Shown: one piece after another, positions 1-64,000 of the stretch
Position numbering within the stretch: the first letter of the stretch is position 1
Layout of the letters: each line of letters opens with the position of its first letter
The notes under the pieces: model-generated
The model's input: the letters and a program-made list of their open reading frames with translations, nothing else
Told to the model about the DNA's origin: nothing
Databases searched by the model: none
Translations under genes and position numbers: made by a program
DNA from: Acidobacteriota bacterium
GTDB lineage: Bacteria; Acidobacteriota; Terriglobia; Acidiferrales; UBA7541
Length of the DNA stretch: 64,000 nt
Assembly: GCA_003154775.1 (NCBI GenBank)
Contig: PMES01000110.1
Coordinates: 1-64,000, forward strand
Direction of reading: 5' to 3'

Positions 1-212
1 TTGGTGACGAACTTCGGCTAGTCAATTTCGACTTGTCCGTTATTAGCATTTCGTGCTGGTTCGACAACGACACGCTGGCCGCTTCTTTCTCGGGGAGCGC
101 CGTATATCAAGAGCGGTTCTACTCTATTGTCCGCACCATCTCTGCTCCTAGCGGTGCGGGTTGAAAGGGGGGTCGCGCACCCTGAAAGCGCTGAGACGAT
201 TTCGGGTGGCCT

Positions 213-237
213 ACCCTTTGCGCTTCAGGCAAAGGGT
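213..237. repeat. perfect 9-bp hairpin in non-coding start of window
   Basis: Arms ACCCTTTGC (213-221) and GCAAAGGGT (229-237) pair perfectly around a 7-nt loop. No T-run follows on either strand, so it is not a classical terminator. Bases 1-212 hold nothing else I can support; the 64-codon ORF there has no recognisable product. The hairpin may be a REP-like element of this genome. Confidence 0.4.
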
Positions 238-299
238 GGGCTCTTCGTCTTCTCTCTGCCTTCATCCGCACCCTTCTTCCTCGCACCAGTCTCGAAACA

Positions 300-640
300 A
301 GTACCTCACAATATCTATTGACAGTTGGTAATTATAGCGATATAATCTCTTATGAATACTCGGTACAAGCCGGCCCGCGCTCCGCAGATCCCCAGCACAG
401 TCACCCTCCGCACCAACAGTGCGCATCGATATCAAAACAAAGGCTTTGCAAATCAAAATAGTCAGTTTCTAACTCCCCTATTTTCACATACTTGCGCACT
501 CTCGCGCCTGCAACCCCTTTGTTTTGACATGCTTCACAAAAACACCCAGGGGGAGGGGGTTACTCCATCGCCAACAGTTCCCTCCCGAATCGGAACGAGA
601 AACATGGCAAGACACGAGGAGGCAGAGGGATCCCTCTCCC
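300..640 (+). repeat. dispersed repeat, copy 1 (promoter plus conserved inverted repeat; putative ncRNA)
   Basis: This region matches 42885-43215 on the opposite strand, at roughly 80% identity by eye over the first 255 bases (300-555). Similarity then falls off, apart from a shared AGAGGG/ATCCCTCT stretch near 630. Both copies start with TACCTCACAAT, carry a perfect -35/-10 pair, and contain an 11-bp inverted repeat (CAAAACAAAGG at 433-443, CCTTTGTTTTG at 516-526). A 154-codon ORF starts at 352, where transcription should begin. Between copies the substitutions are not concentrated in third codon positions, so a structured RNA or mobile non-coding element is likelier than a protein. Confidence 0.7.
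318..346 (+). promoter_or_regulatory. consensus sigma70-type promoter in repeat copy 1
   Basis: TTGACA at 318-323 and TATAAT at 341-346 are separated by exactly 17 bases, a full match to the vegetative consensus. The predicted start site, about 353, coincides with the ATG at 352. The same arrangement occurs in repeat copy 2. Confidence 0.75.
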
Positions 641-784
641 GCCCATGCGGGATCGGGATGACGGAGGGAGAAGAGAGGCGGAACGGAAGCGCGCAACCAT
701 TGCCGGATGCGGCACGCACCTGGAATTTCGCCCCAAGCCCACGTACAGTGGGAATACACCGTCTCAGCCGGAGAGAGGGGTTCC

Positions 785-1285
785 ATGCGACATTTTGCCA
801 AGTTTCTTACGTGTAGCGCGCTTTTGCTGGCCGCGGCGGCCTTGCTGTGGGGTCCGCAATTTGCTTCGTCTCAGGCCCCGCCGATGCCTGGGATGCAGCA
901 CGCCTCCGCTGATGAACCTGTGCCGGCTTTCCACGCACAGCCCCCGCAGGGCGAGCTGCCGCCAACGATGGAGCCTTCCTTGTTCACCGACAAGCTCATT
1001 TTCAACGCCTATGTGGTGGCGGGGCGCGTGAAGAAAGTGCTCTATCAGCAGCCCTGCTATTGCCACTGCGACCGCAGCCAGGGGCACGGCAGCCTGCTCG
1101 ACTGTTTTGTCAGCAGGCATGGATCGGGCTGCGACATCTGCATGAAGGAAGCGTTCTATTCCTACGAACAGACGCGCCGAGGCAAGAAGCCGGAGCAAAT
1201 CCGCGAAGGCATCATGCGCGGCGATTGGCAGAAGGTGGACATCGCTAAATACCAGCGGGATTATCTTCCTCCCGCAAGCAGGTAG
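785..1285 (+). CDS. secreted PCYC-motif cysteine-rich protein
   Basis: The protein has 166 residues and begins with a signal peptide (a basic start followed by an Ala/Leu-rich core, about residues 1-28). A PCYCHC motif lies at residues 90-95, followed by further cysteine motifs (DCF, GCDICMKEAF), as in the PCYCGC family of presumed metal-binding or redox extracytoplasmic proteins. I chose the ATG at 785 because a purine-rich GAGAGAGGGG sequence precedes it and the signal peptide starts there; an upstream in-frame start at 707 would add a non-hydrophobic leader. The precise function is unknown. The next gene, an S51 peptidase, is co-oriented about 110 bases downstream. Confidence 0.75.
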   Translation: MRHFAKFLTCSALLLAAAALLWGPQFASSQAPPMPGMQHASADEPVPAFHAQPPQGELPPTMEPSLFTDKLIFNAYVVAGRVKKVLYQQPCYCHCDRSQGHGSLLDCFVSRHGSGCDICMKEAFYSYEQTRRGKKPEQIREGIMRGDWQKVDIAKYQRDYLPPASR

Positions 1286-1393
1286 AAAACTCTCCGCTTG
1301 CAGGCCATCGCCAGCATGCGCCCGCAGCCGCGAACTTTCTCTTGACGGCCCGCAGGAAACAAGTTGAGAGAGTAAGCGAATCGCAAAGTGACT

Positions 1394-2392
1394 ATGACGC
1401 ACAGCCATCGAATTCTTTCCTTCGCTCTTCTTTCTTGCTTTTCTCTTCTGCTCGCGAGCGCCGCGCCCGCCAAGTGGAAATACTTCCGAACCGGCAAGGA
1501 AGCGGATAAGGTCGTCCAGCCGCGCGGGGGCTTTGCGCTGATGGGTGGCGGAGGCAAGCTGGAGCCGGCCTTCCGTTTCCTGTGCGAGCGCGCCAACGGC
1601 GGCGACTTCCTGATCCTGCGCGCAAACACGGAGGACGACTACGCACGCAAATTCAATGAGGAGATTGCCGCGCTCTGCCCGCTCAATTCGGTGGGCACGA
1701 TCGTGTTCTCCGACCGCGAAAATTCCGACGATAAGAAAGTCGTGGACATCATCGAGAAGGCGGAGGTCATCTTCTTCGCCGGGGGCGACCAGTCGAATTA
1801 CCTGCGCTTCTGGCAGGACACGCCCGTGCAGGACGCGCTCAACCGCCATATCGCCGCGGGAAAGCCCATGGGCGGCTCCAGCGCGGGCCTGGCGATTCTG
1901 GGAGAGTTTTCCTTTGCTTCCATGATTGATACGATTTATTCGCCGGAGGCGCTCGCGGACCCCTACGGCAACAAAGTCACTCTTTCCCGCGATTTTCTGC
2001 GCGTCCCCTTGCTTGCCGGAACGATCACCGATACGCATTTCGTGAAGCGCGACCGCCTGGGGCGCCTGCTGGTCTTTATGGCGCGCATCCTGCAGGACGG
2101 CTGGGCGGATCAAGTGCGAGCCATCGCCGTAGAAGAGAATGCGGCGGTGCTAATCGAGCCCGATGGCCAGGCCAAGGTCGTGGGTGGGCCGGCCTATTTT
2201 TTGGAGGCGAAAACTCGCCCCGAGGTTTGCCGGAGAAAAACACCGCTCCAGTTCAAGGGAATAGCCGCACACCGCGCGACGAAGGGAATGACGTTTGATG
2301 TCGCGAAGTGGAAAGGCGAGGGAGGTGACTACACGCTCTCCGTAATCGACGGCAAGGTCGTGGCCGAGGGCTCGAACCACGGGATTTACTAG
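1394..2392 (+). CDS. exported cyanophycinase-like peptidase, family S51
   Basis: The protein has about 332 residues, with an N-terminal signal peptide. The nucleophile motif GGSSAG places the catalytic serine near residue 163, and a downstream DTHFVKRDRLGRL segment matches the His-containing signature of cyanophycinases. Cyanophycinases hydrolyse cyanophycin or beta-aspartyl peptides; the natural substrate here is unknown. A GTG two codons upstream (1388) is an alternative start. The hydrolase fold is clear, but assigning cyanophycin itself as substrate would be inference. Confidence 0.8.
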   Translation: MTHSHRILSFALLSCFSLLLASAAPAKWKYFRTGKEADKVVQPRGGFALMGGGGKLEPAFRFLCERANGGDFLILRANTEDDYARKFNEEIAALCPLNSVGTIVFSDRENSDDKKVVDIIEKAEVIFFAGGDQSNYLRFWQDTPVQDALNRHIAAGKPMGGSSAGLAILGEFSFASMIDTIYSPEALADPYGNKVTLSRDFLRVPLLAGTITDTHFVKRDRLGRLLVFMARILQDGWADQVRAIAVEENAAVLIEPDGQAKVVGGPAYFLEAKTRPEVCRRKTPLQFKGIAAHRATKGMTFDVAKWKGEGGDYTLSVIDGKVVAEGSNHGIY

Positions 2393-2474
2393 ACTCGGGC
2401 CGCCGTGGCGCGGAATCAGACCACGCGGAGTGAGACTGCTCGAGCCGCCAAATGTGCTATTAAGTCACTCATTG

Positions 2475-2496
2475 AAAATGACTTGGCAGTCATTTT
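2475..2496. repeat. perfect 9-bp hairpin in the S51-FecR intergenic region
   Basis: AAAATGACT and AGTCATTTT flank a 4-nt loop. The A-rich and T-rich ends make it terminator-like in both directions, and it could end transcription of the S51 peptidase gene. The rest of 2393-2663 shows no other feature. Confidence 0.45.
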
Positions 2497-2663
2497 GCTG
2501 CTGGGTTGCATCCGGTAATACCTTTCTCCCAGGCACCGAGCGGAAAGTGGGGCAATCGGACGAATTTGCTCGCGAAGGTCACTGGCCTATATTCTTTATC
2601 GCAACCTGCCAACTTGCGCTATCGTCTAATAGACAGAGGGATGCGCCCCCATCGAGGTTTCCC

Positions 2664-4319
2664 ATGAAACGCTTCACATGTTCCATTGGCCTGCTGCTTT
2701 TGGCCGTATGCGTGGTGATGCCTTCTGTCGCATTGGCGGATGCAAGTCACGCGCGCATTGTGCGGCTGAGCCTGATTCAGGGCGATGTCCGGTACGCTCG
2801 GAGTTTCCATGACGATCCTCTCGCTGAAGGCAATGCCACCTGGGAACAGGCTGCTCTAAACCTCCCGCTCCGCGAAGGTTACGTCCTGGCCACCGGCAGC
2901 GGGCGCGCCGAGGTGGAATTCGAGAGTGGTGCGATGGCTTTCTTGAGCGGGAACGCGGTGCTGGAGTTTTACGATCTGTCGTTGCATGACGGCGGGCGGA
3001 TCACGCGGCTGGTTCTGCGACAGGGAAGCGCGTCCTTTTATGTCAATCCTGCAAGCGGCGATTACTTCAGCGTGACCGGCGGGGACTTTACCGTGGAAGC
3101 CAGTGGCCGGACGACGTTCCGGGTGGACAATTTTGACGACGGCAGCACGGTGAAGGTGGAGCGGGGCAGCGCTGCGGTGCTGCGCAACGATCATTCCACG
3201 CCGCTGGAAAAGGGGCAGTCTCTTTCAGTGCATGCGGGGAGCGCAGGCGACATGGTCATCGGGCGCGCGGTGGATCGCGATGATTTTGATCACTGGGTTT
3301 CCGGGCGCATCGAGAGCGAGGTCGCGGCCACGAATTCTTCCAGCCAGTATGTGAACTCGCCCAATTACACCGCGGGCTTTGCGGATCTGTACACTTTTGG
3401 TTCGTGGTTTTCCATGGGAGGCTATGGCAACTGCTGGCGGCCGTTTGGAGCCGGCTTGGGTTGGTCTCCATTCTCGTTCGGCGATTGGTATTCCGATCCG
3501 GTCTTTGGCTCGACGTTCATCGGGTCCGCGCAATGGGGCTGGCTGCCCTATCACTATGGTGGCTGGATCTCCTCGCCAATGTACGGCTGGTGCTGGAACC
3601 CCGCAGGTTTTGGCTTCGGACGCCCGGTGAAGTGGCACCCGGTGACCGCCGTGTGGGTACGCTCCGGTACGAAGATGGGCATCGTGCCGCTTCATCCGCT
3701 AGACAAGAGCGGCAAGACACCGGTGAATTTAGGGAAGGGCGTGTACCCGGTACAGGGGCGAGAGATCGAACAGCCTTTGGCGTTAACGAGCACGGAAAAA
3801 TGGTCCGTGGTGAAGCGGGCGCCGAGGGAAACTCTCACGAGTGGCCTCGTCGCCAGTGCGGCGCCGCCGCGGGTGTCGCGTACGATGTATGCGGGGAATA
3901 CGACGGGCCGAGCCGCGACGCCGGTGGTCGGATCGTCGATCACCTACGATCCACAGGAACATCGTTTCGTGAACGCGAACAATCCGCCGAACCGCGCGAA
4001 CGGCGCGATAGCTTCAAATGAGGTCAAGACGCCCACGGCCATAGTGGGGAATGATTTGCCGCCTAATGCAAGGGCGATTCAGCCGGCGAATACGCCGTCA
4101 ACTCCGGCTGTGCCGCAGGCTTCTCTCCCACCGCGTCCGGCCATGACGCCGCCGCCAGCGCACACTTCGGGGGGTGGCTCCTCACGGCCCAGTTCCGGCT
4201 CTTCGGGTGGAGGAGCTTGGGGAGGCAGTCGCAGCTCGGGAGGTTCTTCCGGCTCCTCGTCTTCCTCTTCATCGCATCCATCGGGAGGCGGCGGGGGCGG
4301 GAGCGCGCATCCGCACTAA
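2664..4319 (+). CDS. FecR-domain secreted protein with Ser/Gly-rich tail
   Basis: The 551-residue protein starts with a signal peptide (about residues 1-26). A FecR-like domain follows (about 30-200), with the typical run of a glycine-rich threshold strand, a gene-product loop and a 'VERGSAAVLR' segment. The middle is rich in Trp, Tyr and Gly, and the last about 120 residues are low-complexity Pro, then Ser and Gly, ending in GGGGGGS-type repeats. I chose the ATG at 2664 because it begins the signal peptide; a longer in-frame extension to 2430 lacks one. Such proteins are common and uncharacterised in Acidobacteriota. No sigma factor gene is adjacent, so a FecIR-type signalling role is not supported. 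Confidence 0.75.
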   Translation: MKRFTCSIGLLLLAVCVVMPSVALADASHARIVRLSLIQGDVRYARSFHDDPLAEGNATWEQAALNLPLREGYVLATGSGRAEVEFESGAMAFLSGNAVLEFYDLSLHDGGRITRLVLRQGSASFYVNPASGDYFSVTGGDFTVEASGRTTFRVDNFDDGSTVKVERGSAAVLRNDHSTPLEKGQSLSVHAGSAGDMVIGRAVDRDDFDHWVSGRIESEVAATNSSSQYVNSPNYTAGFADLYTFGSWFSMGGYGNCWRPFGAGLGWSPFSFGDWYSDPVFGSTFIGSAQWGWLPYHYGGWISSPMYGWCWNPAGFGFGRPVKWHPVTAVWVRSGTKMGIVPLHPLDKSGKTPVNLGKGVYPVQGREIEQPLALTSTEKWSVVKRAPRETLTSGLVASAAPPRVSRTMYAGNTTGRAATPVVGSSITYDPQEHRFVNANNPPNRANGAIASNEVKTPTAIVGNDLPPNARAIQPANTPSTPAVPQASLPPRPAMTPPPAHTSGGGSSRPSSGSSGGGAWGGSRSSGGSSGSSSSSSSHPSGGGGGGSAHPH

Positions 4320-4418
4320 TCGTTTCGGAGATCGTGCAGCTTTGTGGCGTGCTTCACCGCGCCCTCGTAAGACCCACATTCCCCTTCTGTGTAGCGCGCA
4401 GAGTCTTCTGCATGCGCG

Positions 4419-5228
4419 TCAGGCAAACGTCATACCCGCGTAGCCAACCACCGCGTCGCGATCGCCCGCGGCATCTCCAGAAGTGGCATAGCGCACGAGT
4501 TCCGCTTTCTTTGCGCCGAGGCGTTGCATCGCTGTGAGCATGGCAACGGCGGGCCCCAGTCCGCACATAGAGATCTGCTCATCCCGGCATACCTGATAGA
4601 GCCCTTTGGCATCGAACTGCAGCATGCGGTCGATGGCCTTGCGGTCTTTGCTGCGGGTCGTGGCGTCGTCTTCGTAGTGATTCATGTCCGAGGAGGTGAC
4701 CACGAGAATTTCTTCCTTGCCTTCGCTCAGAACGCGGGCGATTCCTTCTCCCACCTGGACCAGTTGATCGAAGCGGATCGTACCGAGCACCACCGGTACA
4801 AACGAGAATCCTGGATCGAGTTCCTGCAGGAATGGCAGTTGCACTTCCAGAGAGTGCTCCTGGCTGTGCGCGGCGGCGTCTTCGCGCAAAGCCGGGCAGG
4901 CTGCACGTAAACGCTGGGCCAGCGAAGAATCGATGGCGGCATCTCCCAGCGGTGTTCGCCAGGATCCTTCCGAGAGGATGGCCAGCGGTTCTCCGCGCGG
5001 GAAATGGCGCACGCCCAAAAGCAGAATACTCTTTGGCAGAAAAATGCGGGAAAACACGGCGCCGGCAACAACTCCGGAATAGACGTACCCGGCGTGAGGC
5101 ACCAGGCACGCGCGCACGTGCACCGGCTCAGCCGCAGATTTCCTGTCTGTGAATTTTGCGATCAGGGAGGTGAGTTCCCTGGGATGGCCAGGATAAAACT
5201 TCCCAGCAACGGCAGGAAGGCGTAGCAT
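4419..5228 (-). CDS. amrB: AmmeMemoRadiSam system protein B (Memo family)
   Basis: The 269-residue protein spans the Memo fold. It starts with RLPAVAGKFYPG and contains LVPHAGYVYSG, EHSLEVQLPFLQ and TSSDMNHYE segments, whose histidines and aspartate correspond to the metal/active-site pocket of Memo-like proteins, distant relatives of extradiol dioxygenases. The family often travels with AMMECR1 and a radical SAM protein; neither partner is in this window. The biochemical role is unknown. It is followed on the same strand by two small genes of unknown function. Confidence 0.85.
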   Translation of the reverse strand: MLRLPAVAGKFYPGHPRELTSLIAKFTDRKSAAEPVHVRACLVPHAGYVYSGVVAGAVFSRIFLPKSILLLGVRHFPRGEPLAILSEGSWRTPLGDAAIDSSLAQRLRAACPALREDAAAHSQEHSLEVQLPFLQELDPGFSFVPVVLGTIRFDQLVQVGEGIARVLSEGKEEILVVTSSDMNHYEDDATTRSKDRKAIDRMLQFDAKGLYQVCRDEQISMCGLGPAVAMLTAMQRLGAKKAELVRYATSGDAAGDRDAVVGYAGMTFA

Positions 5229-5240
5229 GGCTCGCTTCCT

Positions 5241-5645
5241 TTAGAGGGGCGGCGACGGTTTACCCTTGAACTTGATGGCCTTCAGCGACCGCGGGTCGTA
5301 GTACACGGTGATCTTGTCGCCGTACTGATAGCCGCCTTTATCGACGATTTGCTGCATTTTCGCGGAAGCCTTTTCGCCGAGCGGAAAACTCTGAATCGCC
5401 CGTTCGTCGTCCTTGGCCCGCACGGTAACCTGGGCAATATTCGCGTGCATCACAAAGCCCTGGAACTTTACCAGCCCTGTCGCCTTGGGCTTCGGCTTGA
5501 TCGCGTTCACAATAATGGGCGCCGCGGTATCCACAATGATCGGAGTGACCACCGGTGCCTGCGCCGCAGCGATTGAAACACCGAACGTGCCGGTCACTAA
5601 GAAAGCCAGCGCCCCGATGCCCGCGAATAGGAGATCGCGCTTCAT
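5241..5645 (-). CDS. hypothetical secreted protein
   Basis: The 134-residue protein has a signal peptide (about residues 1-28, ending near AAAQA), then a Pro/Val/Ile-rich stretch and a compact C-terminal domain ending YYDPRSLKAIKFKGK. I do not recognise a family. Its ATG overlaps the TGA of the preceding gene by 4 bases, so the two are translationally coupled and followed closely by amrB. Confidence 0.65.
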   Translation of the reverse strand: MKRDLLFAGIGALAFLVTGTFGVSIAAAQAPVVTPIIVDTAAPIIVNAIKPKPKATGLVKFQGFVMHANIAQVTVRAKDDERAIQSFPLGEKASAKMQQIVDKGGYQYGDKITVYYDPRSLKAIKFKGKPSPPL

Positions 5646-5998
5646 TCGATATCGTCCGTTGCAATCCGAAGTGATTTCAGGAACCGTACATCCTGGGGAG
5701 TCATGGTGAGCCGCGCAGCGGGCCGCTTCTCGGGTTGCTGCTCCATGGAATCCTGGTCCACCTGTATGCGCAGAGACTCCAGGAAGCGGCGGTCCTGTGT
5801 GCTCATACCTGGCTCTTCCGCGTTGCTGCCATCGCGTTTTGCCAGGCCGATGGTGGCATCAAGTTTCAGGACGATGTCGTAGCCATGCGCGCGCACTCCG
5901 GCGATTGCGCCCGTAATGCGGTCCGATTCCGAAACCGTGTCGTTGATGGCATGGCCCAGCTCGCGAAGCAGATTCTTGAGATGATCGTCAAGTTGCAA
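5642..5998 (-). CDS. hypothetical small cytoplasmic protein
   Basis: About 118 residues from a TTG at 5998, preceded by GGGGAG with a 6-nt gap; an in-frame extension to 6055 exists but reads through this ribosome-binding site. The N-terminal half is helical (LKNLLRELGHAINDTVSES...). The C-terminal half contains two copies of a T-QD-RFL-SLRI motif (TQDRRFLESLRI and TPQDVRFLKSLRI), a short internal duplication. The function is unknown. The stop overlaps the start of the secreted protein gene at 5645. Confidence 0.6.
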   Translation of the reverse strand: MQLDDHLKNLLRELGHAINDTVSESDRITGAIAGVRAHGYDIVLKLDATIGLAKRDGSNAEEPGMSTQDRRFLESLRIQVDQDSMEQQPEKRPAARLTMTPQDVRFLKSLRIATDDIE

Positions 5999-6159
5999 GG
6001 GTGGCTCCCCCAGTACTCCTGAGCTGATTTTAGGCCTACACCCGATTCGACACAAGATGCCCTTTTGGCGTTGTCTTCAATCTATTCACAGACATGAAAC
6101 TGTACTTTGGGACGGGGTGCGGTCGGCTGTTCGCGGCAATCTGCGCTAAGATGGCAGGT

Positions 6160-6414
6160 ATGAGCACGGCTGGGGAAAAGGTATTTCGTCCGGGGGAACC
6201 ACGCGGATTTCGCCGATTATGGCGGGTTTTCAGGCAGTTGTTTCACGAAATGGTCGGCGCGTCGTTTGCGGTATTGGCGCTGGGCTGGCTGAATTTGGCG
6301 TTCCGCGCGTGGACCCGCGACGTCGCCCACTGGCTCATCGGAGTATCGGTTGGCGTCGCCGGTGTGTTCATCGCCTTTGCCGTCGGTTCGTTTCGCCGCG
6401 CCCGGCAGTTGTAG
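6160..6414 (+). CDS. small membrane protein with two helices
   Basis: 84 residues. Two hydrophobic segments (about residues 30-50 and 57-75) suggest a hairpin inner-membrane protein with a basic end (FRRARQL). I placed the start at 6160, where GGCAGGT precedes an ATG; an upstream in-frame ATG at 6094 is possible. No family is recognised. It lies just upstream of the mutase gene on the same strand. Confidence 0.5.
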   Translation: MSTAGEKVFRPGEPRGFRRLWRVFRQLFHEMVGASFAVLALGWLNLAFRAWTRDVAHWLIGVSVGVAGVFIAFAVGSFRRARQL

Positions 6415-6486
6415 TACATCGCGGCTGTGCACCCGCAGCCACTTATTCTTCGAGTGAAAAGTTCGCTCCGGAAGCAGGTCTCTTTG

Positions 6487-8112
6487 ATGTCAGACGGCAA
6501 AGCCAAATCTGATACACCCGCGGAACGCAAGCCGCGCTTCACCACTCTTTCGGGTCTGCCCTTGGAGCGTTTGTATACTTCCCATTCCCTCGAGCACTGG
6601 AATCCGGAGCAGGCGCTCGGCTTCCCCGGCGAATTTCCGTACACCCGCGGAATCTATCCCAGCATGTACCGCGGACGATTCTGGACGATGCGGCAATACG
6701 CGGGCTTCGGCAGCGCCGTCGAATCGAATAAGCGTTACCGCTATCTCCTGAGCAAAGGGCAGATGGGGCTTTCGGTGGCGTTCGATCTTCCCACGCAGAT
6801 CGGCATGGATTCCGATCACCCGCTGGCGCTCGGCGAGGTCGGTAAAGTCGGCGTGGCGATTGATTCGCTGGAAGACATGGAAACGCTCTTCGATCAGATC
6901 CCGCTCGAAAACGTCTCCACCTCCATGACCATCAACGCGACCGCCGCGATACTGCTGTGTCTTTATGTCGCCGTGGCTAAGAAACAAGGCGCCAGCCTGG
7001 CGAAACTTTCCGGCACCATCCAGAACGACATCCTTAAGGAGTACATCGCGCGCGGCACCTACATTTATCCGGTGCGTCCGGCGATGCGTATCGTTACCGA
7101 CATTTTTGCGTGGTGCCGCGGCGCGCTTCCGAAGTGGAATACCATTTCCATTTCCGGCTACCACATTCGCGAGGCAGGCTCGACGGCGGTCCAGGAGGTA
7201 GCCTTCACTCTTGCCGATGGCATCGCGTATGTGCAGGCGGCGCTCGATGCGGGCCTGCAAATCGACGAATTTGCGCCGCAATTGTCATTCTTCTTCAACG
7301 CGCACAGCGATCTGCTGGAAGAAATCGCCAAGTACCGCGCGGCGCGGCGGCTGTGGGCGAAGATCATGCGCGATCGTTTCCGGGCCAAGGATCCGCGCTC
7401 GCTGCTGCTGAGGTTCCACGCGCAGACGGCTGGGTCGTCTCTCACCGCGCAGCAGCCCGAAAACAACATCGTGCGCGTGGCCATCCAGGCGCTGGCCGCG
7501 ATCCTCGGGGGCTGCCAATCGTTGCACACGAATTCGATGGATGAAGCGCTGGCGCTGCCCACGGAAGAATCGGCGCTGATCGCGTTGCGCACACAGCAGA
7601 TCATCGCCAACGAGACCGGCGTGACCAACACGATCGATCCTGTTGCCGGGTCTTACGCCATCGAATCGCTCACGGAACAGATCGAAACGCGCGCGCAGGA
7701 ATACCTCTCGAAGATCGACGCCATGGGCGGGATGATCAAAGCCATCGAATCGGGCTTCGTACAGACGGAAATTCAGCGCGCGGCGTATGACTATCAGCGC
7801 GGCGTGGAATCCAAGGACAACATCGTTGTTGGTGTGAACGACTTCGTGACCGACGACCATCACCAGATTCCCACGCTGCGTATTGATGCGGAAATCGAGC
7901 GCGCGCAAGTGGCGCGGCTGAGGGCGCTGCGCGCGAAACGTGATACGCCCAGGGCCAAGGCGGCCCTCGCAGAACTCCAGCGGCGTGCCGGAACACCCGA
8001 AAATCTGTTGCCGGCTATTCTCGCCGCCGTCGAGGCCTACGCCACGGTCGGCGAAATCTCCGACGCCATGCGCCAAGTCTACGGAGAATACCAGGAATCT
8101 GTGGTCATTTGA
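6487..8112 (+). CDS. methylmalonyl-CoA mutase, catalytic large subunit
   Basis: The 541-residue protein is the TIM-barrel substrate-binding half of methylmalonyl-CoA mutase. Recognisable segments include [54 protein letters not shown] and the C-terminal [15 protein letters not shown]. The family isomerises (R)-methylmalonyl-CoA to succinyl-CoA, or a related acyl-CoA. The cobalamin-binding DxHxxG domain is absent, so a separate small subunit must be encoded elsewhere. ATG at 6487 was preferred over a GTG at 6427. Related isobutyryl- or 2-hydroxyisobutyryl-CoA mutases share this architecture, so substrate assignment is tentative. Confidence 0.85.
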
Positions 8113-8187
8113 GCCACGTTCCTTTGCGCCAAAGCACAGGCTGCCAGCGCACGCACCCTGTAGTATTCTTCCGACTAGGCGGGTTTC

Positions 8188-8772
8188 ATGAGACTCATTC
8201 TTGCGTCTGCTTCACCACGGCGCGCGGAAATCCTTCGCGATGCAGGTGTGTCGTTCACCGTGGTTTCTTCGGCCGTGGATGAGACTCCCTACCCCGGCGA
8301 AGCGCCGCAGGCACTCGTCCAGCGGCTGGCCGACGTCAAAGCGGATCTGGTGGCCGCGCGCGCCGTGGGTCCGGCGATTGTGATTGCCGCGGACACCGTG
8401 GTGGTTCTCGATGGCCAGGTTCTGGGCAAGCCGCGTTCCACCGACGATGCGCGCCACATGCTCGAACAACTTTCCGGACGCACCCACTCCGTGCATACGG
8501 GCGTCTCGCTGATTCGATTGCCGGATGCGCAGCGCCTGCATTTCGTGGAAACCACGCTGGTGCATTTTTCCCGGCTCACGGCGGAGGACATTTCGCTGTA
8601 CCTCGCTACCGAAGAGCCTTATGACAAGGCCGGCGCCTATGCGATTCAAGGACGCGCCGGCCGCTTCATCCCGCGGATCGAGGGCTGCTACTACAACGTC
8701 GTCGGGCTGCCCCTGGAACATCTTCTGGCGGCCCTGCGGGAACTGGGCTGGACGGAGAACGAACCAATGTAG
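8188..8772 (+). CDS. maf: Maf-like nucleoside triphosphate pyrophosphatase
   Basis: The 194-residue protein begins LILASASPRR, the Maf nucleotide-binding signature. It continues with AADTVVVLDGQVLGKP and the GKAGAYAIQG-like motif (here DKAGAYAIQGRAG). Maf proteins hydrolyse dTTP, UTP or modified nucleotides and affect septum formation. Length and motifs are complete. Confidence 0.92.
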   Translation: MRLILASASPRRAEILRDAGVSFTVVSSAVDETPYPGEAPQALVQRLADVKADLVAARAVGPAIVIAADTVVVLDGQVLGKPRSTDDARHMLEQLSGRTHSVHTGVSLIRLPDAQRLHFVETTLVHFSRLTAEDISLYLATEEPYDKAGAYAIQGRAGRFIPRIEGCYYNVVGLPLEHLLAALRELGWTENEPM

Positions 8773-8818
8773 TGCAAGCGCGAGTCTTGGCGCTTCGCCG
8801 GGCCGCCGCTTTGTGGCC

Positions 8819-8847
8819 AAAAAAACGGGCGGCCGCACGGGCCGCCC
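8819..8847 (-). terminator. rho-independent terminator of the selB-tatA block
   Basis: On the minus strand, GGGCGGCC and GGCCGCCC pair to form a hairpin (8827-8847), followed by a run of seven T residues (8825-8819). It lies about 30 bases past the tatA stop, and on the plus strand it also follows maf. Confidence 0.85.
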
Positions 8848-8879
8848 ACTCCAAATTTTTCAAATTGTAACGGCTGTGA

Positions 8880-9080
8880 CTACTTCTTCTCTTCTGCAGG
8901 TTTCTCGCTCGAGCTCTGCGCCGGTTGTGCCGGCGGTTGCGGCTGGTTCGCTCCGCTCATGCCTTCCTTGAAGCCTCGAACGCCTTCGCCCAGTCCCCGC
9001 ATCAATTCCGGAATCTTGCGTCCGCCGAATAGAATGAGCACGACGACCAGAATAACTAGCCAGTGCATTGGGAATTCCAT
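8880..9080 (-). CDS. tatA: Sec-independent protein translocase subunit TatA
   Basis: 66 residues from the ATG at 9080, which has GAAGGAG upstream. A single membrane helix (about residues 7-22) is followed by [23 protein letters not shown], the hinge and amphipathic helix of TatA/E, and a Pro/Gln/Ser-rich tail. It forms the Tat pore for folded proteins. TatB and TatC are not in the window. Confidence 0.92.
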
Positions 9081-9155
9081 GATGTCTCCTTCACCCGCCA
9101 ACGAAAACCTGTCGTGCCACCCCTCGGGCCGTGGACACCGGCTATCCTCAGCATC

Positions 9156-11078
9156 CTAAATTATAACACGCTCGTCCCCTGCCCGGCGCGTCAACCGCTG
9201 CCGATCGAGGTATTCGAGTAACGGTATGGCGTGCTTGCGGGTGATTCCAGTGAGTTCCTTGAAGGCTGGCACCCCGATTCGCTCGCCTTTCGTCTTTTTG
9301 TAGTCTCTCAAAAGCGCCGGCAGGCGATGCAGCGCGGCAGCGTGAAAAATGAGCTCTGGCGAGATACGAACAAGCGCCTTTTCCCGAAGCAGAATCTGCA
9401 GCAGCTTTCCCGCGTGGGCCTTCTCGATGGCCAGCAGCGCGAAAACTTCCTTCGCCGAGGGCGCTGCCAGACCGGCTTTCGCGAAGGCCTGCTCGATCTG
9501 TTGTTTGGCGCGCTCTTCTTCCGGCGTCAGGGTGATTTCCGCGCCCGGTTTTTTTACAAGCTCCGCTTGCAGCGCCAGTTTTTTCTCCTGTACGAGCGCC
9601 TCAAGCGCTGTCCGGAAAGACTCTGGGCGCACGCGCTTGCCGAGGCTGGCTCGCAAGTCTTCCCGCGCGATGCCGGGCAGGAGTGGGTTTTCCTTGTGGA
9701 AGCGCTCCATGCGGGCGAGCAACTTTTCGCGAATGTCGGTGAAGACTTTTTCGGAGAGCACAAGCAGAGGCACGAGCGCGACGATACGGACCTGCTTGGT
9801 CCGAGCTAGGTCTTCGGCCACGGCATGCACTTCGCTCTCCAGCCATCCCGTTCGGGCGACAACCTCCTGCAACGGGACACCAAGAATGTTGCGCTCGGCG
9901 AGCGCGGCTAGAATTTCCTCGCGCGTGTCCTTCTCCAATGTCGCGAGATACGCGACACGTCCGGTGTCTTTTCGCGCGGGACGCCGTGCCAGCGGGTCGA
10001 GGATCGCGCCACCACCGATGGTCATCACCGGCGAAAACTGGCGCACGATGAAGCGGTCGCCGCGCTCCAAAACGATTTCGTCTTGCAGCTTGAAGTGCGC
10101 AAAGGCACTCGTCCCCGGCAGGATGGAGGCTCCTTCGTGCAAATAAACCTCTGCAATGGTCTCCGCCGTTCCTGCGTGAAAATGAACTTGCGCGCGGTGT
10201 CTCAACTTTGGGGCTGTGGGCAGCAATTCCAAGCGAACGTCAACGCGGCGTGTTGCGCGGAAACGCCCCGGCGAAGCAATGACCATGCCGCGTTCGATCG
10301 CGGTGTGCTCAATTCCGGAAAGATTGACCGCGCTGCGCTGGCCTGCTTGTACACGCTCAGTAGCTTTTCCACCGCAGTGCAATCCGCGAACGCGCAGAAC
10401 TTGATGCGCCGGCAGCAATTCAACCTCCTCACCGGCGGCCACCTGGCCGGAGATCGCTGTGCCGGTCACCACGGTGCCAAAGCCTTTTACAGGAAACGAG
10501 CGGTCGATCGGTAGCCGGAAGTAGCGCTCCGTGTCTCTTGCGCCTGAATCGCGCGCGGCTTGCACGAGCGCGGTCTTCAGCTCCGTGATTCCTGCGCCGG
10601 TTTTCGCGCTGACGGGCAAGATAGGCGCGCCGGCCAGAAACGATCCCTTGACGAATTCCTCGGCTTCCAGGCGCACCAGACCCAAAGTATCCGCGTCCGC
10701 CAGATCGCTCTTCGTCAGAGCAATCACGCCACGTTGCACGCCCAGCAAACGGCAAATCTCGAAATGTTCGCGGGTTTGCGGACGAATGCCTTCGTCCGCA
10801 GCGATGACGAGCAGAACGAGGTCGATTCCCGAAGCACCCGCGAGCATGTTCTTTATGAAACGCTCGTGCCCCGGCACGTCCACAAAACCAAAGCGCACGC
10901 CGCTTTCTTCCAGGAAGGCGAAGCCAAGATCGATGGTGATGCCGCGGCGCTTCTCTTCTTCCAGGCGGTCCGGATGCGTGCCCGTCAACGCTTCGATCAG
11001 CGTGGATTTGCCGTGGTCAATGTGACCGGCGGTGCCGATGATGAGACTCTTGCGGGGTGAGTTTAGAGAATGATTCAC
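9156..11078 (-). CDS. selB: selenocysteine-specific elongation factor SelB
   Basis: 640 residues from the GTG at 11078, 8 bases after the pyrF stop. The EF-Tu-like GTPase motifs are intact: GHIDHGKST near residue 17, RGITIDLGFA, DVPGHERFIKNM and TKSDL. The translation-factor beta barrels follow, and then the C-terminal winged-helix repeats that bind SECIS RNA (about residues 380-640). SelB delivers Sec-tRNA to in-frame UGA codons. The Sec-containing selD at 51276-52352 gives it a client in the same window. selA and the tRNA-Sec gene were not found here. Confidence 0.93.
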   Translation of the reverse strand: MNHSLNSPRKSLIIGTAGHIDHGKSTLIEALTGTHPDRLEEEKRRGITIDLGFAFLEESGVRFGFVDVPGHERFIKNMLAGASGIDLVLLVIAADEGIRPQTREHFEICRLLGVQRGVIALTKSDLADADTLGLVRLEAEEFVKGSFLAGAPILPVSAKTGAGITELKTALVQAARDSGARDTERYFRLPIDRSFPVKGFGTVVTGTAISGQVAAGEEVELLPAHQVLRVRGLHCGGKATERVQAGQRSAVNLSGIEHTAIERGMVIASPGRFRATRRVDVRLELLPTAPKLRHRAQVHFHAGTAETIAEVYLHEGASILPGTSAFAHFKLQDEIVLERGDRFIVRQFSPVMTIGGGAILDPLARRPARKDTGRVAYLATLEKDTREEILAALAERNILGVPLQEVVARTGWLESEVHAVAEDLARTKQVRIVALVPLLVLSEKVFTDIREKLLARMERFHKENPLLPGIAREDLRASLGKRVRPESFRTALEALVQEKKLALQAELVKKPGAEITLTPEEERAKQQIEQAFAKAGLAAPSAKEVFALLAIEKAHAGKLLQILLREKALVRISPELIFHAAALHRLPALLRDYKKTKGERIGVPAFKELTGITRKHAIPLLEYLDRQRLTRRAGDERVII

Positions 11079-11088
11079 AACGGTTTTA

Positions 11089-11832
11089 CTATTTGGCGCT
11101 GGCGATTTCGTCGACAATTTCCTGGGCAGCGGCGCGCGGATCGGTCGCCGCCAGAATGGGGCGTCCCACGACGATGAAATCGGCGCCGGCACGAATCGCT
11201 TCGCGGGGAGTCGCGGTGCGCGTCTGATCGTCATTCTTCGCACCGGCCATCGTCTCTTTGCGACGCACGCCCGGGGTCACAATCAGGAATTCCCTCCCAC
11301 AAGCTTTGCGAATCGCCTTGGTTTCCCGTACAGAGGCCACTACGCCATCCACGCCGGCCTTCTGCGCGAGTTTTGCGAGTTTCACCACGCGTGCTGCCGG
11401 TGGCCCGCCAATACCCACTTCACGAACGGCCTTCTGATCCATGCTGGTCAAGATGGTCACTGCAAGTAGCCGCGGACGGTCCGCGCCCATAGGCACGCCA
11501 GCGCTGATGGCCTGCGCCGCGGCGCGCAACATCGCGCTGCCGCCAAGCGCGTGCACATTGACGAGCTGCACGCCGGGCATCGCGGCAGAGGCAAGCACTG
11601 CTCCCGCCACCGTGTTTGGAATGTCGTGGAATTTCAGGTCGAGAAAAATGTCCGCGCCCAGTTGCGCCACCTGGCGAACCGCTTCGGGCCCTGCGGATGT
11701 GAACAGTTGGCTGCCAATCTTGAACATGCCGACAAGATCCGCCACCTGCTTGGCGAAGTTCAGCGCTGTGGATAGAGAGTCAAAATCGAGGGCAACAATC
11801 AGACTGCTGCGTGGATGGGCGTCAAAGGTCAA
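11089..11832 (-). CDS. pyrF: orotidine 5'-phosphate decarboxylase
   Basis: The 247-residue protein has the decarboxylase core motif DLKFHDIPNTV (the catalytic Lys/Asp tetrad region), preceded by LIVALDF and followed by the C-terminal phosphate-binding VVGRPI segment. It converts OMP to UMP, the last step of pyrimidine synthesis. It sits between rlpA and selB on the same strand, in a run that also includes pyrD. Confidence 0.95.
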   Translation of the reverse strand: MTFDAHPRSSLIVALDFDSLSTALNFAKQVADLVGMFKIGSQLFTSAGPEAVRQVAQLGADIFLDLKFHDIPNTVAGAVLASAAMPGVQLVNVHALGGSAMLRAAAQAISAGVPMGADRPRLLAVTILTSMDQKAVREVGIGGPPAARVVKLAKLAQKAGVDGVVASVRETKAIRKACGREFLIVTPGVRRKETMAGAKNDDQTRTATPREAIRAGADFIVVGRPILAATDPRAAAQEIVDEIASAK

Positions 11833-11855
11833 GGTTCGGGACGTGCCCGAAACAG

Positions 11856-12305
11856 TTACTTCTGGCTTTCGTCGGCTCGGTCGCGCTTGGGCGGCAGTTG
11901 CATCAGTTCCAGCCGCACCTGGCTTACTCCCGAGTGGATCAGGCCAATCTTTCGGGCTACCCGATAGGATACATCAATTTCGCGGCCTTCTTGGTAGGGA
12001 CCCCGATCATTAATACGTACCACTTCAAACTTACCGTTACGAGGGTTGACGATGCGCACCCAGGAGTTGAAGGGTAGATTCGGATGTGCTGCGGTCAGAG
12101 CCTCGCAGCTAAAGGTCTCCCCGTTGGCGGTCCGCTTGCCATTGAAGTCCGGACCATACCAACTGGCGTTGCCGCTCCAGACCTTTATGGGTTTGACTGG
12201 CTCACTCAAGTGAGCGACTAGGGGAGCTTCCATGACGGGTGCGATGAGAAACATCAGCGGCACCCACCGGATAGCAGCCCAAGCGATGAAGAGTGGTCGT
12301 TGCAT
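11856..12305 (-). CDS. rlpA: RlpA-like double-psi beta-barrel protein
   Basis: The 149-residue protein has an N-terminal hydrophobic signal or anchor, then the RlpA barrel. GNASWYGPDFNGKRTANGE, WVRIVNPRNGKFEVVRINDRGPY and REIDVSYRVA are its hallmark segments. RlpA proteins act on denuded septal peptidoglycan. There is no SPOR domain, unlike the E. coli form. It seems to have its own promoter overlapping the end of pyrD. Confidence 0.88.
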   Translation of the reverse strand: MQRPLFIAWAAIRWVPLMFLIAPVMEAPLVAHLSEPVKPIKVWSGNASWYGPDFNGKRTANGETFSCEALTAAHPNLPFNSWVRIVNPRNGKFEVVRINDRGPYQEGREIDVSYRVARKIGLIHSGVSQVRLELMQLPPKRDRADESQK

Positions 12306-12336
12306 AGTGTGTTCTTTTCACTACAAACGTTCAGGA

Positions 12337-12365
12337 AGTGTAGTAGAAAAACAGCATTATGTCAA
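12337..12365 (-). promoter_or_regulatory. putative rlpA promoter overlapping the pyrD stop
   Basis: Reading the minus strand, TTGACA (12365-12360) and TACACT (12342-12337) are 17 bases apart. The -35 box contains the TGA stop of pyrD. An imperfect inverted repeat (ACTACA at 12320-12325, TGTAGT at 12339-12344) overlaps the -10 box and could be an operator. Confidence 0.55.
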
Positions 12366-13300
12366 CCAAAATCGGTTCCAAATCTATCCTTTAATTCTCT
12401 GATAGTATTGCACTTAACCGTACGTACCAATGCTCCCAAACCTTCGATAATGGCCTCACTGGCCCTCGGGTCAGCAAAACTGGCCGTTCCGACCTGTACT
12501 GCCGACGCGCCTACGCAGATATAATCGAGCACGTCTTCTGCCGTCTCGACCCCTCCCAAGCCAATGACAGGGATCTTCACCGCCTTCCGCGCCTCCCAGA
12601 CCAGCCGTAGTGTGATCGGCTTGATCGCTGGTCCAGAGAGCCCACCAGTGAGGTTCCCCAGCTTCGATCTTCCCGTCCTAACATCAATGGCCATAGCAGG
12701 ATAGGTATTGGCCACGGTCAAGGCATCCGCCCCGGAAGATTCCGCCGCTTTGGCGATCAGACCGATGTCTGTGACCAACGGCATCAGCTTCACCCAAAGG
12801 GGGCGCTGCCTGGCGACCCGACGGGCTGCCATAACGACTTCCGCGACCAAATCGGGATTACTTCCAAACTGCATCCCCCCCTTTTTTACGTTGGGGCAGG
12901 AAATATTGAGCTCATAGGCGGCAATCCCGGGGGCATCCTCAAGTCGCCGTATGACCTCCACATAGTCCTCGAGAGCATATCCGAAGACGTTGACGATGAC
13001 GGTGGTGTTGTATTTTTGCAACAGGGGCAGCTTGTCCTTGACGAACAATGCTACCCCAACGTTCTGCAGGCCGACCGCGTTCAGCATCCCGGAAGGAGTT
13101 TCACAGAGCCGGGGGGCGGGCGCACCTTCTATTGGTTCTAGGGAAATGCCCTTGGTGACGAAGCCGCCCAGGCGGTTCAAGTCGACCAGATGAGCAAATT
13201 CTAAGCCATAGCCAAAGGTGCCGCTTGCAGCGATGACGGGATTAGCGAGGCGCAGGGCGCCAACCTGCACATGGAGGTCAACGCGGTCAGAGGAACTCAC
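12362..13300 (-). CDS. pyrD: dihydroorotate dehydrogenase, class 1B catalytic subunit
   Basis: The 312-residue protein matches PyrD of class 1B. It has NPVIAASGTFGYG, the catalytic cysteine in NISCPNVKKGG, and the C-terminal FMN phosphate-binding GLGGVETAEDVLDYI. Class 1B enzymes usually pair with the PyrK electron-transfer subunit, but no pyrK is next to it. It oxidises dihydroorotate to orotate. The window therefore carries pyrB, C, D and F plus the regulator pyrR. Confidence 0.93.
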   Translation of the reverse strand: MSSSDRVDLHVQVGALRLANPVIAASGTFGYGLEFAHLVDLNRLGGFVTKGISLEPIEGAPAPRLCETPSGMLNAVGLQNVGVALFVKDKLPLLQKYNTTVIVNVFGYALEDYVEVIRRLEDAPGIAAYELNISCPNVKKGGMQFGSNPDLVAEVVMAARRVARQRPLWVKLMPLVTDIGLIAKAAESSGADALTVANTYPAMAIDVRTGRSKLGNLTGGLSGPAIKPITLRLVWEARKAVKIPVIGLGGVETAEDVLDYICVGASAVQVGTASFADPRASEAIIEGLGALVRTVKCNTIRELKDRFGTDFG

Positions 13301-13362
13301 GTTGCGGAGAGAATAGCACGAAGCTCCTTGTCCATCCGAAAAATCCTGCGCAGCTTGTGGAA

Positions 13363-15087
13363 TTATTCGGACGCGCGTGTATGCAGAGCTTCCGCCAGGA
13401 CACGCCCATCGCGCGTGGCCAGTGTGATGCCGCAGAGCGCGGCAAAGGTGGGTGCGATATCCGCGGGTGTGACGGCGGCGAAATATTCGCCGGGCTGGAT
13501 TCGGTATCCCAGCAAAAGCAGCGGCACATGCTGGTCGTAATTGTAAGGAGTTCCGTGTCCTGTGCCGGAGCCACCTCTCTTGCCCGCGGGCGATCCACCC
13601 ACGAGCCAGTAAGGCTTCGGAACGAAGAACAGGTCGCCGCTGCGGCCGGGGAAATAATTGAGCGTCAAGGCTGTGCGGATTTGCGAACTGCTCGAATCTG
13701 CTCCGCTTAGGTCTTCCGCGCGATAGACCGCAGCCACGCCCGGCTGCGTCAGCGCCGCATCCACCACTGCTCGCAGCGCCGCGGGGTCCTGCTTGAGCCG
13801 GCCATAAATTCCGGGGGAAAAGTACACGTTTCCTTCGGCCATACGGGCGATCGCGGGCTTCGTGTAGTTGAACGGCTCCAGCGCCTTTTCCATGCGTTCC
13901 TGCAAGTCGGGAACAATCAACACACCAGCGTCAACGCCCGTCTTGGCCATGTCTTCCGGCACCGGCACGACACCATGGTCGGCACTCAATGCCACGATAT
14001 AGTTACCGCGTCCGACCTTCTGATCGAGGTGCGCCAGCAACTCGCCGAGATCCTTATCCAAGCGCACCAGAATGTCCTGGATCTCACGGCTGCGCGGGCC
14101 AAAGGCGTGTCCAACGTAATCGACCGTGGAGTAGCTCACGCCCAGATAGTCCGTGCCGCCCGCTTTGCCCAAGCCTAGAGAATCAATGGCAGCCTCCGCC
14201 ATGCGCGTCAAATAGGTATCGGCAAACGGGCTGCTCGCCCACTGCTCGACAAACACCTCATCGGCGGATGAGCTTCCTTCTTTCCCGCGCAATGCGTGAG
14301 GAAAACTGGCTGACCAATCCCCCGGCGGTGCAGCGCCCGTGGCCCTCTCGTCATAGAAGTAGGCGCTTTCCGGGAGGGAGAGCGACCACGTTTTTCCGTA
14401 GTCCTCCGACACCGGGTGTTTTTTCGCGAACTCCTCCACAAAGGGCATCGTGCCGTAGGCTGAGGAAGTAACCCACGCGCCCGTGCCCGTATCCAGCCAG
14501 GTGACGGCATCGGCTTTGTGTCCCGCCAGGGTGATTGCGGCGCGGGCCTTCAGAGAGAATGTGACAACGCGTGTGGCCCCACCCGTCTGAAATCTGAGTT
14601 CCTCGGCAAACGAGGGCAGTTGCATCCTCACCGCGGAATCGCCGCCATTGGTGCTGCCGCCCGCATAGGCCACATTTTTCGCATTGGGATCGCTGGTGCA
14701 GGTGACCATTTTCTGTTGATCGCGGTCCCACCAGGCATTGGCGATCATTCCGTGGGTCGCCGGGAACGCTCCTGTCGAAATCGTGGCGTGGCCCACGCAG
14801 GTCTCCGTCGCTGCATAGGGATAGGCCGCTTCATGGAACCACGCGCCTTCCTCTACCAATCGCTTGAGCCCGCCGGTCCACTGACCACCGAATTTGTCCA
14901 CATAGTCGCCGCGCATCTGATCCACGACGATCATCACAACGAGTTTCGGGTGCGCGGGATGCGGGATGCTCCTGACGGGGGGCTTCCTCGGCGCTTGGGC
15001 CCCGAATGCCAGTGCTGTGAACAACGCCGAGGCAAATGCTATGCCCAATAAACGCCTTGCAATGCAGACCGCCGCCGCCCAGCGCAT
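13363..15087 (-). CDS. exported alkaline phosphatase-superfamily phosphodiesterase
   Basis: The 574-residue protein has a signal peptide and a large alkaline-phosphatase fold. VVMIVVDQMRGDYVDKF gives the first metal site, and the nucleophile Thr lies in ATETCVGHATISTG. SADHGVVPVPE and GHGTPYNYDQHVPLLL supply the distal metal ligands. It resembles PafA-type phosphomonoesterases and nucleotide pyrophosphatases; the exact substrate cannot be told from sequence alone. It is the first gene of the minus-strand run into pyrD and diverges from pyrR. Confidence 0.82.
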   Translation of the reverse strand: MRWAAAVCIARRLLGIAFASALFTALAFGAQAPRKPPVRSIPHPAHPKLVVMIVVDQMRGDYVDKFGGQWTGGLKRLVEEGAWFHEAAYPYAATETCVGHATISTGAFPATHGMIANAWWDRDQQKMVTCTSDPNAKNVAYAGGSTNGGDSAVRMQLPSFAEELRFQTGGATRVVTFSLKARAAITLAGHKADAVTWLDTGTGAWVTSSAYGTMPFVEEFAKKHPVSEDYGKTWSLSLPESAYFYDERATGAAPPGDWSASFPHALRGKEGSSSADEVFVEQWASSPFADTYLTRMAEAAIDSLGLGKAGGTDYLGVSYSTVDYVGHAFGPRSREIQDILVRLDKDLGELLAHLDQKVGRGNYIVALSADHGVVPVPEDMAKTGVDAGVLIVPDLQERMEKALEPFNYTKPAIARMAEGNVYFSPGIYGRLKQDPAALRAVVDAALTQPGVAAVYRAEDLSGADSSSSQIRTALTLNYFPGRSGDLFFVPKPYWLVGGSPAGKRGGSGTGHGTPYNYDQHVPLLLLGYRIQPGEYFAAVTPADIAPTFAALCGITLATRDGRVLAEALHTRASE

Positions 15088-15217
15088 TTTCGTTGACTCC
15101 CTTCCTCTATCAGCGAGAGTCTAGCATGCCCGCGGGAATGGCCCGTAAATGCGCACGCGATTCTGTGCCGGGCGTCACGCCATTTGTGGCCGCCAATTGT
15201 GCTAGGATTACGCAACT

Positions 15218-15769
15218 ATGCGACTCGTCGAAAAAAGTCAGTTGATGTCCGCGGCGGAAATCGACCGCACGTTACAGCGTTTGGCGCACCAGATTGTGGA
15301 AAAAAGCGGGGGCACCCGGCATCTGGCGTTGATTGGGATACGCCGGCGCGGCGTGCCCCTGGCGCAGCGAATCGCGCAGGCTATGCGCGGGATTGATGGC
15401 GTGGAAGTCCCCGTGGGCACGCTGGACATCACGTTATACCGCGACGATTTGTCAACGGTTGCGCCACAGGCGGTGCTGCAGTCCTCGCATATTTCGTTCC
15501 CGGTGGACAGCCTGGACCTGGTCCTTGTTGACGACGTGCTCTACACCGGGCGCACGGTCCGCGCGGCCATGAACGGCCTGTTCGATCTTGGCCGGCCCAA
15601 ACGAGTTTCCTTGTGCGTGCTGATTGACCGTGGCCACCGCGAAATGCCCATTGAGGCGCAATACGTGGGCCGCGACATCCAGACCAGCGACACCGAGATT
15701 ATCGAGGTTCGCTTGCGAGAGATCGACAACGAAGAGCGCGTCATCCTGGTGGACCGCGTGGAGTCCTAA
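15218..15769 (+). CDS. pyrR: PyrR bifunctional pyr operon regulator / uracil phosphoribosyltransferase
   Basis: The 183-residue protein has the PRPP-binding loop VDDVLYTGRTVRAAM and the family-typical LALIGIRRRGVPLA and GTLDITLYRDD. PyrR senses UMP/UTP and in Bacillus binds leader RNA to control pyr genes; some homologues act only as UPRTases. It is followed by pyrB and pyrC. I could not confirm a PyrR-binding loop in the 116-base pyrR-pyrB gap. Confidence 0.93.
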   Translation: MRLVEKSQLMSAAEIDRTLQRLAHQIVEKSGGTRHLALIGIRRRGVPLAQRIAQAMRGIDGVEVPVGTLDITLYRDDLSTVAPQAVLQSSHISFPVDSLDLVLVDDVLYTGRTVRAAMNGLFDLGRPKRVSLCVLIDRGHREMPIEAQYVGRDIQTSDTEIIEVRLREIDNEERVILVDRVES

Positions 15770-15885
15770 GGGGCGCCAGCGAATTTTTTGCGTCGTGACG
15801 CCGGTCCGCGTAAAATGAGATTAAGGAAGGGGCGGAGAACTCCTCGACGCTCCGAGGCCCGCCGCGTGATCATCTGAGCCCAAAT

Positions 15886-16890
15886 GTGACCTATCGTTTT
15901 CGTGATTTGCTCGCCCTTGAGCCGCTCTCCGCGGACGAACTGACTTTCATTCTCGATCAGTCCCAGCCATTCCAGGAAATCCAGCGCCACCCGCTGAAAA
16001 AGCTCGCCACGCTGCGCGGCAAGACCGTGGTGCTCGCCTTTTTCGAGAACTCCACGCGCACGCGCTTGAGTTTCGGCACGGCCGCCTCGCGCCTCGGCGC
16101 GGACACCATGAACCTGCAGGCGGAAGCCTCCAGCCTGAAGAAGGGCGAAACGCTGCTGGACACCGCTAACAACTTGAACGCCATGAAGCCGGATTGTTTC
16201 GTAATGCGCCATTCCTCTTCAGGCGCGGCGGACTTTGTGGCGCGGCACCTGGAAATTCCCGTGGTCAACGCGGGCGATGGCACGCACGAGCATCCTTCCC
16301 AGGGACTGCTCGATGCGCTGACCATCCGCGACCGCAAAGGCACGTTGAAAAACCTGAACGTGACTATTCTTGGCGATATCTCCCACTCCCGGGTGGCTCG
16401 CTCCAATATTCACCTGCTGGGAAAATTCGGCTGCCGCTTCACGCTCTGCGGACCCGCCATGTGGGTTCCGCGCGAACTGGAGAAGATCGGGCCGCCGGGA
16501 ACGCCCATCCGCTGCGTTTACCGCGTCGAGGAAGCGCTGGAAGATGCGGACGTGATTATCGTCCTCCGCGTGCAAACCGAGCGCTTGCACGAGCCGTCTC
16601 TCGCGCAAAACGACTACATTCTGCTCTACCAGCTCAACGCAGAACGCATGCGCCTGGCCAAGAAAGATGCGCTCATCCTGCATCCCGGCCCCATCAACCG
16701 CGGCATCGAGATTACTCCGGAAGTGGCCGATGGGCCACGCTCCGCCGTACTCGAACAAGTGACCAACGGTGTGTCAGTGCGCATGGCCATTCTCTATCTA
16801 CTGATGGTGGGCGCCACGGAAGGCACGCATCCCGCGCTGGAAGTAAAAGGCGAAACGAAGCCCAAGGAATCCGCTCATGCTTCTGATTAA
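15886..16890 (+). CDS. pyrB: aspartate carbamoyltransferase catalytic subunit
   Basis: The 334-residue protein contains FFENSTRTRLSFGTAA, the carbamoyl-phosphate site, and also HPSQGLLDALTI and LHPGPINRGIEI. It starts at GTG 15886. It condenses carbamoyl phosphate with aspartate. Its 3' end overlaps pyrC by 14 bases, so the two are translationally coupled; no pyrI regulatory subunit is present. Confidence 0.95.
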   Translation: MTYRFRDLLALEPLSADELTFILDQSQPFQEIQRHPLKKLATLRGKTVVLAFFENSTRTRLSFGTAASRLGADTMNLQAEASSLKKGETLLDTANNLNAMKPDCFVMRHSSSGAADFVARHLEIPVVNAGDGTHEHPSQGLLDALTIRDRKGTLKNLNVTILGDISHSRVARSNIHLLGKFGCRFTLCGPAMWVPRELEKIGPPGTPIRCVYRVEEALEDADVIIVLRVQTERLHEPSLAQNDYILLYQLNAERMRLAKKDALILHPGPINRGIEITPEVADGPRSAVLEQVTNGVSVRMAILYLLMVGATEGTHPALEVKGETKPKESAHASD

Positions 16891-18151
16891 GAACGGGCGC
16901 GTCCTCGATCCTGCGTCCAAGACCGATGCGCCGCGCGACATCCTGTTGGATGGCGAGCGCATCGCGAAAATCGCCCCAACCGGGAAAATATCCCTCGCGA
17001 ACGGGGCGGAGGTGTTCGACGCCGCCGGTTTGATCGTTGCGCCGGGTTTTATTGACATGCACGTGCACCTGCGCGAGCCCGGTCAGGAAAATTCCGAAAC
17101 CATCGAGACCGGGACGCTAGCCGCAGCCCGCGGCGGTTTCACGGCGGTCTGTTGCATGCCCAACACCAAGCCGGTGAACGACAACGCGTCGATCACGCGG
17201 TTCATTGCTGATCGCGCCAAGGCGCACGGCCACGTGCGTGTCTGGCCGATTGGCGCAGCCAGCGTGGGCAGCAAAGGCGAAGCCATTGCCGAGATTGGCG
17301 CCATGCGTGATGCGGGCATTGTGGCCGTTTCCGATGACGGCAAACCCATCGCCACTGCCAAACTGGCGCGGCAGATCATGGACTACTGCCGCACGCTGGA
17401 ACTCCCCGTGATCGAGCACGCCGAGGATGTTTCTCTGGCTGCGGGCGCGGTCATGCGCGAAGGCATTGCTTCCACTCGCCTCGGTTTGCCGGGCATGCCG
17501 GCGGCCGCGGAATCCGTGTGCGTTGCCCGCGATGTCCAGCTCGCGGAGCTTACCGGCGCGCGGCTGCACATCGCGCATCTTTCGGCGAAAGCTTCGCTCG
17601 ATCAGGTGCGCTATGCCAAGCAGAATGGGCTGCGCGTCTCCTGCGAAGTCACGCCTCACCATTTCACGCTGATCGACGAGGATGTGACTTACGATTCGCG
17701 CTACAAAATGAATCCGCCCCTGGCCGCGCGGGCCGATCGGGAAGCCCTGTGGCAGGGCCTTGCCGATGGCACCGTGGACGCCATCGCCACCGATCATGCC
17801 CCGCACGAGCCGGCTTTGAAGGATGTGGAGTTCGATAAGTCGCCCTTCGGCATCCTGGGCTTCGAGACGGCTCTCGGCCTGGCGCTGGAGCAACTCGTAC
17901 ACAGCGGCAAGCTCTCACTGATGCGCATGGTGGAGCTCTTTACCACGGGGCCCGCGCGCGTCTTGGGCAAAGAACGCAAACTCGCCGTCAGTGAGCCCGC
18001 GGACATCACCATTTTTTCGCTGGATCGGGCATGGACGTATAACGTGAAAGAGTCGGCGAGCAAGTCGCGCAATTCGCCGTTCGACGGCAAATCGTTCAAG
18101 GGTGGACCGGCCGCGACCATCGTCGCCGGCAAGATTGTCTATCGCGCTTGA
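16877..18151 (+). CDS. pyrC: dihydroorotase, class I
   Basis: The 424-residue amidohydrolase shows the metal motif DMHVHLREPG, then VIEHAED, LHIAHLSA and the catalytic-Asp segment ATDHAPH. It closes carbamoyl-aspartate to dihydroorotate. It overlaps the end of pyrB and completes the pyrRBC run. All metal ligands appear to be present, so it is probably active and not a non-catalytic DHOase partner. Confidence 0.95.
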   Translation: MLLIKNGRVLDPASKTDAPRDILLDGERIAKIAPTGKISLANGAEVFDAAGLIVAPGFIDMHVHLREPGQENSETIETGTLAAARGGFTAVCCMPNTKPVNDNASITRFIADRAKAHGHVRVWPIGAASVGSKGEAIAEIGAMRDAGIVAVSDDGKPIATAKLARQIMDYCRTLELPVIEHAEDVSLAAGAVMREGIASTRLGLPGMPAAAESVCVARDVQLAELTGARLHIAHLSAKASLDQVRYAKQNGLRVSCEVTPHHFTLIDEDVTYDSRYKMNPPLAARADREALWQGLADGTVDAIATDHAPHEPALKDVEFDKSPFGILGFETALGLALEQLVHSGKLSLMRMVELFTTGPARVLGKERKLAVSEPADITIFSLDRAWTYNVKESASKSRNSPFDGKSFKGGPAATIVAGKIVYRA

Positions 18152-18326
18152 GCTGTAGCGCAGGGCGAGTCCCGGCGCTTTTCAGCCCGCCGCATTCTGG
18201 CGCGAGCCGTTCGGGTTTTTCCACCTGCAGTCCGTTCCTGCTGTTGCTGATTAGCAATTAACCACCTCAGCGCGACTCCGTGTATGCGCGCTCTGTTACA
18301 GCTAGACTGAAATGGAGCACCTCACC

Positions 18327-20267
18327 ATGCGCCACTTGTTGAATAGCTGTGTGTTCCTCCTCGTCGTCGCTCTGCTTGCCTGGGCCGCGCCATCCCGTGC
18401 CCAAACGGAGCGCATCCTTGATTTCCATAGCGACGTTACGCTACAGGACGACTCTTCTCTCCAAGTCACGGAGACCATCACTGTGGTCGCGGCAGGCGGC
18501 CAGATCCGCCACGGCATCTTTCGCGAATTCCCCACGCATTATTCCGACCCTTACAACAATCACTATGTTGTCGGCTTTCAGATGCTCTCGGCAACGCGCG
18601 ATTCCGCGGAGGAGACATTCCGCGTCGAAAACTATTCCAACGGAGTGCGCATTTACCTTGGCGATCCCAATGCGATGGTTCCGCCTGGGCGTCACGTCTA
18701 TACGCTGACTTACGCAATAAACCGGCAGTTGGGCTTCTTCTCTGATCATGACGAGCTTTTTTGGAACGTCACCGGGCTGGGCTGGAATTTCCGCATTGAC
18801 CACGCCAGCGCCATCGTGCATTTGTTGTCCGCGATCCCTGCGGACCAGGTGACATTAGCGGGCTTCACGGGACCGAAAGGTTCGCGGGAATCCAAACTAA
18901 CCAGCTCGCGCGACACCGATTCGTTCCAATTCGCCACGACGCGCTCACTGGCCCCGCGGGAAGGCCTAAGCGTATTGCTGAGTTGGCCCAAGGGCTACGT
19001 CACGCCTCCCACGTTCTCACAAAAAGCCGAATATTTCTTCCGGGACAATCGCAACGCGCTTCTCCTGGGTACCGGCCTCCTGGTCCTGCTTCTCTACTAT
19101 CTGATTGCCTGGGCGGAGGTGGGCCGCGACCCGCGTCCTGGGGTCATCATGCCGCTCTATGATCCACCTGCGACTCTCTCGCCGGCGGGTATGCGCTATC
19201 TGGTCCGCATGGGCTTCGACAACAAGACGTTCGCCGCCGCAATTCTGGACATGGCCGCGCGCGGCTACTTGAAAATCAGGGAAGAAGCAGGTTCCTATAT
19301 GCTCACCCTCGCCGACAAAGATGAGCGCGTGCTCACTCCGGACGAGAAGCAGATCGCCGGCGTGCTGTTCGAGGGGCGCAAGGAAATCTGGCTGCGTCAG
19401 GAAAATCATGAGGTCATCCAGGCCGCTTTGCTCGCCGTCCAGAAGTGGCTTAAGAGCGCCGAGTACAAAGTCTATTTCGTCACCAATTCCCGCTATCTCT
19501 TGCCGCCGGTTCTCCTTTCCCTTGTGATTGTCGTCGTCTACCTGATGGCGCAAGGTGGCCCGCAGCTTTTCATCGGCGCTTTTCTGTGTTTCTGGCTGAC
19601 CTTCTGGTCCATTGGCGTAGCCGCGCTGCTGAAGAATGTTGTGCAGTCTTGGCACGCCGCATTCTCACGCGGGGAGATCCCTTTCGGCAACACGGTCAAG
19701 GCGATATTCATTACGCTTTTTTGCATCCCGTTTGTCGGAGGGGAATTCATGGGACTCGCCTTCCTCGTGAAAACCTCCTCCGTGGCACTGGCCGTTTTCA
19801 TGGTCGCCAGCGCCGTACTTCACATTGTTTTTCTCTATTTGATGAAAGCCCCGACGTATGCCGGGCGGCGCCTGCTGGACCAAATAGAGGGCTTTAAAAT
19901 GTTCCTCGGCGCCGTGGATAGCGACCGCCTGAACCGCGCGATGCCGCAGCAGCAGACTCCCGCGGTGTTTGAGAAGTTTCTTCCGTACGCATTGGCGTTG
20001 GACGTCGAGCAGGACTGGGCGAACAAGTTCTCTGGTGTGCTCGCCGCCGCGGGTTCTGAGCCCAGCAATTCCAGCACCGTCTACGCACCTTCGTTCTATT
20101 CAGGCGCTTCCTTGGGTGCATTCGCTGGGTCGAACTTCGCCTCCTCGTTCAGTAATTCCTTTACCAGCGCCATCTCTTCTTCGTCTTCGGCTCCAGGTTC
20201 CGGCGGAGGCGGCGGTTCGGGAGGTTCCGGAGGAGGTGGAGGAGGCGGCGGGGGTGGAGGCTGGTGA
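18327..20267 (+). CDS. DUF2207 membrane protein with glycine-rich tail
   Basis: About 646 residues from the ATG at 18327, which has GGAG 8 nt upstream; an ATG at 18312 is in frame but overlaps that site. There is a signal peptide, an extracytoplasmic DUF2207 domain (LDFHSDVTLQDDSSLQVTETI...), a membrane helix near residue 250, a cytoplasmic stretch and further helices. The tail is Ser- then Gly-rich, ending in a long polyglycine-Trp run. This matches the widespread DUF2207/YciQ-like family of unknown function. It appears monocistronic. Confidence 0.8.
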   Translation: MRHLLNSCVFLLVVALLAWAAPSRAQTERILDFHSDVTLQDDSSLQVTETITVVAAGGQIRHGIFREFPTHYSDPYNNHYVVGFQMLSATRDSAEETFRVENYSNGVRIYLGDPNAMVPPGRHVYTLTYAINRQLGFFSDHDELFWNVTGLGWNFRIDHASAIVHLLSAIPADQVTLAGFTGPKGSRESKLTSSRDTDSFQFATTRSLAPREGLSVLLSWPKGYVTPPTFSQKAEYFFRDNRNALLLGTGLLVLLLYYLIAWAEVGRDPRPGVIMPLYDPPATLSPAGMRYLVRMGFDNKTFAAAILDMAARGYLKIREEAGSYMLTLADKDERVLTPDEKQIAGVLFEGRKEIWLRQENHEVIQAALLAVQKWLKSAEYKVYFVTNSRYLLPPVLLSLVIVVVYLMAQGGPQLFIGAFLCFWLTFWSIGVAALLKNVVQSWHAAFSRGEIPFGNTVKAIFITLFCIPFVGGEFMGLAFLVKTSSVALAVFMVASAVLHIVFLYLMKAPTYAGRRLLDQIEGFKMFLGAVDSDRLNRAMPQQQTPAVFEKFLPYALALDVEQDWANKFSGVLAAAGSEPSNSSTVYAPSFYSGASLGAFAGSNFASSFSNSFTSAISSSSSAPGSGGGGGSGGSGGGGGGGGGGGW

Positions 20268-20350
20268 CGTGAAGTTGCGCGGGCCGATCCGTCATGAGGT
20301 ACAAACGGAACGGAGGGAACGCGTAGAAGAGGCGAAGAGTGGAAAGGCGC

Positions 20351-20524
20351 CTAGCGCGTGGCGATGCGCTGCACGTTGAACTTGTCGCCCTTCGGCCACA
20401 TCACTTTGTTCTTGGTTTTGCAGTAGGGGCAGCGGACCACGCGCTCGACCTCCTTCCCCAACCCCGTGGATCCGACTACATGCATCCCACGCTGACAGTT
20501 CTCACATCTGAAGATTTTCTGCAC
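20351..20524 (-). CDS. small two-knuckle zinc-ribbon protein
   Basis: A 57-residue protein starts at GTG 20524, directly behind AAGGAGGGCAT. It carries two CxxC knuckles (CENC near residues 7-10 and CPYC near residues 32-35), so a structural zinc ribbon is likely. The C-terminus is basic (KGDKFNVQRIATR). The ribosome-binding site and metal pattern support it as real despite its small size. The role is unknown; small ribbons of this kind often bind RNA or other proteins. Confidence 0.65.
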   Translation of the reverse strand: MQKIFRCENCQRGMHVVGSTGLGKEVERVVRCPYCKTKNKVMWPKGDKFNVQRIATR

Positions 20525-20572
20525 ATGCCCTCCTTATCAGACTCGGAGGAACCTGGGCTCTGAACTTCTTCG

Positions 20573-21460
20573 TCAGTGCGCCGCGGGATCGGCCGCAGGA
20601 TGAAACCCGTGCTGCGGCACCTCATGCGTTCCCCGCGTGAGCGGTTCAATCTTCATGCGGTAAAAGTGGTCGAGCGGTAATCGCCCCTTTCCTACAGGAT
20701 AAGCTCGCTCGATGGCCTTCATGACATAGGCCTTGGCCAGCGTGGTCGCCTCCAGCAGCGACCTTCCGGCGGCGAGTTGTGCGGCAATGGCCGACGCGAA
20801 GGTACAGCCGGTTCCTTGCGTGTGCTCCAGCTTCACCCTGTCGCCGCTTAACAGGTGGAGTTCGTTCCCATCAAGGAGGAGGTCCACGGCCTTCTCCATG
20901 TGGCCGCCCTTTACGATGACGGCGTGCGCGCCCATTTCCACCAGCTTGCGCGCCGCCGCCTCCATGTCCCCCACGTCCTTGATCGTGAGGCCGGACAAAA
21001 TCTCCGCTTCCTGAATGTTGGGAGTGATCACGCTGCAGCGCTTCAGAAGCTCCGTGGCCAGGTACTTGATTCCCGTCGCATCCAGCAGCTCGGAATCGCT
21101 GGAGGAGCACACTACGGGATCGTGTACCACGTGGGCAAATTTGTTGGCGTCGAGAAACTCCGCCACCACGACGGCGTTTCCGCGGTTTCCCAACATGCCG
21201 ATTTTCACCGCGGCAATGTCGCAATCTTTCGTCAGGACTTCCAATTGTTCGCGCAGTTCCGCGCTGGGCGTGTTGTGTATGGCTTCCACGCCCTGGGTGT
21301 TCTGCACGGTCAACGAAGTAATGGCTGCCACACCGTAGCAGCCGTAGGCAGCAAAAGTCTTGAGATCCGCGCCAACGCCTCCGCCGCAGCTCGGGTCAAA
21401 CCCCCCGATGGCCAGCAGAATGGGCGGGGCGGCAATCCCTTGCGAATGGAGATGGCTCAT
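20573..21460 (-). CDS. thiD: hydroxymethylpyrimidine/phosphomethylpyrimidine kinase
   Basis: The 295-residue ribokinase-fold protein begins with AIGGFDPSCGGGVGADLKTF and contains VKIGMLGN, TPNIQEAEIL, VKGGH and GTGCTFASAIAA, the full ThiD signature. It phosphorylates HMP(-P) for thiamine synthesis. I chose the ATG at 21460; a 30-codon upstream extension is not conserved-looking. No TPP riboswitch was recognisable upstream, but an inverted repeat lies at 21583-21612. Confidence 0.92.
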   Translation of the reverse strand: MSHLHSQGIAAPPILLAIGGFDPSCGGGVGADLKTFAAYGCYGVAAITSLTVQNTQGVEAIHNTPSAELREQLEVLTKDCDIAAVKIGMLGNRGNAVVVAEFLDANKFAHVVHDPVVCSSSDSELLDATGIKYLATELLKRCSVITPNIQEAEILSGLTIKDVGDMEAAARKLVEMGAHAVIVKGGHMEKAVDLLLDGNELHLLSGDRVKLEHTQGTGCTFASAIAAQLAAGRSLLEATTLAKAYVMKAIERAYPVGKGRLPLDHFYRMKIEPLTRGTHEVPQHGFHPAADPAAH

Positions 21461-21582
21461 GATCGTCCGTGTTTGCTCGCGTTCCGTGAAGAAAATAGCC
21501 GGACACGTTTTGCCTGGCACGCCCTTTCCATACCGCGCACCAGAAGACACCCGGCACTTGCGAATGTACGCGCACTATTTTC

Positions 21583-21612
21583 TCCCTGCAAGAAGTATTT
21601 CACTTGCAGGGA
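21583..21612. repeat. perfect 10-bp inverted repeat upstream of thiD
   Basis: TCCCTGCAAG and CTTGCAGGGA flank a 10-nt loop between gdh and thiD (both minus strand). No T-run follows on either side, so an operator or mRNA processing hairpin is more likely than a terminator. Nothing else is visible in 21461-21705. Confidence 0.5.
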
Positions 21613-21705
21613 AATCAGAAAGACGTTCGGCCCCGAGTCGATGAGTTTGGGAAGAAGAAAGAGCCCCTGCGCGTCAGGGAAGAATGGCGTTGGTTCGGCC
21701 TACCA

Positions 21706-23028
21706 TCACGGGAAGAGGCCGCGGACCAGCGTGGCTTCGGCAACGCGGCCGACCGCGAGCACCATGGCGCCCGCGCGCGGCGGCACGTGGTATTTGCGCA
21801 TGGCGTCCACCATGTCGTGGAACGCCTGCACCATGATCTTTTGCAGGCGCGCGTTCACTTCGTCGACATCCCAGAACAGGCCTTCCTGGTTCTGCACCCA
21901 TTCAAAGTAGCTGACCGTGACGCCGCCGGCATTCGCGAGGATGTCCGGCAAAATGGTGATGCCGCGGCGCGCCAGAATTTCGTCGGCATGCGGCGTGGTC
22001 GGGCCGTTGGCCGCTTCGGCAACGATGCGCGCCTTCACGGCTTCCGCGTTCTGAAGCGTGATCACGCTTTCCAGTGCCGCAGGCACCAGGATGTCGCACT
22101 TCATCGTCAGCAGGTCTTCGTTGGAAATGCGCGAAGCGCCGGGCATGCCGACAACCGTCCCGGAGCGCTCCTTATAGCGGATGGCCTTGATGGGATCGAT
22201 GCCGCGCGAATTCGTCACGCCGCCGCGCGTATCGCTCAGCGCGATGATCTTCGCCTTTCTGTCCGCCAGAAGGCGCGCTGCGGTGGCGCCGGCGTTGCCA
22301 AATCCCTGAATCGCCACGGTCGCGCCGCGCAAGGAGATCTTCTTCATCTTGCAGGCTTCTTCGACGACATATACCAAGCCTTGCGCGGTCGCTTCCGCGC
22401 GTCCCACCGAACCGCCGATCGAAAGGGGCTTTCCAGTGACCACGCCCGGCACGGTGTGGCCCACCATCATGGAATAGGTATCCATGATCCAGGCCATCGT
22501 CTGCGCATCGGTATAGACGTCCGGCGCGGGAATATCCTTGTCCGGCCCGATCACCGGCAGAATCTCGCTGGCAAATCGCCGCGTCAGCCGTTCCAGCTCG
22601 CTCTTCGACATGCGCTTCGGGTCGCAGATGACGCCGCCCTTCGCGCCGCCGAACGGCACATTCACCACGGCGGTCTTCCAGGTCATCCACGCCGCCAGGG
22701 CCTTCACTTCGTCCAGTGTCACGTTGGGATGGAAGCGGATCCCGCCCTTGCCGGGCCCGCGCGCAATGTTGTGCTGCACGCGGAACCCGGTCAGCACCTT
22801 CACTTGGCCGTTGTCCATCTTCGTCGGCAGCGACACTTCCAGAATGCGTTTGGGAGTGCGCAGCACCTGGCGAAGTCCTGGATCCAGTTTCAGGACTTCG
22901 GCCGCCATATCGAATTGAATTTGCGCGATGCGGAAGGGATTAAGTTCTTCGCGCGGCGCGATCCGCGGCACCATTGGAGGGGCACCCACCGGACGGGTTG
23001 GGACTTGAGGTTTTGCGACCGTGGCCAT
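21706..23028 (-). CDS. gdhA: glutamate dehydrogenase (NAD(P)-dependent)
   Basis: The 440-residue protein has the catalytic lysine region GPGKGGIRFHPNV and PFGGAKGGV, and the Rossmann motif QGFGNAGATAARLL. It interconverts glutamate and 2-oxoglutarate plus ammonia. The roughly 30-residue N-terminal extension rich in Pro/Val is variable in the family. Cofactor preference cannot be assigned confidently from what I see. Confidence 0.93.
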   Translation of the reverse strand: MATVAKPQVPTRPVGAPPMVPRIAPREELNPFRIAQIQFDMAAEVLKLDPGLRQVLRTPKRILEVSLPTKMDNGQVKVLTGFRVQHNIARGPGKGGIRFHPNVTLDEVKALAAWMTWKTAVVNVPFGGAKGGVICDPKRMSKSELERLTRRFASEILPVIGPDKDIPAPDVYTDAQTMAWIMDTYSMMVGHTVPGVVTGKPLSIGGSVGRAEATAQGLVYVVEEACKMKKISLRGATVAIQGFGNAGATAARLLADRKAKIIALSDTRGGVTNSRGIDPIKAIRYKERSGTVVGMPGASRISNEDLLTMKCDILVPAALESVITLQNAEAVKARIVAEAANGPTTPHADEILARRGITILPDILANAGGVTVSYFEWVQNQEGLFWDVDEVNARLQKIMVQAFHDMVDAMRKYHVPPRAGAMVLAVGRVAEATLVRGLFP

Positions 23029-23114
23029 CAGCTTCGGTCCTTTCCATTGCGCTGGATTTCTGTAGCAGCTTACGATTGCGTTGAACTACTTTTCTTTCTA
23101 CAAAGTCTTTGGCG

Positions 23115-23417
23115 TCAGCCGTTCGCGGCGATTTTCCGCGTCTCACTCACATACTTGTCCCGGCAGGCGGTGGAACAAAAGTGCAGCAACTCGCCATCCT
23201 GCCGCAACGGCAGCGCCAGCACTTCGGCGATGTGCATGCCGCACACTGGATCTCGCACAAGTTTCCGCGTCATCGCGTCGTTTGGCACATCCACAGGCGC
23301 CTGCGATTGTGCCGCGCCCTGTCCCATGCGCTGCACCAGGCGGCGCAGCAACGCCACGCCCCAGGAAACCACGACGACCCAGAATACAAACCGCAGTAAG
23401 CGAGCAATAAATGTCAT
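23115..23417 (-). CDS. membrane-anchored YHS-like metal-binding protein
   Basis: About 100 residues from the ATG at 23417. One membrane helix (about residues 5-25) precedes a YHS-like segment with DPVCGMHI and HFCSTACRDKYV, whose cysteines probably bind metal. The family occurs in copper handling and transition-metal proteins. It lies upstream of gdh on the same strand. The function is inferred from the motif only. Confidence 0.65.
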   Translation of the reverse strand: MTFIARLLRFVFWVVVVSWGVALLRRLVQRMGQGAAQSQAPVDVPNDAMTRKLVRDPVCGMHIAEVLALPLRQDGELLHFCSTACRDKYVSETRKIAANG

Positions 23418-23654
23418 CTCTGGATGCGAGTGTGGCCGCCGCCTCACTCGACCTTTCTATCCCTTGGACGGCGTTGAGGCGAGTGTATGCAGGGGCCCAC
23501 GGGGAGTCAAACAAAAAGCTGTACTTTCAAGAGGTTGCGCGGCGAAAGGGTCGCCGGAGGCGAACACGCGGCGACGCTCAAAAGGATTGCACCTTATTGC
23601 ATACAAAAGAGTTACGCATTTGGGACCGCAATCGCCCTGGCGCGGCGTTCCTGG

Positions 23655-24932
23655 CTATCTTCCCGCTGGGATCCGTTCAACGCCCATATACGGGCGAAGC
23701 ACTTCCGGGATCACAATCGAACCGTCGGCTTGCTGGTAATTCTCCACCACGGCAATCCAGGTACGCCCCACGGCAAGTCCTGATCCGTTGAGCGTATGCA
23801 CGAATTCGCTCTTTCCGCCGGCCTTAGGCTTGAAACGGATGCCCGCACGGCGCGCTTGAAACGCTTCGCAGTTCGAGCAAGAGGAAATTTCCCGGAATTC
23901 GTTGCTTGAGGGCAGCCAGACTTCCAGGTCGTAAGTCTTCGCCGAAGCAAAACCCATGTCGCCGGAGCAGAGCAGCACGGTGCGGTAGTGCAATCCGAGT
24001 TTCTGCAGGATTGTCTCGGCATTGCGCACCAAGGCTTCGTGTTCGTCGTAGCTTTTTCCCGGATGCGTGAATTTGAAGAGTTCCACTTTCTGGAACTGGT
24101 GCTGGCGCAGGATGCCCCGTGTGTCTTTACCGGCCGCGCCGGCTTCGGAGCGGAAGCAGGAAGTCCATGCGGTCACGAGAATGGGCAATTGCTCCTCGGT
24201 GAGCGTGGTGTCGCGATAGAGGTTGTGTAGCTCCACTTCCGAGGTAGGAGTCAGCCAGAAATCGGTGTCCTGCAACTTGAAAAGGTCCGCGGCAAACTTC
24301 GGCAGTTGGCCCGCGGCCAGCAGTGAAGCAGTGTTCACCAGGAAAGGCGGCAGGATTTCCGTATAGCCGTGCTCGCGCGTGTGCACATCGAGAAAGAAAT
24401 TCGCCAGCGCGCGCTCCAGCCGCGCTCCCCAGCCCTTGTATACGGCAAACCGCGCGCCGGTAATTCGGGCAGCCGCTTCCAGGTCCAGGATTTCCGCGCG
24501 TTCCCCAACCTCCCAGTGAGGCTTTGGTTGAAAATCGAACTTCGGCGGCGTACCCCAGCGGCGCACCTCCAGGTTGTCCTCGGGGCCATGGCCCGCAGGC
24601 ACGCTGGAATGCGGAACGTTCGGAATGGTCAGCAGCAGTTCGCGTTGTGTGGCGTCCAGTTCGGCGATGCGCGCGTCGGCCTGCTTGATGCGCTCGGAGA
24701 GCTGCTTCATCTCCACGAGGATGGCGTCCGCGCTCTGCTTTTCCTTTTTGAGGCGCGCGATTTCGTCGCTGGCTTTATTGCGTTGCGCCTTGCGATGCTC
24801 GTTTTCGGTAATCAGTTCGCGCCGCTCTTTGTCCAGCGCGCGAAAACCATCGAGGTCGAGTGTGATGTTGCGGCGCTTCGCCATATCGGCGAAGACGTCC
24901 AGATGTTCCCGAAAGTAGCTTAGATCATGCAT
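23655..24932 (-). CDS. serS: seryl-tRNA synthetase
   Basis: The 425-residue protein shows the N-terminal coiled-coil arm (about residues 30-100). Class II motif 2 is at FRSEAGAAGKDTRGILRQHQF and motif 3 is in the LNGSGLAVGRT segment. It charges tRNA-Ser, and also tRNA-Sec before SelA acts, which ties it to the selB/selD genes here. The long upstream region lacks a T-box core. Confidence 0.95.
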   Translation of the reverse strand: MHDLSYFREHLDVFADMAKRRNITLDLDGFRALDKERRELITENEHRKAQRNKASDEIARLKKEKQSADAILVEMKQLSERIKQADARIAELDATQRELLLTIPNVPHSSVPAGHGPEDNLEVRRWGTPPKFDFQPKPHWEVGERAEILDLEAAARITGARFAVYKGWGARLERALANFFLDVHTREHGYTEILPPFLVNTASLLAAGQLPKFAADLFKLQDTDFWLTPTSEVELHNLYRDTTLTEEQLPILVTAWTSCFRSEAGAAGKDTRGILRQHQFQKVELFKFTHPGKSYDEHEALVRNAETILQKLGLHYRTVLLCSGDMGFASAKTYDLEVWLPSSNEFREISSCSNCEAFQARRAGIRFKPKAGGKSEFVHTLNGSGLAVGRTWIAVVENYQQADGSIVIPEVLRPYMGVERIPAGR

Positions 24933-25219
24933 GGTGCTAAAAGCATAGCCCAGGCAGGAGCCGAGAGAAAGCGGGCGAACCGTAAAAAGGTGATCTTGTG
25001 ATTTGCATAAGGGCTTCGCCGACGCTGCGAGCGTTCAAATCACTCCCCCAAAGATCGCTGTGCTGACACGCTGGTAAGAGAGTACTAAAGGAACGCCCCA
25101 ATAGTCCCGGGGCAAGGTACTGGTGCGAATGAACCCGGCGGACTAGTGACGCAATTCCGCGTGTCCGGCATCCTTGTGGATGTGATCGGGAGTTAAGTTC
25201 GGCTCCTGGAGCGGGTGGA

Positions 25220-25300
25220 ATGATCGTAGGGATCTTAATCCTGTGTGTCGTTCTGCTGCTGGCGAGCGCAGTTGAGCGGCCAACCCCTCCAGAGCATTAG
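25220..25300 (+). CDS. 26-residue hydrophobic peptide in the structured RNA
   Basis: The ORF runs from ATG 25220 to TAG 25300, with GGAG (25208-25211) 8 bases upstream. Residues 2-17 are almost wholly hydrophobic (IVGILILCVVLLLASA), and the tail ERPTPPEH is polar, so the peptide should sit in a membrane. It is flanked by a highly structured 5' region and a terminator, which resembles type I toxins or small membrane-protein genes; that comparison is inference. It is too short for routine gene callers. Confidence 0.45.
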   Translation: MIVGILILCVVLLLASAVERPTPPEH

Positions 25301-25346
25301 GGAGTCGAACCGAGCTTCAGGTCCGTACCCTCCATCCCCCACGCCA

Positions 25347-25383
25347 GAGCGGCCGGCACCCCCACCGGCCGCTCACTTTTTTT
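25347..25383 (+). terminator. rho-independent terminator of the structured RNA
   Basis: GAGCGGCCGG (25347-25356) pairs perfectly with CCGGCCGCTC (25365-25374) across an 8-nt loop, followed by AC and seven T residues. It defines a plus-strand transcript in this intergenic region. Confidence 0.88.
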
Positions 25384-25454
25384 GGACCGCGTTTTCAGAT
25401 TATGGCGAATGCAAGGAATCTCAGCAGCTTTCAGTCTTGGGGGAGGCCGTGGAC

Positions 25455-25486
25455 AAAAAATAAAGGGGGCCGGTGCAAGCCCCCTT
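25455..25486 (-). terminator. rho-independent terminator downstream of the DUF4349 gene
   Basis: On the minus strand, AAGGGGGC and GCCCCCTT form a hairpin (25463-25486) followed by TTTATTTTTT. It would end the transcript of the DUF4349 protein gene about 290 bases after its stop. Confidence 0.8.
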
Positions 25487-25771
25487 GTTTAATTGATTCG
25501 ACCCCCCAATAACCGGATACTCAGTCGAGGTTGAGTACCAGCCACCCCGGGAAGCCAATCTCATGAATTGTTTTGATACAATGCACGCGCTTTGCCAAGT
25601 CTGTGCCAGTGTGAGAAAAGGCACTTTTCTATTGAAAAGCAAGCACTTACTACTTTAGAGCCTCGGCGAGAGCGTCTTGCCAAACTGCCAATCTACAAAA
25701 TCCCACAGACCAACTCGAGTTTTCCTACAGTCTTTGGGAAGAGTGCAAGTCTTTCAGCCCCAGCACCCTAT
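25487..25771. other. intergenic stretch with no supported gene
   Basis: About 285 bases between the terminator and the DUF4349 stop codon. I see only a short TACTCA/TGAGTA inverted repeat near 25520 and AT-rich patches. It may be a long 3' untranslated region of the DUF4349 transcript. Confidence 0.4.
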
Positions 25772-26773
25772 TCAGACGATCTGAACCGGCGTTCCGCCCT
25801 GAAGTGCGGAGTGCCGCCAACGACGCCATGCGAATCGCGCGGGCAGATAGAGGATTGCGATCCACAGGAGGAAAACAGGGCCGCGGCTGATGAGCAACAT
25901 CAGTAGGGCGGAGAGGCTCAGTACCGCTTCCGAAAACCCCGTGACGGCTGCGTTGCGAAACTGTGCTCCGAGGGATTCCGTTGGCGGAGTGATCTCCTCC
26001 CGCAATGCAAAGAGGACATTCGCGAAGACGACGCGGTGTTCTGCCGTGAGGCGGTCCGCTTCCAGGCGATTGATGTCTGCATTCACGCTGGCGATCTGCC
26101 GCTGCAGCTCCATAACGTTGCGATCGGGATATGTCTGCTGCTTAAGCAGTTCCTGCAAGTGATGCAGCGTGCTCTGCGCATTGGTCAAGCGGGCTTCCAG
26201 GTCAGCACGTTGTTGGGTGACCTCATCGGCAGCCTCCTCCTCCCACTCGACTTGGCCAAGAGTTTTCAGCTCGCTTAACGTTGCGCCATATTCCGAAGAA
26301 GGAATGCGTAACGTCGCCGAGAGAGTGCTACCCGTCGGCTTCCCTACCATCCGGAGTTTTGCCACATAGCCCCGATGACGGTCGAGGATTTCTTCGAGGG
26401 AGGACCGAGACTTAACGAACTCCTTCGTGGCCACCGCGAGTTCCGCCGTGTGCGCAATCAACGGGTCCCCCGGCAGCATGATTCCACCCACCCTGCTGGC
26501 CGGAAAGTCGCGGGAGTCCACTGGCGCAGGCGACATCTTTGCGTACTCCTTCAATTCTTCCTTCGCACGGCCAGCTTCCATTTGGAGTTCGCTCGTCCCA
26601 GACTCTGTGCTCTGGAACGCAGCAGTAGTCCGGGAATGCTCCATCATGGGCTGCGGAGTCATTCGGGTAAAAACAAAAAGGCCAACGATGATGGCCAGCA
26701 CTACGAATAACCCGCGTCGAATAGGGGAGAGGGTACGGAACTTCGCAAGGAGCGAAACGATAGCGTTTCTCAC
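25772..26773 (-). CDS. DUF4349 membrane protein
   Basis: The 333-residue protein has an N-terminal membrane helix (about 19-38). The DUF4349 core (about 100-290) has a beta segment followed by a long helical hairpin (LEARLTNAQSTLHHLQELLKQ...DINRLEADRL), and a second hydrophobic segment and basic C-terminus follow. DUF4349 proteins are cell-envelope proteins of unknown function, sometimes lipoproteins; no lipobox is seen here. It is followed by its own terminator. Confidence 0.75.
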   Translation of the reverse strand: MRNAIVSLLAKFRTLSPIRRGLFVVLAIIVGLFVFTRMTPQPMMEHSRTTAAFQSTESGTSELQMEAGRAKEELKEYAKMSPAPVDSRDFPASRVGGIMLPGDPLIAHTAELAVATKEFVKSRSSLEEILDRHRGYVAKLRMVGKPTGSTLSATLRIPSSEYGATLSELKTLGQVEWEEEAADEVTQQRADLEARLTNAQSTLHHLQELLKQQTYPDRNVMELQRQIASVNADINRLEADRLTAEHRVVFANVLFALREEITPPTESLGAQFRNAAVTGFSEAVLSLSALLMLLISRGPVFLLWIAILYLPARFAWRRWRHSALQGGTPVQIV

Positions 26774-26839
26774 GGGATTGCCTCCTACGGCATCTCCCTT
26801 AGAACGAAGGAGGCAGGTTTTCTTGCAAGGTGTGCCGGC

Positions 26840-28183
26840 TCAGGTCCCTATCGAGGAACGCAGGGCGTTGGCGATGGATTGCGAATACCGTTGGACATCC
26901 GCGTCGCGCTCCGCTTCCACCATGACGCGGGCCAGCGGCTCGGTGCCCGAGTAGCGCAACACAATTCGGCCATTGTCTCCGAGCGCCGCCTCCGCTTCCG
27001 CGAGCGCGCGAGCGACTTGGGGCAGGGAATCGAGCGGCGGCTTCGATTTCACTTTCACGTTCACAATCTTCTGCGGATAGTCTTTCAAACCCTCCACCAA
27101 CGATCCCAGCGATCCGCGCAAAGCCACCAGGCAGGCGATCTTCACAGCGGTGAGCAAGCCGTCACCTGCCGGGCTATCATCGAGGAAAATAATGTGGCCC
27201 GATTGCTCGCCGCCAAGGTTATTTTCTGACTTCAGCATTTCCTCAAGAACGTAGCGATCCCCCACGGCAGCCCGCGCCAGGGAAATGCCCTCGTGCGCCA
27301 GCGCGCGCTCCAGCCCGAGATTGGACATGGAGGTTGCCACCACACGCTGGTTCTTGAGTAATTGATGTGCCTTCAGGTAGCGCGCCACAGCCAGCAGCAC
27401 GCCATCGCCATTGACGACATGTCCAGACTCGCTGACGAACAGCGCACGATCCGCATCGCCGTCAAATGCCACGCCAAGGCGCGCGCCCTCGGCAAGCACG
27501 CGTTTCTGTAGTCCCTCCAGGTGCAGCGATCCGCAGCCGGCATTGATGTTCCGTCCATCAGGATTCACGCCCGTGGCCACGACATCAGCATTCAATGCGC
27601 GGAAAAGCTCAGGTCCCAACTGGTAGGCAGCTCCATTCGCGCAATCCAGAACCACGCGAAGGCCCGAAAGATTGGCGTTGTCGATCATGCGGCTGCGCAG
27701 AAAATCGAGGTATTCCACATGCCGGGCGTGATTCGCCACCAGTGCGGGACGCCCGTCGGAGACCGGTTCCGAGCGCAGGCGGAGAATCTCCGCTTCCAGC
27801 GTTTCTTCCACGGCATCGGGGAATTTCATGCCCGCATGCGAGAACAATTTCACGCCATTGTCGTGATAGGGATTGTGCGATGCGGAGATCACAACGCCGG
27901 CCTGGAAGTCATTCTGCCGCACCAGGCAGGCAATTCCGGGAGTGGTGATGACGCCGGCAAACTCGGCGCTCGCGCCGGCTTTCTCGAGACCCGCTGCCAA
28001 CACGGCCGCGATATGCGGACCCGATTCACGCGTGTCCATGCCAATCAGGGCATGCGCGGAGCCATGCTCGCGGAGCAAAAAACCGCCCAGTGCGCGGCCG
28101 GTAGCGAAAAGGGTCTGGTCGTCGAGCGGCGGCGTTCCGGGAACACCGCGAATTCCATCCGTGCCGAAGAGTTCTTTTGCCAT
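26840..28183 (-). CDS. glmM: phosphoglucosamine mutase
   Basis: The 447-residue protein starts KELFGTDGIRGVPG. The phosphoserine loop ISASHNPYHDNG lies near residue 100, the Mg-binding loop is FDGDADRALF, and the C-terminal phosphate-binding RYSGTEPLARVMVE is present. It converts glucosamine-6-P to glucosamine-1-P for UDP-GlcNAc and peptidoglycan. The full family length is present. Confidence 0.95.
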   Translation of the reverse strand: MAKELFGTDGIRGVPGTPPLDDQTLFATGRALGGFLLREHGSAHALIGMDTRESGPHIAAVLAAGLEKAGASAEFAGVITTPGIACLVRQNDFQAGVVISASHNPYHDNGVKLFSHAGMKFPDAVEETLEAEILRLRSEPVSDGRPALVANHARHVEYLDFLRSRMIDNANLSGLRVVLDCANGAAYQLGPELFRALNADVVATGVNPDGRNINAGCGSLHLEGLQKRVLAEGARLGVAFDGDADRALFVSESGHVVNGDGVLLAVARYLKAHQLLKNQRVVATSMSNLGLERALAHEGISLARAAVGDRYVLEEMLKSENNLGGEQSGHIIFLDDSPAGDGLLTAVKIACLVALRGSLGSLVEGLKDYPQKIVNVKVKSKPPLDSLPQVARALAEAEAALGDNGRIVLRYSGTEPLARVMVEAERDADVQRYSQSIANALRSSIGT

Positions 28184-28393
28184 GCGTGCGTGAAAGCCTG
28201 AGTGGGTGTGGCCTCGTGGCAGTCTAGCATACGCGCGAATTCACACTTTACGCTTTGATGAAGGGGTTTTCCAAACCGTCTACACAGCCTCCGACCCGCT
28301 TCGCAACCCTTGTTAATAGCATGTAACCTCGGTTTTGCGGGCCACCCGGAAACTCTCTGAGTATGTTACCGTGTTGGGCGAGAGGGGTTACTG

Positions 28394-29464
28394 GTGTCTA
28401 CACCGGAAACACCGCCAACTGTCTATCGCGTGTCAGGCTCGAATTTCAGCCTGCGCATCGTCGCGGCCGCGATCATCCTGCTCTTTTTCTACTACGCTGC
28501 CGGGGTCGTCATCACCCTGCTTTTGTCCGTCCTTCTGGCTTACTTTCTCGATCCGGCCGTGGAGTTCCTGGAACGCCTGCATATGCCGCGAACGATTGGT
28601 TCCCTAGTGATGGTTCTGCTCCTGATCACGGTGGTTTTCTCGGTGGGTTACGGCTTGTGGACGCGCACAACGGATTTTGCCGCGGATTGGCCAAAGTACC
28701 GGAGCATCCTGCAGGAGGCAACGGGTACCGTGCAGGGAAAACTGCGCGGCATCGAGGGGAGCGTGACCGAACTCACAACGCCGGAAGGCACGCCGAAACC
28801 CGTGGTGCCCAGTAACACCAGCAGCGACGTGCACAGTTTACTGGTCCGCGGCATCGGTTCGTTGTATGCCCTCGTCCTGGAGGCCACGTTCGTTCCTTTC
28901 CTGGTTTTCTTCATGCTGGCGGGGAAACGCGAGGCGTGGCACAGTACCTTGCAACTCTTTCCGGTGGCCCGGCGCACACAAGTGAAGGAGACGCTGGAGG
29001 ATTTGCGCGATGTGTTGCGCGATTATCTGGTGGGGATGACGGTGGTATCGCTGGTGGTGATCGCGTGCAGCAGCATCTTCTTTCTCGCGCTTGGGCTCGA
29101 CTATCCCGTGCTCACGGGAATCGTCTCCGGCCTGTTCAACATGGTGCCGTACATTGGCGCGGTGCTCGCCTGGCTCCCGGCTTTTCTTCTGGCCATCGTG
29201 AAGTGGAAGTCCATCAGTCATTTCGCGCTGATCGCCATTGTGCTGACGGGAATCCACATCGTGGCGCAGAACCTGATCGCGCCGCAACTCGTCGGGCGTC
29301 AGGTGCGTCTGAACGCCGTGGCGATCACCATCTCGCTGCTCTTCTGGGGCTGGGTGTGGGGCGGCATGGGGCTCATCCTGGCGATCCCCATCACGGCGGC
29401 CTTGCGCGTCATCTGCAAGCACTCGGAGTCGGCAAAGCCCGTGGCGCGCTGGCTGGGCGCTTAG
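28394..29464 (+). CDS. AI-2E family membrane transporter
   Basis: The 356-residue protein starts at GTG 28394 behind GAGAGGGG. It has the eight-helix pattern of the TqsA/YdiK family, with conserved FMVPYIGAVLAWLPA-like (here FNMVPYIGAVLAW) and GLILAIPITAALRV segments. Family members export small molecules or act as Na+/H+ antiporters; a quorum-sensing role should not be assumed. It diverges from glmM. Confidence 0.85.
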   Translation: MSTPETPPTVYRVSGSNFSLRIVAAAIILLFFYYAAGVVITLLLSVLLAYFLDPAVEFLERLHMPRTIGSLVMVLLLITVVFSVGYGLWTRTTDFAADWPKYRSILQEATGTVQGKLRGIEGSVTELTTPEGTPKPVVPSNTSSDVHSLLVRGIGSLYALVLEATFVPFLVFFMLAGKREAWHSTLQLFPVARRTQVKETLEDLRDVLRDYLVGMTVVSLVVIACSSIFFLALGLDYPVLTGIVSGLFNMVPYIGAVLAWLPAFLLAIVKWKSISHFALIAIVLTGIHIVAQNLIAPQLVGRQVRLNAVAITISLLFWGWVWGGMGLILAIPITAALRVICKHSESAKPVARWLGA

Positions 29465-29489
29465 CACTCGATTTTTTCAGAGTGAGAAC

Positions 29490-30476
29490 ATGGCACACGA
29501 AATGAGGCCTGTCCGCCTGCTTGCCGGGGCAGCGTTTTTTCTTCTATTCGATATCGTCGCGGGAATTCAGCCGGCCCATGCCTGGGGATGCAAGGGCCAT
29601 CAGACCGTGGCCCTGATTGCCGAAAGGCACCTCACACCGGAAGCGCGCCAATTGGTTGAGAAACTCCTTGAAGAGAATCCGGTTGATCCGCAAGTCAAAC
29701 GCTATTGCGGTTCCGCGATTCGCGATTTGCTGGCGGAGGGATCAACCTGGCCGGACGACGTGCGCAATGAACGCAAGAACGGTCCGTGGCATTACATCGA
29801 TATTCCGCGCGGGGCTCCTCGCCATCCGCTTGAGGAGTATTGCGGCGCGCAGGGCTGCGTCACGAAGGCCATTGCCGAGCAGTGGGCCGTTCTCAAGGAC
29901 AGCCATGCCGAACCGCGCAAGCGCGCCGAGGCCCTCCGCTATGTCGTCCACTTCGTCGCTGATCTACACATGCCTTTGCATGCCTCCACCAACAACGATC
30001 TGGGTGGCAACTGTGTACCGGTACATTACCTACGGCGCCGCCCGCACCAGTCGCACGACTCTTTCTCTCCCAATCTGCATGCGATTTGGGATACCGCCAT
30101 CCTCGAACGCGACATGGAAGGCGCCGACCCTGCGGAATTCGCGGACTATCTGGAGCAATCGTTCGGCAGTGAATTGGAGCAATGGCAGAAAGCGGGGATA
30201 CACATCGAAGATTGGACCTGGGAGAGCCACGATTTGGCGGAATCCGTGGCCTACGGTGGATTGAAGCCCACGATCCCGGTGGAAGCGCCCGTTTCCGTGC
30301 ACTCGTGCGCCGACGACAATCACGTGGGTGAGCGGTTGTTGCAAATGCATTTGACTGCCAACCAAGCCTATCAGGATGCCGCCGCAGCCGTGGTCGAGAA
30401 GCGCCTGGCGCAAGCGGGTCTGCGGCTCGCCATGATTCTCAATGACGCTGCAAAACCATCTCCGGCAGGGAACTAA
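29490..30476 (+). CDS. secreted S1/P1-type nuclease
   Basis: The 328-residue protein has a signal peptide ending before HAWGCKGHQ, so the mature N-terminal Trp would serve as a zinc ligand as in P1 nuclease. The histidine pairs continue in TWPDDVRNE, HYIDIPRG, VHFVADLHMPLH and NLHAIWDTAIL. The family uses three zinc ions to cleave single-stranded nucleic acids. Its 3' end overlaps the convergent gene on the minus strand by 38 bases. Confidence 0.9.
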   Translation: MAHEMRPVRLLAGAAFFLLFDIVAGIQPAHAWGCKGHQTVALIAERHLTPEARQLVEKLLEENPVDPQVKRYCGSAIRDLLAEGSTWPDDVRNERKNGPWHYIDIPRGAPRHPLEEYCGAQGCVTKAIAEQWAVLKDSHAEPRKRAEALRYVVHFVADLHMPLHASTNNDLGGNCVPVHYLRRRPHQSHDSFSPNLHAIWDTAILERDMEGADPAEFADYLEQSFGSELEQWQKAGIHIEDWTWESHDLAESVAYGGLKPTIPVEAPVSVHSCADDNHVGERLLQMHLTANQAYQDAAAAVVEKRLAQAGLRLAMILNDAAKPSPAGN

Positions 30477-30840
30477 GGATTGCTTGGCTGCGAGGCTCGT
30501 GCGGAAGCCGCTCCCAGCGATAGCCGGTGAGTACGGTGCTGCCGCCGAATGTAGTCTGGCCGTCGAGGTACAGCTCGATGGTCCACCAGGCGGTTGCGCC
30601 ATATTCCAATTCTGCCCAGTAGGCATGAAAATCCGGGCCGCCACGCTGCGTTCCAAAAGTGGAGAAGTATTCGACCTCCAAGCTTCCCGGTTCCTCGAGA
30701 TTGTGGTCATAAGCAACGATATAGGGGTTTTCCTGGGACCAACCTGACGGAGGATGGACGAGAAGAGAGAGCAAGGCAAGGACAATGGCCATGAAGCGCA
30801 GTGCGAACAAACAGAAAGAGTTAGGGGAAATGATGCGCAT
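30439..30840 (-). pseudogene. probable C-terminally truncated secreted protein
   Basis: 133 codons. After a signal peptide (cleaved near SGWSQ), the sequence reads like the N-terminal part of a larger beta-rich envelope protein (ENPYIVAYDHNLEEPGSLEVEYF ... TVLTGYRWE). From about residue 112 the composition changes to RLPHEPRSQAIL... and ends inside the 3' end of the nuclease gene. From memory of similar Acidobacteriota proteins I expect a longer C-terminus, so this is probably truncated, perhaps by a deletion or frameshift. The family name is not recognised. Confidence 0.5.
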
Positions 30841-31106
30841 TAATTGAGACTAGCTTGGTCCTATATTTTATGCAACTTCTTTGCAGCTGTACACGCCGTG
30901 CTTCTTCATTCATCACCTCTCCTTTCTTCTCCCACTCTCTTTCCACTTCGGTGCTAATCTTGCTCGTACATTCTTGCTGTCTGGGTACTGCTCCTCCTGA
31001 CGGGCTTCCCCTCTTGCCCCCGGGTTTTTTGCCCTGCTTCACGGCAACTCCCTCCCAGTGCCGTTTGCGCGTATATTTCTTGTTTACGAGAGCATTGGGA
31101 TGAACT

Positions 31107-32333
31107 ATGTCCACAATTCTGCCTTCTGAAACGCTGCTCGAGCATCTCCTGGCCGGCTCTGACGAAGCCCTGGTGGGATTCCGGACGGATGGCACCATTG
31201 TTTTGTGGAACCGGGCCGCGCAGGGCCTCTATGGCTTCACCGAGTCGGAGGTTTTGGGAAAGTCCATCACGCAGTTGCTGCCCTTGTACGAATTGCCGGC
31301 CCTCGAGGAGTTGCTCGGAAGCCCGCTACGCATCGATTCCAGCGAGGCGGAAGTCACGGAGCGACTTCACAAGGAAGGCATGCGCGTACCCGTCCATTTG
31401 CAGAGGTCCCTGGTACGCTCGGCAACCGGTGAAATTCTAAGCGTCCTTGAAAGAACACGAACGCTTTCTTCCAATCCTGCAGGCGCTCCCTCGCAAAATC
31501 ATTTTCGCTTGATGGTCCAGCAGATGCCGGTGCTTTTCTGGACTACTGACCAGCGTCTGCGTATCACTTCGCATTGGGGTCCCATGCTGGGCGTCCATCG
31601 GAGGATGCAACCGAAAGCCATCGGACAGACCATTCATGAATTTTTGCGCTGCCCGCAAGACGAAGATGCGCCGGTGAAGCAGCACCTCGCCGCGCTCAAC
31701 GGAATCTCCTCGCGGTTTGAGTACAAGCGCCGCAAGCATGTATTTGACATCAGCCTTGAGCCGCTCCGCGACTCCAATGGAAGCATTCTTGGTTGCATCG
31801 GTGTGGCTCTGGACATTACCGAGCGCAAGAAAACGGAGGAGGAAATCCGCCACCAGGCTACGCATGACGGCCTGACCGGGCTCGTCAACTATCGCGAATT
31901 CTATGGCAGCCTGGAAAAAGAGGTCCTCCGCGCAGAGCGCAGCCATCACTCTTTTGGTTTGCTCCTTCTCGACCTGGACGACCTGAAAGGCATCAACGAC
32001 CGGCTGGGCCATCTGGCAGGCAACCGCGCCCTGCGGCGTCTGGCCCGCGTGATGAAGGAGAACTGCCGTGCATCCGATATTGCCGCGCGTTACGGCGGCG
32101 ACGAATTCGCCATCCTCCTGATTGATGCGGACGCGGAGAGGGCCCAGCAGATTGCGCAACGCATCGCCAATCGCCTGAGTGAGCAGCCCGATGAGCCGCG
32201 GTTGTCCGTCAGCATCGGTTCGGCGGTATATCCGGAAGACGGTCAATCGCCCCAGGATCTTCTGGAAGCGGCGGATCGCCGCCTGTATCGCAACAAGAAG
32301 GCGCTGCGTTGGCAGACCGCGGACGCGGATTGA
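31107..32333 (+). CDS. PAS-PAS-GGDEF diguanylate cyclase
   Basis: The 408-residue protein has two PAS domains (about residues 8-125 and 135-250) and a C-terminal GGDEF domain (about 268-400). The active-site YGGDEF is intact, and an RxxD inhibitory site (RASD) lies five residues before it, so feedback-inhibited c-di-GMP synthesis is expected. There are no membrane helices, so it is a cytoplasmic sensor of unknown signal. A hairpin ACGGCA/TGCCGT lies in the 5' region near 31040-31070. Confidence 0.9.
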   Translation: MSTILPSETLLEHLLAGSDEALVGFRTDGTIVLWNRAAQGLYGFTESEVLGKSITQLLPLYELPALEELLGSPLRIDSSEAEVTERLHKEGMRVPVHLQRSLVRSATGEILSVLERTRTLSSNPAGAPSQNHFRLMVQQMPVLFWTTDQRLRITSHWGPMLGVHRRMQPKAIGQTIHEFLRCPQDEDAPVKQHLAALNGISSRFEYKRRKHVFDISLEPLRDSNGSILGCIGVALDITERKKTEEEIRHQATHDGLTGLVNYREFYGSLEKEVLRAERSHHSFGLLLLDLDDLKGINDRLGHLAGNRALRRLARVMKENCRASDIAARYGGDEFAILLIDADAERAQQIAQRIANRLSEQPDEPRLSVSIGSAVYPEDGQSPQDLLEAADRRLYRNKKALRWQTADAD

Positions 32334-32558
32334 AGCCTTGCAGGGCATCCCTTCAAGGATCACCTGGACCTCGCGTCATCTTCTACAAGCGTTTGCACAA
32401 ATGTGTAAAATGAGGTCGGCGGCCCTGCTATTGAGGAGTCCGCATTTTTTGTGGGGTTCGTTCCAAAGCCTGCCTGATCCAGTTCGTTACACGATTGCCT
32501 TGGATTATCAATGTGAGGTCTTCATTAGAATCGAGGCGAAGTAGCTGGGGTGACCGCC

Positions 32559-33017
32559 ATGGACAAGAATGAGTTGCTTCTCGCGTTGCTTGCGGAGGGT
32601 TTCACACGATCCGCCTGGCACGGGCCCAACCTGCAGCAATCGCTGAAAGGCGTCCGCGCGAAACAGGCGGCTTGGCGCCCTGCTCACGGACGTCACAATG
32701 TTTGGGAACTCGCGCTTCACTCCGCGTATTGGAAATATGCGGTGCGCCGTAGGATCGAAGGGGGAAAGCGCGGCTTGTTTGTCCTGAAGGGAAGCAATTT
32801 CTTTACGCGGCCCGAAAAAGGCAAGGCCACGGAAGCAGCCTGGCGCGCCGATCTCGCCCTGCTCGAGAAAGAACATCGCGCCCTGGAGCAGAGCGTGCGC
32901 CGCGTTTTGAAGACGAACCCCTCGAGAAAGCTTCTCCGCATGCTCTACGGCATCGCCTTCCACGATATCTATCACGCGGGGCAAATCCGGCTGCTTCGCC
33001 GCTTGATGGCGCGCTGA
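32559..33017 (+). CDS. DinB-superfamily protein
   Basis: About 152 residues from the ATG at 32559; a GTG at 32550 is also possible. A four-helix bundle is suggested, with the metal-binding histidines in NVWELALHSAYWKY and HDIYHAGQI. DinB/YfiT-like proteins are metal-dependent thiol transferases or hydrolases of mostly unknown substrate. The motif supports the fold, not a specific reaction. Confidence 0.8.
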   Translation: MDKNELLLALLAEGFTRSAWHGPNLQQSLKGVRAKQAAWRPAHGRHNVWELALHSAYWKYAVRRRIEGGKRGLFVLKGSNFFTRPEKGKATEAAWRADLALLEKEHRALEQSVRRVLKTNPSRKLLRMLYGIAFHDIYHAGQIRLLRRLMAR

Positions 33018-33089
33018 AAAACTTCTTTGAGAGGGCGCTCCGTCGAGGCAGCCGACGCCTTCCGATCAGCTACGGAGCCAATTCGCAAC

Positions 33090-33350
33090 TCAGGAATTGG
33101 ATCCGGGCGGGACCGGCGCGGGGCGCGGATTGAAAAGGCCGAAGGCCACGAAGATGTCCAGCACGCCGATGCCGCTGACGATCCCGCGCATCGAAGGATG
33201 CAGCACAATGGGTATCAGCCAGGGAAAGTGATGCAGGAAGTAGTTCTGTTCCCAGAATGCGGACCACGGCAGGTACAGCAGCAGCGCACCCATTTCAAAC
33301 AACAACACAACGGTCAAGGCGCGCAGAATGCGGTTCATCGAGGAATGCAT
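33090..33350 (-). CDS. small hydrophobic membrane protein
   Basis: The 86-residue protein has hydrophobic stretches at about residues 8-30, 42-52 and 57-72 and a Pro-rich C-terminus (NPRPAPVPPG). No family is recognised. An internal ATG (33338) is an alternative start. It lies just downstream of the TPR gene start region in the opposite order: the TPR gene ends at 33378 and reads into it on the same strand. Confidence 0.55.
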   Translation of the reverse strand: MHSSMNRILRALTVVLLFEMGALLLYLPWSAFWEQNYFLHHFPWLIPIVLHPSMRGIVSGIGVLDIFVAFGLFNPRPAPVPPGSNS

Positions 33351-33377
33351 GACCCCTGGCTAAGTTTGGACCTGTGG

Positions 33378-36300
33378 TCAGCGAGCGGGTTTTTGAAGCG
33401 CACTGATGCGTTCGGCAACGTCGCGATAATCGATGTTCACCGCGTAGACCTGGGAAAAACTCTTGAGTGCCGTATCCAGATCGCCGGCCGACTCCTGGGC
33501 CACTCCCAAATCATACCGCAAGGCGAGTTTACTTTCCGAGTCGATCCCGGGGGTCAGCAGCGCGCGTTCGTACCATATGGCCGCGATGCTCGGTTGGCCC
33601 TTTTCCATGAACGCGAGGCCCAGCAGCGTGCAGCACTGCATGGCATAGCGGAAGGCCTTGCCGCGGTCGTTGGCTTTGGCTACCTTCTGGAACTCGCCGA
33701 TGGCTTCTTCGAGGAGGCCCATTTCGCGGAAGGCAATGCCGAGATTGTAGTGGGTCTCCAGATCCTCGTCTTCGGCGCCCATCTCGCCGAGTTCTGCGCG
33801 GAATTCTTCAAAGACTTCTTTCAGCGGGGCCGATTCGCCGTCAGCTTCGGCGTGCTCCGTGGACAATTCTTCTTTTTTCGCAGCCGGAGTGGCGGGTTCG
33901 GGCTCGACAGGGGCGGGCGGCGTCAGTTCACCCATGCCCAGCTGATCGATCTCTTTCGCCAGATCCGCCATGAAATCTTCGGAAGTGAATGCGTTTCCAT
34001 TCGACGGCACGCCCGCGGGTACTTGTTCCCTGGGTCCGGGCTTTTCCGGAGGCGTGCTCTTTGCGGGCTCTTCCTTTTTCGGGAGAGCCGGCACCTGCCC
34101 CAACATCTCGTGGGCCGGCACGACGGGTTCCGGCTCGATCACCAACTCGAATTCCTGATCCAGTTCGAATTCAGGCTCTGCGGGTAGAGGCTTGGGCAAA
34201 GCTGCCTGCGGCAGTTCCAGGGCGGGCTCTGGCCCCTCGGCCGCCACTTCGCCGTGTTCTGGCAGAGGCAAAGCGGTCAATTCCTCGTCCGGCAGCAGTT
34301 CCTTGTGCTGAGCAGCGATCTCCGCGGCCTGCGGCGTACTCGGCGCGGTCGGAGCACTTGCTGGCGAAGCAGGCGTCCCTGCGGAAATTTCCTCCAGCGG
34401 GCTGGTCCAGCCTTCCGGGTCATCGGCGTCCGTGGGGACCGCAATTTGCGGCGTCCCGATGTCATCGGTCGGGGCCACCAGGATCTCGTGCGGCAGCAAC
34501 TCATCTGGAATCTGCACCGGAGTTTCATCTTCGAGCACCAAATCGGGCAGTTCCACCTCTTCCACGTTCGATGGGGCAGCGACCTTCGGAACGGGCGATA
34601 CACCTTCAGCTTTGGGTTCCGGCTCCTTCGTCTCTTCCAGCAGCGAAGCCCATTCGGAAGAGAGGTCGACTTCTTCGGCTGCGGAGACGGGCTGCGCATC
34701 AGCCACTTCCGGCACCGGTTCGATTATCTCAATTTCGGGTACGTCTTCCTGCACTCCAGCAGCGGCATCTTGGGCGACCGGGCTGGCTTGCACGGGCTGG
34801 GCAGCTACTTCCGCGGCCGGCTCTGCGCCCGCTTCGACGGGGAACTCTTCCACGCCTTCCGCCGAAATCGCGGTGGCCGCCTCTTCGACGGGTTCGGTCT
34901 CAACGGGTTGCGGCATGGCTGCTGCCACGGCGGCGGCGATTTCGTCATCCGTCAAACCGGCCGCGCGCTGGAACCTGCGTCGCAGCTCGCCAAAGCGTTC
35001 GCTGCTGCGCACGTCCCCGCGTTGGGCATGAATGTGTTCGAGCTGCGCGGCCAGCTCCGCGGTGCGCCGGTCGTCGCCGGCTCCCAGCACGAAATCCAAC
35101 AATTTTTCGAGGGTCGGCGCGTGCGTCGGCGCGCGCCGCAAAATTGCTTCGAGCAGTCCGATGGCCTTCTGCGTCAGGCCGTAGCTGGCAAAAAGATCGA
35201 CGTCCGTCAGGGATTGCGCTATGAACTTCTGGGTCTCTTCATCGAGGTCCGGTTCGGCCGGCGCGGACGCCGTTGTCTGCGCTGCCACCTCTGGAATTTC
35301 CGGCTCCAGACCAGGTCGCACTTTCGGTGCGTGTGCCTCGGGCAATTCGGCCTGCAGCGTCTCGTGTGCTTCCACGGGCTTCGCTTCTGCCGCGGGCTCT
35401 CCTGGCAGCAAACCCAACTTGCGAAGCACATCGTTCAGCTTGCGTTTCGGCGAATCGCTTTCCGGCTCGCGGTCCACCAGTTGCTGGAAGACGTCCTTGG
35501 CCCGCTGCAGTTTCCCTGCGGCGACCAGCGCATCGCCAAGGTGTGCCAGGGCATCGGGCAGGCGGAAAGAATCACTGGTACGGCCGTAGGTGTCCACCAG
35601 CCATTCGAGCGGTTCGAGCCGGCCGGGCAGCCGCGTCGCCAGCTCATTTAGCAGGTGCACCACGCCTTCGTGCTCCCCGGCGTCAATCATCGGGATGCGG
35701 ATGCGCGAAAGCACGGACATGGCGCGCTCGCCTTGTCCGGACTCCAAGAGCGCTTCAGTCACTTTCTGCGTGGCCGTGAAGTTCTTTTCGTCGGACGAGA
35801 AAATCTTTAACGCCAGGGCCGTGGCTTCGTCCCACTTGGCGTTCTTCAGGTATAAATCCATCAGCAACTCAGCCGGCTCGCCGCCCTTTTCGAGGTCCGG
35901 CACGCGCTCCAGGATCTCCGCAGCCTGCGCGATTTTCCCGGCGGTCGTGAACGCCCTTGCCTTGATGATCAGGGCATCCAGGTTTTTCGGACTGATATGC
36001 AGCGCCTTATCCGCAAGCTTTTCACATTCCTGCTGCTCGCCGCGGGCCAGGGCGCGCTGCGCCGCGGAAATGTACGTTTCCAGGGCTTCCCCGGACTGCC
36101 CCATGGCCTGATAAAGATCGGCCAGGCGGATCTGGATCCGCAGGTTATCGGGTTCCGCCAGCAAAAGCTTCTTCAGCAGCGCCACCGCTTCCGGCTGCTT
36201 GTTGTTCTTCAAGTGGAGTTCGGCGAGTTGCAGGAAGAGCGGTCGCGCCTCGCTCATGACCCCTTGCTGCACGTACAGGTCAGCCAGCTTTTCGAGCGGA

Positions 36301-36581
36301 CGAATTTCTTCGGGGGCGAGTTTCGCGATGCGCTTGTAAACGGCGATGGCCTTCGTCAGGAAACCATCGCTGACGAACAGTTGCGCGAGCCGCTCGAAGT
36401 AATCGATGGCCTGGAACGTCTCGCCCTGGCGGATGTACAACTCTCCGACGGTCATCAGGGTAACTTGATCCCGCGGCTCGTACTTCAGGATTTGCTGATA
36501 TTCGGCGATGGCTTGCGCCACCTTGCCCTGATTCAGCAACTTTTGTGCGGTTTCAACGAATTTGCTCTTGTTGTAGGCCAT
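33378..36581 (-). CDS. large TPR-repeat protein
   Basis: 1067 residues. The N-terminal about 370 residues and the C-terminal about 110 are consecutive TPR helices (e.g. AIAEYQQILKYEPRD, AIDYFERLAQLFV, TALKSFSQVYAV). The middle (about 390-920) is acidic and low-complexity, rich in Glu, Pro and Ala, with one further TPR-like patch near residue 445. There is no signal peptide or membrane helix. It is probably a cytoplasmic scaffold; Acidobacteriota and Deltaproteobacteria have similar long TPR proteins linked to motility or gliding, but that role is not shown here. Confidence 0.8.
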   Translation of the reverse strand: MAYNKSKFVETAQKLLNQGKVAQAIAEYQQILKYEPRDQVTLMTVGELYIRQGETFQAIDYFERLAQLFVSDGFLTKAIAVYKRIAKLAPEEIRPLEKLADLYVQQGVMSEARPLFLQLAELHLKNNKQPEAVALLKKLLLAEPDNLRIQIRLADLYQAMGQSGEALETYISAAQRALARGEQQECEKLADKALHISPKNLDALIIKARAFTTAGKIAQAAEILERVPDLEKGGEPAELLMDLYLKNAKWDEATALALKIFSSDEKNFTATQKVTEALLESGQGERAMSVLSRIRIPMIDAGEHEGVVHLLNELATRLPGRLEPLEWLVDTYGRTSDSFRLPDALAHLGDALVAAGKLQRAKDVFQQLVDREPESDSPKRKLNDVLRKLGLLPGEPAAEAKPVEAHETLQAELPEAHAPKVRPGLEPEIPEVAAQTTASAPAEPDLDEETQKFIAQSLTDVDLFASYGLTQKAIGLLEAILRRAPTHAPTLEKLLDFVLGAGDDRRTAELAAQLEHIHAQRGDVRSSERFGELRRRFQRAAGLTDDEIAAAVAAAMPQPVETEPVEEAATAISAEGVEEFPVEAGAEPAAEVAAQPVQASPVAQDAAAGVQEDVPEIEIIEPVPEVADAQPVSAAEEVDLSSEWASLLEETKEPEPKAEGVSPVPKVAAPSNVEEVELPDLVLEDETPVQIPDELLPHEILVAPTDDIGTPQIAVPTDADDPEGWTSPLEEISAGTPASPASAPTAPSTPQAAEIAAQHKELLPDEELTALPLPEHGEVAAEGPEPALELPQAALPKPLPAEPEFELDQEFELVIEPEPVVPAHEMLGQVPALPKKEEPAKSTPPEKPGPREQVPAGVPSNGNAFTSEDFMADLAKEIDQLGMGELTPPAPVEPEPATPAAKKEELSTEHAEADGESAPLKEVFEEFRAELGEMGAEDEDLETHYNLGIAFREMGLLEEAIGEFQKVAKANDRGKAFRYAMQCCTLLGLAFMEKGQPSIAAIWYERALLTPGIDSESKLALRYDLGVAQESAGDLDTALKSFSQVYAVNIDYRDVAERISALQKPAR

Positions 36582-36634
36582 GCCCTTATGGGACAGCTTC
36601 CCTACGAAAGCCGTCCACGACTTTCTCCCTGATG

Positions 36635-36664
36635 GCGTTGTAGGCGCTCGGAAGTCTACAACGC
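36635..36664. repeat. perfect 9-bp inverted repeat between rnhB and the TPR gene
   Basis: GCGTTGTAG (36635-36643) and CTACAACGC (36656-36664) flank 12 bases. It lies about 55 bases upstream of the TPR gene start and downstream of rnhB. Without a T-run on the minus strand, an operator for the TPR gene is plausible. Confidence 0.45.
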
Positions 36665-36784
36665 TTCATTTTCACGCTACAGTCCCTCATGGGGGGGCGT
36701 CAATGAAAGCGCGGCAGCTTGTTAGCAGGCAGTTATCCCCGTAGCTGATACGCCACCTCAGGGGAAGAAATGGCGAAAAAGAAT

Positions 36785-37453
36785 TCACCTTTCGGTGGGC
36801 CAGATTCCCAGCGGCAGCGCTTCCTGGATGGCTCCCGCGGCCCAGCAGCCCGCATCCCTGACCGGCGCAAACGAATGGCGGTGCAACGGCGTCGGCCCAT
36901 ATTGCCGGAGCGCTTCCAGGTGGTCCGGCGTGGCGTAGCCCTTGTGCCGAGCGAGGCCAAATAGAGGGTAGATGGCGTCCCACTCTTCCATGCGGGCGTC
37001 GCGATGCGTCTTCGCCAGGATGGAAGCTGCGGCGATGGACACGCTGCGTGCGTCGCCTTTGATCAGCGACTTTTGCTCCATCAAAACATCGAGCTTCATG
37101 GCGTCAATCAAGAGGTAGTCCGGCTGAATGGCCAGTTGCTGCACTGCGGCGGTCATGGCCTGCCGGCTGGCCTGGTAGATGTTCCAGGCGTCGATGCGCT
37201 GGGCGTCCACTTCCGCCACCGCCCAGGCGATGGCGTGCTCGCGGATGCGCTCGGCAAGCTCCACGCGGCGCTCCGCGGTGAGTTTCTTGGAGTCGTCCAA
37301 GCCGACGATCCTACGTTTTGGATTCAGAATTACCGCAGCGGCGACAACGGGTCCAAACAGCGCGCCGCGCCCGGCTTCATCGAGCCCCGCAATGCGGGTC
37401 CAGCCGAGCTTCCGCGCCGCTCGCTCGAAACGGGAAGAGCAGAGTCGCGCCAT
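36785..37453 (-). CDS. rnhB: ribonuclease HII
   Basis: The 222-residue protein has the RNase HII core IAGLDEAGRGALFGPVVAAAV with catalytic Asp-Glu. Later acidic residues lie in LLIDAMKLD, and ASILAKTHRDARM is conserved. It removes ribonucleotides from RNA:DNA hybrids. It follows rplS, separated by a terminator, as in many genomes. Confidence 0.94.
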   Translation of the reverse strand: MARLCSSRFERAARKLGWTRIAGLDEAGRGALFGPVVAAAVILNPKRRIVGLDDSKKLTAERRVELAERIREHAIAWAVAEVDAQRIDAWNIYQASRQAMTAAVQQLAIQPDYLLIDAMKLDVLMEQKSLIKGDARSVSIAAASILAKTHRDARMEEWDAIYPLFGLARHKGYATPDHLEALRQYGPTPLHRHSFAPVRDAGCWAAGAIQEALPLGIWPTER

Positions 37454-37540
37454 GATCGAAGGAGGTGCGCGGGAATCTTACCACGCGGAGCAGCGTGTAC
37501 GGCCAGCGTTCTGAGACAAGCCATTGCTCTCGGTGATGTA

Positions 37541-37569
37541 AAGAAAAGGGACAGGCGCTTGCCTGTCCC
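37541..37569 (-). terminator. terminator between rplS and rnhB
   Basis: On the minus strand, GGGACAGGC and GCCTGTCCC pair around a 4-nt loop and are followed by TTTTCTT. It would end the rpsP-khpA-rimM-trmD-rplS transcript before rnhB. Confidence 0.85.
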
Positions 37570-37595
37570 CGATGAATTCAGATTGGAAAGACTGC

Positions 37596-37988
37596 TTAAG
37601 CTTTGACGGCGGGCGCGGGAGCGGCTTCTTCGCGGGCGGCGCGCTTGATGCGGGCGGCCTTGCCCCTGAGGTCGCGCAGATAGTAAAGGCGGGCGCGTCG
37701 CACGCTGCCCTTGCCGACAACGTCAATCGAAGCGATTGAGGGCGAGTGCAAAGGGAAAATGCGCTCCACACCGGTGCCAAAACTGACGCGGCGCACCGTG
37801 AACGTGGCGCTGCTGGCCCGGCCCTTCTTCGAGATCACCACGCCTTCAAACGACTGGATGCGTTCCTTGACCTTTTCGCCTTCGCCTTCCAGCAGGCGGA
37901 CGTTTACCCGCACCGTGTCGCCAGGGCGAAACTCGGGTAGGTCTTTGCGCAATTGCGCTTCGTGCAGCTTACGAATTACCGGATTCAT
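37596..37988 (-). CDS. rplS: 50S ribosomal protein L19
   Basis: 130 residues from ATG 37988. [31 protein letters not shown] and [19 protein letters not shown] are the L19 signature. The C-terminal Ala/Glu/Pro extension is a family-variable tail. It sits at the interface between ribosomal subunits and lies downstream of trmD in the classical order. Confidence 0.97.
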
Positions 37989-38101
37989 TTTCTGTGTTCC
38001 CTGCAGACCCACTCAGGCGGGGCCAGCACTTCCAAGGCAAACTCTAATTATAAACAGGATGTGACTGAAATCCTAGTCGTTATTCGAGCGGCGACGTGCA
38101 T

Positions 38102-38860
38102 CTACAGATCGGGCCGGTTTCGCCGTGTCTTCTCTGCGGCCTGTTGGCGGCGCCATTTGGCCACTTCGGCATGATTGCCGCCGATCAGGACCTCGGGCAC
38201 CTTCCAGCCTCGGTATTCCGCTGGCCGCGTGTAGTGCGGGAAATCGAGTAGGAGTTTCGCTTGGCGTGACCGTGGATCCGCGGCGGTGTGAGCAACTTCT
38301 GACGGATCGAGATGACTAAACGATTCGTTTTCCGTGGAGGCTTCGTTGCCCAGCGCTCCCGGCAACAACCGCGTCACTGCATCCACAACAATTGCTGCCG
38401 GCAGCTCGCCGCCGCTCAAAACGTAGTCCCCCACCGAGATCTCTTCGGTGGCCAGGAATTCCGCGACGCGCTCGTCCACCCCTTCATACCGCCCGCATAT
38501 CAAGATCAACCTGTCGAGTTTCGCGTAGCGCCGTGCCGTCTCCTGCGTGAACAAACGCCCCGCCGCGGACATCAACACGATGGCGGTTCCCGTTTCCGGC
38601 GGCACGCGATTCTCTGCATCTCCTACACTATGGCCCAGCAGCTTCTCGACTGCTTCAAACAGCGGCTCCGGCTTCAGCACCATGCCTTCGCCGCCGCCGA
38701 ACGGCCGGTCGTCCACGGTGCGGTGACGGTCCTTGGTGAACTCGCGCAGATCTTGCACATGAATCTCTGCGATCCCCGCCTCTTTGGCGCGGCGCACGAT
38801 GCCGTGGTCCAGAGGCCCGGCAAAGAATTCGGGAAAGATGGTGACGAGGTCAAATCGCAT
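38102..38860 (-). CDS. trmD: tRNA (guanine37-N1)-methyltransferase
   Basis: The 252-residue SPOUT enzyme has RFDLVTIFPEFF at the N-terminus, the trefoil-knot AdoMet site in LILICGRYEGVDERV and SVGDYVLSGGELPA, and HYTRPAEYRGWKVPEVL near the C-terminus. It methylates G37 in tRNA to prevent frameshifting. The full length is present. Confidence 0.97.
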   Translation of the reverse strand: MRFDLVTIFPEFFAGPLDHGIVRRAKEAGIAEIHVQDLREFTKDRHRTVDDRPFGGGEGMVLKPEPLFEAVEKLLGHSVGDAENRVPPETGTAIVLMSAAGRLFTQETARRYAKLDRLILICGRYEGVDERVAEFLATEEISVGDYVLSGGELPAAIVVDAVTRLLPGALGNEASTENESFSHLDPSEVAHTAADPRSRQAKLLLDFPHYTRPAEYRGWKVPEVLIGGNHAEVAKWRRQQAAEKTRRNRPDL

Positions 38861-38916
38861 TGCAGGAAAGTCTAACAGAGGCCCAGTTCGCGGGAAGGAA
38901 GAAACCCGCCCGGATG

Positions 38917-39525
38917 CTACGTAGCATCCAGGTCCTTCAATCCCTCCGACAATCGAACTTCAATGCGCCGCGCGGCCACGTCGATGCGCGTGCAAATTTC
39001 TTCCGCCAGAGGGATTAGCACTTCGCCGGCAGAGGTCTCCACCTGAAGGAGCGGCGTGCCGGCCACGCCCTCCCCGGGGAAGAAGACATCGCGGACCGTT
39101 CCCAGCACGCGCGGCGCTTCTTCCGCAGCACAAGCGGGCGACGCCAACTTTGTTGCGATTTCCGGCAACTCGAACACCGTGCAGCCTATCAGGTCGGTCA
39201 CAAAATAGTGGCCTGCGGGCAATTCCACACGCTCTTCGATGGGGAGCAGCACATCGAGCCCCCGCAGCGATTCCGCTTCGGAGATGCTGCCGCAGCCCTC
39301 GAAATGGAAGACACCCTGGCCGGGATGATTGCGGTCGATCCAGAAATTCTGCAATCCGACGCGCTTGGGCTCGCCGGCATCTTTTCGGAGATAAATGGAT
39401 TTCAGCGAAGAAAGGCGTTCCGGAAAATCGGTGAAAAGCTCGGCCAGCACTTCACCTTTGTTGCCGCGTGGACGAACAATGCGCGCGACCTGCACCCAGC
39501 TTTGCTTTTCGGGAGAAGGATTCAA
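38917..39525 (-). CDS. rimM: ribosome maturation factor RimM
   Basis: The 202-residue protein starts [29 protein letters not shown], the RimM N-domain. The PRC barrel has [14 protein letters not shown] and [14 protein letters not shown]. It assists 30S maturation with S19. Its start overlaps the khpA stop by 4 bases, and trmD follows. Confidence 0.93.
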
Positions 39526-39755
39526 TCTTCGAGTATCTCGAGGGTGAAGCGTTTGTGAAGTTTCATGCCCGCCGCCCCCAGCAGCGTGCGGATGGCCTTC
39601 GCCGTGCGCCCCTGGCGCCCGATGACTTTACCCAAATCTTCCGGATGGACCCGCAACTCCAGGACGGTTACCTGTGATCCCTCAACCGCCTTCACCTGCA
39701 CGCCTTCCGGGTGATCTACGAGGGCACGAGCGATTTCTTCAACCAGTTCCTTCAT
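39522..39755 (-). CDS. khpA: KH-domain RNA-binding protein KhpA
   Basis: The 77-residue protein is a single KH domain with the GxxG loop at [16 protein letters not shown]. It is a partner of KhpB/Jag, which is encoded at 49467-49985 in this window. It lies between rpsP and rimM, the usual place of the YlqC family. Confidence 0.93.
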
Positions 39756-39856
39756 GGGGTCCTCCGCGCGAGCGTCTGACTACTCAAGCGAATGCAAGCG
39801 ACCCCTCCCCGATTCCGTCAGAGGACGCGAAAAGAACTATGACCTGACCCGGCTTG

Positions 39857-40096
39857 CTAGGCAATCTTCTGATGCTTGATAAAACTCCGCACCGTATCGC
39901 TGGGCTGGGCCCCCTTGCCCAACCAGTACTTGATACGCTCGGAATCCAACTTGATCTCAGCGGGCTTCTTCAGCGGATCATAGGTTCCCACTGCTTCTCG
40001 TACGCGACCGTCGCGCGCCCGGGTCCGCTCAATGACAACCACGCGGTAAAACGGCTTCTTTTTCTTGCCAATTCTGGCCAAACGAATCGTTAGCAC
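39857..40096 (-). CDS. rpsP: 30S ribosomal protein S16
   Basis: The 79-residue protein matches S16: LTIRLARIGKKKKPFYRVVV, RDGRVREAVGTYDPL, and a C-terminus ending KHQKIA. It is the first gene of the rpsP-khpA-rimM-trmD-rplS block. ffh, often just upstream, is here separated by two broken genes. Confidence 0.97.
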   Translation of the reverse strand: MLTIRLARIGKKKKPFYRVVVIERTRARDGRVREAVGTYDPLKKPAEIKLDSERIKYWLGKGAQPSDTVRSFIKHQKIA

Positions 40097-40261
40097 TAAA
40101 GTACGTCCTCCTAAAGAGCTTCTATTCTAGCGTGACTCCGCGCCCCCCGGCAAACATTCCCGCGCCGGGTAAAGGGAGGCCCACAAGTGCGCTCACGCCC
40201 CGCACATGACCTCTGGTGCAGAATAGACCGCGATCTCGGGCTGTCTTTCGGATAGGCCGGT

Positions 40262-40880
40262 TCAGCCCAGCCGGTTCAGGCCGTTGAATGCCGCGGCCTT
40301 GTAGCACTCCGCCAGAGTGGGGTAATTGAAGACAGTGTTGATGAAATAGGTGATTTTGCCCTTCAACAAGAAAACCGCTTGACCGATGTGCAGAAGTTCC
40401 GTCGCGTCTTCCCCGAAAATGTGGATGCCAAGGAGTTCCAGCGTCTGGCGATGGAACAGCAACTTCAGCCGGCCATCGGTGTGCCCGCTGATCTGGCCGC
40501 GCGCGATTTCGCGGTAATAGGCGACGCCCACTTCGTACGGCACATCCTCTTCGGTCAGTTGCTCTTCCGTCTTGCCGATGAAGGAAATTTGCGGAATCGT
40601 TCTCAATCACGCGGTTCACGCGAAAATTGAGATCGCTCATGGTGATGTTTTCTTTGGCGTGATAACTCGTGCCGTAAAAGGCTTGGTCGTTGAATCCGGA
40701 AAGATGCAGCATCGCTTCCCGCATGGTCTTGCTAGGAATCGTGCCGGTATTGATGCACACCCCGCCGATCATCGTCTGCTTCTCTACGACCGCAACGTGT
40801 TTTCCGGATTTGCCCGCCTGAATTGCGGCGCGGAGTCCGCCCGGCCCCGACCCGATCACTACCAGATCATACGGTTGCAT
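40262..40880 (-). pseudogene. sthA: sthA remnant with large internal deletion and frameshift
   Basis: Residues 1-93 read as the N-terminus of a soluble pyridine nucleotide transhydrogenase: the FAD motif GSGPGGLRAA, then GGVCINTGTIPSKT, then FRVNRVIE. At about 40601 the sequence jumps, in another frame, to the family's C-terminal part ([19 protein letters not shown] ... [21 protein letters not shown]). About 260 codons covering the NAD-binding domain are missing. The original frame continues as an unrelated reading to 40122. The enzyme cannot be functional. An assembly error is the main alternative. Confidence 0.8.
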
Positions 40881-41259
40881 TTGACGAGTCCTGCTCTTCC
40901 AGTTCGAGCGTCACCGCGGGTTCCGAGGGGGCGGTCACTTCCTGACTCCTCGTATAGGAGACCTGCGACTGCCGTTCTTTGGGATGCGCCGAACCGTTCA
41001 CCCCGCCGAGCGCCTGACTCATCAGGTGGTCCTGCGCAAAGAAGCCCTTGCCGTTGCGGCTGCGCCTTGAATGCGTGTACAGCCCCTCCGGCCCAAGCAG
41101 ACGCGCCTTGCGATTATCCGACAGGTAGGCCCGGCAAAATCTCCTTGCAAATGCCTTCGTGGAGTCGCGCGCCTCTTCCAGGACGCGCTGTTTGAAAGCC
41201 ATCCATTGCAAATGGCGGTTGACGTAAAAACGCGGTTCCTCAAGCGCGATATGATTCAT
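40867..41259 (-). pseudogene. ppk1: ppk1 remnant with large internal deletion
   Basis: The 130-codon ORF begins with a polyphosphate kinase 1 N-terminus (RFYVNRHLQWMAFKQRVLEEARD). After a short linker it continues with the C-terminal end of the same family (AYLSDNRKARLLGPEGLYTH ... FFAQDHLMSQ). PPK1 is normally about 700 residues, so nearly everything catalytic, including the phosphorylated His regions, is gone. Its stop overlaps the sthA start by 14 bases, which suggests the two were once co-transcribed. I recognise the termini with moderate-to-good confidence. Confidence 0.7.
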
Positions 41260-41356
41260 GAATTATCCTTGGACGGTCAAACACCATGTCTCAGCCGTGT
41301 TACGGCCAGATGAACGACCGTTGAGGTGCTACAATGCCGCCCCAGGTGAGGGCAAA

Positions 41357-41539
41357 ATGCGAATGAATCGGCGAATCCTGTTCGCGTTCTTGCTGATTGC
41401 GGGGGCTCTGTCTTTGCCGGAGGTTTTGCTTCAGCCCAGGCCGGCGAGCTTGCCTAGCCCTTTCATCTTCGCGCGCGCGGCCATGGCGCCATACTGCTTC
41501 ATCATCTGCCGCATCTGCATGTATTGCTTGATGACCTGA
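41357..41539 (+). pseudogene. signal-peptide stub running antisense into ffh
   Basis: From ATG 41357 (or 41363) the ORF encodes a convincing signal peptide (MNRRILFAFLLIAGALSLP). After about 25 residues it reads antisense to the 3' end of ffh and has no coherent protein. It may be the 5' end of a gene whose remainder was deleted, close to the ppk1/sthA deletions. Confidence 0.35.
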
Positions 41540-42774
41540 TTGACTTCCTGCACGGAGGTGCCGCTGCCTTTGGCGATGCGCTTGCGCCGTTTTCCGTCGA
41601 TGACTTTGTGGTCGCGGCGCTCCTCATTCGTCATGGAGTTGATGATCGCTTCGACCTGCTTCAGTTTCTTCTCGTCCACCGACGCATCTTTGGGCAGATT
41701 CTGAAGCGGCCCGACTTTCGGCAGCATGTCCATCAACTGGTCCAGCGGCCCCATCTTGCGGATCTGCCGCAATTGGTCGCGGAAATCTTCCAGCGTGAAC
41801 TCTTCCTTCCGGAGCTTGCGCTCCAGCTCCATCGCCGCTTTCTTGTCGAAGGCTGATTCGGCGCGCTCGATCAGCGAGAGAATATCGCCCATGCCCAGCA
41901 CGCGCGAAACGATGCGCTCCGGGTAAAAGCCTTCCAGCGCATCGTATTTCTCGCCAAGGCCGACAAACTTCACCGGCGCTCCGGAAACCTTGCTGATCGA
42001 AAGGGCCGCGCCGCCGCGCGCATCGCCGTCCAACTTCGTCAGGATCACGCCGGTCAGGCCCAGCCGCTTGTGGAATTCACCGGCCGAGCGCACCGCGTCC
42101 TGGCCAATCATGGCGTCGGCGATGAACAGCATCTCACTCGGCTGCAATTCCTTTTTCAGCACGGAGAGTTCGTTCATCAAGTCATCGTCAATGTGCAGAC
42201 GGCCCGCGGTGTCCACCAGGATGACGTCGCTGGCCGAAAGTTTCGCTTCCTTGATCGCGCCGCGCACAATTTCAAGGGGCTTATCCGTGCCTGCGCCCGG
42301 CCAGATGGGGATGCCGACGGATTTGGCGACCTGCGCGAGCTGTTCGCGGGCTGCCGGGCGATACACGTCCGTGGAAACCACAATGGGGCGATGCCCGTGC
42401 TGCGCGAGCCATTTGGCGAGCTTGCCGGTGGTGGTGGTTTTGCCCGAGCCTTGCAGGCCCACGATCATCCACACCGAAGGCGGGCGCGAAGCGAAGAGCG
42501 GTTTGGCGTGTTTGCCAAGTAGCGCGAGCAATTCGTCGCGCACGATCTTGACCACCTGTTGATCGGGTGCAAGCTGCAGCATCACTTCCGAGCCCAATGC
42601 TTTCGCGCGGATGTTCGCCAGCAGTTCGTCGGCGACCCCCACGTTGACGTCGCCTTCGAGCAGCGCGTCGCGGATTTCCGCCAGCGCCAGGTCCAGGTGC
42701 TCCTCGGTGAGCTTTCCCTGCCCGCGCAGGTTCTTGAATGTTCGTTGCAGCTTCTCTGTCAGGTTCTCAAACAT
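41431..42774 (-). CDS. ffh: signal recognition particle protein Ffh
   Basis: The 447-residue protein has the N domain, the G domain with GLQGSGKTTTTGKLA, DTAGRLHIDDDLMNEL and TKLDGDARGGAALS, and the methionine-rich M domain ending in the RNA-binding GSGTSVQEVNQVIKQYMQM. It targets membrane proteins to FtsY with SRP RNA. The protein is complete. Confidence 0.97.
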   Translation of the reverse strand: MFENLTEKLQRTFKNLRGQGKLTEEHLDLALAEIRDALLEGDVNVGVADELLANIRAKALGSEVMLQLAPDQQVVKIVRDELLALLGKHAKPLFASRPPSVWMIVGLQGSGKTTTTGKLAKWLAQHGHRPIVVSTDVYRPAAREQLAQVAKSVGIPIWPGAGTDKPLEIVRGAIKEAKLSASDVILVDTAGRLHIDDDLMNELSVLKKELQPSEMLFIADAMIGQDAVRSAGEFHKRLGLTGVILTKLDGDARGGAALSISKVSGAPVKFVGLGEKYDALEGFYPERIVSRVLGMGDILSLIERAESAFDKKAAMELERKLRKEEFTLEDFRDQLRQIRKMGPLDQLMDMLPKVGPLQNLPKDASVDEKKLKQVEAIINSMTNEERRDHKVIDGKRRKRIAKGSGTSVQEVNQVIKQYMQMRQMMKQYGAMAARAKMKGLGKLAGLG

Positions 42775-42884
42775 GGGTGACCGTTTACTTTAGGCTTCCA
42801 CCTCTATTGTACAGGGTGCGATGCGAAGGTACAGCGGGGTGTAGCTTGTGCGCCCCGGTGCGCTGCGCCGGGAGCAGAGGGATC

Positions 42885-43215
42885 CCTCCTCGTCGGACGT
42901 CGCTTCGCCTCTCATCCCAAATCGGGATGAAACTGATGTCACCGAAGGTACCTCCTCCCCCCGGGTGTATTTGTGAAGCGTGTCAAAACAAAGGGGTTGC
43001 GGGTGCAAGAGTGCGCAAGAGTGTGAAAATAAGGGACTTAGAAAGTCGCTGTTTTGATTTATAACGCCTTTGTTTTGATACCGATGCGCATTGTTAGTGC
43101 AGAGGGTGAATGTGCTTGGGACCTGTGGAGCAAGGGCGGACTTGTGCCGAGTATTCACAATGCATTATACAGCACTATTTACTAATTGTCAATAGACATT
43201 GTGAGGTACTAGACC
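42885..43215 (-). repeat. dispersed repeat, copy 2 (inverted relative to copy 1)
   Basis: Reading the minus strand from about 43213, this copy repeats the order of copy 1: TACCTCACAAT, a perfect -35/-10 pair, a possible GTG start at 43158, the inverted repeat CAAAACAAAGG/CCTTTGTTTTG (43067-43077 and 42984-42994), then a GC-rich tail with AGGGATCCCTCT. The two copies are about 42.6 kb apart in opposite orientation. The 123-codon ORF in it is probably not a real protein. The remaining intergenic bases 43216-43428 hold nothing I can identify. Confidence 0.7.
43164..43192 (-). promoter_or_regulatory. consensus sigma70-type promoter in repeat copy 2
   Basis: On the minus strand TTGACA (43192-43187) and TATAAT (43169-43164) are separated by 17 bases. 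Both boxes are perfect, as in copy 1, although the spacer sequence has diverged, which suggests selection on the promoter. Confidence 0.75.
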
Positions 43216-43428
43216 CCAAACTGGAATGAGGGCCTGGAGGCAAGGAAAGAAAGGCTCTTCTCAAGCTATCAGACACCCGCTCCTTTGGCTTTCCTAACCC
43301 CCAGGTTAAACTCCACAATGATATCCTGCTCACGCGCAACCCGAATTCAGGGCAGAGGATGCGCAATCCGCTGGAGAGTGAAGACTGCCAGAAGTGATGA
43401 CATTCGGCTCATGGGATCGGGGGACACG

Positions 43429-44103
43429 ATGACTCAGGATGTTTGGACTGCCGTAGACAAGTACATCACAGACTTGCTGGTGCCTTCCGATCCCGCGTTG
43501 GAAGCCTCTCTCCAGGCTGCAAGCGCTGCCGGCTTGCCGCCCATACAAGTCTCTCCGGTTCAGGGCAAACTGCTGCATCTCCTGGCGCGTGCATGCGGGG
43601 CTCGCCAGGTACTGGAGATCGGCACGCTCGGCGGCTACAGCACCATTTGGCTTGCGAGAGCTCTGCCCGCTGGCGGGCGCGTGGTCACCTTGGAGGCCGA
43701 TCCGAAACACGCCGAAGTCGCGCGCGCTAACTTTTCTCATGCCGGGCTAACTGGCGTGATCGAGCTGCGCCAGGGACCCGCGCTGGAGACCTTGCCGAAA
43801 CTTGCTGCGGAGGGGCGCGGCCCGTTTGACCTGATTTTCATCGACGCCAACAAATCCAATATGCCCGAGTATTTTGATTGGGCTTTGAAGCTGTCGCGCG
43901 CCGGGAGCGTCATCATCGCCGACAATGTGATACGCAATGGTGCGGTGCTGGATGCGGCCAGCGGTGACGACAACATTCAAGGCGTCCGGCGCTTCAATGA
44001 GCGCCTCGCCGCCGAGAAGCGCGTATCCGCCACGGAGATCCAGACCGTCGGGAGCAAGGGCTACGACGGCTTCGCCTTAGCGGTGGTCAATTCCGATTCC
44101 TAG
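43429..44103 (+). CDS. class I SAM-dependent O-methyltransferase (COMT-like)
   Basis: 224 residues from the ATG at 43429, preceded by GGGGG. The AdoMet site is VLEIGTLGGYSTIWLA. The metal- and substrate-binding region is DLIFIDANKSNMPEYFDWAL and IIADNVIRNG, as in bacterial catechol/caffeoyl-CoA O-methyltransferase relatives. The substrate is unknown. Confidence 0.88.
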   Translation: MTQDVWTAVDKYITDLLVPSDPALEASLQAASAAGLPPIQVSPVQGKLLHLLARACGARQVLEIGTLGGYSTIWLARALPAGGRVVTLEADPKHAEVARANFSHAGLTGVIELRQGPALETLPKLAAEGRGPFDLIFIDANKSNMPEYFDWALKLSRAGSVIIADNVIRNGAVLDAASGDDNIQGVRRFNERLAAEKRVSATEIQTVGSKGYDGFALAVVNSDS

Positions 44104-44142
44104 CGCATGCTTCCATCCCCCGGTAGTGGCGTCATTTGCTGT

Positions 44143-45411
44143 TTATCCCTCAAACGGTAAGTAGGGATTGTCGTCTTGTTTCTTCTGACGTCGCACAAAA
44201 TGTCCCAAAAGGGGAACGGCCAGCGAATACTTGCCATGCCTGTTCTTGTAAACCAACCCAGCATCTGAAAGCGCAGAGAGTATCTGATTCACATGACTGC
44301 CACTAAATGACTTATCTGGCTCCTGGTTAGATGGATGTTCAGTGATCTCTTGGACAGTAAACTCTCCATCGCAATTTGGTAATTCTGCAATCACTCGCAA
44401 TAGTTCGCGTTGGCGGTCCGTAGCCCTGGCCCATCTGCCTGAGAAGAAATCCGTATCCAGTTTTCTTGTTATCTCGTCCAGCGGAACCGGCGGTGGTTTT
44501 TTGCCAATCTCGGAGGATTGTACCCACACGTCGAATACTTCCCGACAAACATATTGGACAAAATAGGGGTAACCTCTTGTGAATTCCCAAATTGTTTTGA
44601 TCGATTTAGGCACTATTTTGATTGGACAACCTTCTTGCTCGATTGGTTTCCGAATCGCCTCAGTAGTCTCTTTTTCGTTGAGCGGCCCTAGAAAAATGAT
44701 AGTGAACATACGTTCGGCGAACGTGCGCGCCTCAACGAGTTTTGGAAATAGGGTAGGCAGCCCAGTTAGGGCAAGCATGAATCGGCATTCTTTACGCTGC
44801 AAAGATTGAAAAAGGTCTAGGAGTAGAGATAGAGGAAATTGGTCCTTCGACGTGTGGTCTGCCAAGTTTTGTGCTTCGTCGTATGCAAAAACTATACCTT
44901 CATGTCTAGTATCTTTCAGACTAATCCAGACTATCTCCAATGTGCCCTTGAGCTTATCTGACACAAGGCCGGGGATGCTGTCATAAATCCCTCTCAATGT
45001 GGAATAATTGAGTGTTACATCCACTTGTTCACGCCGCCGTATAAATCCAGCGCTTGTTTTCTCTTTCGAAGTGTAGACGATAGAACTTGTTGCAACCGCC
45101 AAATCTGTGAGAAGGCGCGTCGCCATGTTGTCTTCGCTTATACTCGTGGATTCTGACAGGTCCGTTCCGGCCCAAAGCCACCCCTCAGACATTGCCATCG
45201 GCTTGAAGGTTTCCAACAGCACGGTCTTGCCTAGCCCCCTCAATCCTGTTAGCACGAGATTCTTAAGTACGGTGTCCTGCTTGAGAAGGTGCTGGAACTC
45301 ACCGATCTCCTTATCCCTTCCAGCTAGATGCGGCGGCATATGCCCCGCCCCCGGGCGGAATGGGTTCTTAAACCTGGCGTATTCCTTTGCCATCTTCATA
45401 GTCGGGGCCAT
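44143..45411 (-). CDS. AAA ATPase with C-terminal winged helix (Orc/STAND-like)
   Basis: 422 residues from ATG 45411, with GAGGAGG upstream. Walker A is GLRGLGKT near residue 58, and Walker B is GIVFAYDEAQ near residue 175. A sensor-like FMLALTGLPTLF and a winged-helix-like C-terminus (LNCDGEFTVQEITEHPSNQ...NQILSALSDAGLVY) follow. The base composition is clearly more AT-rich than the flanking genes, suggesting transfer. Such ATPases occur in mobile and defence islands, but the function here is unknown. It diverges from the toxin-antitoxin pair across a shared palindromic promoter. Confidence 0.7.
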   Translation of the reverse strand: MAPTMKMAKEYARFKNPFRPGAGHMPPHLAGRDKEIGEFQHLLKQDTVLKNLVLTGLRGLGKTVLLETFKPMAMSEGWLWAGTDLSESTSISEDNMATRLLTDLAVATSSIVYTSKEKTSAGFIRRREQVDVTLNYSTLRGIYDSIPGLVSDKLKGTLEIVWISLKDTRHEGIVFAYDEAQNLADHTSKDQFPLSLLLDLFQSLQRKECRFMLALTGLPTLFPKLVEARTFAERMFTIIFLGPLNEKETTEAIRKPIEQEGCPIKIVPKSIKTIWEFTRGYPYFVQYVCREVFDVWVQSSEIGKKPPPVPLDEITRKLDTDFFSGRWARATDRQRELLRVIAELPNCDGEFTVQEITEHPSNQEPDKSFSGSHVNQILSALSDAGLVYKNRHGKYSLAVPLLGHFVRRQKKQDDNPYLPFEG

Positions 45412-45457
45412 TGTGCTCCTCCTCGCCCAAATCGTATTTAGCTATAATCCTAAAGTT

Positions 45458-45485
45458 ATGTCAAGGCATAAGTTTAGCTTGACAT
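45458..45485. promoter_or_regulatory. 8-bp palindrome holding back-to-back -35 boxes
   Basis: ATGTCAAG (45458-45465) and CTTGACAT (45478-45485) are perfect inverted repeats separated by 12 bases. Each arm contains a consensus TTGACA, one per strand, pointing outward toward the ATPase (minus) and the toxin-antitoxin genes (plus). A plausible -10 (TAAATA, 18-base spacing) exists on the minus side; none is convincing on the plus side. Confidence 0.5.
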
Positions 45486-45598
45486 CTAATTCATCCTCAT
45501 TTCTGTTCTCGATGGCAGCAGGAATAACAAATTCAGGCTGGGTATCAAAGCATCTGATATGATGATTTGTAGTTTATCCCCGTTCCCGCCGAGGCCGT

Positions 45599-46156
45599 AT
45601 GCTTCTCAACTTCGACATTGAAAAGACAATCGCAGCAGTGGCATATCTCGTCCAGAGAGAAGGTGGGGAATTGGACGTGTTCCTCGCCATTAAGGCTCTC
45701 TATGTGGCGGACAAAGATGCCTTGATTCAATGGGGCAAAACAATCACCGGGGATTCCTTTGTTTCCATGGATAAAGGCCCCGTTTTGAGCACTACCTACA
45801 ATCTTTTCAAAGGTGAAGGCCCGGAGTCCGAACAAGCCGTCTGGAATGCAAACATCAGCGGACGGGTGAATCACAAGGTGCACTTATTGCATGACGTTCC
45901 CCTCGACGCCCTCTCAGAGCGAGAGATCGAGGCTCTTGAGAGCGCACGATTGCAAATTCAGAGCATGCCACCTTGGCGTGTCGCGAGATGGCTCCATGAT
46001 AACTGCCCCGAATGGCAAGACCCTCGCGGCAGTTCAATGCCTATTGATCCAAGTGTCATTCTTCGGGAAGCAGGGATAAGCGAGGAAGAAATCCAAGGAA
46101 TCGAAGAGTCGAATCAAGCAATTCAGTTTGCCAAATACCTGCTAGGTTCTCGCTGA
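45599..46156 (+). CDS. Panacea-domain (DUF4065, SocA-like) antitoxin
   Basis: The 185-residue protein matches the DUF4065/Panacea fold: IEKTIAAVAYLVQREGGELDVFLAIKALYVADKDALIQWG, then DSFVSMDKGPVLSTTYNL, and a C-terminal helical part. Panacea proteins neutralise diverse toxins or act as proteolytic adaptors (SocA). The partner toxin should be the next gene, which starts 12 bases later. The composition is AT-richer than core genes. Confidence 0.75.
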   Translation: MLLNFDIEKTIAAVAYLVQREGGELDVFLAIKALYVADKDALIQWGKTITGDSFVSMDKGPVLSTTYNLFKGEGPESEQAVWNANISGRVNHKVHLLHDVPLDALSEREIEALESARLQIQSMPPWRVARWLHDNCPEWQDPRGSSMPIDPSVILREAGISEEEIQGIEESNQAIQFAKYLLGSR

Positions 46157-46168
46157 AAAGAACTCTCC

Positions 46169-46543
46169 ATGCAACTCGGTGATACGTTTTTGATGCCGTG
46201 TCCAGGTTTCATCCCCAAGATTCCCCATCTTTGGATTGTGATTTCCGATCCAGCAAAGTGCGGCGGCTTCTTCGTCATAGTGAATCTGACAAAGAACGTA
46301 AATAGGGCTGGAAAGGACTGTGAGTTGAACATAGGAGATCATCAGTGGGTAGATCAGAAGTGCTATGTGAATTTCGCGGATGCTCTGGAAATTACCCCAA
46401 TTCAAGAGAAAATGATAAATCAACTTATTGCTTCTAAAGCGATTACTATGCATTTTCCCATAGATGGAAACGTCCTCCAACGAATCATTAAGGCTGGCAA
46501 GCAGTCCAAGGCCCTTGCGCCCAAATATAAGAAGTATCTGTGA
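46169..46543 (+). CDS. putative toxin paired with the Panacea antitoxin
   Basis: The 124-residue protein is mainly beta-strand at its start (GDTFLMPCPGFIPKIPHLWIVISDP, then GGFFVIVNLTKN) with a GDHQWVDQKCYVNF segment and a helical basic C-terminus. The order of strands resembles PemK/MazF-like barrels, but catalytic residues cannot be assigned. It is called a toxin from its position directly after the antitoxin. The reading is AT-rich and compact. Confidence 0.5.
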   Translation: MQLGDTFLMPCPGFIPKIPHLWIVISDPAKCGGFFVIVNLTKNVNRAGKDCELNIGDHQWVDQKCYVNFADALEITPIQEKMINQLIASKAITMHFPIDGNVLQRIIKAGKQSKALAPKYKKYL

Positions 46544-46588
46544 GCCAAGCACTCTTCAAATGACACCACAAATCATCCCGCCGTTTTC

Positions 46589-46618
46589 TTGACCCTGTGC
46601 GCGCCGCGCAAGTACACT
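46589..46618 (+). promoter_or_regulatory. possible rpmH promoter
   Basis: TTGACC (46589-46594) and TACACT (46613-46618) are 18 bases apart, about 160 bases before the rpmH start. No cluster of DnaA boxes is visible in 46544-46775. Confidence 0.4.
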
Positions 46619-46775
46619 AGTGAATTCGGAAAGCTGCCTGGAATCAGACAGTCAGGCTTAACGAACACGACCCCAAGGCCATCCTGGTTCGCTGTGTGAA
46701 CAGGCGGCAAAAAGCTGCCGCGGGATGAAACTTGGGAAGTTCGCGGGCCGTATCCAGATCGTAAGGGGGAGTGCT

Positions 46776-46916
46776 TTGCCAAAGCGTACATTTCAACCGC
46801 GGAAACGCCGCCGCGCCAAAACGCACGGATTTCGTTCGCGCATGAAGACCAAAGGTGGCCGCAAAGTCCTTGCGGCACGCCGCAAGAAGGGACGTCATCG
46901 CCTTACTCCCGAGTAA
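46776..46916 (+). CDS. rpmH: 50S ribosomal protein L34
   Basis: 46 residues from TTG 46776, preceded by GGGGGAG. The sequence [20 protein letters not shown] and [16 protein letters not shown] is diagnostic for L34. An upstream in-frame start at 46725 would add a non-homologous leader. It begins the rpmH-rnpA-yidD-yidC-khpB origin-proximal operon. dnaA, often divergent from it, is absent. Confidence 0.95.
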
Positions 46917-47283
46917 TGGGGCAGCCCCAGCATCGCCGCTGGCGAAGCGGGGCCACACGTTTCTGCGTGAGGCGCGCTTGGTGCGCAAGAGCGAATTTGA
47001 CGCGGTTTACAACACCGCTAAGCGCCGCTCCAATGCCTACTTCACCGTGTTCGTTCGTGCCAATGAACTGCCACTGAGCCGCTTCGGTTTCAGCATCAAG
47101 AAGGCACTCGGCGGTGCCGTGGTACGCAACCGCATGCGCAGAAGGTTGCGCGAGATGGTCCGCTGCCACCGCGAGGAGATACCAGCAGGATGGGACATCG
47201 TCATTCACCCGAAGCGTTCCGTCGCGAAGGCGCCCTTTGCGGCGCTGACGGCGGAGTTTCTGCGCCTGTTGAAGAGCCCGTGA
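46855..47283 (+). CDS. rnpA: ribonuclease P protein component
   Basis: The recognisable protein is [18 protein letters not shown] ... the RNR motif region [15 protein letters not shown] ... [10 protein letters not shown]. The conserved region starts just after the rpmH stop, but no ATG, GTG or TTG lies between that stop and the conserved Phe. The nearest starts are GTG 46855 and TTG 46870, both inside rpmH in another frame, so rnpA and rpmH overlap by about 50-60 bases. A non-standard start (e.g. CTG) is the alternative. Confidence 0.9.
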
Positions 47284-47633
47284 ACGCCTCGGCAAACGGG
47301 GCGCAGCATCATGCTGCGCCGCTACAAGAAGAAATGCGGCAAACGCCGAAATCGGCGGGGGTGCGCGCGGCACTCTTTGCGCTCGGTTTCTACAAGGCTT
47401 ATCTGTCGCAGCTCTTCGCCGGCACTTGCCGCTACGAGCCCACCTGTTCGCGCTACGCCTACGAAGCGATTGAACGATTCGGAGTGTGGCGCGGCATCTG
47501 GCTTGGGACAAAGCGCCTGCTGCGTTGCCATCCGTTATCCCGCAAATTCGGATTCGACCCGGTTCCCGAGAAATGGCAAGAGATGCGAGCGAATTCGACG
47601 ATGACAACTGAAGCGCATGAGGTCCGCCCGTGA
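47280..47633 (+). CDS. yidD: membrane protein insertion efficiency factor YidD
   Basis: About 117 residues from GTG 47280, overlapping the rnpA stop by 4 bases; ATG 47334 is an alternative. The family core is [32 protein letters not shown]...RCHPLS. YidD assists YidC. The N-terminal 20-odd residues are not conserved. Confidence 0.9.
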
Positions 47634-49411
47634 GCACCCCGCCAGTGAATCAATTCCCGCCAATCGGGCCCAAGAAGGATAAGTTCACGCCAGAGTTGCG
47701 TATCCTCGTCGCCTCCCTGCTTTCCGTGGCGGTAATCATTCTGTGGACGAAGTACTTCGGGCCAAAGCCTCCCGCGCATGTGCCACAACAGAATCAGCCG
47801 GTCGTCTCCGCGCCAGCGATCAGTGGACCTTCTGCGGCGACTTCTGAACCGGCCGAGCCGACTCCTTCCGCGGCGCCTTCAACCGTTTCCGCTGCTGCAC
47901 CCCCGGCGGCCCCGCTGACTGAAGATACCCAGGAGCGCACCATCGTTGTTGAGAACGACCTGTACCGCGTGGAGTTTTCCAATCGCGGTGCGGTCGTCAA
48001 AAGCTGGCAGTTGAAAAAGTACACGGATGATTCGAAGCCCCAGAAGATTCTGGACCTGGTCCACCCGAAAGCGGCTGCGGACACGGGCGGCTGGCCCTTC
48101 TCCATGGTCATTGACGACCCGCAATTGGAAAAAGCGGCGAACAGCGGCCTCTACAAGCTTTCCGGCGATGCCGCTTCCTTGGCTGCACCTGCGGACCTGG
48201 CTTTTACCTGGAGCGACGGTCATCTTGAAGTGTCCAAGAAATTCCACTTCGACCATTCCTATGTCCTCACCGTTGAAACTTCCGTAACCCACAACGGGAC
48301 GCGCTTGCTCGGCGGATTGGCCTGGCGCGGCGGCTTTGGCGACCTTACGGTCACCAATCCCATTCCGGTCGAGACGGTCAGCACGTTCTATAGCGAAAAT
48401 GGCAAGCTCTCCACGTTCGCTCACAAGAAGCTCGATGCCCCAGAAAAGTGGGGCAATATATGGATGGGTGGAAAGACGTTCGCGGGCATTGCGGATCGCT
48501 ACTTTACCGTGGCCTTTCTGCCGCCCAACGATTCGCCCGGTACGCTCCTGGAAACGCGCTATTGGAAGGTATTCCACTCGATTCAGGTCGATGGTAAAGA
48601 CCAGTCCGAACCGGTACCGGAAGTGGCCGTCGTTACGCGTTCCCAGCCGATGGCTCTGCGCGTGTACGTGGGTCCCAAGGACTATGACGATCTCAAGGCG
48701 ATCCATCCGCCGTTGCATTCCCTGGTTCAGTTCGGGTGGCTCGAGATTATCGCCGACCCATTGTTCCACGGTTTGAAGTGGCTGCACACCTACGTCCCCA
48801 ACTGGGGCTGGGCGATTGTCGTTCTTACGCTGATCGTCAATATGGTCCTCTTCCCGCTGCGCATTTCCAGCTACAAGACGACCATCAAGATGCAGCGCGT
48901 GGGGCCCGAGATTAAACAGATCCAGGAAAAGTACAAGAAGTACAAGATGAACGACCCGCGCAAAGCGGAAATGAACAAGGAAGTGATGGCCATTTACAGC
49001 CGCGAAGGGATCAATCCTATCGGCGGCTGCCTCCCCATGGTCCTTCAGTTTCCCATCTGGTTCGGGTTGAACCGCGCGCTGAGCTACGCCATCGAACTAC
49101 GCCATGCCAACTGGCTCTGGGTGCGCGACCTCGCCTCAAAGGATCCTTATTACGTCTTGCCCGTGATGGTGGGCGTTTCCATGTATCTCGTCTCCAAGAT
49201 GACCCCCATGACGATTACGGATCCGCAGCAGGCCAAGATGATGAAGCTCATGCCTGTCAGCATGGCCGTGATGTTTGTGGTTTTTCCGTTTTCCAGCGGC
49301 CTGGCGTTGTATATTCTCACCAGCAGCTTGGTGGGAATCCTGCAACAGTGGTACCTGAACCGGACGCACCCTCTTCCTGCCCCGGTCAAACCCGTCCACG
49401 CCAAGAAGTAA
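47630..49411 (+). CDS. yidC: membrane protein insertase YidC
   Basis: The 593-residue protein has an N-terminal helix (about 24-42), a Pro/Ala-rich linker and a large periplasmic beta domain (about 95-370). The conserved insertase core follows: [43 protein letters not shown] and the last helices. It starts at GTG 47630, overlapping yidD by 4 bases. It inserts and folds inner-membrane proteins with SecYEG or alone. Confidence 0.96.
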
Positions 49412-49466
49412 GGGACGGTGTGATAGCGCAGTCTGCTTGGGTCAAATCAGAAGTTTCGAGAGTCTT

Positions 49467-49985
49467 ATGACCAAGGAATTCGTACGCGATGGCAAGCTGG
49501 ACCGTTTGGCCGCAGCCGACGCCCTGCGTGATTTTCTGCCGAGGATTGTGCGTGCCGCCGGTTTGGAACTCTCCGTGAACGTGCGCGTCGCCGAAGCGGG
49601 CGCCGGCTCGGTGGAAGGCGAGGCGGAGATTTTCGCCGACCTCGATGGCAAGGATAACGAGTTCCTCATGGCGCGAAGTGGAGAAGTTTTGAAGGCCCTC
49701 GAGCATATCGCATTCCGCGCGCTTGGCCTGGAGCCCGTTTTCCATGAAAAGATTCACCTTGATTGCGGCGGCTTCCGCGCTCTGCGTTTCGAGGAACTGC
49801 GCATGACCGCCCGCGTGGCCGCGGAAAGGGTTCAGGCTACGCATCAGCCCTTCCGGCTCAATCCCATGTCTTCGCGGGAGCGGCGCATTGTACATCTCGC
49901 TCTGAAGGATTTGCCCAGCGTGCGCACCGAAAGCGTCGGCACGGGCGAAGAACGTCAGGTGGTTATTCACCCGGCGAAGACTTAG
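49467..49985 (+). CDS. khpB: Jag/KhpB-like KH-R3H RNA-binding protein
   Basis: 172 residues from ATG 49467. A KH-like half (about 20-100) is followed by an R3H domain (about 108-172) with RVQATHQPFRLNPMSSRERRIVHLAL. The Jag-N domain is absent. Its partner KhpA is encoded at 39522. It is the last gene of the rpmH operon. Confidence 0.88.
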   Translation: MTKEFVRDGKLDRLAAADALRDFLPRIVRAAGLELSVNVRVAEAGAGSVEGEAEIFADLDGKDNEFLMARSGEVLKALEHIAFRALGLEPVFHEKIHLDCGGFRALRFEELRMTARVAAERVQATHQPFRLNPMSSRERRIVHLALKDLPSVRTESVGTGEERQVVIHPAKT

Positions 49986-50038
49986 CCCTCCGCAAAGCGA
50001 TAGACCCCAGGGCAATTGCAGCGTCACGGTACTCGTCT

Positions 50039-51253
50039 TTACCGGCGCACCCAACCCTGCGCGATCACGCTTCCGTCACCCGAAAACCGCACGCGATACG
50101 TGAACGACGCCGGCCGGTCTGGCCGTATGTGCGGGAAACGCAAATCCGAAAACTCCACCACCGCTTCATCGCCTTCCTTGTGAAAGAGGGTCACGGGAAA
50201 CCGCGCGAACCATAAAACCTTCTGAACTTCCGGCAAATGCCGTGCCTGTTCAATCCAGGGATTCGGAAACGAGTCAGGATAGTACGTGTGCGCAATCATG
50301 TTGGGATCGGAATAGCCGGCGCTTGGTGCGTTTTTCTGGAATAAGCCTTCGCTTAAATCCATGCGCATTTCGTAGACTCCGCGCGGCGCTCGTACCAGCC
50401 CATCCCAGTGCCACAACGATGGCGGCAAAGGCAGCGCACCAATCGCTTCGACCTGCAGGTTCTCTTGCGCGGCGAACTGCTGGATCCGCCCGAACGCCGC
50501 GTGGTGCGCATAGGTGGCCGCAACGAGATAGCCCACCGCCATGACAAGACCCGCGCGATTCCAGTTGGCGTAGGCCACGCGCAAGCCCCAGCCCCGCACT
50601 GCCGGGAGCAGGAAGAGCACCGCAAACAGGACGGTGGCCACAAGAATCGTGACATTGGAAATCGGCGCGCCGACAATTTGGCCAATTTTGGCAATCAGGA
50701 ACGGCGCCGGCGTGAACACCAGCCACATCAGAAGGGCTCGCCACCGGATATGCGCCGGATCTTCATAAGTCCAGGAGAGGAGTTGCGGAATCAGCAGGAT
50801 GGCCGTGAAGCTGAAATCGACGATGAAAATAATGTCCCAGGCGGGCCGCGACCATGCGAGCGGCGACCAGATCATCGTACCGAAGGTGGTCACCAGATCC
50901 AGGAAGATGTGGCTCAGGATTCCGATTGCCCAGATACCACATAGCGCAAGGAAGGAGGGCGCTTCCCACTTTCGCCACTTTGCCACCACGATCGTCAGCC
51001 CCGCCAGGATCACGGTCCAGACTGGCAGGCAGAGCAACGAATGCGTGATGCTGCGATGCCAGGTGAGCATCAGCAATTCATTGTGCGAAAAGAAATCGCG
51101 CAAGACATCGCTGTCCGGGAAAACCGCGCCCAGCATCAAGCACCAGGTGATGAGGCGCTGCTTGCTCAGCGACCGCGGCGAAAACAGGTCTCGCCCGCCA
51201 AACACCGCTTTGCTGATCAGCGCCCCTGCGATGCCGTGTGTGATGGTGTCCAC
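50039..51253 (-). CDS. YdjM-like membrane-bound metal-dependent hydrolase (DUF457)
   Basis: The 404-residue protein starts MDTITHGIAGALISKAVFG and has GAVFPDSDVL, TWHRSITHSLL and ILSHIFLDLVTTFG, the metal-binding histidines of the DUF457 family. About seven membrane helices are followed by a soluble C-terminal half (about 240-404) that is unusual for the shortest family members. The substrate is unknown. It follows selD on the same strand with a 22-base gap. Confidence 0.82.
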   Translation of the reverse strand: MDTITHGIAGALISKAVFGGRDLFSPRSLSKQRLITWCLMLGAVFPDSDVLRDFFSHNELLMLTWHRSITHSLLCLPVWTVILAGLTIVVAKWRKWEAPSFLALCGIWAIGILSHIFLDLVTTFGTMIWSPLAWSRPAWDIIFIVDFSFTAILLIPQLLSWTYEDPAHIRWRALLMWLVFTPAPFLIAKIGQIVGAPISNVTILVATVLFAVLFLLPAVRGWGLRVAYANWNRAGLVMAVGYLVAATYAHHAAFGRIQQFAAQENLQVEAIGALPLPPSLWHWDGLVRAPRGVYEMRMDLSEGLFQKNAPSAGYSDPNMIAHTYYPDSFPNPWIEQARHLPEVQKVLWFARFPVTLFHKEGDEAVVEFSDLRFPHIRPDRPASFTYRVRFSGDGSVIAQGWVRR

Positions 51254-51275
51254 TGTGTGCTCGTCGTCTCCGCTC

Positions 51276-52352
51276 TTAGACCACCATCAGGAGCTTGGAT
51301 GTCTTTGGCACGACGCGGCCGATTCGTTTGGCGCTCACACCATGACGCTCCAGACTCTCCCGCGCCGCTTTCTCATGTTCGGGGGCGAGCGCGATCAAAA
51401 GCCCGCCAGACGTCTGCGGGTCGAAAAGTAGCGCGCGATTCTCTTCCTCCACGTTTGCTGCGAAGACAACGCAGTCGCCTAAAAACTCACGATTGTTTTT
51501 CAGTCCCCCGGAAATCATCCCCTGGCGCGCGGCATCGAGAGCACCGGGAAGCAACGGCACATCCGCAGCGACAATTTCGAGTCCTACTAACTCAATCCCC
51601 GAAGCCGCGTCTCCCAACCCCATTTCCCGCGCGTGCCCCAGCAATCCGAAACCGGTAATGTCTGTTACTGCGTGCACGCAGCGATTCCCTGCTTGCACCT
51701 CCAGTTCGCGCAAAGCTTCGGCCGCCGTGCGATTCAATTGCGTCATCGAAGCGATGGCCGCATCCAGCGAACTCCTTTCGGCCCGCCCATTCTTAAGTGC
51801 TGTGGAGATCACGCCGGTGCCCAGCGATTTTGTCAGAAGAAGTACGTCATTTGTCTGCGCGCCGACATTTCGCCAAACCTGCAACGGATTGATCACGCCC
51901 GTGACGGCATAACCAAACTGGATGTCGTCGTTGCGAATGGAATGCCCCCCAATCACGCTGCATTTCGCTTCACTCATCTTGTTGAGCCCGCCGCGCAGAA
52001 TCTGCTCCAGAATCGCTGGATCCCCTTTTTCGGGAAATCCCACGATCGACAGCGCGGATATCGGACGCCCGCCCATTGCGTACACATCGCTCAGCGAATT
52101 GGCCGCCGCGATTTGCCCGAACGTGAACGGGTCGTCCACAATTGGGGTGAAGAAATCGACCGTCTGCACCAACGCCAATTCTTCGCCGAGCAGGTACACC
52201 CCGGCGTCGTCGTTGGTGCTGAACCCAACGAGCACGTTCGGATCAGTTGGCAGTGGCAGGCGCCGTAGTATTGAGTCCAGCGTCCCGGGACTCAGCTTGG
52301 CCGCTCAACCCGCTGCCTTGACCATCGCCGTGAGTTTCACGGAATCGGTCAA
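51276..52352 (-). CDS. selD: selenide, water dikinase containing selenocysteine
   Basis: 358 residues if the in-frame TGA at 52307-52305 is read as Sec at residue 16. The start is TTG 52352, behind GGGAGGTG. The residues around the TGA (VKAAG-Sec-AAKLSPGTLD) align with the SelD catalytic Sec/Cys loop. Next come GFSTNDDAGVY, DFFTPIVDDPFTFGQIAAAN and the C-terminal phosphate-binding regions. An annotation starting at 52235 would lose the catalytic residue. SelD makes selenophosphate from selenide and ATP. A SECIS-like hairpin sits 10 bases after the TGA. Confidence 0.9.
52272..52307 (-). promoter_or_regulatory. SECIS-like hairpin in selD
   Basis: After TGA (52307-52305) and a 10-base spacer, TGAGTCC (52294-52288) and GGACTCA (52278-52272) form a perfect 7-bp stem with a 9-base loop (CGGGACGCT). 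Its size and distance fit bacterial SECIS elements recognised by SelB, which is encoded at 9156-11078. Confidence 0.75.
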
Positions 52353-52476
52353 GCCACACCTCCCTGTGCTGCGCTTTGATTATAGCGATGCCGCGCCCTT
52401 CCTGCGCGCCACCAGATAAAAACTTGGCCTTCGAGACAACTTGCGCGGGTTGCCCGGAAAGTGTTCTTATCAATCA

Positions 52477-53184
52477 ATGCCTTGGGACTTCTGGCTGATC
52501 TTTTTTTTTCTTGGAATTGTCGTGCCCTGGCGCGGTGCCGTGCGGCTGAAGAAACTCCTCGCGCTCCCTTCCGTCAGCACTAAGGAAAAGCTCGTTCTCT
52601 ATGGCTCGACCATCGCCGGTCAGTGGGTGATCACGGGTTTTGTCGCTTGGCGTGCTCTTGCACGAGGTTTGTCATCGAGTAGCTTGGGTTTAGCCAACTA
52701 TGGCGGCCCCAGCACAATTCTGGGGAGTCTGGCCTTGGCTGCGATCGCTGGGGCTTTGCACTGGCTGAACCTCCGACGGGTCGGCAAATCTCCGGGCAAA
52801 GACCCAGAGCTGATGCGCTCGCTCGCGTGCCGGATTTTTCCTGTCAATTCCGTGGAACTGCTCCCCTACTGTGCACTCGCTGTGACCGCCGGCGTCTGTG
52901 AGGAATTTCTTTATCGGGGATTTGCCATGGGCGTGCTCTTTCGCGTGGGATTCCCCGCTTGGGCCGTCGTGATTCTGACCGCAGCCCTCTTCGGCTTAGC
53001 CCACGCTTATCAAGGTCGCAGCGGAATCCTGGGCACTTTTGTGATGGGCATCCTTTTCGGCGTCGTCCGCCTGGCCTACGATACACTGGTGCCGGTGATG
53101 ATGATGCACGCGATAGTGGATCTGGTGGCTGGGATTGCGGGGCCGCACTACTTCTTGCCGAGGGTCGCGGAAGAGCAGAAGTGA
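52477..53184 (+). CDS. CPBP-family intramembrane glutamic protease
   Basis: About 235 residues from ATG 52477. There are several membrane helices and the CPBP/Abi motifs CEEFLYRG, FGLAHAYQG and MMHAIVDL in order. These proteases cleave membrane peptides or process prenyl proteins; some confer bacteriocin immunity. The substrate here is unknown. It diverges from selD and precedes rsmG. Confidence 0.85.
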   Translation: MPWDFWLIFFFLGIVVPWRGAVRLKKLLALPSVSTKEKLVLYGSTIAGQWVITGFVAWRALARGLSSSSLGLANYGGPSTILGSLALAAIAGALHWLNLRRVGKSPGKDPELMRSLACRIFPVNSVELLPYCALAVTAGVCEEFLYRGFAMGVLFRVGFPAWAVVILTAALFGLAHAYQGRSGILGTFVMGILFGVVRLAYDTLVPVMMMHAIVDLVAGIAGPHYFLPRVAEEQK

Positions 53185-53218
53185 TTCGGAATCGGATCGT
53201 TGCGGGATAATTACTCTT

Positions 53219-53875
53219 ATGACAACAGAAGTCGAAAAGCCTATTTCGGAAGTGACGATCCGGCGCGCCTTGGGGGAATTTCAAGTCACCCCAAATGAAC
53301 AGCAAGTCATTTATATTCAACAATATATAAAGATATTGCGGCACTGGAATGAGAAGCTGAACTTGACCGCTATCCGCGATCCCCTGGAGATACTATATCG
53401 TCACTTCTGCGAATCCATGTTTGCGGCCGTTGCTGTGCCGGTCGAAAACGGTCGGTTCGCCGACATCGGTTCAGGCCCCGGATTTCCTGGCATTCCGATA
53501 AAGATTTTGCATCCGGAGTTGGAGCTTTTCCTGGTGGAATCGAACATCAAGAAGGGCACATTTCTCGCTGAAGTCATCCGCGAGTTGGGACTTGACAACA
53601 CCCATGTACTGATCAACCGCTATGAGGAATTGGGAGAGGAACTGGCCCCGCTGGATTTTGTCTGCTCCCGTGCCCTCGGGGAGTTCGGCCCATTCCTCGA
53701 GTGGGCCGCGTCGGACAATGTCGCGGCCTCCCGCGCGATTCTGTGGATCGGCGGCCGCGACCTCGAGGAAGTTCGTAAGTCGGATCGGTGGGAATGGCAA
53801 GAACCAATCGCCATGCCGCAGTCGTTGCAGCGCTATCTTCTCGTGGGCAAGAAAAAGCCTCTTTTGTCGGCGTAA
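53219..53875 (+). CDS. rsmG: 16S rRNA (guanine527-N7)-methyltransferase
   Basis: 218 residues from ATG 53219. The AdoMet motif is FADIGSGPGFPGIPIKI, with LFLVESNIKKGTFL and VCSRALGEF following. RsmG methylates G527 of 16S rRNA and usually neighbours mnmG, parA and parB at the origin. Here it sits just before the parS cluster. Confidence 0.94.
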   Translation: MTTEVEKPISEVTIRRALGEFQVTPNEQQVIYIQQYIKILRHWNEKLNLTAIRDPLEILYRHFCESMFAAVAVPVENGRFADIGSGPGFPGIPIKILHPELELFLVESNIKKGTFLAEVIRELGLDNTHVLINRYEELGEELAPLDFVCSRALGEFGPFLEWAASDNVAASRAILWIGGRDLEEVRKSDRWEWQEPIAMPQSLQRYLLVGKKKPLLSA

Positions 53876-53950
53876 CGACATAATAACAAAAGGCTTTTCA
53901 CAATTTACCTCGGGTGTGTTTCGATTCTTGCGCGATTTTTCTCTCGCGAC

Positions 53951-53964
53951 GTTCCACGTGAAAC
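53951..53964. promoter_or_regulatory. parS site 1
   Basis: GTTCCACGTGAAAC is a near-perfect palindrome of the parS class bound by ParB. It is one of five in 280 bases upstream of parA. This copy has the GAAAC half-arm. Confidence 0.88.
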
Positions 53965-53997
53965 ATCCCGTCTATCGAAGGAATTTCAGACCCCTTT

Positions 53998-54011
53998 GTT
54001 CCACGTGGAAC
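53998..54011. promoter_or_regulatory. parS site 2
   Basis: GTTCCACGTGGAAC is a perfect 14-bp palindrome matching the parS core. Confidence 0.92.
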
Positions 54012-54075
54012 TCTCCACCCCATGCGCATCGCGATGTATCTTACGGGTCACTTCGCCTACTTTCGCAAAATCCTT

Positions 54076-54089
54076 GTTCCACGTGGAAC
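54076..54089. promoter_or_regulatory. parS site 3
   Basis: GTTCCACGTGGAAC is a perfect palindrome identical to site 2. Confidence 0.92.
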
Positions 54090-54165
54090 GAAAACAGCCT
54101 CACGGTCTCGTGTTAGAGCAAGACTAAATATGTTTCGCCAATCCCGCCAAGTTCGGCCCTGGACT

Positions 54166-54179
54166 GTTCCACGTGGAAC
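54166..54179. promoter_or_regulatory. parS site 4
   Basis: GTTCCACGTGGAAC is a perfect palindrome with an outer T/A extending it to 16 bp. Confidence 0.92.
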
Positions 54180-54216
54180 ACCCACTTTCCAACAGAATTC
54201 CCGCAGCTCAGTCCCT

Positions 54217-54230
54217 GTTCCACGTGAAAC
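54217..54230. promoter_or_regulatory. parS site 5
   Basis: GTTCCACGTGAAAC is identical to site 1. It lies 54 bases before the parA start, so ParB binding could repress parAB. Confidence 0.88.
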
Positions 54231-54283
54231 ATCTTGCGTCTAGCCGACGGCTCTGCTAGTTTCCCTAGGTTGGGGAGACCGTC

Positions 54284-55090
54284 TTGGCCCGGGTCATTGC
54301 TGTTGCTAACCAAAAGGGTGGGGTAGGTAAGACCACCACCGCAGTTAACCTTGCAGCCTGCCTCGCGGCTGCTGAGCAGTCCACTCTCCTCATTGATTGC
54401 GATTCCCAAGCCAATGCTACAGCCTCTATCGGATTCCAGAAGGACCCTGCCCGCCACACCATCTATCACGCCCTGATCTTGAACGAATCTTTTGAGAAGT
54501 TGGTACAAAAATCCCAAGTGGAAGGCTTAGATGTCGTCCCTGCCGACAAAAACCTTGCGGGAGCTGCGGTAGAGCTCGTTCTTGCTGAGAGCCGTGAATA
54601 CAAACTGCAATCCTTCCTGCAAAATGTTCGGCCAAATTACAAATTCATTGTGCTGGATTGCCCGCCTGCGTTGGATCTACTTACCCTGAATGCGTTAGTG
54701 GCAGCCGATGCCGTGATGATACCCATCCAGTGCGAATACCTGGCCCTGGAAGGCGTATCGGAATTGCTGGATACCCTGATGCGTATTCGTCGTACGCTCA
54801 ATCCCAGCCTCGAAATCGAAGGTATTCTACTAACGATGTACGATGAGCGCACTACTCTTTCAAGGCAAGTGGCCACCGACCTACGCAGTTTCTTCGGCAC
54901 TCAGGTCTTCCAGAGCCTGATCCCGCGCAACGTCCGCCTTGCCGAAGCACCTAGTTTTGGCAAGCCTATTATTTTCTATGATATCCATAGCAAGGGCGCA
55001 GAGGGCTATACGCAGCTCGCCCAGGAGGTTATTGGCAATGCCGAGAAACGCGTTGGGGCGGGGGCTCGGAGCGCTCATTCGGGAGCCTGA
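54284..55090 (+). CDS. parA: chromosome partitioning ATPase ParA (Soj)
   Basis: 268 residues from TTG 54284, with GGGGAG upstream. The deviant Walker A is NQKGGVGKTTTAVNLA, followed by LIDCDSQANAT and DCPPALDLLT. It binds DNA non-specifically and drives origin segregation with ParB. Its 3' end overlaps parB by 53 bases. Confidence 0.95.
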   Translation: MARVIAVANQKGGVGKTTTAVNLAACLAAAEQSTLLIDCDSQANATASIGFQKDPARHTIYHALILNESFEKLVQKSQVEGLDVVPADKNLAGAAVELVLAESREYKLQSFLQNVRPNYKFIVLDCPPALDLLTLNALVAADAVMIPIQCEYLALEGVSELLDTLMRIRRTLNPSLEIEGILLTMYDERTTLSRQVATDLRSFFGTQVFQSLIPRNVRLAEAPSFGKPIIFYDIHSKGAEGYTQLAQEVIGNAEKRVGAGARSAHSGA

Positions 55091-55979
55091 ACCGACAGCT
55101 CCAGCAACGCCAGCCACATCGACAACTCCACACGCTGCTCCCGTGGCGCACAGCTCGGGCGGCGCTGCAACAGCTGCGGCACCGGCCTTGAGTCCCGTAT
55201 CTTCGGGCCCGCTGCAGATCGACATCGACCTGATCGACCCCAGTCCCTATCAGCCGCGCACACGGTTCCGCGAAGAGGCACTCGATGAGCTGGCCCGCTC
55301 AATTCAAACCAGCGGCATCATCCAGCCACTCGTCGTACGGCCCATCGGCCAGCGCTTTCAACTGATCGCCGGCGAACGGCGGTGGCGTGCTGCGCAGCGT
55401 GTCGGCCTCAACAAGATCTCTTCCATTGTTCGCCAGGTTTCCGACGAACTGGCGCTGGAAATGACACTGGTCGAAAACATCCAGCGCGAAGACCTCAACG
55501 CCATGGAAGCGGCGCGCGCGTTTGAACGGTTGATGGACGAATTCCAGCTCACCCAGGAATCGGTGGCCGAGCGCACGGGCAAGGATCGCGCGACGGTCGC
55601 CAACGCCATCCGGTTGCTGAAGCTTGAGCCGACCATTCAGGAATGGATTGAAGAAGGGAAGCTGAGTGCGGGGCACGGACGCGCGCTCCTCGCTGTCGCC
55701 GAGCCGCAGTTGCGCATGCGCTATGCGCAACGCGCCGCTCGCGGTGGGCTCACTGTGCGCCAGATTGAACGCCTGGCTTCACGACGCAGCCGCGGGGCAA
55801 AGCTGCCCACAGAAGTCCATCTTGATCCCAACATCCGCGAGGCCGTGGAAGAACTGCAGCGGCACCTCGGTACGAAGGTACTTTTGCGGCAGAAAACAAA
55901 ATCACGGCCGGGCCAGCTCGTCCTTGAGTATTACGACGACGCGCAACTCATGGGCATCTACGACCGCCTGATGAAATAG
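55038..55979 (+). CDS. parB: chromosome partitioning protein ParB (Spo0J)
   Basis: 313 residues from ATG 55038, preceded by GGAGG. The N-terminal NALGRGLGALI motif, which stimulates ParA, is followed by a Pro/Ala linker. The CTPase/ParB-N box (PYQPRTRF, LIAGERRWRAAQRVG, ENIQREDLNAMEAARAF) and the helix-turn-helix that reads parS come next, then a C-terminal dimer domain. The five parS sites lie just upstream. Confidence 0.96.
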   Translation: MPRNALGRGLGALIREPEPTAPATPATSTTPHAAPVAHSSGGAATAAAPALSPVSSGPLQIDIDLIDPSPYQPRTRFREEALDELARSIQTSGIIQPLVVRPIGQRFQLIAGERRWRAAQRVGLNKISSIVRQVSDELALEMTLVENIQREDLNAMEAARAFERLMDEFQLTQESVAERTGKDRATVANAIRLLKLEPTIQEWIEEGKLSAGHGRALLAVAEPQLRMRYAQRAARGGLTVRQIERLASRRSRGAKLPTEVHLDPNIREAVEELQRHLGTKVLLRQKTKSRPGQLVLEYYDDAQLMGIYDRLMK

Positions 55980-56053
55980 CGCCGTAGCAGCAGCGCGCTG
56001 CCACTGCACCAACGTTCAGGCATTTCATTCGACAACTCCCTCTGCAACGTGCG

Positions 56054-56081
56054 TTGACTTCTCGCCGCTTCACGTTACATT
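56054..56081 (+). promoter_or_regulatory. possible bactofilin promoter
   Basis: TTGACT (56054-56059) and TACATT (56076-56081) are 16 bases apart and about 29 bases before the bactofilin ATG. Confidence 0.4.
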
Positions 56082-56109
56082 GGAATCAGCACACACAGGG
56101 AGTCTATCT

Positions 56110-56523
56110 ATGGCTTGGAAGTGGCCAGGCACGTCGAAGGATGGTAGCAGTGAAGAGTGGACCGGTTTCATTGATCAAGGCGTGTCGCTCGAAGGCACGC
56201 TGACACTCACCGGAACGTTTCGCATTGACGGACACATCAAGGGCAACATCATCTCCGAACAGACAGTGATCCTGGGTGAGAACGCGAAAGTCGAAGGACA
56301 GATTGAAGGCAATCGCGTGGTCATCGCGGGTCGGTTTGATGGCGTCATCTTCGCCCGAGGTCGCGTGGAGATTCAGCCCAAGGGGGTCGTAACGGGCGAA
56401 GTACACTCGCCCTGCATGGTCATCGATCCTGGGGGCATTTTCGACGGACGTTGTCACATGCTGGCGTCCTCGGAGGCAGCAGCCGGTGTGACGATTCCCA
56501 TTCGAGCAGTGAGCCAGGCGTAG
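56110..56523 (+). CDS. bactofilin cytoskeletal protein
   Basis: 137 residues from ATG 56110. The right-handed beta-helix of bactofilins (DUF583) is seen as the repeating TFRIDGHIKGNIISEQTVILGENAKVEGQIEG pattern with a regular 18-residue-like period. It polymerises without nucleotide. Its position directly after parB recalls Myxococcus, where bactofilins position the ParABS system. Confidence 0.9.
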   Translation: MAWKWPGTSKDGSSEEWTGFIDQGVSLEGTLTLTGTFRIDGHIKGNIISEQTVILGENAKVEGQIEGNRVVIAGRFDGVIFARGRVEIQPKGVVTGEVHSPCMVIDPGGIFDGRCHMLASSEAAAGVTIPIRAVSQA

Positions 56524-56554
56524 AGTTGCAAGGTCCGGGAAAGAATAGAGTTGC

Positions 56555-56592
56555 CATACTAACCATTAAAGTATAATACAGCAGTTAGTATG
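56555..56592. promoter_or_regulatory. 9-bp palindrome around a TATAAT box
   Basis: CATACTAAC (56555-56563) and GTTAGTATG (56584-56592) are perfect inverted repeats 20 bases apart, and the spacer contains TATAAT (56572-56577). This looks like an operator flanking a -10 element. The only plus-strand gene downstream is purD, about 600 bases away. Confidence 0.45.
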
Positions 56593-56640
56593 CGCTACGT
56601 TTCTTTCTCTGCGCATCCCGTTTCAATAATCAATAATTAG

Positions 56641-56663
56641 AAGAAAGCCCCTTAGCGGGGCGC
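56641..56663 (-). terminator. weak terminator after the TPR fragment
   Basis: On the minus strand GCCCC/GGGGC forms a 5-bp hairpin (56649-56663) followed by TTTCTTCT. It lies 13 bases past the TPR fragment stop. Confidence 0.55.
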
Positions 56664-56675
56664 CCCAGCAGGGAC

Positions 56676-56957
56676 CTAAGTCAGGGCGCGTCCGGCATCC
56701 TGCAGGCTAGCCTGAATGTTTGACTCCCAATCCAGATGGGGGACCTTGGAAGGTGTCGCGGTCTTGTAGAACTTCAACGCATCTTCCGGACGATTCAGTT
56801 TTTTCAAGCACACACGCCCAGCCGCCAATAACGCCAGCAGCGATTGTTTTTCTGCGGGGTAGTTTTCAGCAAGGCGCTCGTATTCGCAAACGGCACGATC
56901 GAAATGCTGCTGCGATTTGATGGAGCGGATGATCTCCAACCAGGTGGCCGCCGGCAT
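56676..56957 (-). pseudogene. 5'-truncated TPR-like gene fragment
   Basis: The 93-codon ORF has a TPR-like helix pair (FDRAVCEYERLAENYP, ALKFYKTATPSKVPHLDWE). In-frame coding-like sequence continues upstream of the ATG (reading LYFGSVRSARCTFNLKQQNPDK) for 23 codons, to a stop at about 57028, without a good start. This suggests the C-terminal end of a longer protein whose 5' part is lost. An expressed small TPR protein is the alternative. Confidence 0.45.
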
Positions 56958-57131
56958 CTTGTCAGGATTCTGCTGTTTCAGGTTAAAGGTGCAACGGGCA
57001 GAACGTACAGAACCGAAGTACAGCTACAGATAAGTAGTTAGCTTGACGGACACGTTACGCGGTGAGGCGTGCAATCAACCTTGGTGCAGAGCCGATTTGA
57101 GGGGAAGCGCCCGGTAACATGGCGAGCTCAA

Positions 57132-57160
57132 TTGACAGTCCCTGACCGGCAGACTATCGT
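57132..57160 (+). promoter_or_regulatory. possible purD promoter
   Basis: TTGACA (57132-57137) and TATCGT (57155-57160) are exactly 17 bases apart, 30 bases before the purD ATG. The -35 is perfect and the -10 matches 4 of 6. Confidence 0.5.
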
Positions 57161-57189
57161 TCGGAAGACGTGATTATGAGGCGAAATTC

Positions 57190-58479
57190 ATGAAGATTTT
57201 GGTAATTGGCGGTGGCGGGCGCGAACACGCACTGGTATGGAAACTGCAGCAAAGCGCGGGCGTGGAGAAGGTCTGGTGTGTGCCCGGCAACGGCGGAATC
57301 GCAGACGAGGCCGAATGCGTGGCCGCGGATGCAGGGGATGTTGCGGCGCTGGTGGCGCTGGCGGAGAAGATCTCGCCGGATTTGACGGTCGTCGGGCCAG
57401 AGCTTCCCTTGGTAAACGGCTTGACCGACGCCTTCCGGCAGCGCAAGTACGCGGTCGTTGGGCCGTCGCAACAAGCGGCACAACTCGAAGGCAGCAAGAT
57501 CTTCGCGAAGGAGTTCCTGCAGCGGCACAGCATTCCCACGGCGGCGATGTATGGCTCCTACGATTCACCCGGGGCCGCGTATTCGGCGCTTTGCGCTGTG
57601 GATTGGCCCGTGGTCATCAAAGCCGATGGCCTCTGTGCGGGAAAAGGCGTGTTTCTGGCGGACGATCCCGACGCCGCCACGGGATTCATCGAGCGCGTCA
57701 TGGAGAAGGACGAACTGGGCGCGGGAGGCAGGCGCATTCTGCTGGAAGAAACGCTGGAAGGCGATGAGCTATCGTTTATCCTGCTGACCGATGGTGAGCG
57801 TTCCACTTCACTCGTGCCCACACGGGACCACAAGTGCGTCTTCGACAACAATGAAGGCCCGAACACAGGCGGTATGGGCGCGTATTCCTCGGACGAGCTT
57901 TTGCCGGAGGCTTTGCGCCAGACGATTCAGACCACCATTGTGGAGCCGACCTTGCGCGGCCTGGCCAAAGACGGCCTGCGCTATCAGGGGTTCCTCTACG
58001 TCGGCCTGATGCTGACTAAGAAGGGTCCCAAGGTGTTGGAGTTCAATTGCCGCCTGGGCGATCCAGAAACACAGGCGATTGCCGCGCGCATGGATTTTGA
58101 CTTGGCCGAGATGCTTGCTGACGTTGCGGCGGAGAGACTGGAGCCCGCCAAGCTGAAGTGGAAGCGCGGCGCCAGTGTTTGCGTGGTATTGGCATCCGGT
58201 GGGTATCCGGGAAGGTTTGAAAGCGGCAAAGAGATTAAGGGGCTCGCGGAGGCTGGGCAAATTCCCGATGTAAAGGTATTGCACGCGGGAACGCGCCGGC
58301 AAGGCGATGCCATCGTCACGAGTGGCGGGCGAGTCCTGGGCGTCACGGCAACCGGCGATTCGCTTGCCTCGGCTCTCCAGAAAGCCTACCAGGCTGCCGC
58401 AAAGATTCATTTTGACGGCATGCACTACCGCAAAGACATCGGCCGACATCACCAGCAAAGCACGACTGCGGGAGATTGA
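57190..58479 (+). CDS. purD: phosphoribosylamine-glycine ligase
   Basis: The 429-residue ATP-grasp enzyme starts KILVIGGGGREHALVWKL and contains VVIKADGLCAGKGVFL, DHKCVFDNNEGPNTGGMGAYS and LEFNCRLGDPETQAI. It joins glycine to phosphoribosylamine in purine synthesis. It is followed immediately by the MOSC gene. Confidence 0.96.
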   Translation: MKILVIGGGGREHALVWKLQQSAGVEKVWCVPGNGGIADEAECVAADAGDVAALVALAEKISPDLTVVGPELPLVNGLTDAFRQRKYAVVGPSQQAAQLEGSKIFAKEFLQRHSIPTAAMYGSYDSPGAAYSALCAVDWPVVIKADGLCAGKGVFLADDPDAATGFIERVMEKDELGAGGRRILLEETLEGDELSFILLTDGERSTSLVPTRDHKCVFDNNEGPNTGGMGAYSSDELLPEALRQTIQTTIVEPTLRGLAKDGLRYQGFLYVGLMLTKKGPKVLEFNCRLGDPETQAIAARMDFDLAEMLADVAAERLEPAKLKWKRGASVCVVLASGGYPGRFESGKEIKGLAEAGQIPDVKVLHAGTRRQGDAIVTSGGRVLGVTATGDSLASALQKAYQAAAKIHFDGMHYRKDIGRHHQQSTTAGD

Positions 58480-58484
58480 CGCCT

Positions 58485-58937
58485 TTGGCTAAGATCCTGC
58501 ACCTGTTCCGCGCACCGAAACGCCACGCGCCTATGGAAAAACTCGCCACCGCCCGCGCCGTCGAGAATTCAGGATTGCAGGGCTGTGCCCACGCGCGTTC
58601 GGGTGGCAAGCGCCAGGTGCTGCTGGTGGATGCGGAAACGCTCGGGAGCTTGAATCTGGTGCCGGGAATCATTCGTGAAAACATCACCGCACAGGACCTG
58701 GACGTTGACGCCTTGCAGGTGGGGCAGAAACTGCGCATGGGCAGCGTGGTTCTGGAGGTCAGCGCCGTCTGCGAACCTTGCGAGTTGATGGAGGCGATCC
58801 GCCCCGGTTTGCAACAAGAACTGCAGGGGCGACGCGGGATGCTGTGCCGCGTCTTAAGTGGCGGCACGTTGAAGTGCGGGGATGCGATCGTTTTGCAGGC
58901 AGCGCGAAGCACGCCACAGTCGGATGTGGCATCTTAA
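58485..58937 (+). CDS. MOSC-domain protein
   Basis: About 150 residues from TTG 58485; GGGAG lies 10 bases upstream, while a TTG at 58476 would be too close to it. The MOSC signature appears as PGIIRENITAQDLDV, the cysteine segment CEPCELM, and the C-terminal KCGDAIVL. MOSC domains handle sulfur for molybdenum-cofactor proteins or bind molybdopterin. The specific role is unknown. The 3' end overlaps the convergent gene by 4 bases. Confidence 0.85.
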   Translation: MAKILHLFRAPKRHAPMEKLATARAVENSGLQGCAHARSGGKRQVLLVDAETLGSLNLVPGIIRENITAQDLDVDALQVGQKLRMGSVVLEVSAVCEPCELMEAIRPGLQQELQGRRGMLCRVLSGGTLKCGDAIVLQAARSTPQSDVAS

Positions 58938-59890
58938 GGCGTTGGCTTGCGCCGCAGCGTGGGCGCGTCTGGAGGCCGATTTTTGTCCTCGGCCGGTTTT
59001 TCCTTCTCGATCGGCTCCTCCGGCGGAACAATCCACTGGAACGTGCCGCTCTCGCCCATAGCTCCCTCGAAGAAGTTCGCTCCGCCCGCCAAGAGCGGCA
59101 AAACCGCCTGCATGAAATCGGCCGAATCTTTGCTGTCGGCCTTTTGCGCCTGGCCGCGCTTGATCAACTCGATCAGCTTCGCAAAACGCTGTTCGGAGGA
59201 CTTCAAGCGCGCAATGCGGGGATCGTTCCGTTGAATAAGCCCCAAGAGAGGCACATCCTGGGAGTCGTTCGGAAAACGCACTTCGACCAGTGTGTGCGCT
59301 TCGCGCTTTTCCGGGGGATAGAGCTGTGTAAACCGCGGGCGTAACGGGCGCGTCTGCAAGTAATCGGCTTGCGAGCCGACGGACTCCTGCTCCACGCGAT
59401 ACTCAATCAGCCAGACTTCCGGACCGTACTGCTTTGGCGCGTAACCGATTAGCACGATTTCCAGGAGCGGTTCGTCGGGTTTCAAATCAATTTTGTGGTG
59501 AAGCTGAGAAACGAGCGGCCGCAGTTTTTCGAGGAATATCACGCCGAGCTGTTCCAGATCGCTTTCGCTTTCGGTGGGCTGCTGGTAGTGCGGGTCGGCC
59601 CGGCCGACATGTTCGATGTCGCGATCCAGGCGAATGGGCCGCGGCTGGGCGGGCAACTGCCACTCCTCGGCACCAAAGAGAATGCCAATATGTCCCGTGT
59701 CAATTTGCGCCACGCGCGGGGGGACGCCATTTGCTTCCAGCGGTTGGTTGATCGCGCCAAAGATGATGGAGTCGCGGGCCACGTGGACAAGGACTCTCCC
59801 GCCAGACAGGTTGGCGACAATCTCGTCCTCCTGTGCCCGGGTGGACCCAGCCGCCAACAGCATTGCGCCAAGAACCAGCAACTCCCGCAT
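58934..59890 (-). CDS. hypothetical secreted protein
   Basis: 318 residues from ATG 59890, with a signal peptide (RELLVLGAMLLAAGSTRAQ). The body is a mixed alpha/beta domain, with a Lys-rich helical patch near residues 220-260 and a Pro/Glu/Lys-rich C-terminal tail (PPEEPIEKEKPAEDKNRPP). I do not recognise the family. Confidence 0.65.
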   Translation of the reverse strand: MRELLVLGAMLLAAGSTRAQEDEIVANLSGGRVLVHVARDSIIFGAINQPLEANGVPPRVAQIDTGHIGILFGAEEWQLPAQPRPIRLDRDIEHVGRADPHYQQPTESESDLEQLGVIFLEKLRPLVSQLHHKIDLKPDEPLLEIVLIGYAPKQYGPEVWLIEYRVEQESVGSQADYLQTRPLRPRFTQLYPPEKREAHTLVEVRFPNDSQDVPLLGLIQRNDPRIARLKSSEQRFAKLIELIKRGQAQKADSKDSADFMQAVLPLLAGGANFFEGAMGESGTFQWIVPPEEPIEKEKPAEDKNRPPDAPTLRRKPTP

Positions 59891-60064
59891 CGCAATCCCT
59901 CGGCCGCAGACCAGACCCCCGCTGCCTCTAGCATACTCCGTCCGCTGCCCGTTCAGGCGTTCAAGCAAACTCGGCGGGGCGGGGGCAATGAGTCAGTTTC
60001 CAGCTGGCACGGCTTACCGGTAACTTGGGTACCGGGACCAACTTTGCCGGTTACCGCTGCCGGC

Positions 60065-60775
60065 TCACTTCTTCTGGGTTCCGATGGGTTTGACGCAGGT
60101 CAGCTGTCCAGACTCGGTTCTCGTCAGCGTCACCGGTTTCGGGCAGGCTCCGAATATGATGCGGTTATTGTCCGCGAGTTCCACAAAGTCACGGACAAAC
60201 TCTGAGAATTTGGTGACTTTATACACGACGAAATGGATGTCGCCCTCGGAGTTCCCAGTCAATCCACTCGAATCCCACCGCCACGCGTCGTCGTAGGTGA
60301 CATAGAAAGGCTTTCTATGCTGAAAGGCCGCGAGAGCACAGCCTGACGAAGTACTAGCGTCTTGCCCCGGTTTCACTCGCCCGCAATTGACCGCCTGAGT
60401 CCCGGCAAACATAGCTAATCTGCTCTCGAAGCTGCTTGGTACAGCCCATTCCGTGAGCAGAAGTGGTTCGAGAGCACGCGCATCCTGCAAGAGTATCTTC
60501 GCGCCATCGAAAGCTTGATACCTCAGGTCCCGCTTTTGGGCTTCGCGTCCGGCACCCGAGAGCACGAATAGACCGGCCAAGAGGACTGCGCCAGACCTGT
60601 CGTCGTAGATTGTGCATCGATTCGCATGGGAAGTTTCCTCAATCGAACAGTCGATGAAGGCTCCGTCAACCCGAACAGCACCAGCAGGGACGTCAGAAGG
60701 ACGATGCTGAGACTTGCTACAACCGCATAAGAAGATAAACAAGGACAGAAATGCAGCACTGATTCTACGAATCAT
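60065..60775 (-). CDS. hypothetical lipoprotein
   Basis: The 236-residue protein has a lipobox-like FLCGC at about residues 15-19 after a hydrophobic start, so it is probably acylated at Cys. Six further cysteines (e.g. IDCSIEE, NRCTIYD, VNCGRV, SGCAL, GACPK, LTCVK) suggest disulfides. No family is recognised. Its AT content is higher than its neighbours. Confidence 0.6.
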   Translation of the reverse strand: MIRRISAAFLSLFIFLCGCSKSQHRPSDVPAGAVRVDGAFIDCSIEETSHANRCTIYDDRSGAVLLAGLFVLSGAGREAQKRDLRYQAFDGAKILLQDARALEPLLLTEWAVPSSFESRLAMFAGTQAVNCGRVKPGQDASTSSGCALAAFQHRKPFYVTYDDAWRWDSSGLTGNSEGDIHFVVYKVTKFSEFVRDFVELADNNRIIFGACPKPVTLTRTESGQLTCVKPIGTQKK

Positions 60776-60997
60776 CGAAGCCCCGCTCGGGACACGGAAA
60801 GCCGAAACGGTGAGTATCCACTCACACTATAGTAGACACTGGCGAGAATAAAATAGTGCCCAACGGCGACTTGCTGTTGGCAAACCGGACATCTTCGTAC
60901 TGGGACCCGAACGACCAACTCAAGCGTCGCCTGATCGCAAACTGGCCCACTACCCAGGCGGGTTCGGCGTTTACCGCCCGGCGTTTCTTCCGTTAAA

Positions 60998-61591
60998 ATG
61001 GAGGAACACTTACAAGACAAGAGAAAACATCACACTATGGGACTTCGGAAACTCAAAAGCATTCAGCATAACGGTAAGAGCGTGGCGGCCATCCTAGAGG
61101 CGCACAAACGCTTCTTCAGTGGGAAAGAAGGCGGAGCGCGGGCCGATCTCACCGGTGCAAACCTTTCCCGCGCGGATTTTACGAAGATCGATCTCGCCGG
61201 GGCCATTCTGCGCAATGCCAATCTCGAAGGAAGCGACCTTCGCGGCGCGCGCCTGCCGGGCGCGGACCTCAGCGGGGCGCGGCTGCGCAAGGCCGATTTG
61301 CGCAACACGGACATGACCGAGGCGGTGCTTCCAGGGGCGGACCTGAGCGCAGCGCAAGCCAGCGGCGTGGAATTCTTCCGCTGCGACCTGACCGGCGCTA
61401 ATTTCCAGAACGCTTCGCTGCGGAATGCCAACTTCCGCGATGCACGCGTGGATGGCGCGAAATTTTCCGGTGCGGATATGGGCATCAGCATTCTGCGCGA
61501 GACGGATCTGAGCAAGGTGGATTTGACCGGCGTTGATCTGTCCACGGCGCTCCTGCCCCCGGGATACTCGGCGAAGGCGCGCGGAGCATAA
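60998..61591 (+). CDS. pentapeptide-repeat protein
   Basis: About 197 residues. From residue 48 there are about 20 pentapeptide A(D/N)LXX units (ADLTG ANLSR ADFTK IDLAG AILRN ANLEG ...), which form a right-handed quadrilateral beta-helix. The first 45 residues are helical and basic. Roles in this family range from gyrase protection to scaffolding; none can be assigned. ATG 61037 is an alternative start. Confidence 0.88.
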   Translation: MEEHLQDKRKHHTMGLRKLKSIQHNGKSVAAILEAHKRFFSGKEGGARADLTGANLSRADFTKIDLAGAILRNANLEGSDLRGARLPGADLSGARLRKADLRNTDMTEAVLPGADLSAAQASGVEFFRCDLTGANFQNASLRNANFRDARVDGAKFSGADMGISILRETDLSKVDLTGVDLSTALLPPGYSAKARGA

Positions 61592-61701
61592 GGGCCGCAG
61601 GACCTGCAGACTCGCTCTGCACCACGGGCGCCATCGGCGGGGATGGCAAATCGCCGGAGCGCGTGTTAGCCTCTCGCGAAGCCCACAATTCAGGGGAAAC
61701 C

Positions 61702-64000
61702 TTGGCGACCATCTCGACACAATTGGACCTGCCGGGCGTACGCGAGCGCGTGCTGGAGGTGCTGCGCGGGCTCCTCGAAGAACTCGGCAGCCAAGGCGCC
61801 ATTCCACAGCTCTCCATCACCTCCAACCTCGATCGCGATTTGGGACTCGGCAGCCTGGAGCGCGTGGAACTCCTCACGCGACTGGAGAACGCCTTCGACA
61901 TGCGGCTTCCTGACACGCTTTCGGCAGAAGCGAGCACGCCCGAGGAACTTATCCGGGCCATCCTGACGGCTCCTGGCACGACTGTGAGCGAAGAGGAAGA
62001 GACCTCCGCATTGCGTGCCTCCGCGGCGGTGCAGATCTTGCAGCGGGAAGCCGAGGATTCCATCGTCGAAAAAGCAGAAACGCTTATCGATGTCATCCGC
62101 TACCGCGGAATTCACGACGCCGACCGCGCGCACCTGCTGATCACCGAGGACGACGAGCACGGCGAACATCACTACACGCTGACGTTTGGCGAGCTCTACA
62201 CCGCCGCACAAAGGTGCGCCGAAGAACTGGCGCGGCGAGGCGTTCCCGCGGGAGGGCGCGTGTCGCTGATGCTGCCCACTTCGCGCCAGTTTTTCATTTG
62301 TTACACCGCCATTTTGCTGGCGGGCGCCATTCCTGTGCCCATCTACCCGCCGTACCGCGCGGACCGCATCGAGGAGTACGCACAGCGGCAGGCGGCTATT
62401 CTGAACAACGCGCGAGTGTGCCTGCTGCTGACGTTTCGCCGCGCGGAAGCCGTCGCCAAACTGCTGAAGCCGCGCGTGAAATCACTGCTGGGAGTTGTGG
62501 ACGCGCGGAAATTACTGGAAGCCGCCGAAAAAGAGCCGCCGCCGGCACCTGGCGCCTTGCCCGCGTTCCTGTCGGGCAGTCGCATGCGCAAGGGCAGCGA
62601 CATCGCGCTGCTGCAGTACACTTCGGGTTCCACGGGCAATCCGAAGGGTGTGGTGCTGACCCACGCGAACCTTCTGGCGAATATGCGCGCTCTTGCGGAA
62701 GCGGTGCGGATGGGGCCGGGAGACGTCGCCGTAAGCTGGTTGCCGCTCTATCACGACATGGGATTGATTGGCGCGTGGCTCACTCTATTTCTCCACGGCC
62801 TTCCAGTGGTGGTGATGTCGCCCCTCGCTTTTCTGACACGCCCGGAGCGCTGGCTGCACGCGTTCAGCAAACACAAAGGTACGATCGCCGCCGCGCCGAA
62901 TTTTGCCTACGAATTGTGCGTGCGCAAGATTTCCGATAAGGCGATGGAAGGGATTGACCTTAGCTCCTGGCGCGCGGCGATGAATGGCGCGGAGCCCGTC
63001 AATCCGGAAACGCTGGAGCGCTTTGTCCAGCGTTTCGGGAAGTACGGCTTCCGGCGGGAATCGCTGTTGCCGGTTTATGGGCTCGCGGAGGCGTCTTTGG
63101 GCGTAACCATGCCGCCGCTCGATCGCGGGCCGCTGGTGGATTGCGTGGAGCGCGACGCTTTCACGATGCAGGGGCGCGCCGTTCCCGCGTCATCGGACGA
63201 TGAGGGGAGCATCTCGTTTGTCTCGTCGGGGAAGCCGCTGGCGGGCCATGATGTGCTCATCGTGGACGCCGAGGGAAGCGAACTGCCGGACCGCATGGAA
63301 GGTTTTCTGTGGTTCCGCGGACCTTCGGCGACAAGCGGCTATTACAGCAATCCGGAAGAGACCGCGAAGCTCTTTCCGCGCGGCTCGGCAACCACGCCGG
63401 GCGAGTATCCGTGGCTGAATTCCGGCGACCGCGCCTATCGCGCCGATGGCGAAATCTACGTCACCGACCGCGTAAAGGACATCATCATCAAAGGGGGACG
63501 AAATCTTTACCCGCACGAAGTGGAAGAGCTGGCGTCAAACGTCGAGGGAATCCGCAGAGGTTGCGTGGTGGCGTTTGGATTGAAGGATGAGGATAGCGGG
63601 ACGGAGAAGCTGGTGATCGTTGCGGAATCGCGCGAAACGCAAGCGTCCGGCCGCGCCGCGATTGCCGCGAAGATTACGGACCAGGTTTCGCGCGGCCTGG
63701 GCCTTCCCCCCGATCGCGTGGAGTTGATTCCGCCCGGCAGCATCCCGAAAACGTCCAGTGGCAAATTGCGCCGCGATGAAACGAAACAACTCTACCTGGC
63801 GGGCACGCTGACGGCGGCGAAGCCTCCGGCATGGGTGCAAATCGTGCGACTCGGCCTGGGTTCCTCCGTGAAAGGGGCGTTGCGCACTACTGGGGGCGGC
63901 CTGCGCAAGGCATTTGAGAAGGTCTACGGTGTCTATTTCATTGTCGTGTTTATCCTTTGGATTGTGCCGGCATGGCTGATGGTAAGGCAATTCAAGGATC
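61702..64000 (+). CDS. ACP-fatty acyl-AMP ligase fusion (continues past window)
   Basis: At least 766 residues from TTG 61702 (GGGGAA upstream), with no stop before the edge. An N-terminal acyl carrier domain (about 1-90) has the phosphopantetheine serine near residue 51 in LGLGSLERVEL. The adenylation domain has LQYTSGSTGNPKG (near 304), SWLPLYHDMGLIG, YGLAEASLG, GDRAYRADGEIYVTDRVKD and the C-terminal KTSSGKLRRDE lysine. A membrane helix begins near residue 741 (VYFIVVFILWIVPAWLM). In comparable proteins an acyltransferase follows; that part would lie outside the window. Confidence 0.88.
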   Translation, partial: MATISTQLDLPGVRERVLEVLRGLLEELGSQGAIPQLSITSNLDRDLGLGSLERVELLTRLENAFDMRLPDTLSAEASTPEELIRAILTAPGTTVSEEEETSALRASAAVQILQREAEDSIVEKAETLIDVIRYRGIHDADRAHLLITEDDEHGEHHYTLTFGELYTAAQRCAEELARRGVPAGGRVSLMLPTSRQFFICYTAILLAGAIPVPIYPPYRADRIEEYAQRQAAILNNARVCLLLTFRRAEAVAKLLKPRVKSLLGVVDARKLLEAAEKEPPPAPGALPAFLSGSRMRKGSDIALLQYTSGSTGNPKGVVLTHANLLANMRALAEAVRMGPGDVAVSWLPLYHDMGLIGAWLTLFLHGLPVVVMSPLAFLTRPERWLHAFSKHKGTIAAAPNFAYELCVRKISDKAMEGIDLSSWRAAMNGAEPVNPETLERFVQRFGKYGFRRESLLPVYGLAEASLGVTMPPLDRGPLVDCVERDAFTMQGRAVPASSDDEGSISFVSSGKPLAGHDVLIVDAEGSELPDRMEGFLWFRGPSATSGYYSNPEETAKLFPRGSATTPGEYPWLNSGDRAYRADGEIYVTDRVKDIIIKGGRNLYPHEVEELASNVEGIRRGCVVAFGLKDEDSGTEKLVIVAESRETQASGRAAIAAKITDQVSRGLGLPPDRVELIPPGSIPKTSSGKLRRDETKQLYLAGTLTAAKPPAWVQIVRLGLGSSVKGALRTTGGGLRKAFEKVYGVYFIVVFILWIVPAWLMVRQFKD

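Follow-up and report, generated by a model that had tools for sequence, protein, structure and literature searches.

The window analysed here, a stretch of 64,000 nucleotides, carries two related sequences, and the question is what kind of element they represent. The initial annotation described them as members of a repeat family with a perfect promoter and a conserved inverted repeat, and suggested a structured RNA or a mobile non-coding element. The shared features are indeed exact in both copies. The promoter TTGACA-N17-TATAAT occupies positions 318-346 of the forward strand and 43192-43164 of the reverse strand, and the arms CAAAACAAAGG-N72-CCTTTGTTTTG are found at 433-526 (+) and 42984-43077 (-); each pattern has only these two matches in the 64 kb and none in 100 shuffled sequences. 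An end-to-end alignment with about 84% identity over 261 bases bears out the relatedness of the copies.

Copy 1, which belongs to what is called below the window-type subfamily, spans positions 278-619 (+) according to the profile match and alignments; the range 300-640 given earlier located it correctly, with limits slightly off. A core from 278 to about 559 is common to nearly all copies of the family, and the alignments show 560-619 to be an extension present in many of them. A pattern search places a degenerate 5' palindrome at 283-305 (GCACCAGTCTCGAAACAAGTACC as compared with the genome consensus GTACCAGTTTCGAAACTAGTACC), followed by the -35 hexamer TTGACA (318-323) and the -10 hexamer TATAAT (341-346). 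An ATG located exactly 5 nt downstream of the -10 hexamer opens a predicted leaderless ORF of 154 aa (352-816), assigned from the reading frame and a family-wide signature; it extends beyond the element into the flank. The first arm, CAAAACAAAGG (433-443), lies within an inverted module copy whose 22-nt arm covers 429-450, and a second pair of inverted and direct half-units, AAAATAG...CTATTTT, is seen at 455-484. Two direct modules, matched by model R1 at 469-558, come next: module 1 (CTAACTCCCCTATTTTCACATACTTGCGCACTC...) at 469-508 and module 2 (TGCAACCCCTTTGTTTTGACATGCTTCACAAAAACACCC) at 509-547, the latter enclosing the second arm CCTTTGTTTTG (516-526). The terminal G-tract (549-559) is kept across the family in the alignments. 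All these features are on the forward strand.

Copy 2 was delimited by its profile match at 42893-43232 on the reverse strand, and the flanks outside the profile limits of the two copies are unrelated. Exact patterns place its -35 hexamer TTGACA at 43187-43192, its -10 hexamer TATAAT at 43164-43169 and its first arm CAAAACAAAGG at 43067-43077; the second arm CCTTTGTTTTG (42984-42994; exact pattern and model R1) again lies in direct module 2, and the G-tract is read at 42951-42962. The predicted leaderless ORF in the ORF listing (42790-43158, 122 aa) starts with a GTG, again exactly 5 nt downstream of the -10 hexamer. All of these are on the reverse strand. Other repeated sequences adjoin the copies. 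A G+C-rich hairpin repeat, GGCCTACCCTTTGCGCTTCAGGCAAAGGGTGGG, lies just 5' of copy 1 (208-242), and in several species many other copies have a similar hairpin immediately 5' of them; these hairpins may constitute a second family of intergenic repeats, or else upstream terminators. The palindrome GAGGGATCCCTC, which looks like another dispersed repeat, occurs shortly 3' of both window copies (626-637, and near 42880 on the reverse strand) and recurs near many others.

Family copies were gathered by sequence searches. A search with the repeat in its own genome (taken to be Candidatus Acidiferrum from the name on two loci of a sister species; 4.63 Mb in 150 contigs) identified window-type copies at about 20 places, with 72-90% identity, so that the proposed repeat family proved real and far larger than two copies. 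Model R1, built from the 3' module, has 42 matches in this genome; most of those beyond the window-type places belong to a sister subfamily of about 22 copies with the spacer TTATGCTGAGGGGACGCTGCTCTTGTGCC. Within the genus, 31 of 36 genomes have R1 matches, and outside it weak matches occur in a few genomes. In a second family, f11, of the same class, the repeat occurs in a remote form, with up to 10 copies per genome, built from tandem TTTAGAATCAAGACTTTG modules and with a similar G-tract and a GTACC end. This remote form has stops in all frames and no evident ORF, as judged by eye, so that translation is not universal in the family. In loci of this form (L251, L258, L264-L276 and others, around base 1500), a different promoter-like motif, TTGCAAA...TAAAATAG, and an upstream CTGTCAAG motif were observed. 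Phage and plasmid records contain no match to the repeat and the module pattern is absent from IMG/VR, and a phage or plasmid origin was rejected on these grounds. No paper on this repeat was found in the literature on Acidobacteriota; as far as could be checked, the repeat family is undescribed.

The order of parts within a copy is TTCGAA palindrome, sigma-70 promoter, start codon, variable spacer, modules, A-rich stretch and G-tract. There are one to four modules per copy; they are C/T-rich, 20-40 nt long, of the type CTAACTCCTTTGTTTTCACATTCTTGCGCACTC, and direct or inverted. The 11-bp inverted repeat is an inverted module facing a direct one, and the sister subfamily, whose modules are direct only, has neither this repeat nor its hairpin. 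CUCCUUU, present in many modules, is replaced by CCTGTGTTT or CCTCTATTT in others and is no conserved core, and an sRNA of the anti-Shine-Dalgarno 'cuckoo' type was rejected. The composition of the element RNA, with 36% C and 15% G, differs from that of the flanks (32% C, 27% G). The palindrome consensus with its TTCGAA core has 42 pattern matches in the own genome, some sites being counted on both strands, and its reversed control has none. TTCGAA stands within 70 nt upstream of the -35 hexamer in 40 of 84 copies, mostly 18-26 nt away, as against 0.7% of background windows; the palindrome is operator-like. In four copies from several species (L112, L115, L122 and L146), a sequence resembling a DnaA box, TTTTCCACA, lies directly 5' of the palindrome. 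Two loci, L293 and L303, have solitary 5' ends, consisting of the palindrome and AAATA with the rest of the element absent; in L303, another promoter and then a gene lie 3' of the solitary end.

The start codon at a fixed distance from the promoter was followed in 80 copies representing 19 further species of the genus; the promoter was picked by hexamer score alone, with ORFs disregarded, and 55 of the 80 copies passed the threshold of at least 8.5. An NTG at offset 5 after the -10 hexamer is present in 32 of these 55 promoter-bearing copies, and the next commonest start offset accounts for 10 copies, many of which represent the TTG of TTGTG. The start frame is open as far as the terminal G-tract in 31 of the 32 copies (14 other species), compared with 6 of 32 for each of the other two frames. 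Copies within a genome are related, so raw counts overstate independence, and a test on spacer clusters is fairer: when all 64 start-bearing copies were grouped into 24 clusters with unrelated spacers, the start frame was wholly open in 19 clusters and the others in 4 and 4. The triplet at the module start (consensus TAA) is TAA in none of 15 in-frame cases, as against 11 of 22 out-of-frame cases. Beyond the 3' end of the element, the start frame remains open for a median of 165 nt, little or no longer than the other two (108 and 129 nt). The advantage of the start frame is thus confined to the element, which indicates that openness is selected inside it and not past its end. In the window-type subfamily alone, the excess is modest (14 of 14 open, 9-11 expected, P from 0.0025 to 0.028), and several window-type copies (L008, L012, L043 and L045) have lost the start or the frame. 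Copies of the sister subfamily, nearly all of which are open, have an ATG at offset 9 rather than 5. About 40% of the copies with a passable promoter score have no NTG at offset 5; in some of these the promoter was probably misassigned. Leaderless bacterial genes are marked by a TANNNT box some 12 bp 5' of the start; in three Acidobacteria, they make up 13% of genes on average (PMC3160421). In mycobacteria, leaderless initiation requires an RTG at +1, and this RTG is also sufficient (PMC4633059). The arrangement TANNNT about 12 bp 5' of an RTG is found here, the RTG being 5 nt after the -10 hexamer in both window copies. It seems that evolution has kept the frame of the predicted leaderless ORF open while the peptide drifts.

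Two readings place the function in the gene product. The first is a structured sRNA family, whose inverted repeat would be a conserved hairpin of an RNA acting in trans, the open frame being incidental. The strong and conserved promoter, the identity of the arms in most copies, the fold of copy 1, which is somewhat better than its shuffles (z -2.26), and the remote form in the second family, with no evident ORF, are in accordance with this. However, the conserved pairing claimed in the initial annotation was not supported: in 20 copies, no pair of the 11-bp helix is changed on both sides, and two pairs are broken in three copies, where the 3' arm has become CTTTCTTTTC and the 5' arm is unchanged. 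In a covariation test with random re-pairing, all five measures were reached by about a quarter to a third of the shuffles. RNAalifold prefers another pairing, a 7-bp helix, which shows no covariation either, and the fold of copy 2 is no better than its shuffles (z +0.43). Rfam has no match at the gathering score in the window and 40 loci with related copies likewise gave none for the element, in line with the earlier remark that no known family came to mind. With the missing hairpin of the sister subfamily and the RTG frame kept open, these results make a structured sRNA quite unlikely; an RNA helix was rejected for lack of support from covariation counts and folds. In the explanation preferred below, the 11-bp inverted repeat simply results from modules lying in both orientations and is not a co-evolving RNA helix. 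The description of the element as non-coding also conflicts with a leaderless frame open across the genus, even if selection at the peptide level is not demonstrable. The second reading, that leaderless genes here encode genuine, fast-evolving small proteins, draws on frames that stay open for 45-115 codons inside the element and on the sister subfamily, in which nearly uniform openness is accompanied in most peptides by the ending ..TPLFPLHPRN..PVTPLFPLLTQKQGGGG. The window-type subfamily argues against it: changes are spread over the three codon positions with no bias (1173/1087/1083), and distinct synonymous and nonsynonymous events number 36 and 91, with a neutral expectation of 33.7 and 92.1. 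By these sequence counts, amino acids evolve neutrally in this subfamily. In-frame deletions of 21 nt were considered as evidence for coding; they correspond to the tandem inverted unit of 21 nt and are hence uninformative. Moreover, different copies read the modules in all three frames, the stop codon is not fixed (3 to >1000 nt downstream), and the ORF products match nothing in Pfam or NCBIfam, for which a protein family was rejected. Small proteins are therefore unlikely, if slightly less so than the sRNA.

The other two readings concern the element as DNA. A portable promoter or leader driving neighbouring genes might be suspected from the perfect promoter and from individual contexts. Copy 1 lies upstream of a gene with a PCYCGC motif; ffh and an O-methyltransferase gene flank copy 2, whose ORF ends 15 nt 5' of ffh; and the frame of L016 continues in frame into an ABC-transporter-like gene. 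All 65 copies examined with a simple codon-usage gene caller are intergenic. Their strand is shared by the downstream gene in 36 cases and is opposite to it in 26, which is no significant bias and not the co-orientation of a promoter cassette. In addition, a sister species (G035) has no copy at this site but retains the sequence immediately 5' of ffh, presumably the native promoter of that gene; the remaining intergenic DNA there differs as well. This reading was rejected as very unlikely. Much more plausible, though still short of an even chance, is a MITE-like non-autonomous element whose promoter and ORF are incidental and bring the host no benefit; it is compatible with the explanation preferred below. 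At about 280-340 bp, with about 20 copies and no Pfam match, the element is short, multicopy and transposase-free, as MITEs are; its dispersed intergenic copies have common sharp ends and unrelated flanks, and known MITEs carry sigma-70 promoters and ORFs (PMC10969869). Some copies have orthologues at the same site and others lie where synteny breaks. The suggested mobility is plausible in view of dispersal and of absence from some orthologous sites in a sister species, including that of copy 2, but finds no support in the ends: there are no terminal inverted repeats, only internal inverted arms (three copies), and neither a clean empty site nor a target-site duplication was found at four loci, all in rearranged or repeat-filled intergenic DNA. 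No matching transposon came to light. By itself, a MITE also leaves unexplained why frame openness is limited to the element. Traces of exchange between copies were observed. In a sister species, the two flanks of one copy, L043, correspond to those of two separate copies in the own genome (L004 and L006), which suggests rearrangement by recombination between copies, or misassembly. The orthologues L005 and L045 are near-identical around a divergent middle that spans from the first arm to the second, as gene conversion would leave.

The repeat is real, more than a chance resemblance, and belongs with the promoter-bearing interspersed repeats, among which its leaderless, frame-agnostic ORF is unusual. 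Correia elements of Neisseria, BrickBuilt, QMITE1 and other such repeats or MITEs are also short, intergenic and multicopy, with an internal sigma-70 promoter and in some cases ORFs (PMC10969869). In contrast to Correia, BrickBuilt and QMITE1, the present element has no terminal inverted repeats, its internal modules occur in both orientations, and it combines a leaderless start, a G-tract end and no significant bias in neighbour orientation. Rickettsia palindromic elements are likewise dispersed repeats with an open frame; they encode a conserved peptide and are inserted in frame inside genes (PMC10969869), whereas the copies here lie between genes (65 of 65), with their own promoter and start and a peptide that is not conserved. 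Short leaderless ORFs of mycobacteria share the RTG at the transcript start, which is predicted here, and most of them bear no sign of peptide selection (PMC4633059, PMC9094748). Those are single loci, unlike the present repeat family, in which modules are read in any frame and stops are avoided.

In translation-coupled Rho attenuation, a leader ORF covers a rut-like RNA. The present element would resemble this in having C-rich, G-poor RNA under an ORF whose peptide may not matter; it differs in having no consistent downstream gene, and its Rho dependence is hypothetical. Copy number, architecture, promoter, start position, frame openness inside the element and neutral amino-acid evolution in the window-type subfamily are read from the sequences themselves; transcription and translation of the element are predicted from them. 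On this basis, we favour, as the reading with the better part of the probability, a dispersed intergenic stand-alone transcription unit that is translated leaderlessly, with translation rather than the peptide mattering. RNA polymerase would make a leaderless RNA from the sigma-70 promoter of the element, and the ribosome would start on the 5'-terminal RTG and translate up to the G-tract. Translating ribosomes may shield the C-rich, G-poor, rut-like RNA from Rho, thereby allowing the polymerase to reach the G-tract, and the copies would spread and homogenise by recombination or some mobilising activity. Such shielding, suggested by a composition on which Rho loads, is the simplest, if speculative, way in which translation itself could matter; it would explain why any frame suffices, why there is no fixed stop and why the constraint ends at the G-tract. 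It cannot account for everything, since no ORF is evident in the remote form (f11).

The stricter proposition, that the repeat is selected for being translated and not for its product, so that any frame serves if it is free of stops until the G-tract, is put forward tentatively, as possible rather than probable. If it is true, the function would be translation itself, through Rho shielding of the RNA or by sending ribosomes on into the G-tract. In gene calling, such ORFs are apt to end up as hypothetical proteins, and they will go unnoticed in RNA screens. Should the frame indeed be kept open without selection on the peptide, the repeat would offer a natural test case for effects of translation on RNA beyond the making of protein; the family would then also serve as a ready marker for leaderless initiation and for rearrangement driven by repeats, in a soil phylum that is dominant but largely uncultured.

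Follow-up and report, generated by a model that had tools for sequence, protein, structure and literature searches.

A family-restricted transcription unit beside serS in Acidobacteriota: a candidate dual-function regulatory RNA with an optional membrane peptide

A compact transcription unit located beside serS, in the stretch of 64,000 nucleotides analysed here (the window), is on balance best regarded as a dual-function regulatory RNA that optionally encodes a membrane peptide, and we lean towards base-pairing as the way in which this RNA regulates. Comparison with relatives of the same bacterial family supports, at the level of the sequence, the geometry of the promoter, codon selection on the peptide, compensation in a hairpin, the conservation of a C-rich segment and of a terminator, and the repeated absence of the peptide. 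Among the readings offered by the initial annotation of this DNA, a riboregulator together with a small membrane protein comes closest, in that the peptide is conserved as a protein and the unpaired C-rich 3' segment outlasts it.

Between the start of serS (24932) and the end of the next gene (25772), both of them on the minus strand, lie exactly 839 bases, the size initially given. The RNA is assigned to the plus strand, on which the T-run is kept among the aligned relatives, and the predicted transcript extends from 25181 to 25383 (about 200 nt), its start being placed from the –10 box and its end from the terminator. The region 24960–25390 folds better than expected by chance (z –2.68, with 2 of 100 shuffles as stable), as the nested stems described in the initial annotation would have it, except that one of these stems, near 24988–25060, precedes the predicted transcription start (~25181); the beginning of the feature, which had been set at 24990, is likewise too far upstream. 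What lies at 24988–25060, 5' of the promoter, is a separate inverted arrangement (GTGATCTT-GTGATTTG ... CAAATCAC ... AAGATCGC) that, in a nucleotide search of 101 genomes, was aligned only in the window's own genome and in G035. On the other side of the unit, at 25462–25496, a two-way terminator (GGGGGCCGGTGCAAGCCCCC), short matches to which recur in many relatives of the genus, probably ends the neighbouring minus-strand gene.

Across the whole window no Rfam 15 family scored up to its gathering threshold, which agrees with the earlier impression by eye that no common housekeeping RNA is matched; at E-values up to 10 only chance-level matches were obtained for 24900–25800, and no family matched the loci of 10 relatives. 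The unit is confined to a narrow group of bacteria. The nucleotide search with 24940–25500 in the 101 genomes (own genome included) gave matches in 49, all from the same family, and a single copy in the window's genome. A covariance model based on 15 relatives detected the unit in 63 of 299 genomes from the class; conservation in relatives had been proposed as a check, and all carriers do belong to a single Acidobacteriota family, to which Candidatus Acidiferrum belongs and for which 72 genomes are listed, with compensatory changes in the hairpin, while the other 227 genomes have none. In a phylum-wide draw of 297 genomes, the window's own genome alone matched. Both covariance-model searches were run with Infernal's stricter filters, by which weak relatives elsewhere could be missed, and the family genomes are in part metagenome-derived assemblies. 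The hairpin register in the structure of this first model (R1) suits only some of the sequences, and R1 was used for the distribution only. The set of 63 sequences excludes L055, a duplicate of L026, and L177, a truncated second hit. Two copies, L027 and L055, were seen in G007; the second does not differ from the G010 copy over the length of the unit and may stem from another species present in the same bin.

Near the 3' end of the transcript is a C-rich segment, CCCTCCATCCCCCACGCC (25328–25345, plus strand), a candidate pairing site complementary to Shine-Dalgarno sequences, which is near-invariant in alignment A1. In 54 predicted transcripts, a set that leaves out those failing the segment pattern, it is unpaired with a mean probability of 0.87, against 0.35 for the rest of the transcript, and the value exceeds 0.6 in 49 of them. 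The pattern misses the segment in 6 of the 63 sequences; inspected by eye, L182 has it, L040 has part of it, L174 has it in altered form, and L169, L170 and L171 are without it. The segment is followed by an intrinsic terminator (25347–25383, plus strand), a perfect 10-bp GC stem (25347–25374) with the loop CACCCCCA and the T-run ACTTTTTTT, and the strong terminator of the initial annotation is thereby located; its stem is 100% paired in the 25 sequences of genus g1, with compensatory changes in 2 of 10 pairs. A search for the exact complement of the segment, GGGGATGGAGGG, in 31 genomes of the genus gave no conserved target upstream of a start codon among the 30 loci inspected, several of which are the unit's own locus. 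In L218, L226 and L242, GGGGATGGAGGG is also found in a recurring stretch 5' of an ORF, which we take to resemble a group II intron-type reverse transcriptase. Of 10 genomes searched for Hfq, one gave a score above the cut-off, and it is not that of the window (G000); Hfq is not required of all sRNAs.

The second possible product of the unit is a single-pass membrane peptide with a C-x6-S motif, encoded by an ORF of 26 codons (MIVGILILCVVLLLASAVERPTPPEH; 25220–25300 with the stop, plus strand), just 5' of which lies the ribosome-binding site GGAGCGGGTGGA (25208–25219; GGAG/GGGTGGA), both as initially described. That this peptide is real in the window we consider very likely, on the basis of codon conservation and of its homologues. 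The ratio pN/pS among four divergent g1 ORFs is 0.50 in frame and 1.28 and 1.95 in the shifted frames; between genera g2 and g5 it is 0.41 against 1.12 and 1.19, and between g11 and g1 it is 0.55 against 0.68 and 1.31. The more distant comparison of g2/g5 with g1 is uninformative, with 0.82 both in frame and in one shifted frame. These tests cover 17 ORFs in pairs that are not independent, and L005, L007, L011 and L015 have no canonical start. As the hairpin-bearing clade of g1 mixes codon and hairpin constraints, weight is put on the divergent g1 ORFs and on the g2 by g5 and g11 by g1 comparisons.

Genera g1, g2, g5, g6 and g11 have homologues of the peptide at this position next to the same promoter unit, and the C and the S of the motif are invariant in nine aligned peptides. 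No family in Pfam, NCBIfam or PADLOC was matched, and a search of 81 genomes of the family with a protein model gave 16 matches at E < 0.001 (including the sequences that built the model), all of them at this locus. Weaker matches were obtained in two g6 genomes, G040 and G052 (E 0.013 and 0.028), the former unmatched in both the earlier RNA and nucleotide searches and the latter in the nucleotide search. The locus of G040 contains the GTAC palindrome, the boxes TCGACC-17-GATCCT, a ribosome-binding site, a C-x6-S ORF, a C-rich segment and a terminator, and that of G052 has the same layout. An equal layout with TAGACG-17-CAGAAT accompanies a weak match in G576 (genus g5); two further weak matches turned out, on inspection of the DNA, to be due to chance.

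In the window, the ORF and its ribosome-binding site lie inside a closed hairpin domain (25182–25327, plus strand), formed by pairing between the 5' end of the transcript and the nucleotides directly preceding the C-rich segment, so that the predicted transcript starts directly at the hairpin base. The ends of the domain form 13 pairs, against 2.05 in shuffled sequences (z –4.7), and the 20 nt before the start codon have a predicted probability of only 0.06 of being unpaired. Because the ribosome-binding site is predicted to be folded into the hairpin, translation of the peptide in the window is probably restricted or conditional. The same closing fold, with at least 5 end pairs, is predicted in 51 of 57 relatives (the 63 sequences minus the 6 in which the pattern did not find the C-rich segment), among which the first 16 nt form a mean of 11.1 pairs against 3.3 in shuffles, with a median folding z of –3.85.

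Pair counts were taken from the group-wise alignments A4, A6 and A7. In the 10 sequences of genus g4, 97% of the cells of the hairpin are paired and 4 pairs are altered on both sides; in the 25 sequences of g1, 95.2% are paired and 8 pairs are altered on both sides, a score reached by 0 of 500 shuffles. A third group of 5 sequences (A7) is too uniform and gives no covariation signal, with 194 of 500 shuffles reaching its score. In alignment A4, the 3' arm of L001, L003, L009 and L017 looks shifted by roughly one base, and these rows were counted without correction; RNAalifold on alignment A2 recovers the terminator only. An extra run of about six C was seen in the hairpin loops of genus g3 and of L044 (genus g8), namely in L041, L044, L045, L048 and L092 (L039 and L093 were not covered), and is possibly a second C-rich pairing site.

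The hydrophobic ORF is found at the same position in 14 of 46 sequences, in 18 of 63 when four added loci are counted, and in 21 of 66 with the three loci from the peptide model. Many g1 relatives have a broken frame, or no stop before the terminator, and keep the hairpin, and no ORF of this type was seen in genera g3, g4, g7, g10, g12 and g13. In an RpoB tree of 22 rows, 9 of whose 19 inner branches are well supported, lineages with and without the ORF are intermixed. The peptides look homologous, and the simplest account of the sequences would therefore be an ancestral ORF that was lost several times.

The same material can be read as a small gene of the ordinary kind, the product of which is a membrane peptide under regulation, with the C-rich stretch and the terminator as its 3' UTR and with the ORF-less versions as decayed copies or as genes for unrecognised peptides. 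Selection at the codon level is what such a gene would show, and it is in its favour that the g2, g6 and g11 forms have an ORF with a usable ribosome-binding site and that L029, L047, L049 and L168 have the ORF without a closed hairpin. Decay, however, should erase the remainder of the unit, whereas the promoter, the C-rich segment and the terminator persist in most lineages without the ORF, where the hairpin, moreover, shows compensatory changes. We therefore regard an ordinary small gene as unlikely, and retain the regulatory RNA with an optional peptide as the preferred reading.

Upstream of the predicted start, the strongest conservation 5' of the ORF is found in GTAC, AATGAACC, CTATCGAC and GCANAAT. 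In the window these correspond to GTAC at 25117–25120 and AATGAACC at 25128–25135 (within 25117–25135, plus strand; their centres lie about 62 and 50 bases 5' of the predicted start), to a –35 box GTGACG at 25146–25151 (family consensus TCGACG/C) and, 17 nt 3' of it, to a –10 box CATCCT at 25169–25174 (family consensus CANAAT or CANACT). In the aligned sequences the third position of the –35 box is G in 63 of 63 and the fifth is C in 62 of 63, and A2 and T6 of the –10 box are present in all 63. The layout NNGACN, spacer, CANNNT has a spacer of 17 nt in 61 sequences and of 18 nt in the other 2; the spacer varies freely in sequence, and the most informative positions of both boxes are invariant or nearly so.

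The strong conservation of GTAC, AATGAACC and CTATCGAC could also mean that the block 25117–25174 belongs to one longer structured noncoding RNA. The conserved pieces, however, sit at the positions of sigma-70 boxes, exactly 17 nt apart, and no helix is predicted in the block across relatives, where no consensus pairing probability exceeds 0.22. This lack of a consensus helix, together with the constant spacing of the boxes, leads us to read the block as a sigma-70-type promoter with upstream sites, of which, as far as comparison of sequences goes, we have little doubt, and makes the longer RNA improbable. A strict consensus scan of the window misses the proposed promoter. The first base of the –10 box, which is C in 59 of the 63 sequences and G in 4, is atypical and suggests a weak promoter in need of an activator.

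The upstream sites are where such an activator would be expected to bind, the GTAC palindrome and AATGAACC lying about 50–65 bases before the predicted start. Most of the other genera have an AGTAC-N3/4-GTAC palindrome, with GTAC as its right half. Of the 63 sequences, 61 have GTAC at most 70 nt upstream of the core (on average 1.6 occurrences, where 0.21 would be expected), and its distance to the –10 element is exactly 50 nt in 36 of 46. Of the 21 exact matches to the composite GTACYGN5AATGAAC across 36 genomes of the genus, 20 fall at this locus. The AGTAC-N4-GTAC palindrome, which in our view resembles the cyanobacterial LexA box, brought LexA/SOS control into consideration, and this was rejected, the box being absent at the lexA and recA loci: RGTAC-N3/4-GTWC does not occur at 25 lexA loci of the family, and its one site in 19 recA loci lies about 1.8 kb downstream of the start of the recA match. 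The lexA genes have a different conserved upstream stretch, TTGACGTTCGCTTTCTTTTCGCCTAAAGT (seen by eye in L109–L133), which probably serves this family as LexA operator and promoter. In many relatives of the genus (L010, L012–L015, L021, L023, L024 and L050), a same-strand ORF of about 137–152 codons is located 55–207 nt 5' of the unit; its translation, judged by eye, looks like a small regulator of the MarR/ArsR type.

A type I toxin gene, in which folding of the mRNA together with an antisense RNA would keep a membrane toxin silent, was among the readings of the initial annotation. In its favour are a short hydrophobic peptide of 26 aa and a structured mRNA with the ribosome-binding site locked in (unpaired 0.06). 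What speaks against a toxin is the single copy in the window's genome, the lack of a match in the Pfam, NCBIfam and PADLOC libraries, the frequent loss of the peptide with retention of the RNA unit, and a gap that contains no promoter-like site on either strand, antisense included (a weak test, as the scan also misses the proposed promoter). We consider this explanation a little less probable still than the longer RNA. A divergent form of a known housekeeping RNA, also suggested initially, would fit a unit that is single-copy in the window's genome and conserved in the family, and can practically be dismissed given that no Rfam family matches, that 6S and tmRNA are found elsewhere in the genome (G000:C145:33666-33878 and G000:C74:19608-19959), and that the unit is confined to one family. 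A riboswitch or leader was likewise rejected: in relatives, the DNA beyond the terminator has no gene that recurs on the same strand, and in the window the genes at this place are on the minus strand.

According to the dual-function reading, a putative regulator bound at the GTAC and AATGAACC sites would switch on the weak sigma-70-type promoter TCGACG-N17-CANAAT, giving a transcript whose predicted length is roughly 90–240 nt and which the intrinsic terminator would end. The exposed C-rich segment near its 3' end (CCUCCAUC..CCCCA.GCCC, of the CCUCC type) would pair in trans with the Shine-Dalgarno regions of target mRNAs and block their translation. In the window and in part of the relatives, the transcript would also encode a single-pass membrane peptide of 23–39 aa with C-x6-S, which, where present, may act at the membrane as a second output, the hairpin over the start region limiting its translation in the window.

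More tentatively, the locus may represent a natural series of conversions between mRNA and noncoding hairpin, in which the peptide was lost independently several times within one bacterial family. The members of this possible series would share the promoter, the C-rich end and the terminator, with a middle part consisting, in some genera, of an open and unfolded ORF for the membrane peptide, in others of an ORF with a hairpin (as in the window), and in the remaining ones of a bare hairpin. Most known dual-function RNAs come from a few Proteobacteria and Firmicutes; we know of no earlier dual-function sRNA in Acidobacteriota, of which this unit would be the first, and a literature search limited to open-licence PMC papers found no report of this RNA. 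A family-wide set of this kind, from soil bacteria that are abundant and little studied, would bring coding, mixed and noncoding states together; it would allow transitions from mRNA to regulatory RNA to be tested and would show which half of a dual-function RNA is retained by selection.

Several known systems can be compared with the unit. The type I toxins of the TisB/Hok type share with it the short hydrophobic peptide and the structured leader, from which it differs in that no antisense RNA was seen, it is not multicopy, and the peptide is dispensable over evolution. The sRNAs of Firmicutes with C-rich motifs, such as RoxS, IsrR and LhrC, resemble it in the unpaired C-rich motif expected to mask Shine-Dalgarno sequences; they belong to a different phylum, and to our knowledge no conserved peptide goes with them. 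The layout of the unit corresponds to that of SgrS/SgrT and VcdRP. SgrS/SgrT of enteric bacteria has a regulated promoter, a small ORF 5' of a conserved pairing region and an intrinsic terminator, and the SgrT ORF is missing in some species (PMC4021124), as is the peptide here. Unlike SgrS, the unit has no Rfam match, carries a C-rich segment complementary to Shine-Dalgarno sequences, and belongs to a genome in which Hfq is not evident; compared with SgrT, its peptide is plain, single-pass and hydrophobic. In VcdRP of Vibrio cholerae, a regulator site 5' of the –35 box, a small ORF, a pairing segment and a terminator follow one another in the same way, the peptide has 29 aa, and pairing takes place through one conserved stretch of cytosines close to the 3' end; VcdP binds citrate synthase and is conserved in all tested species (PMC8672173). 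The peptide described here, in contrast to VcdP, is hydrophobic and often absent, and no sequence relation to VcdRP was found. Although a relationship in sequence was not found, the unit would, by analogy, work like SgrS/SgrT and VcdRP.
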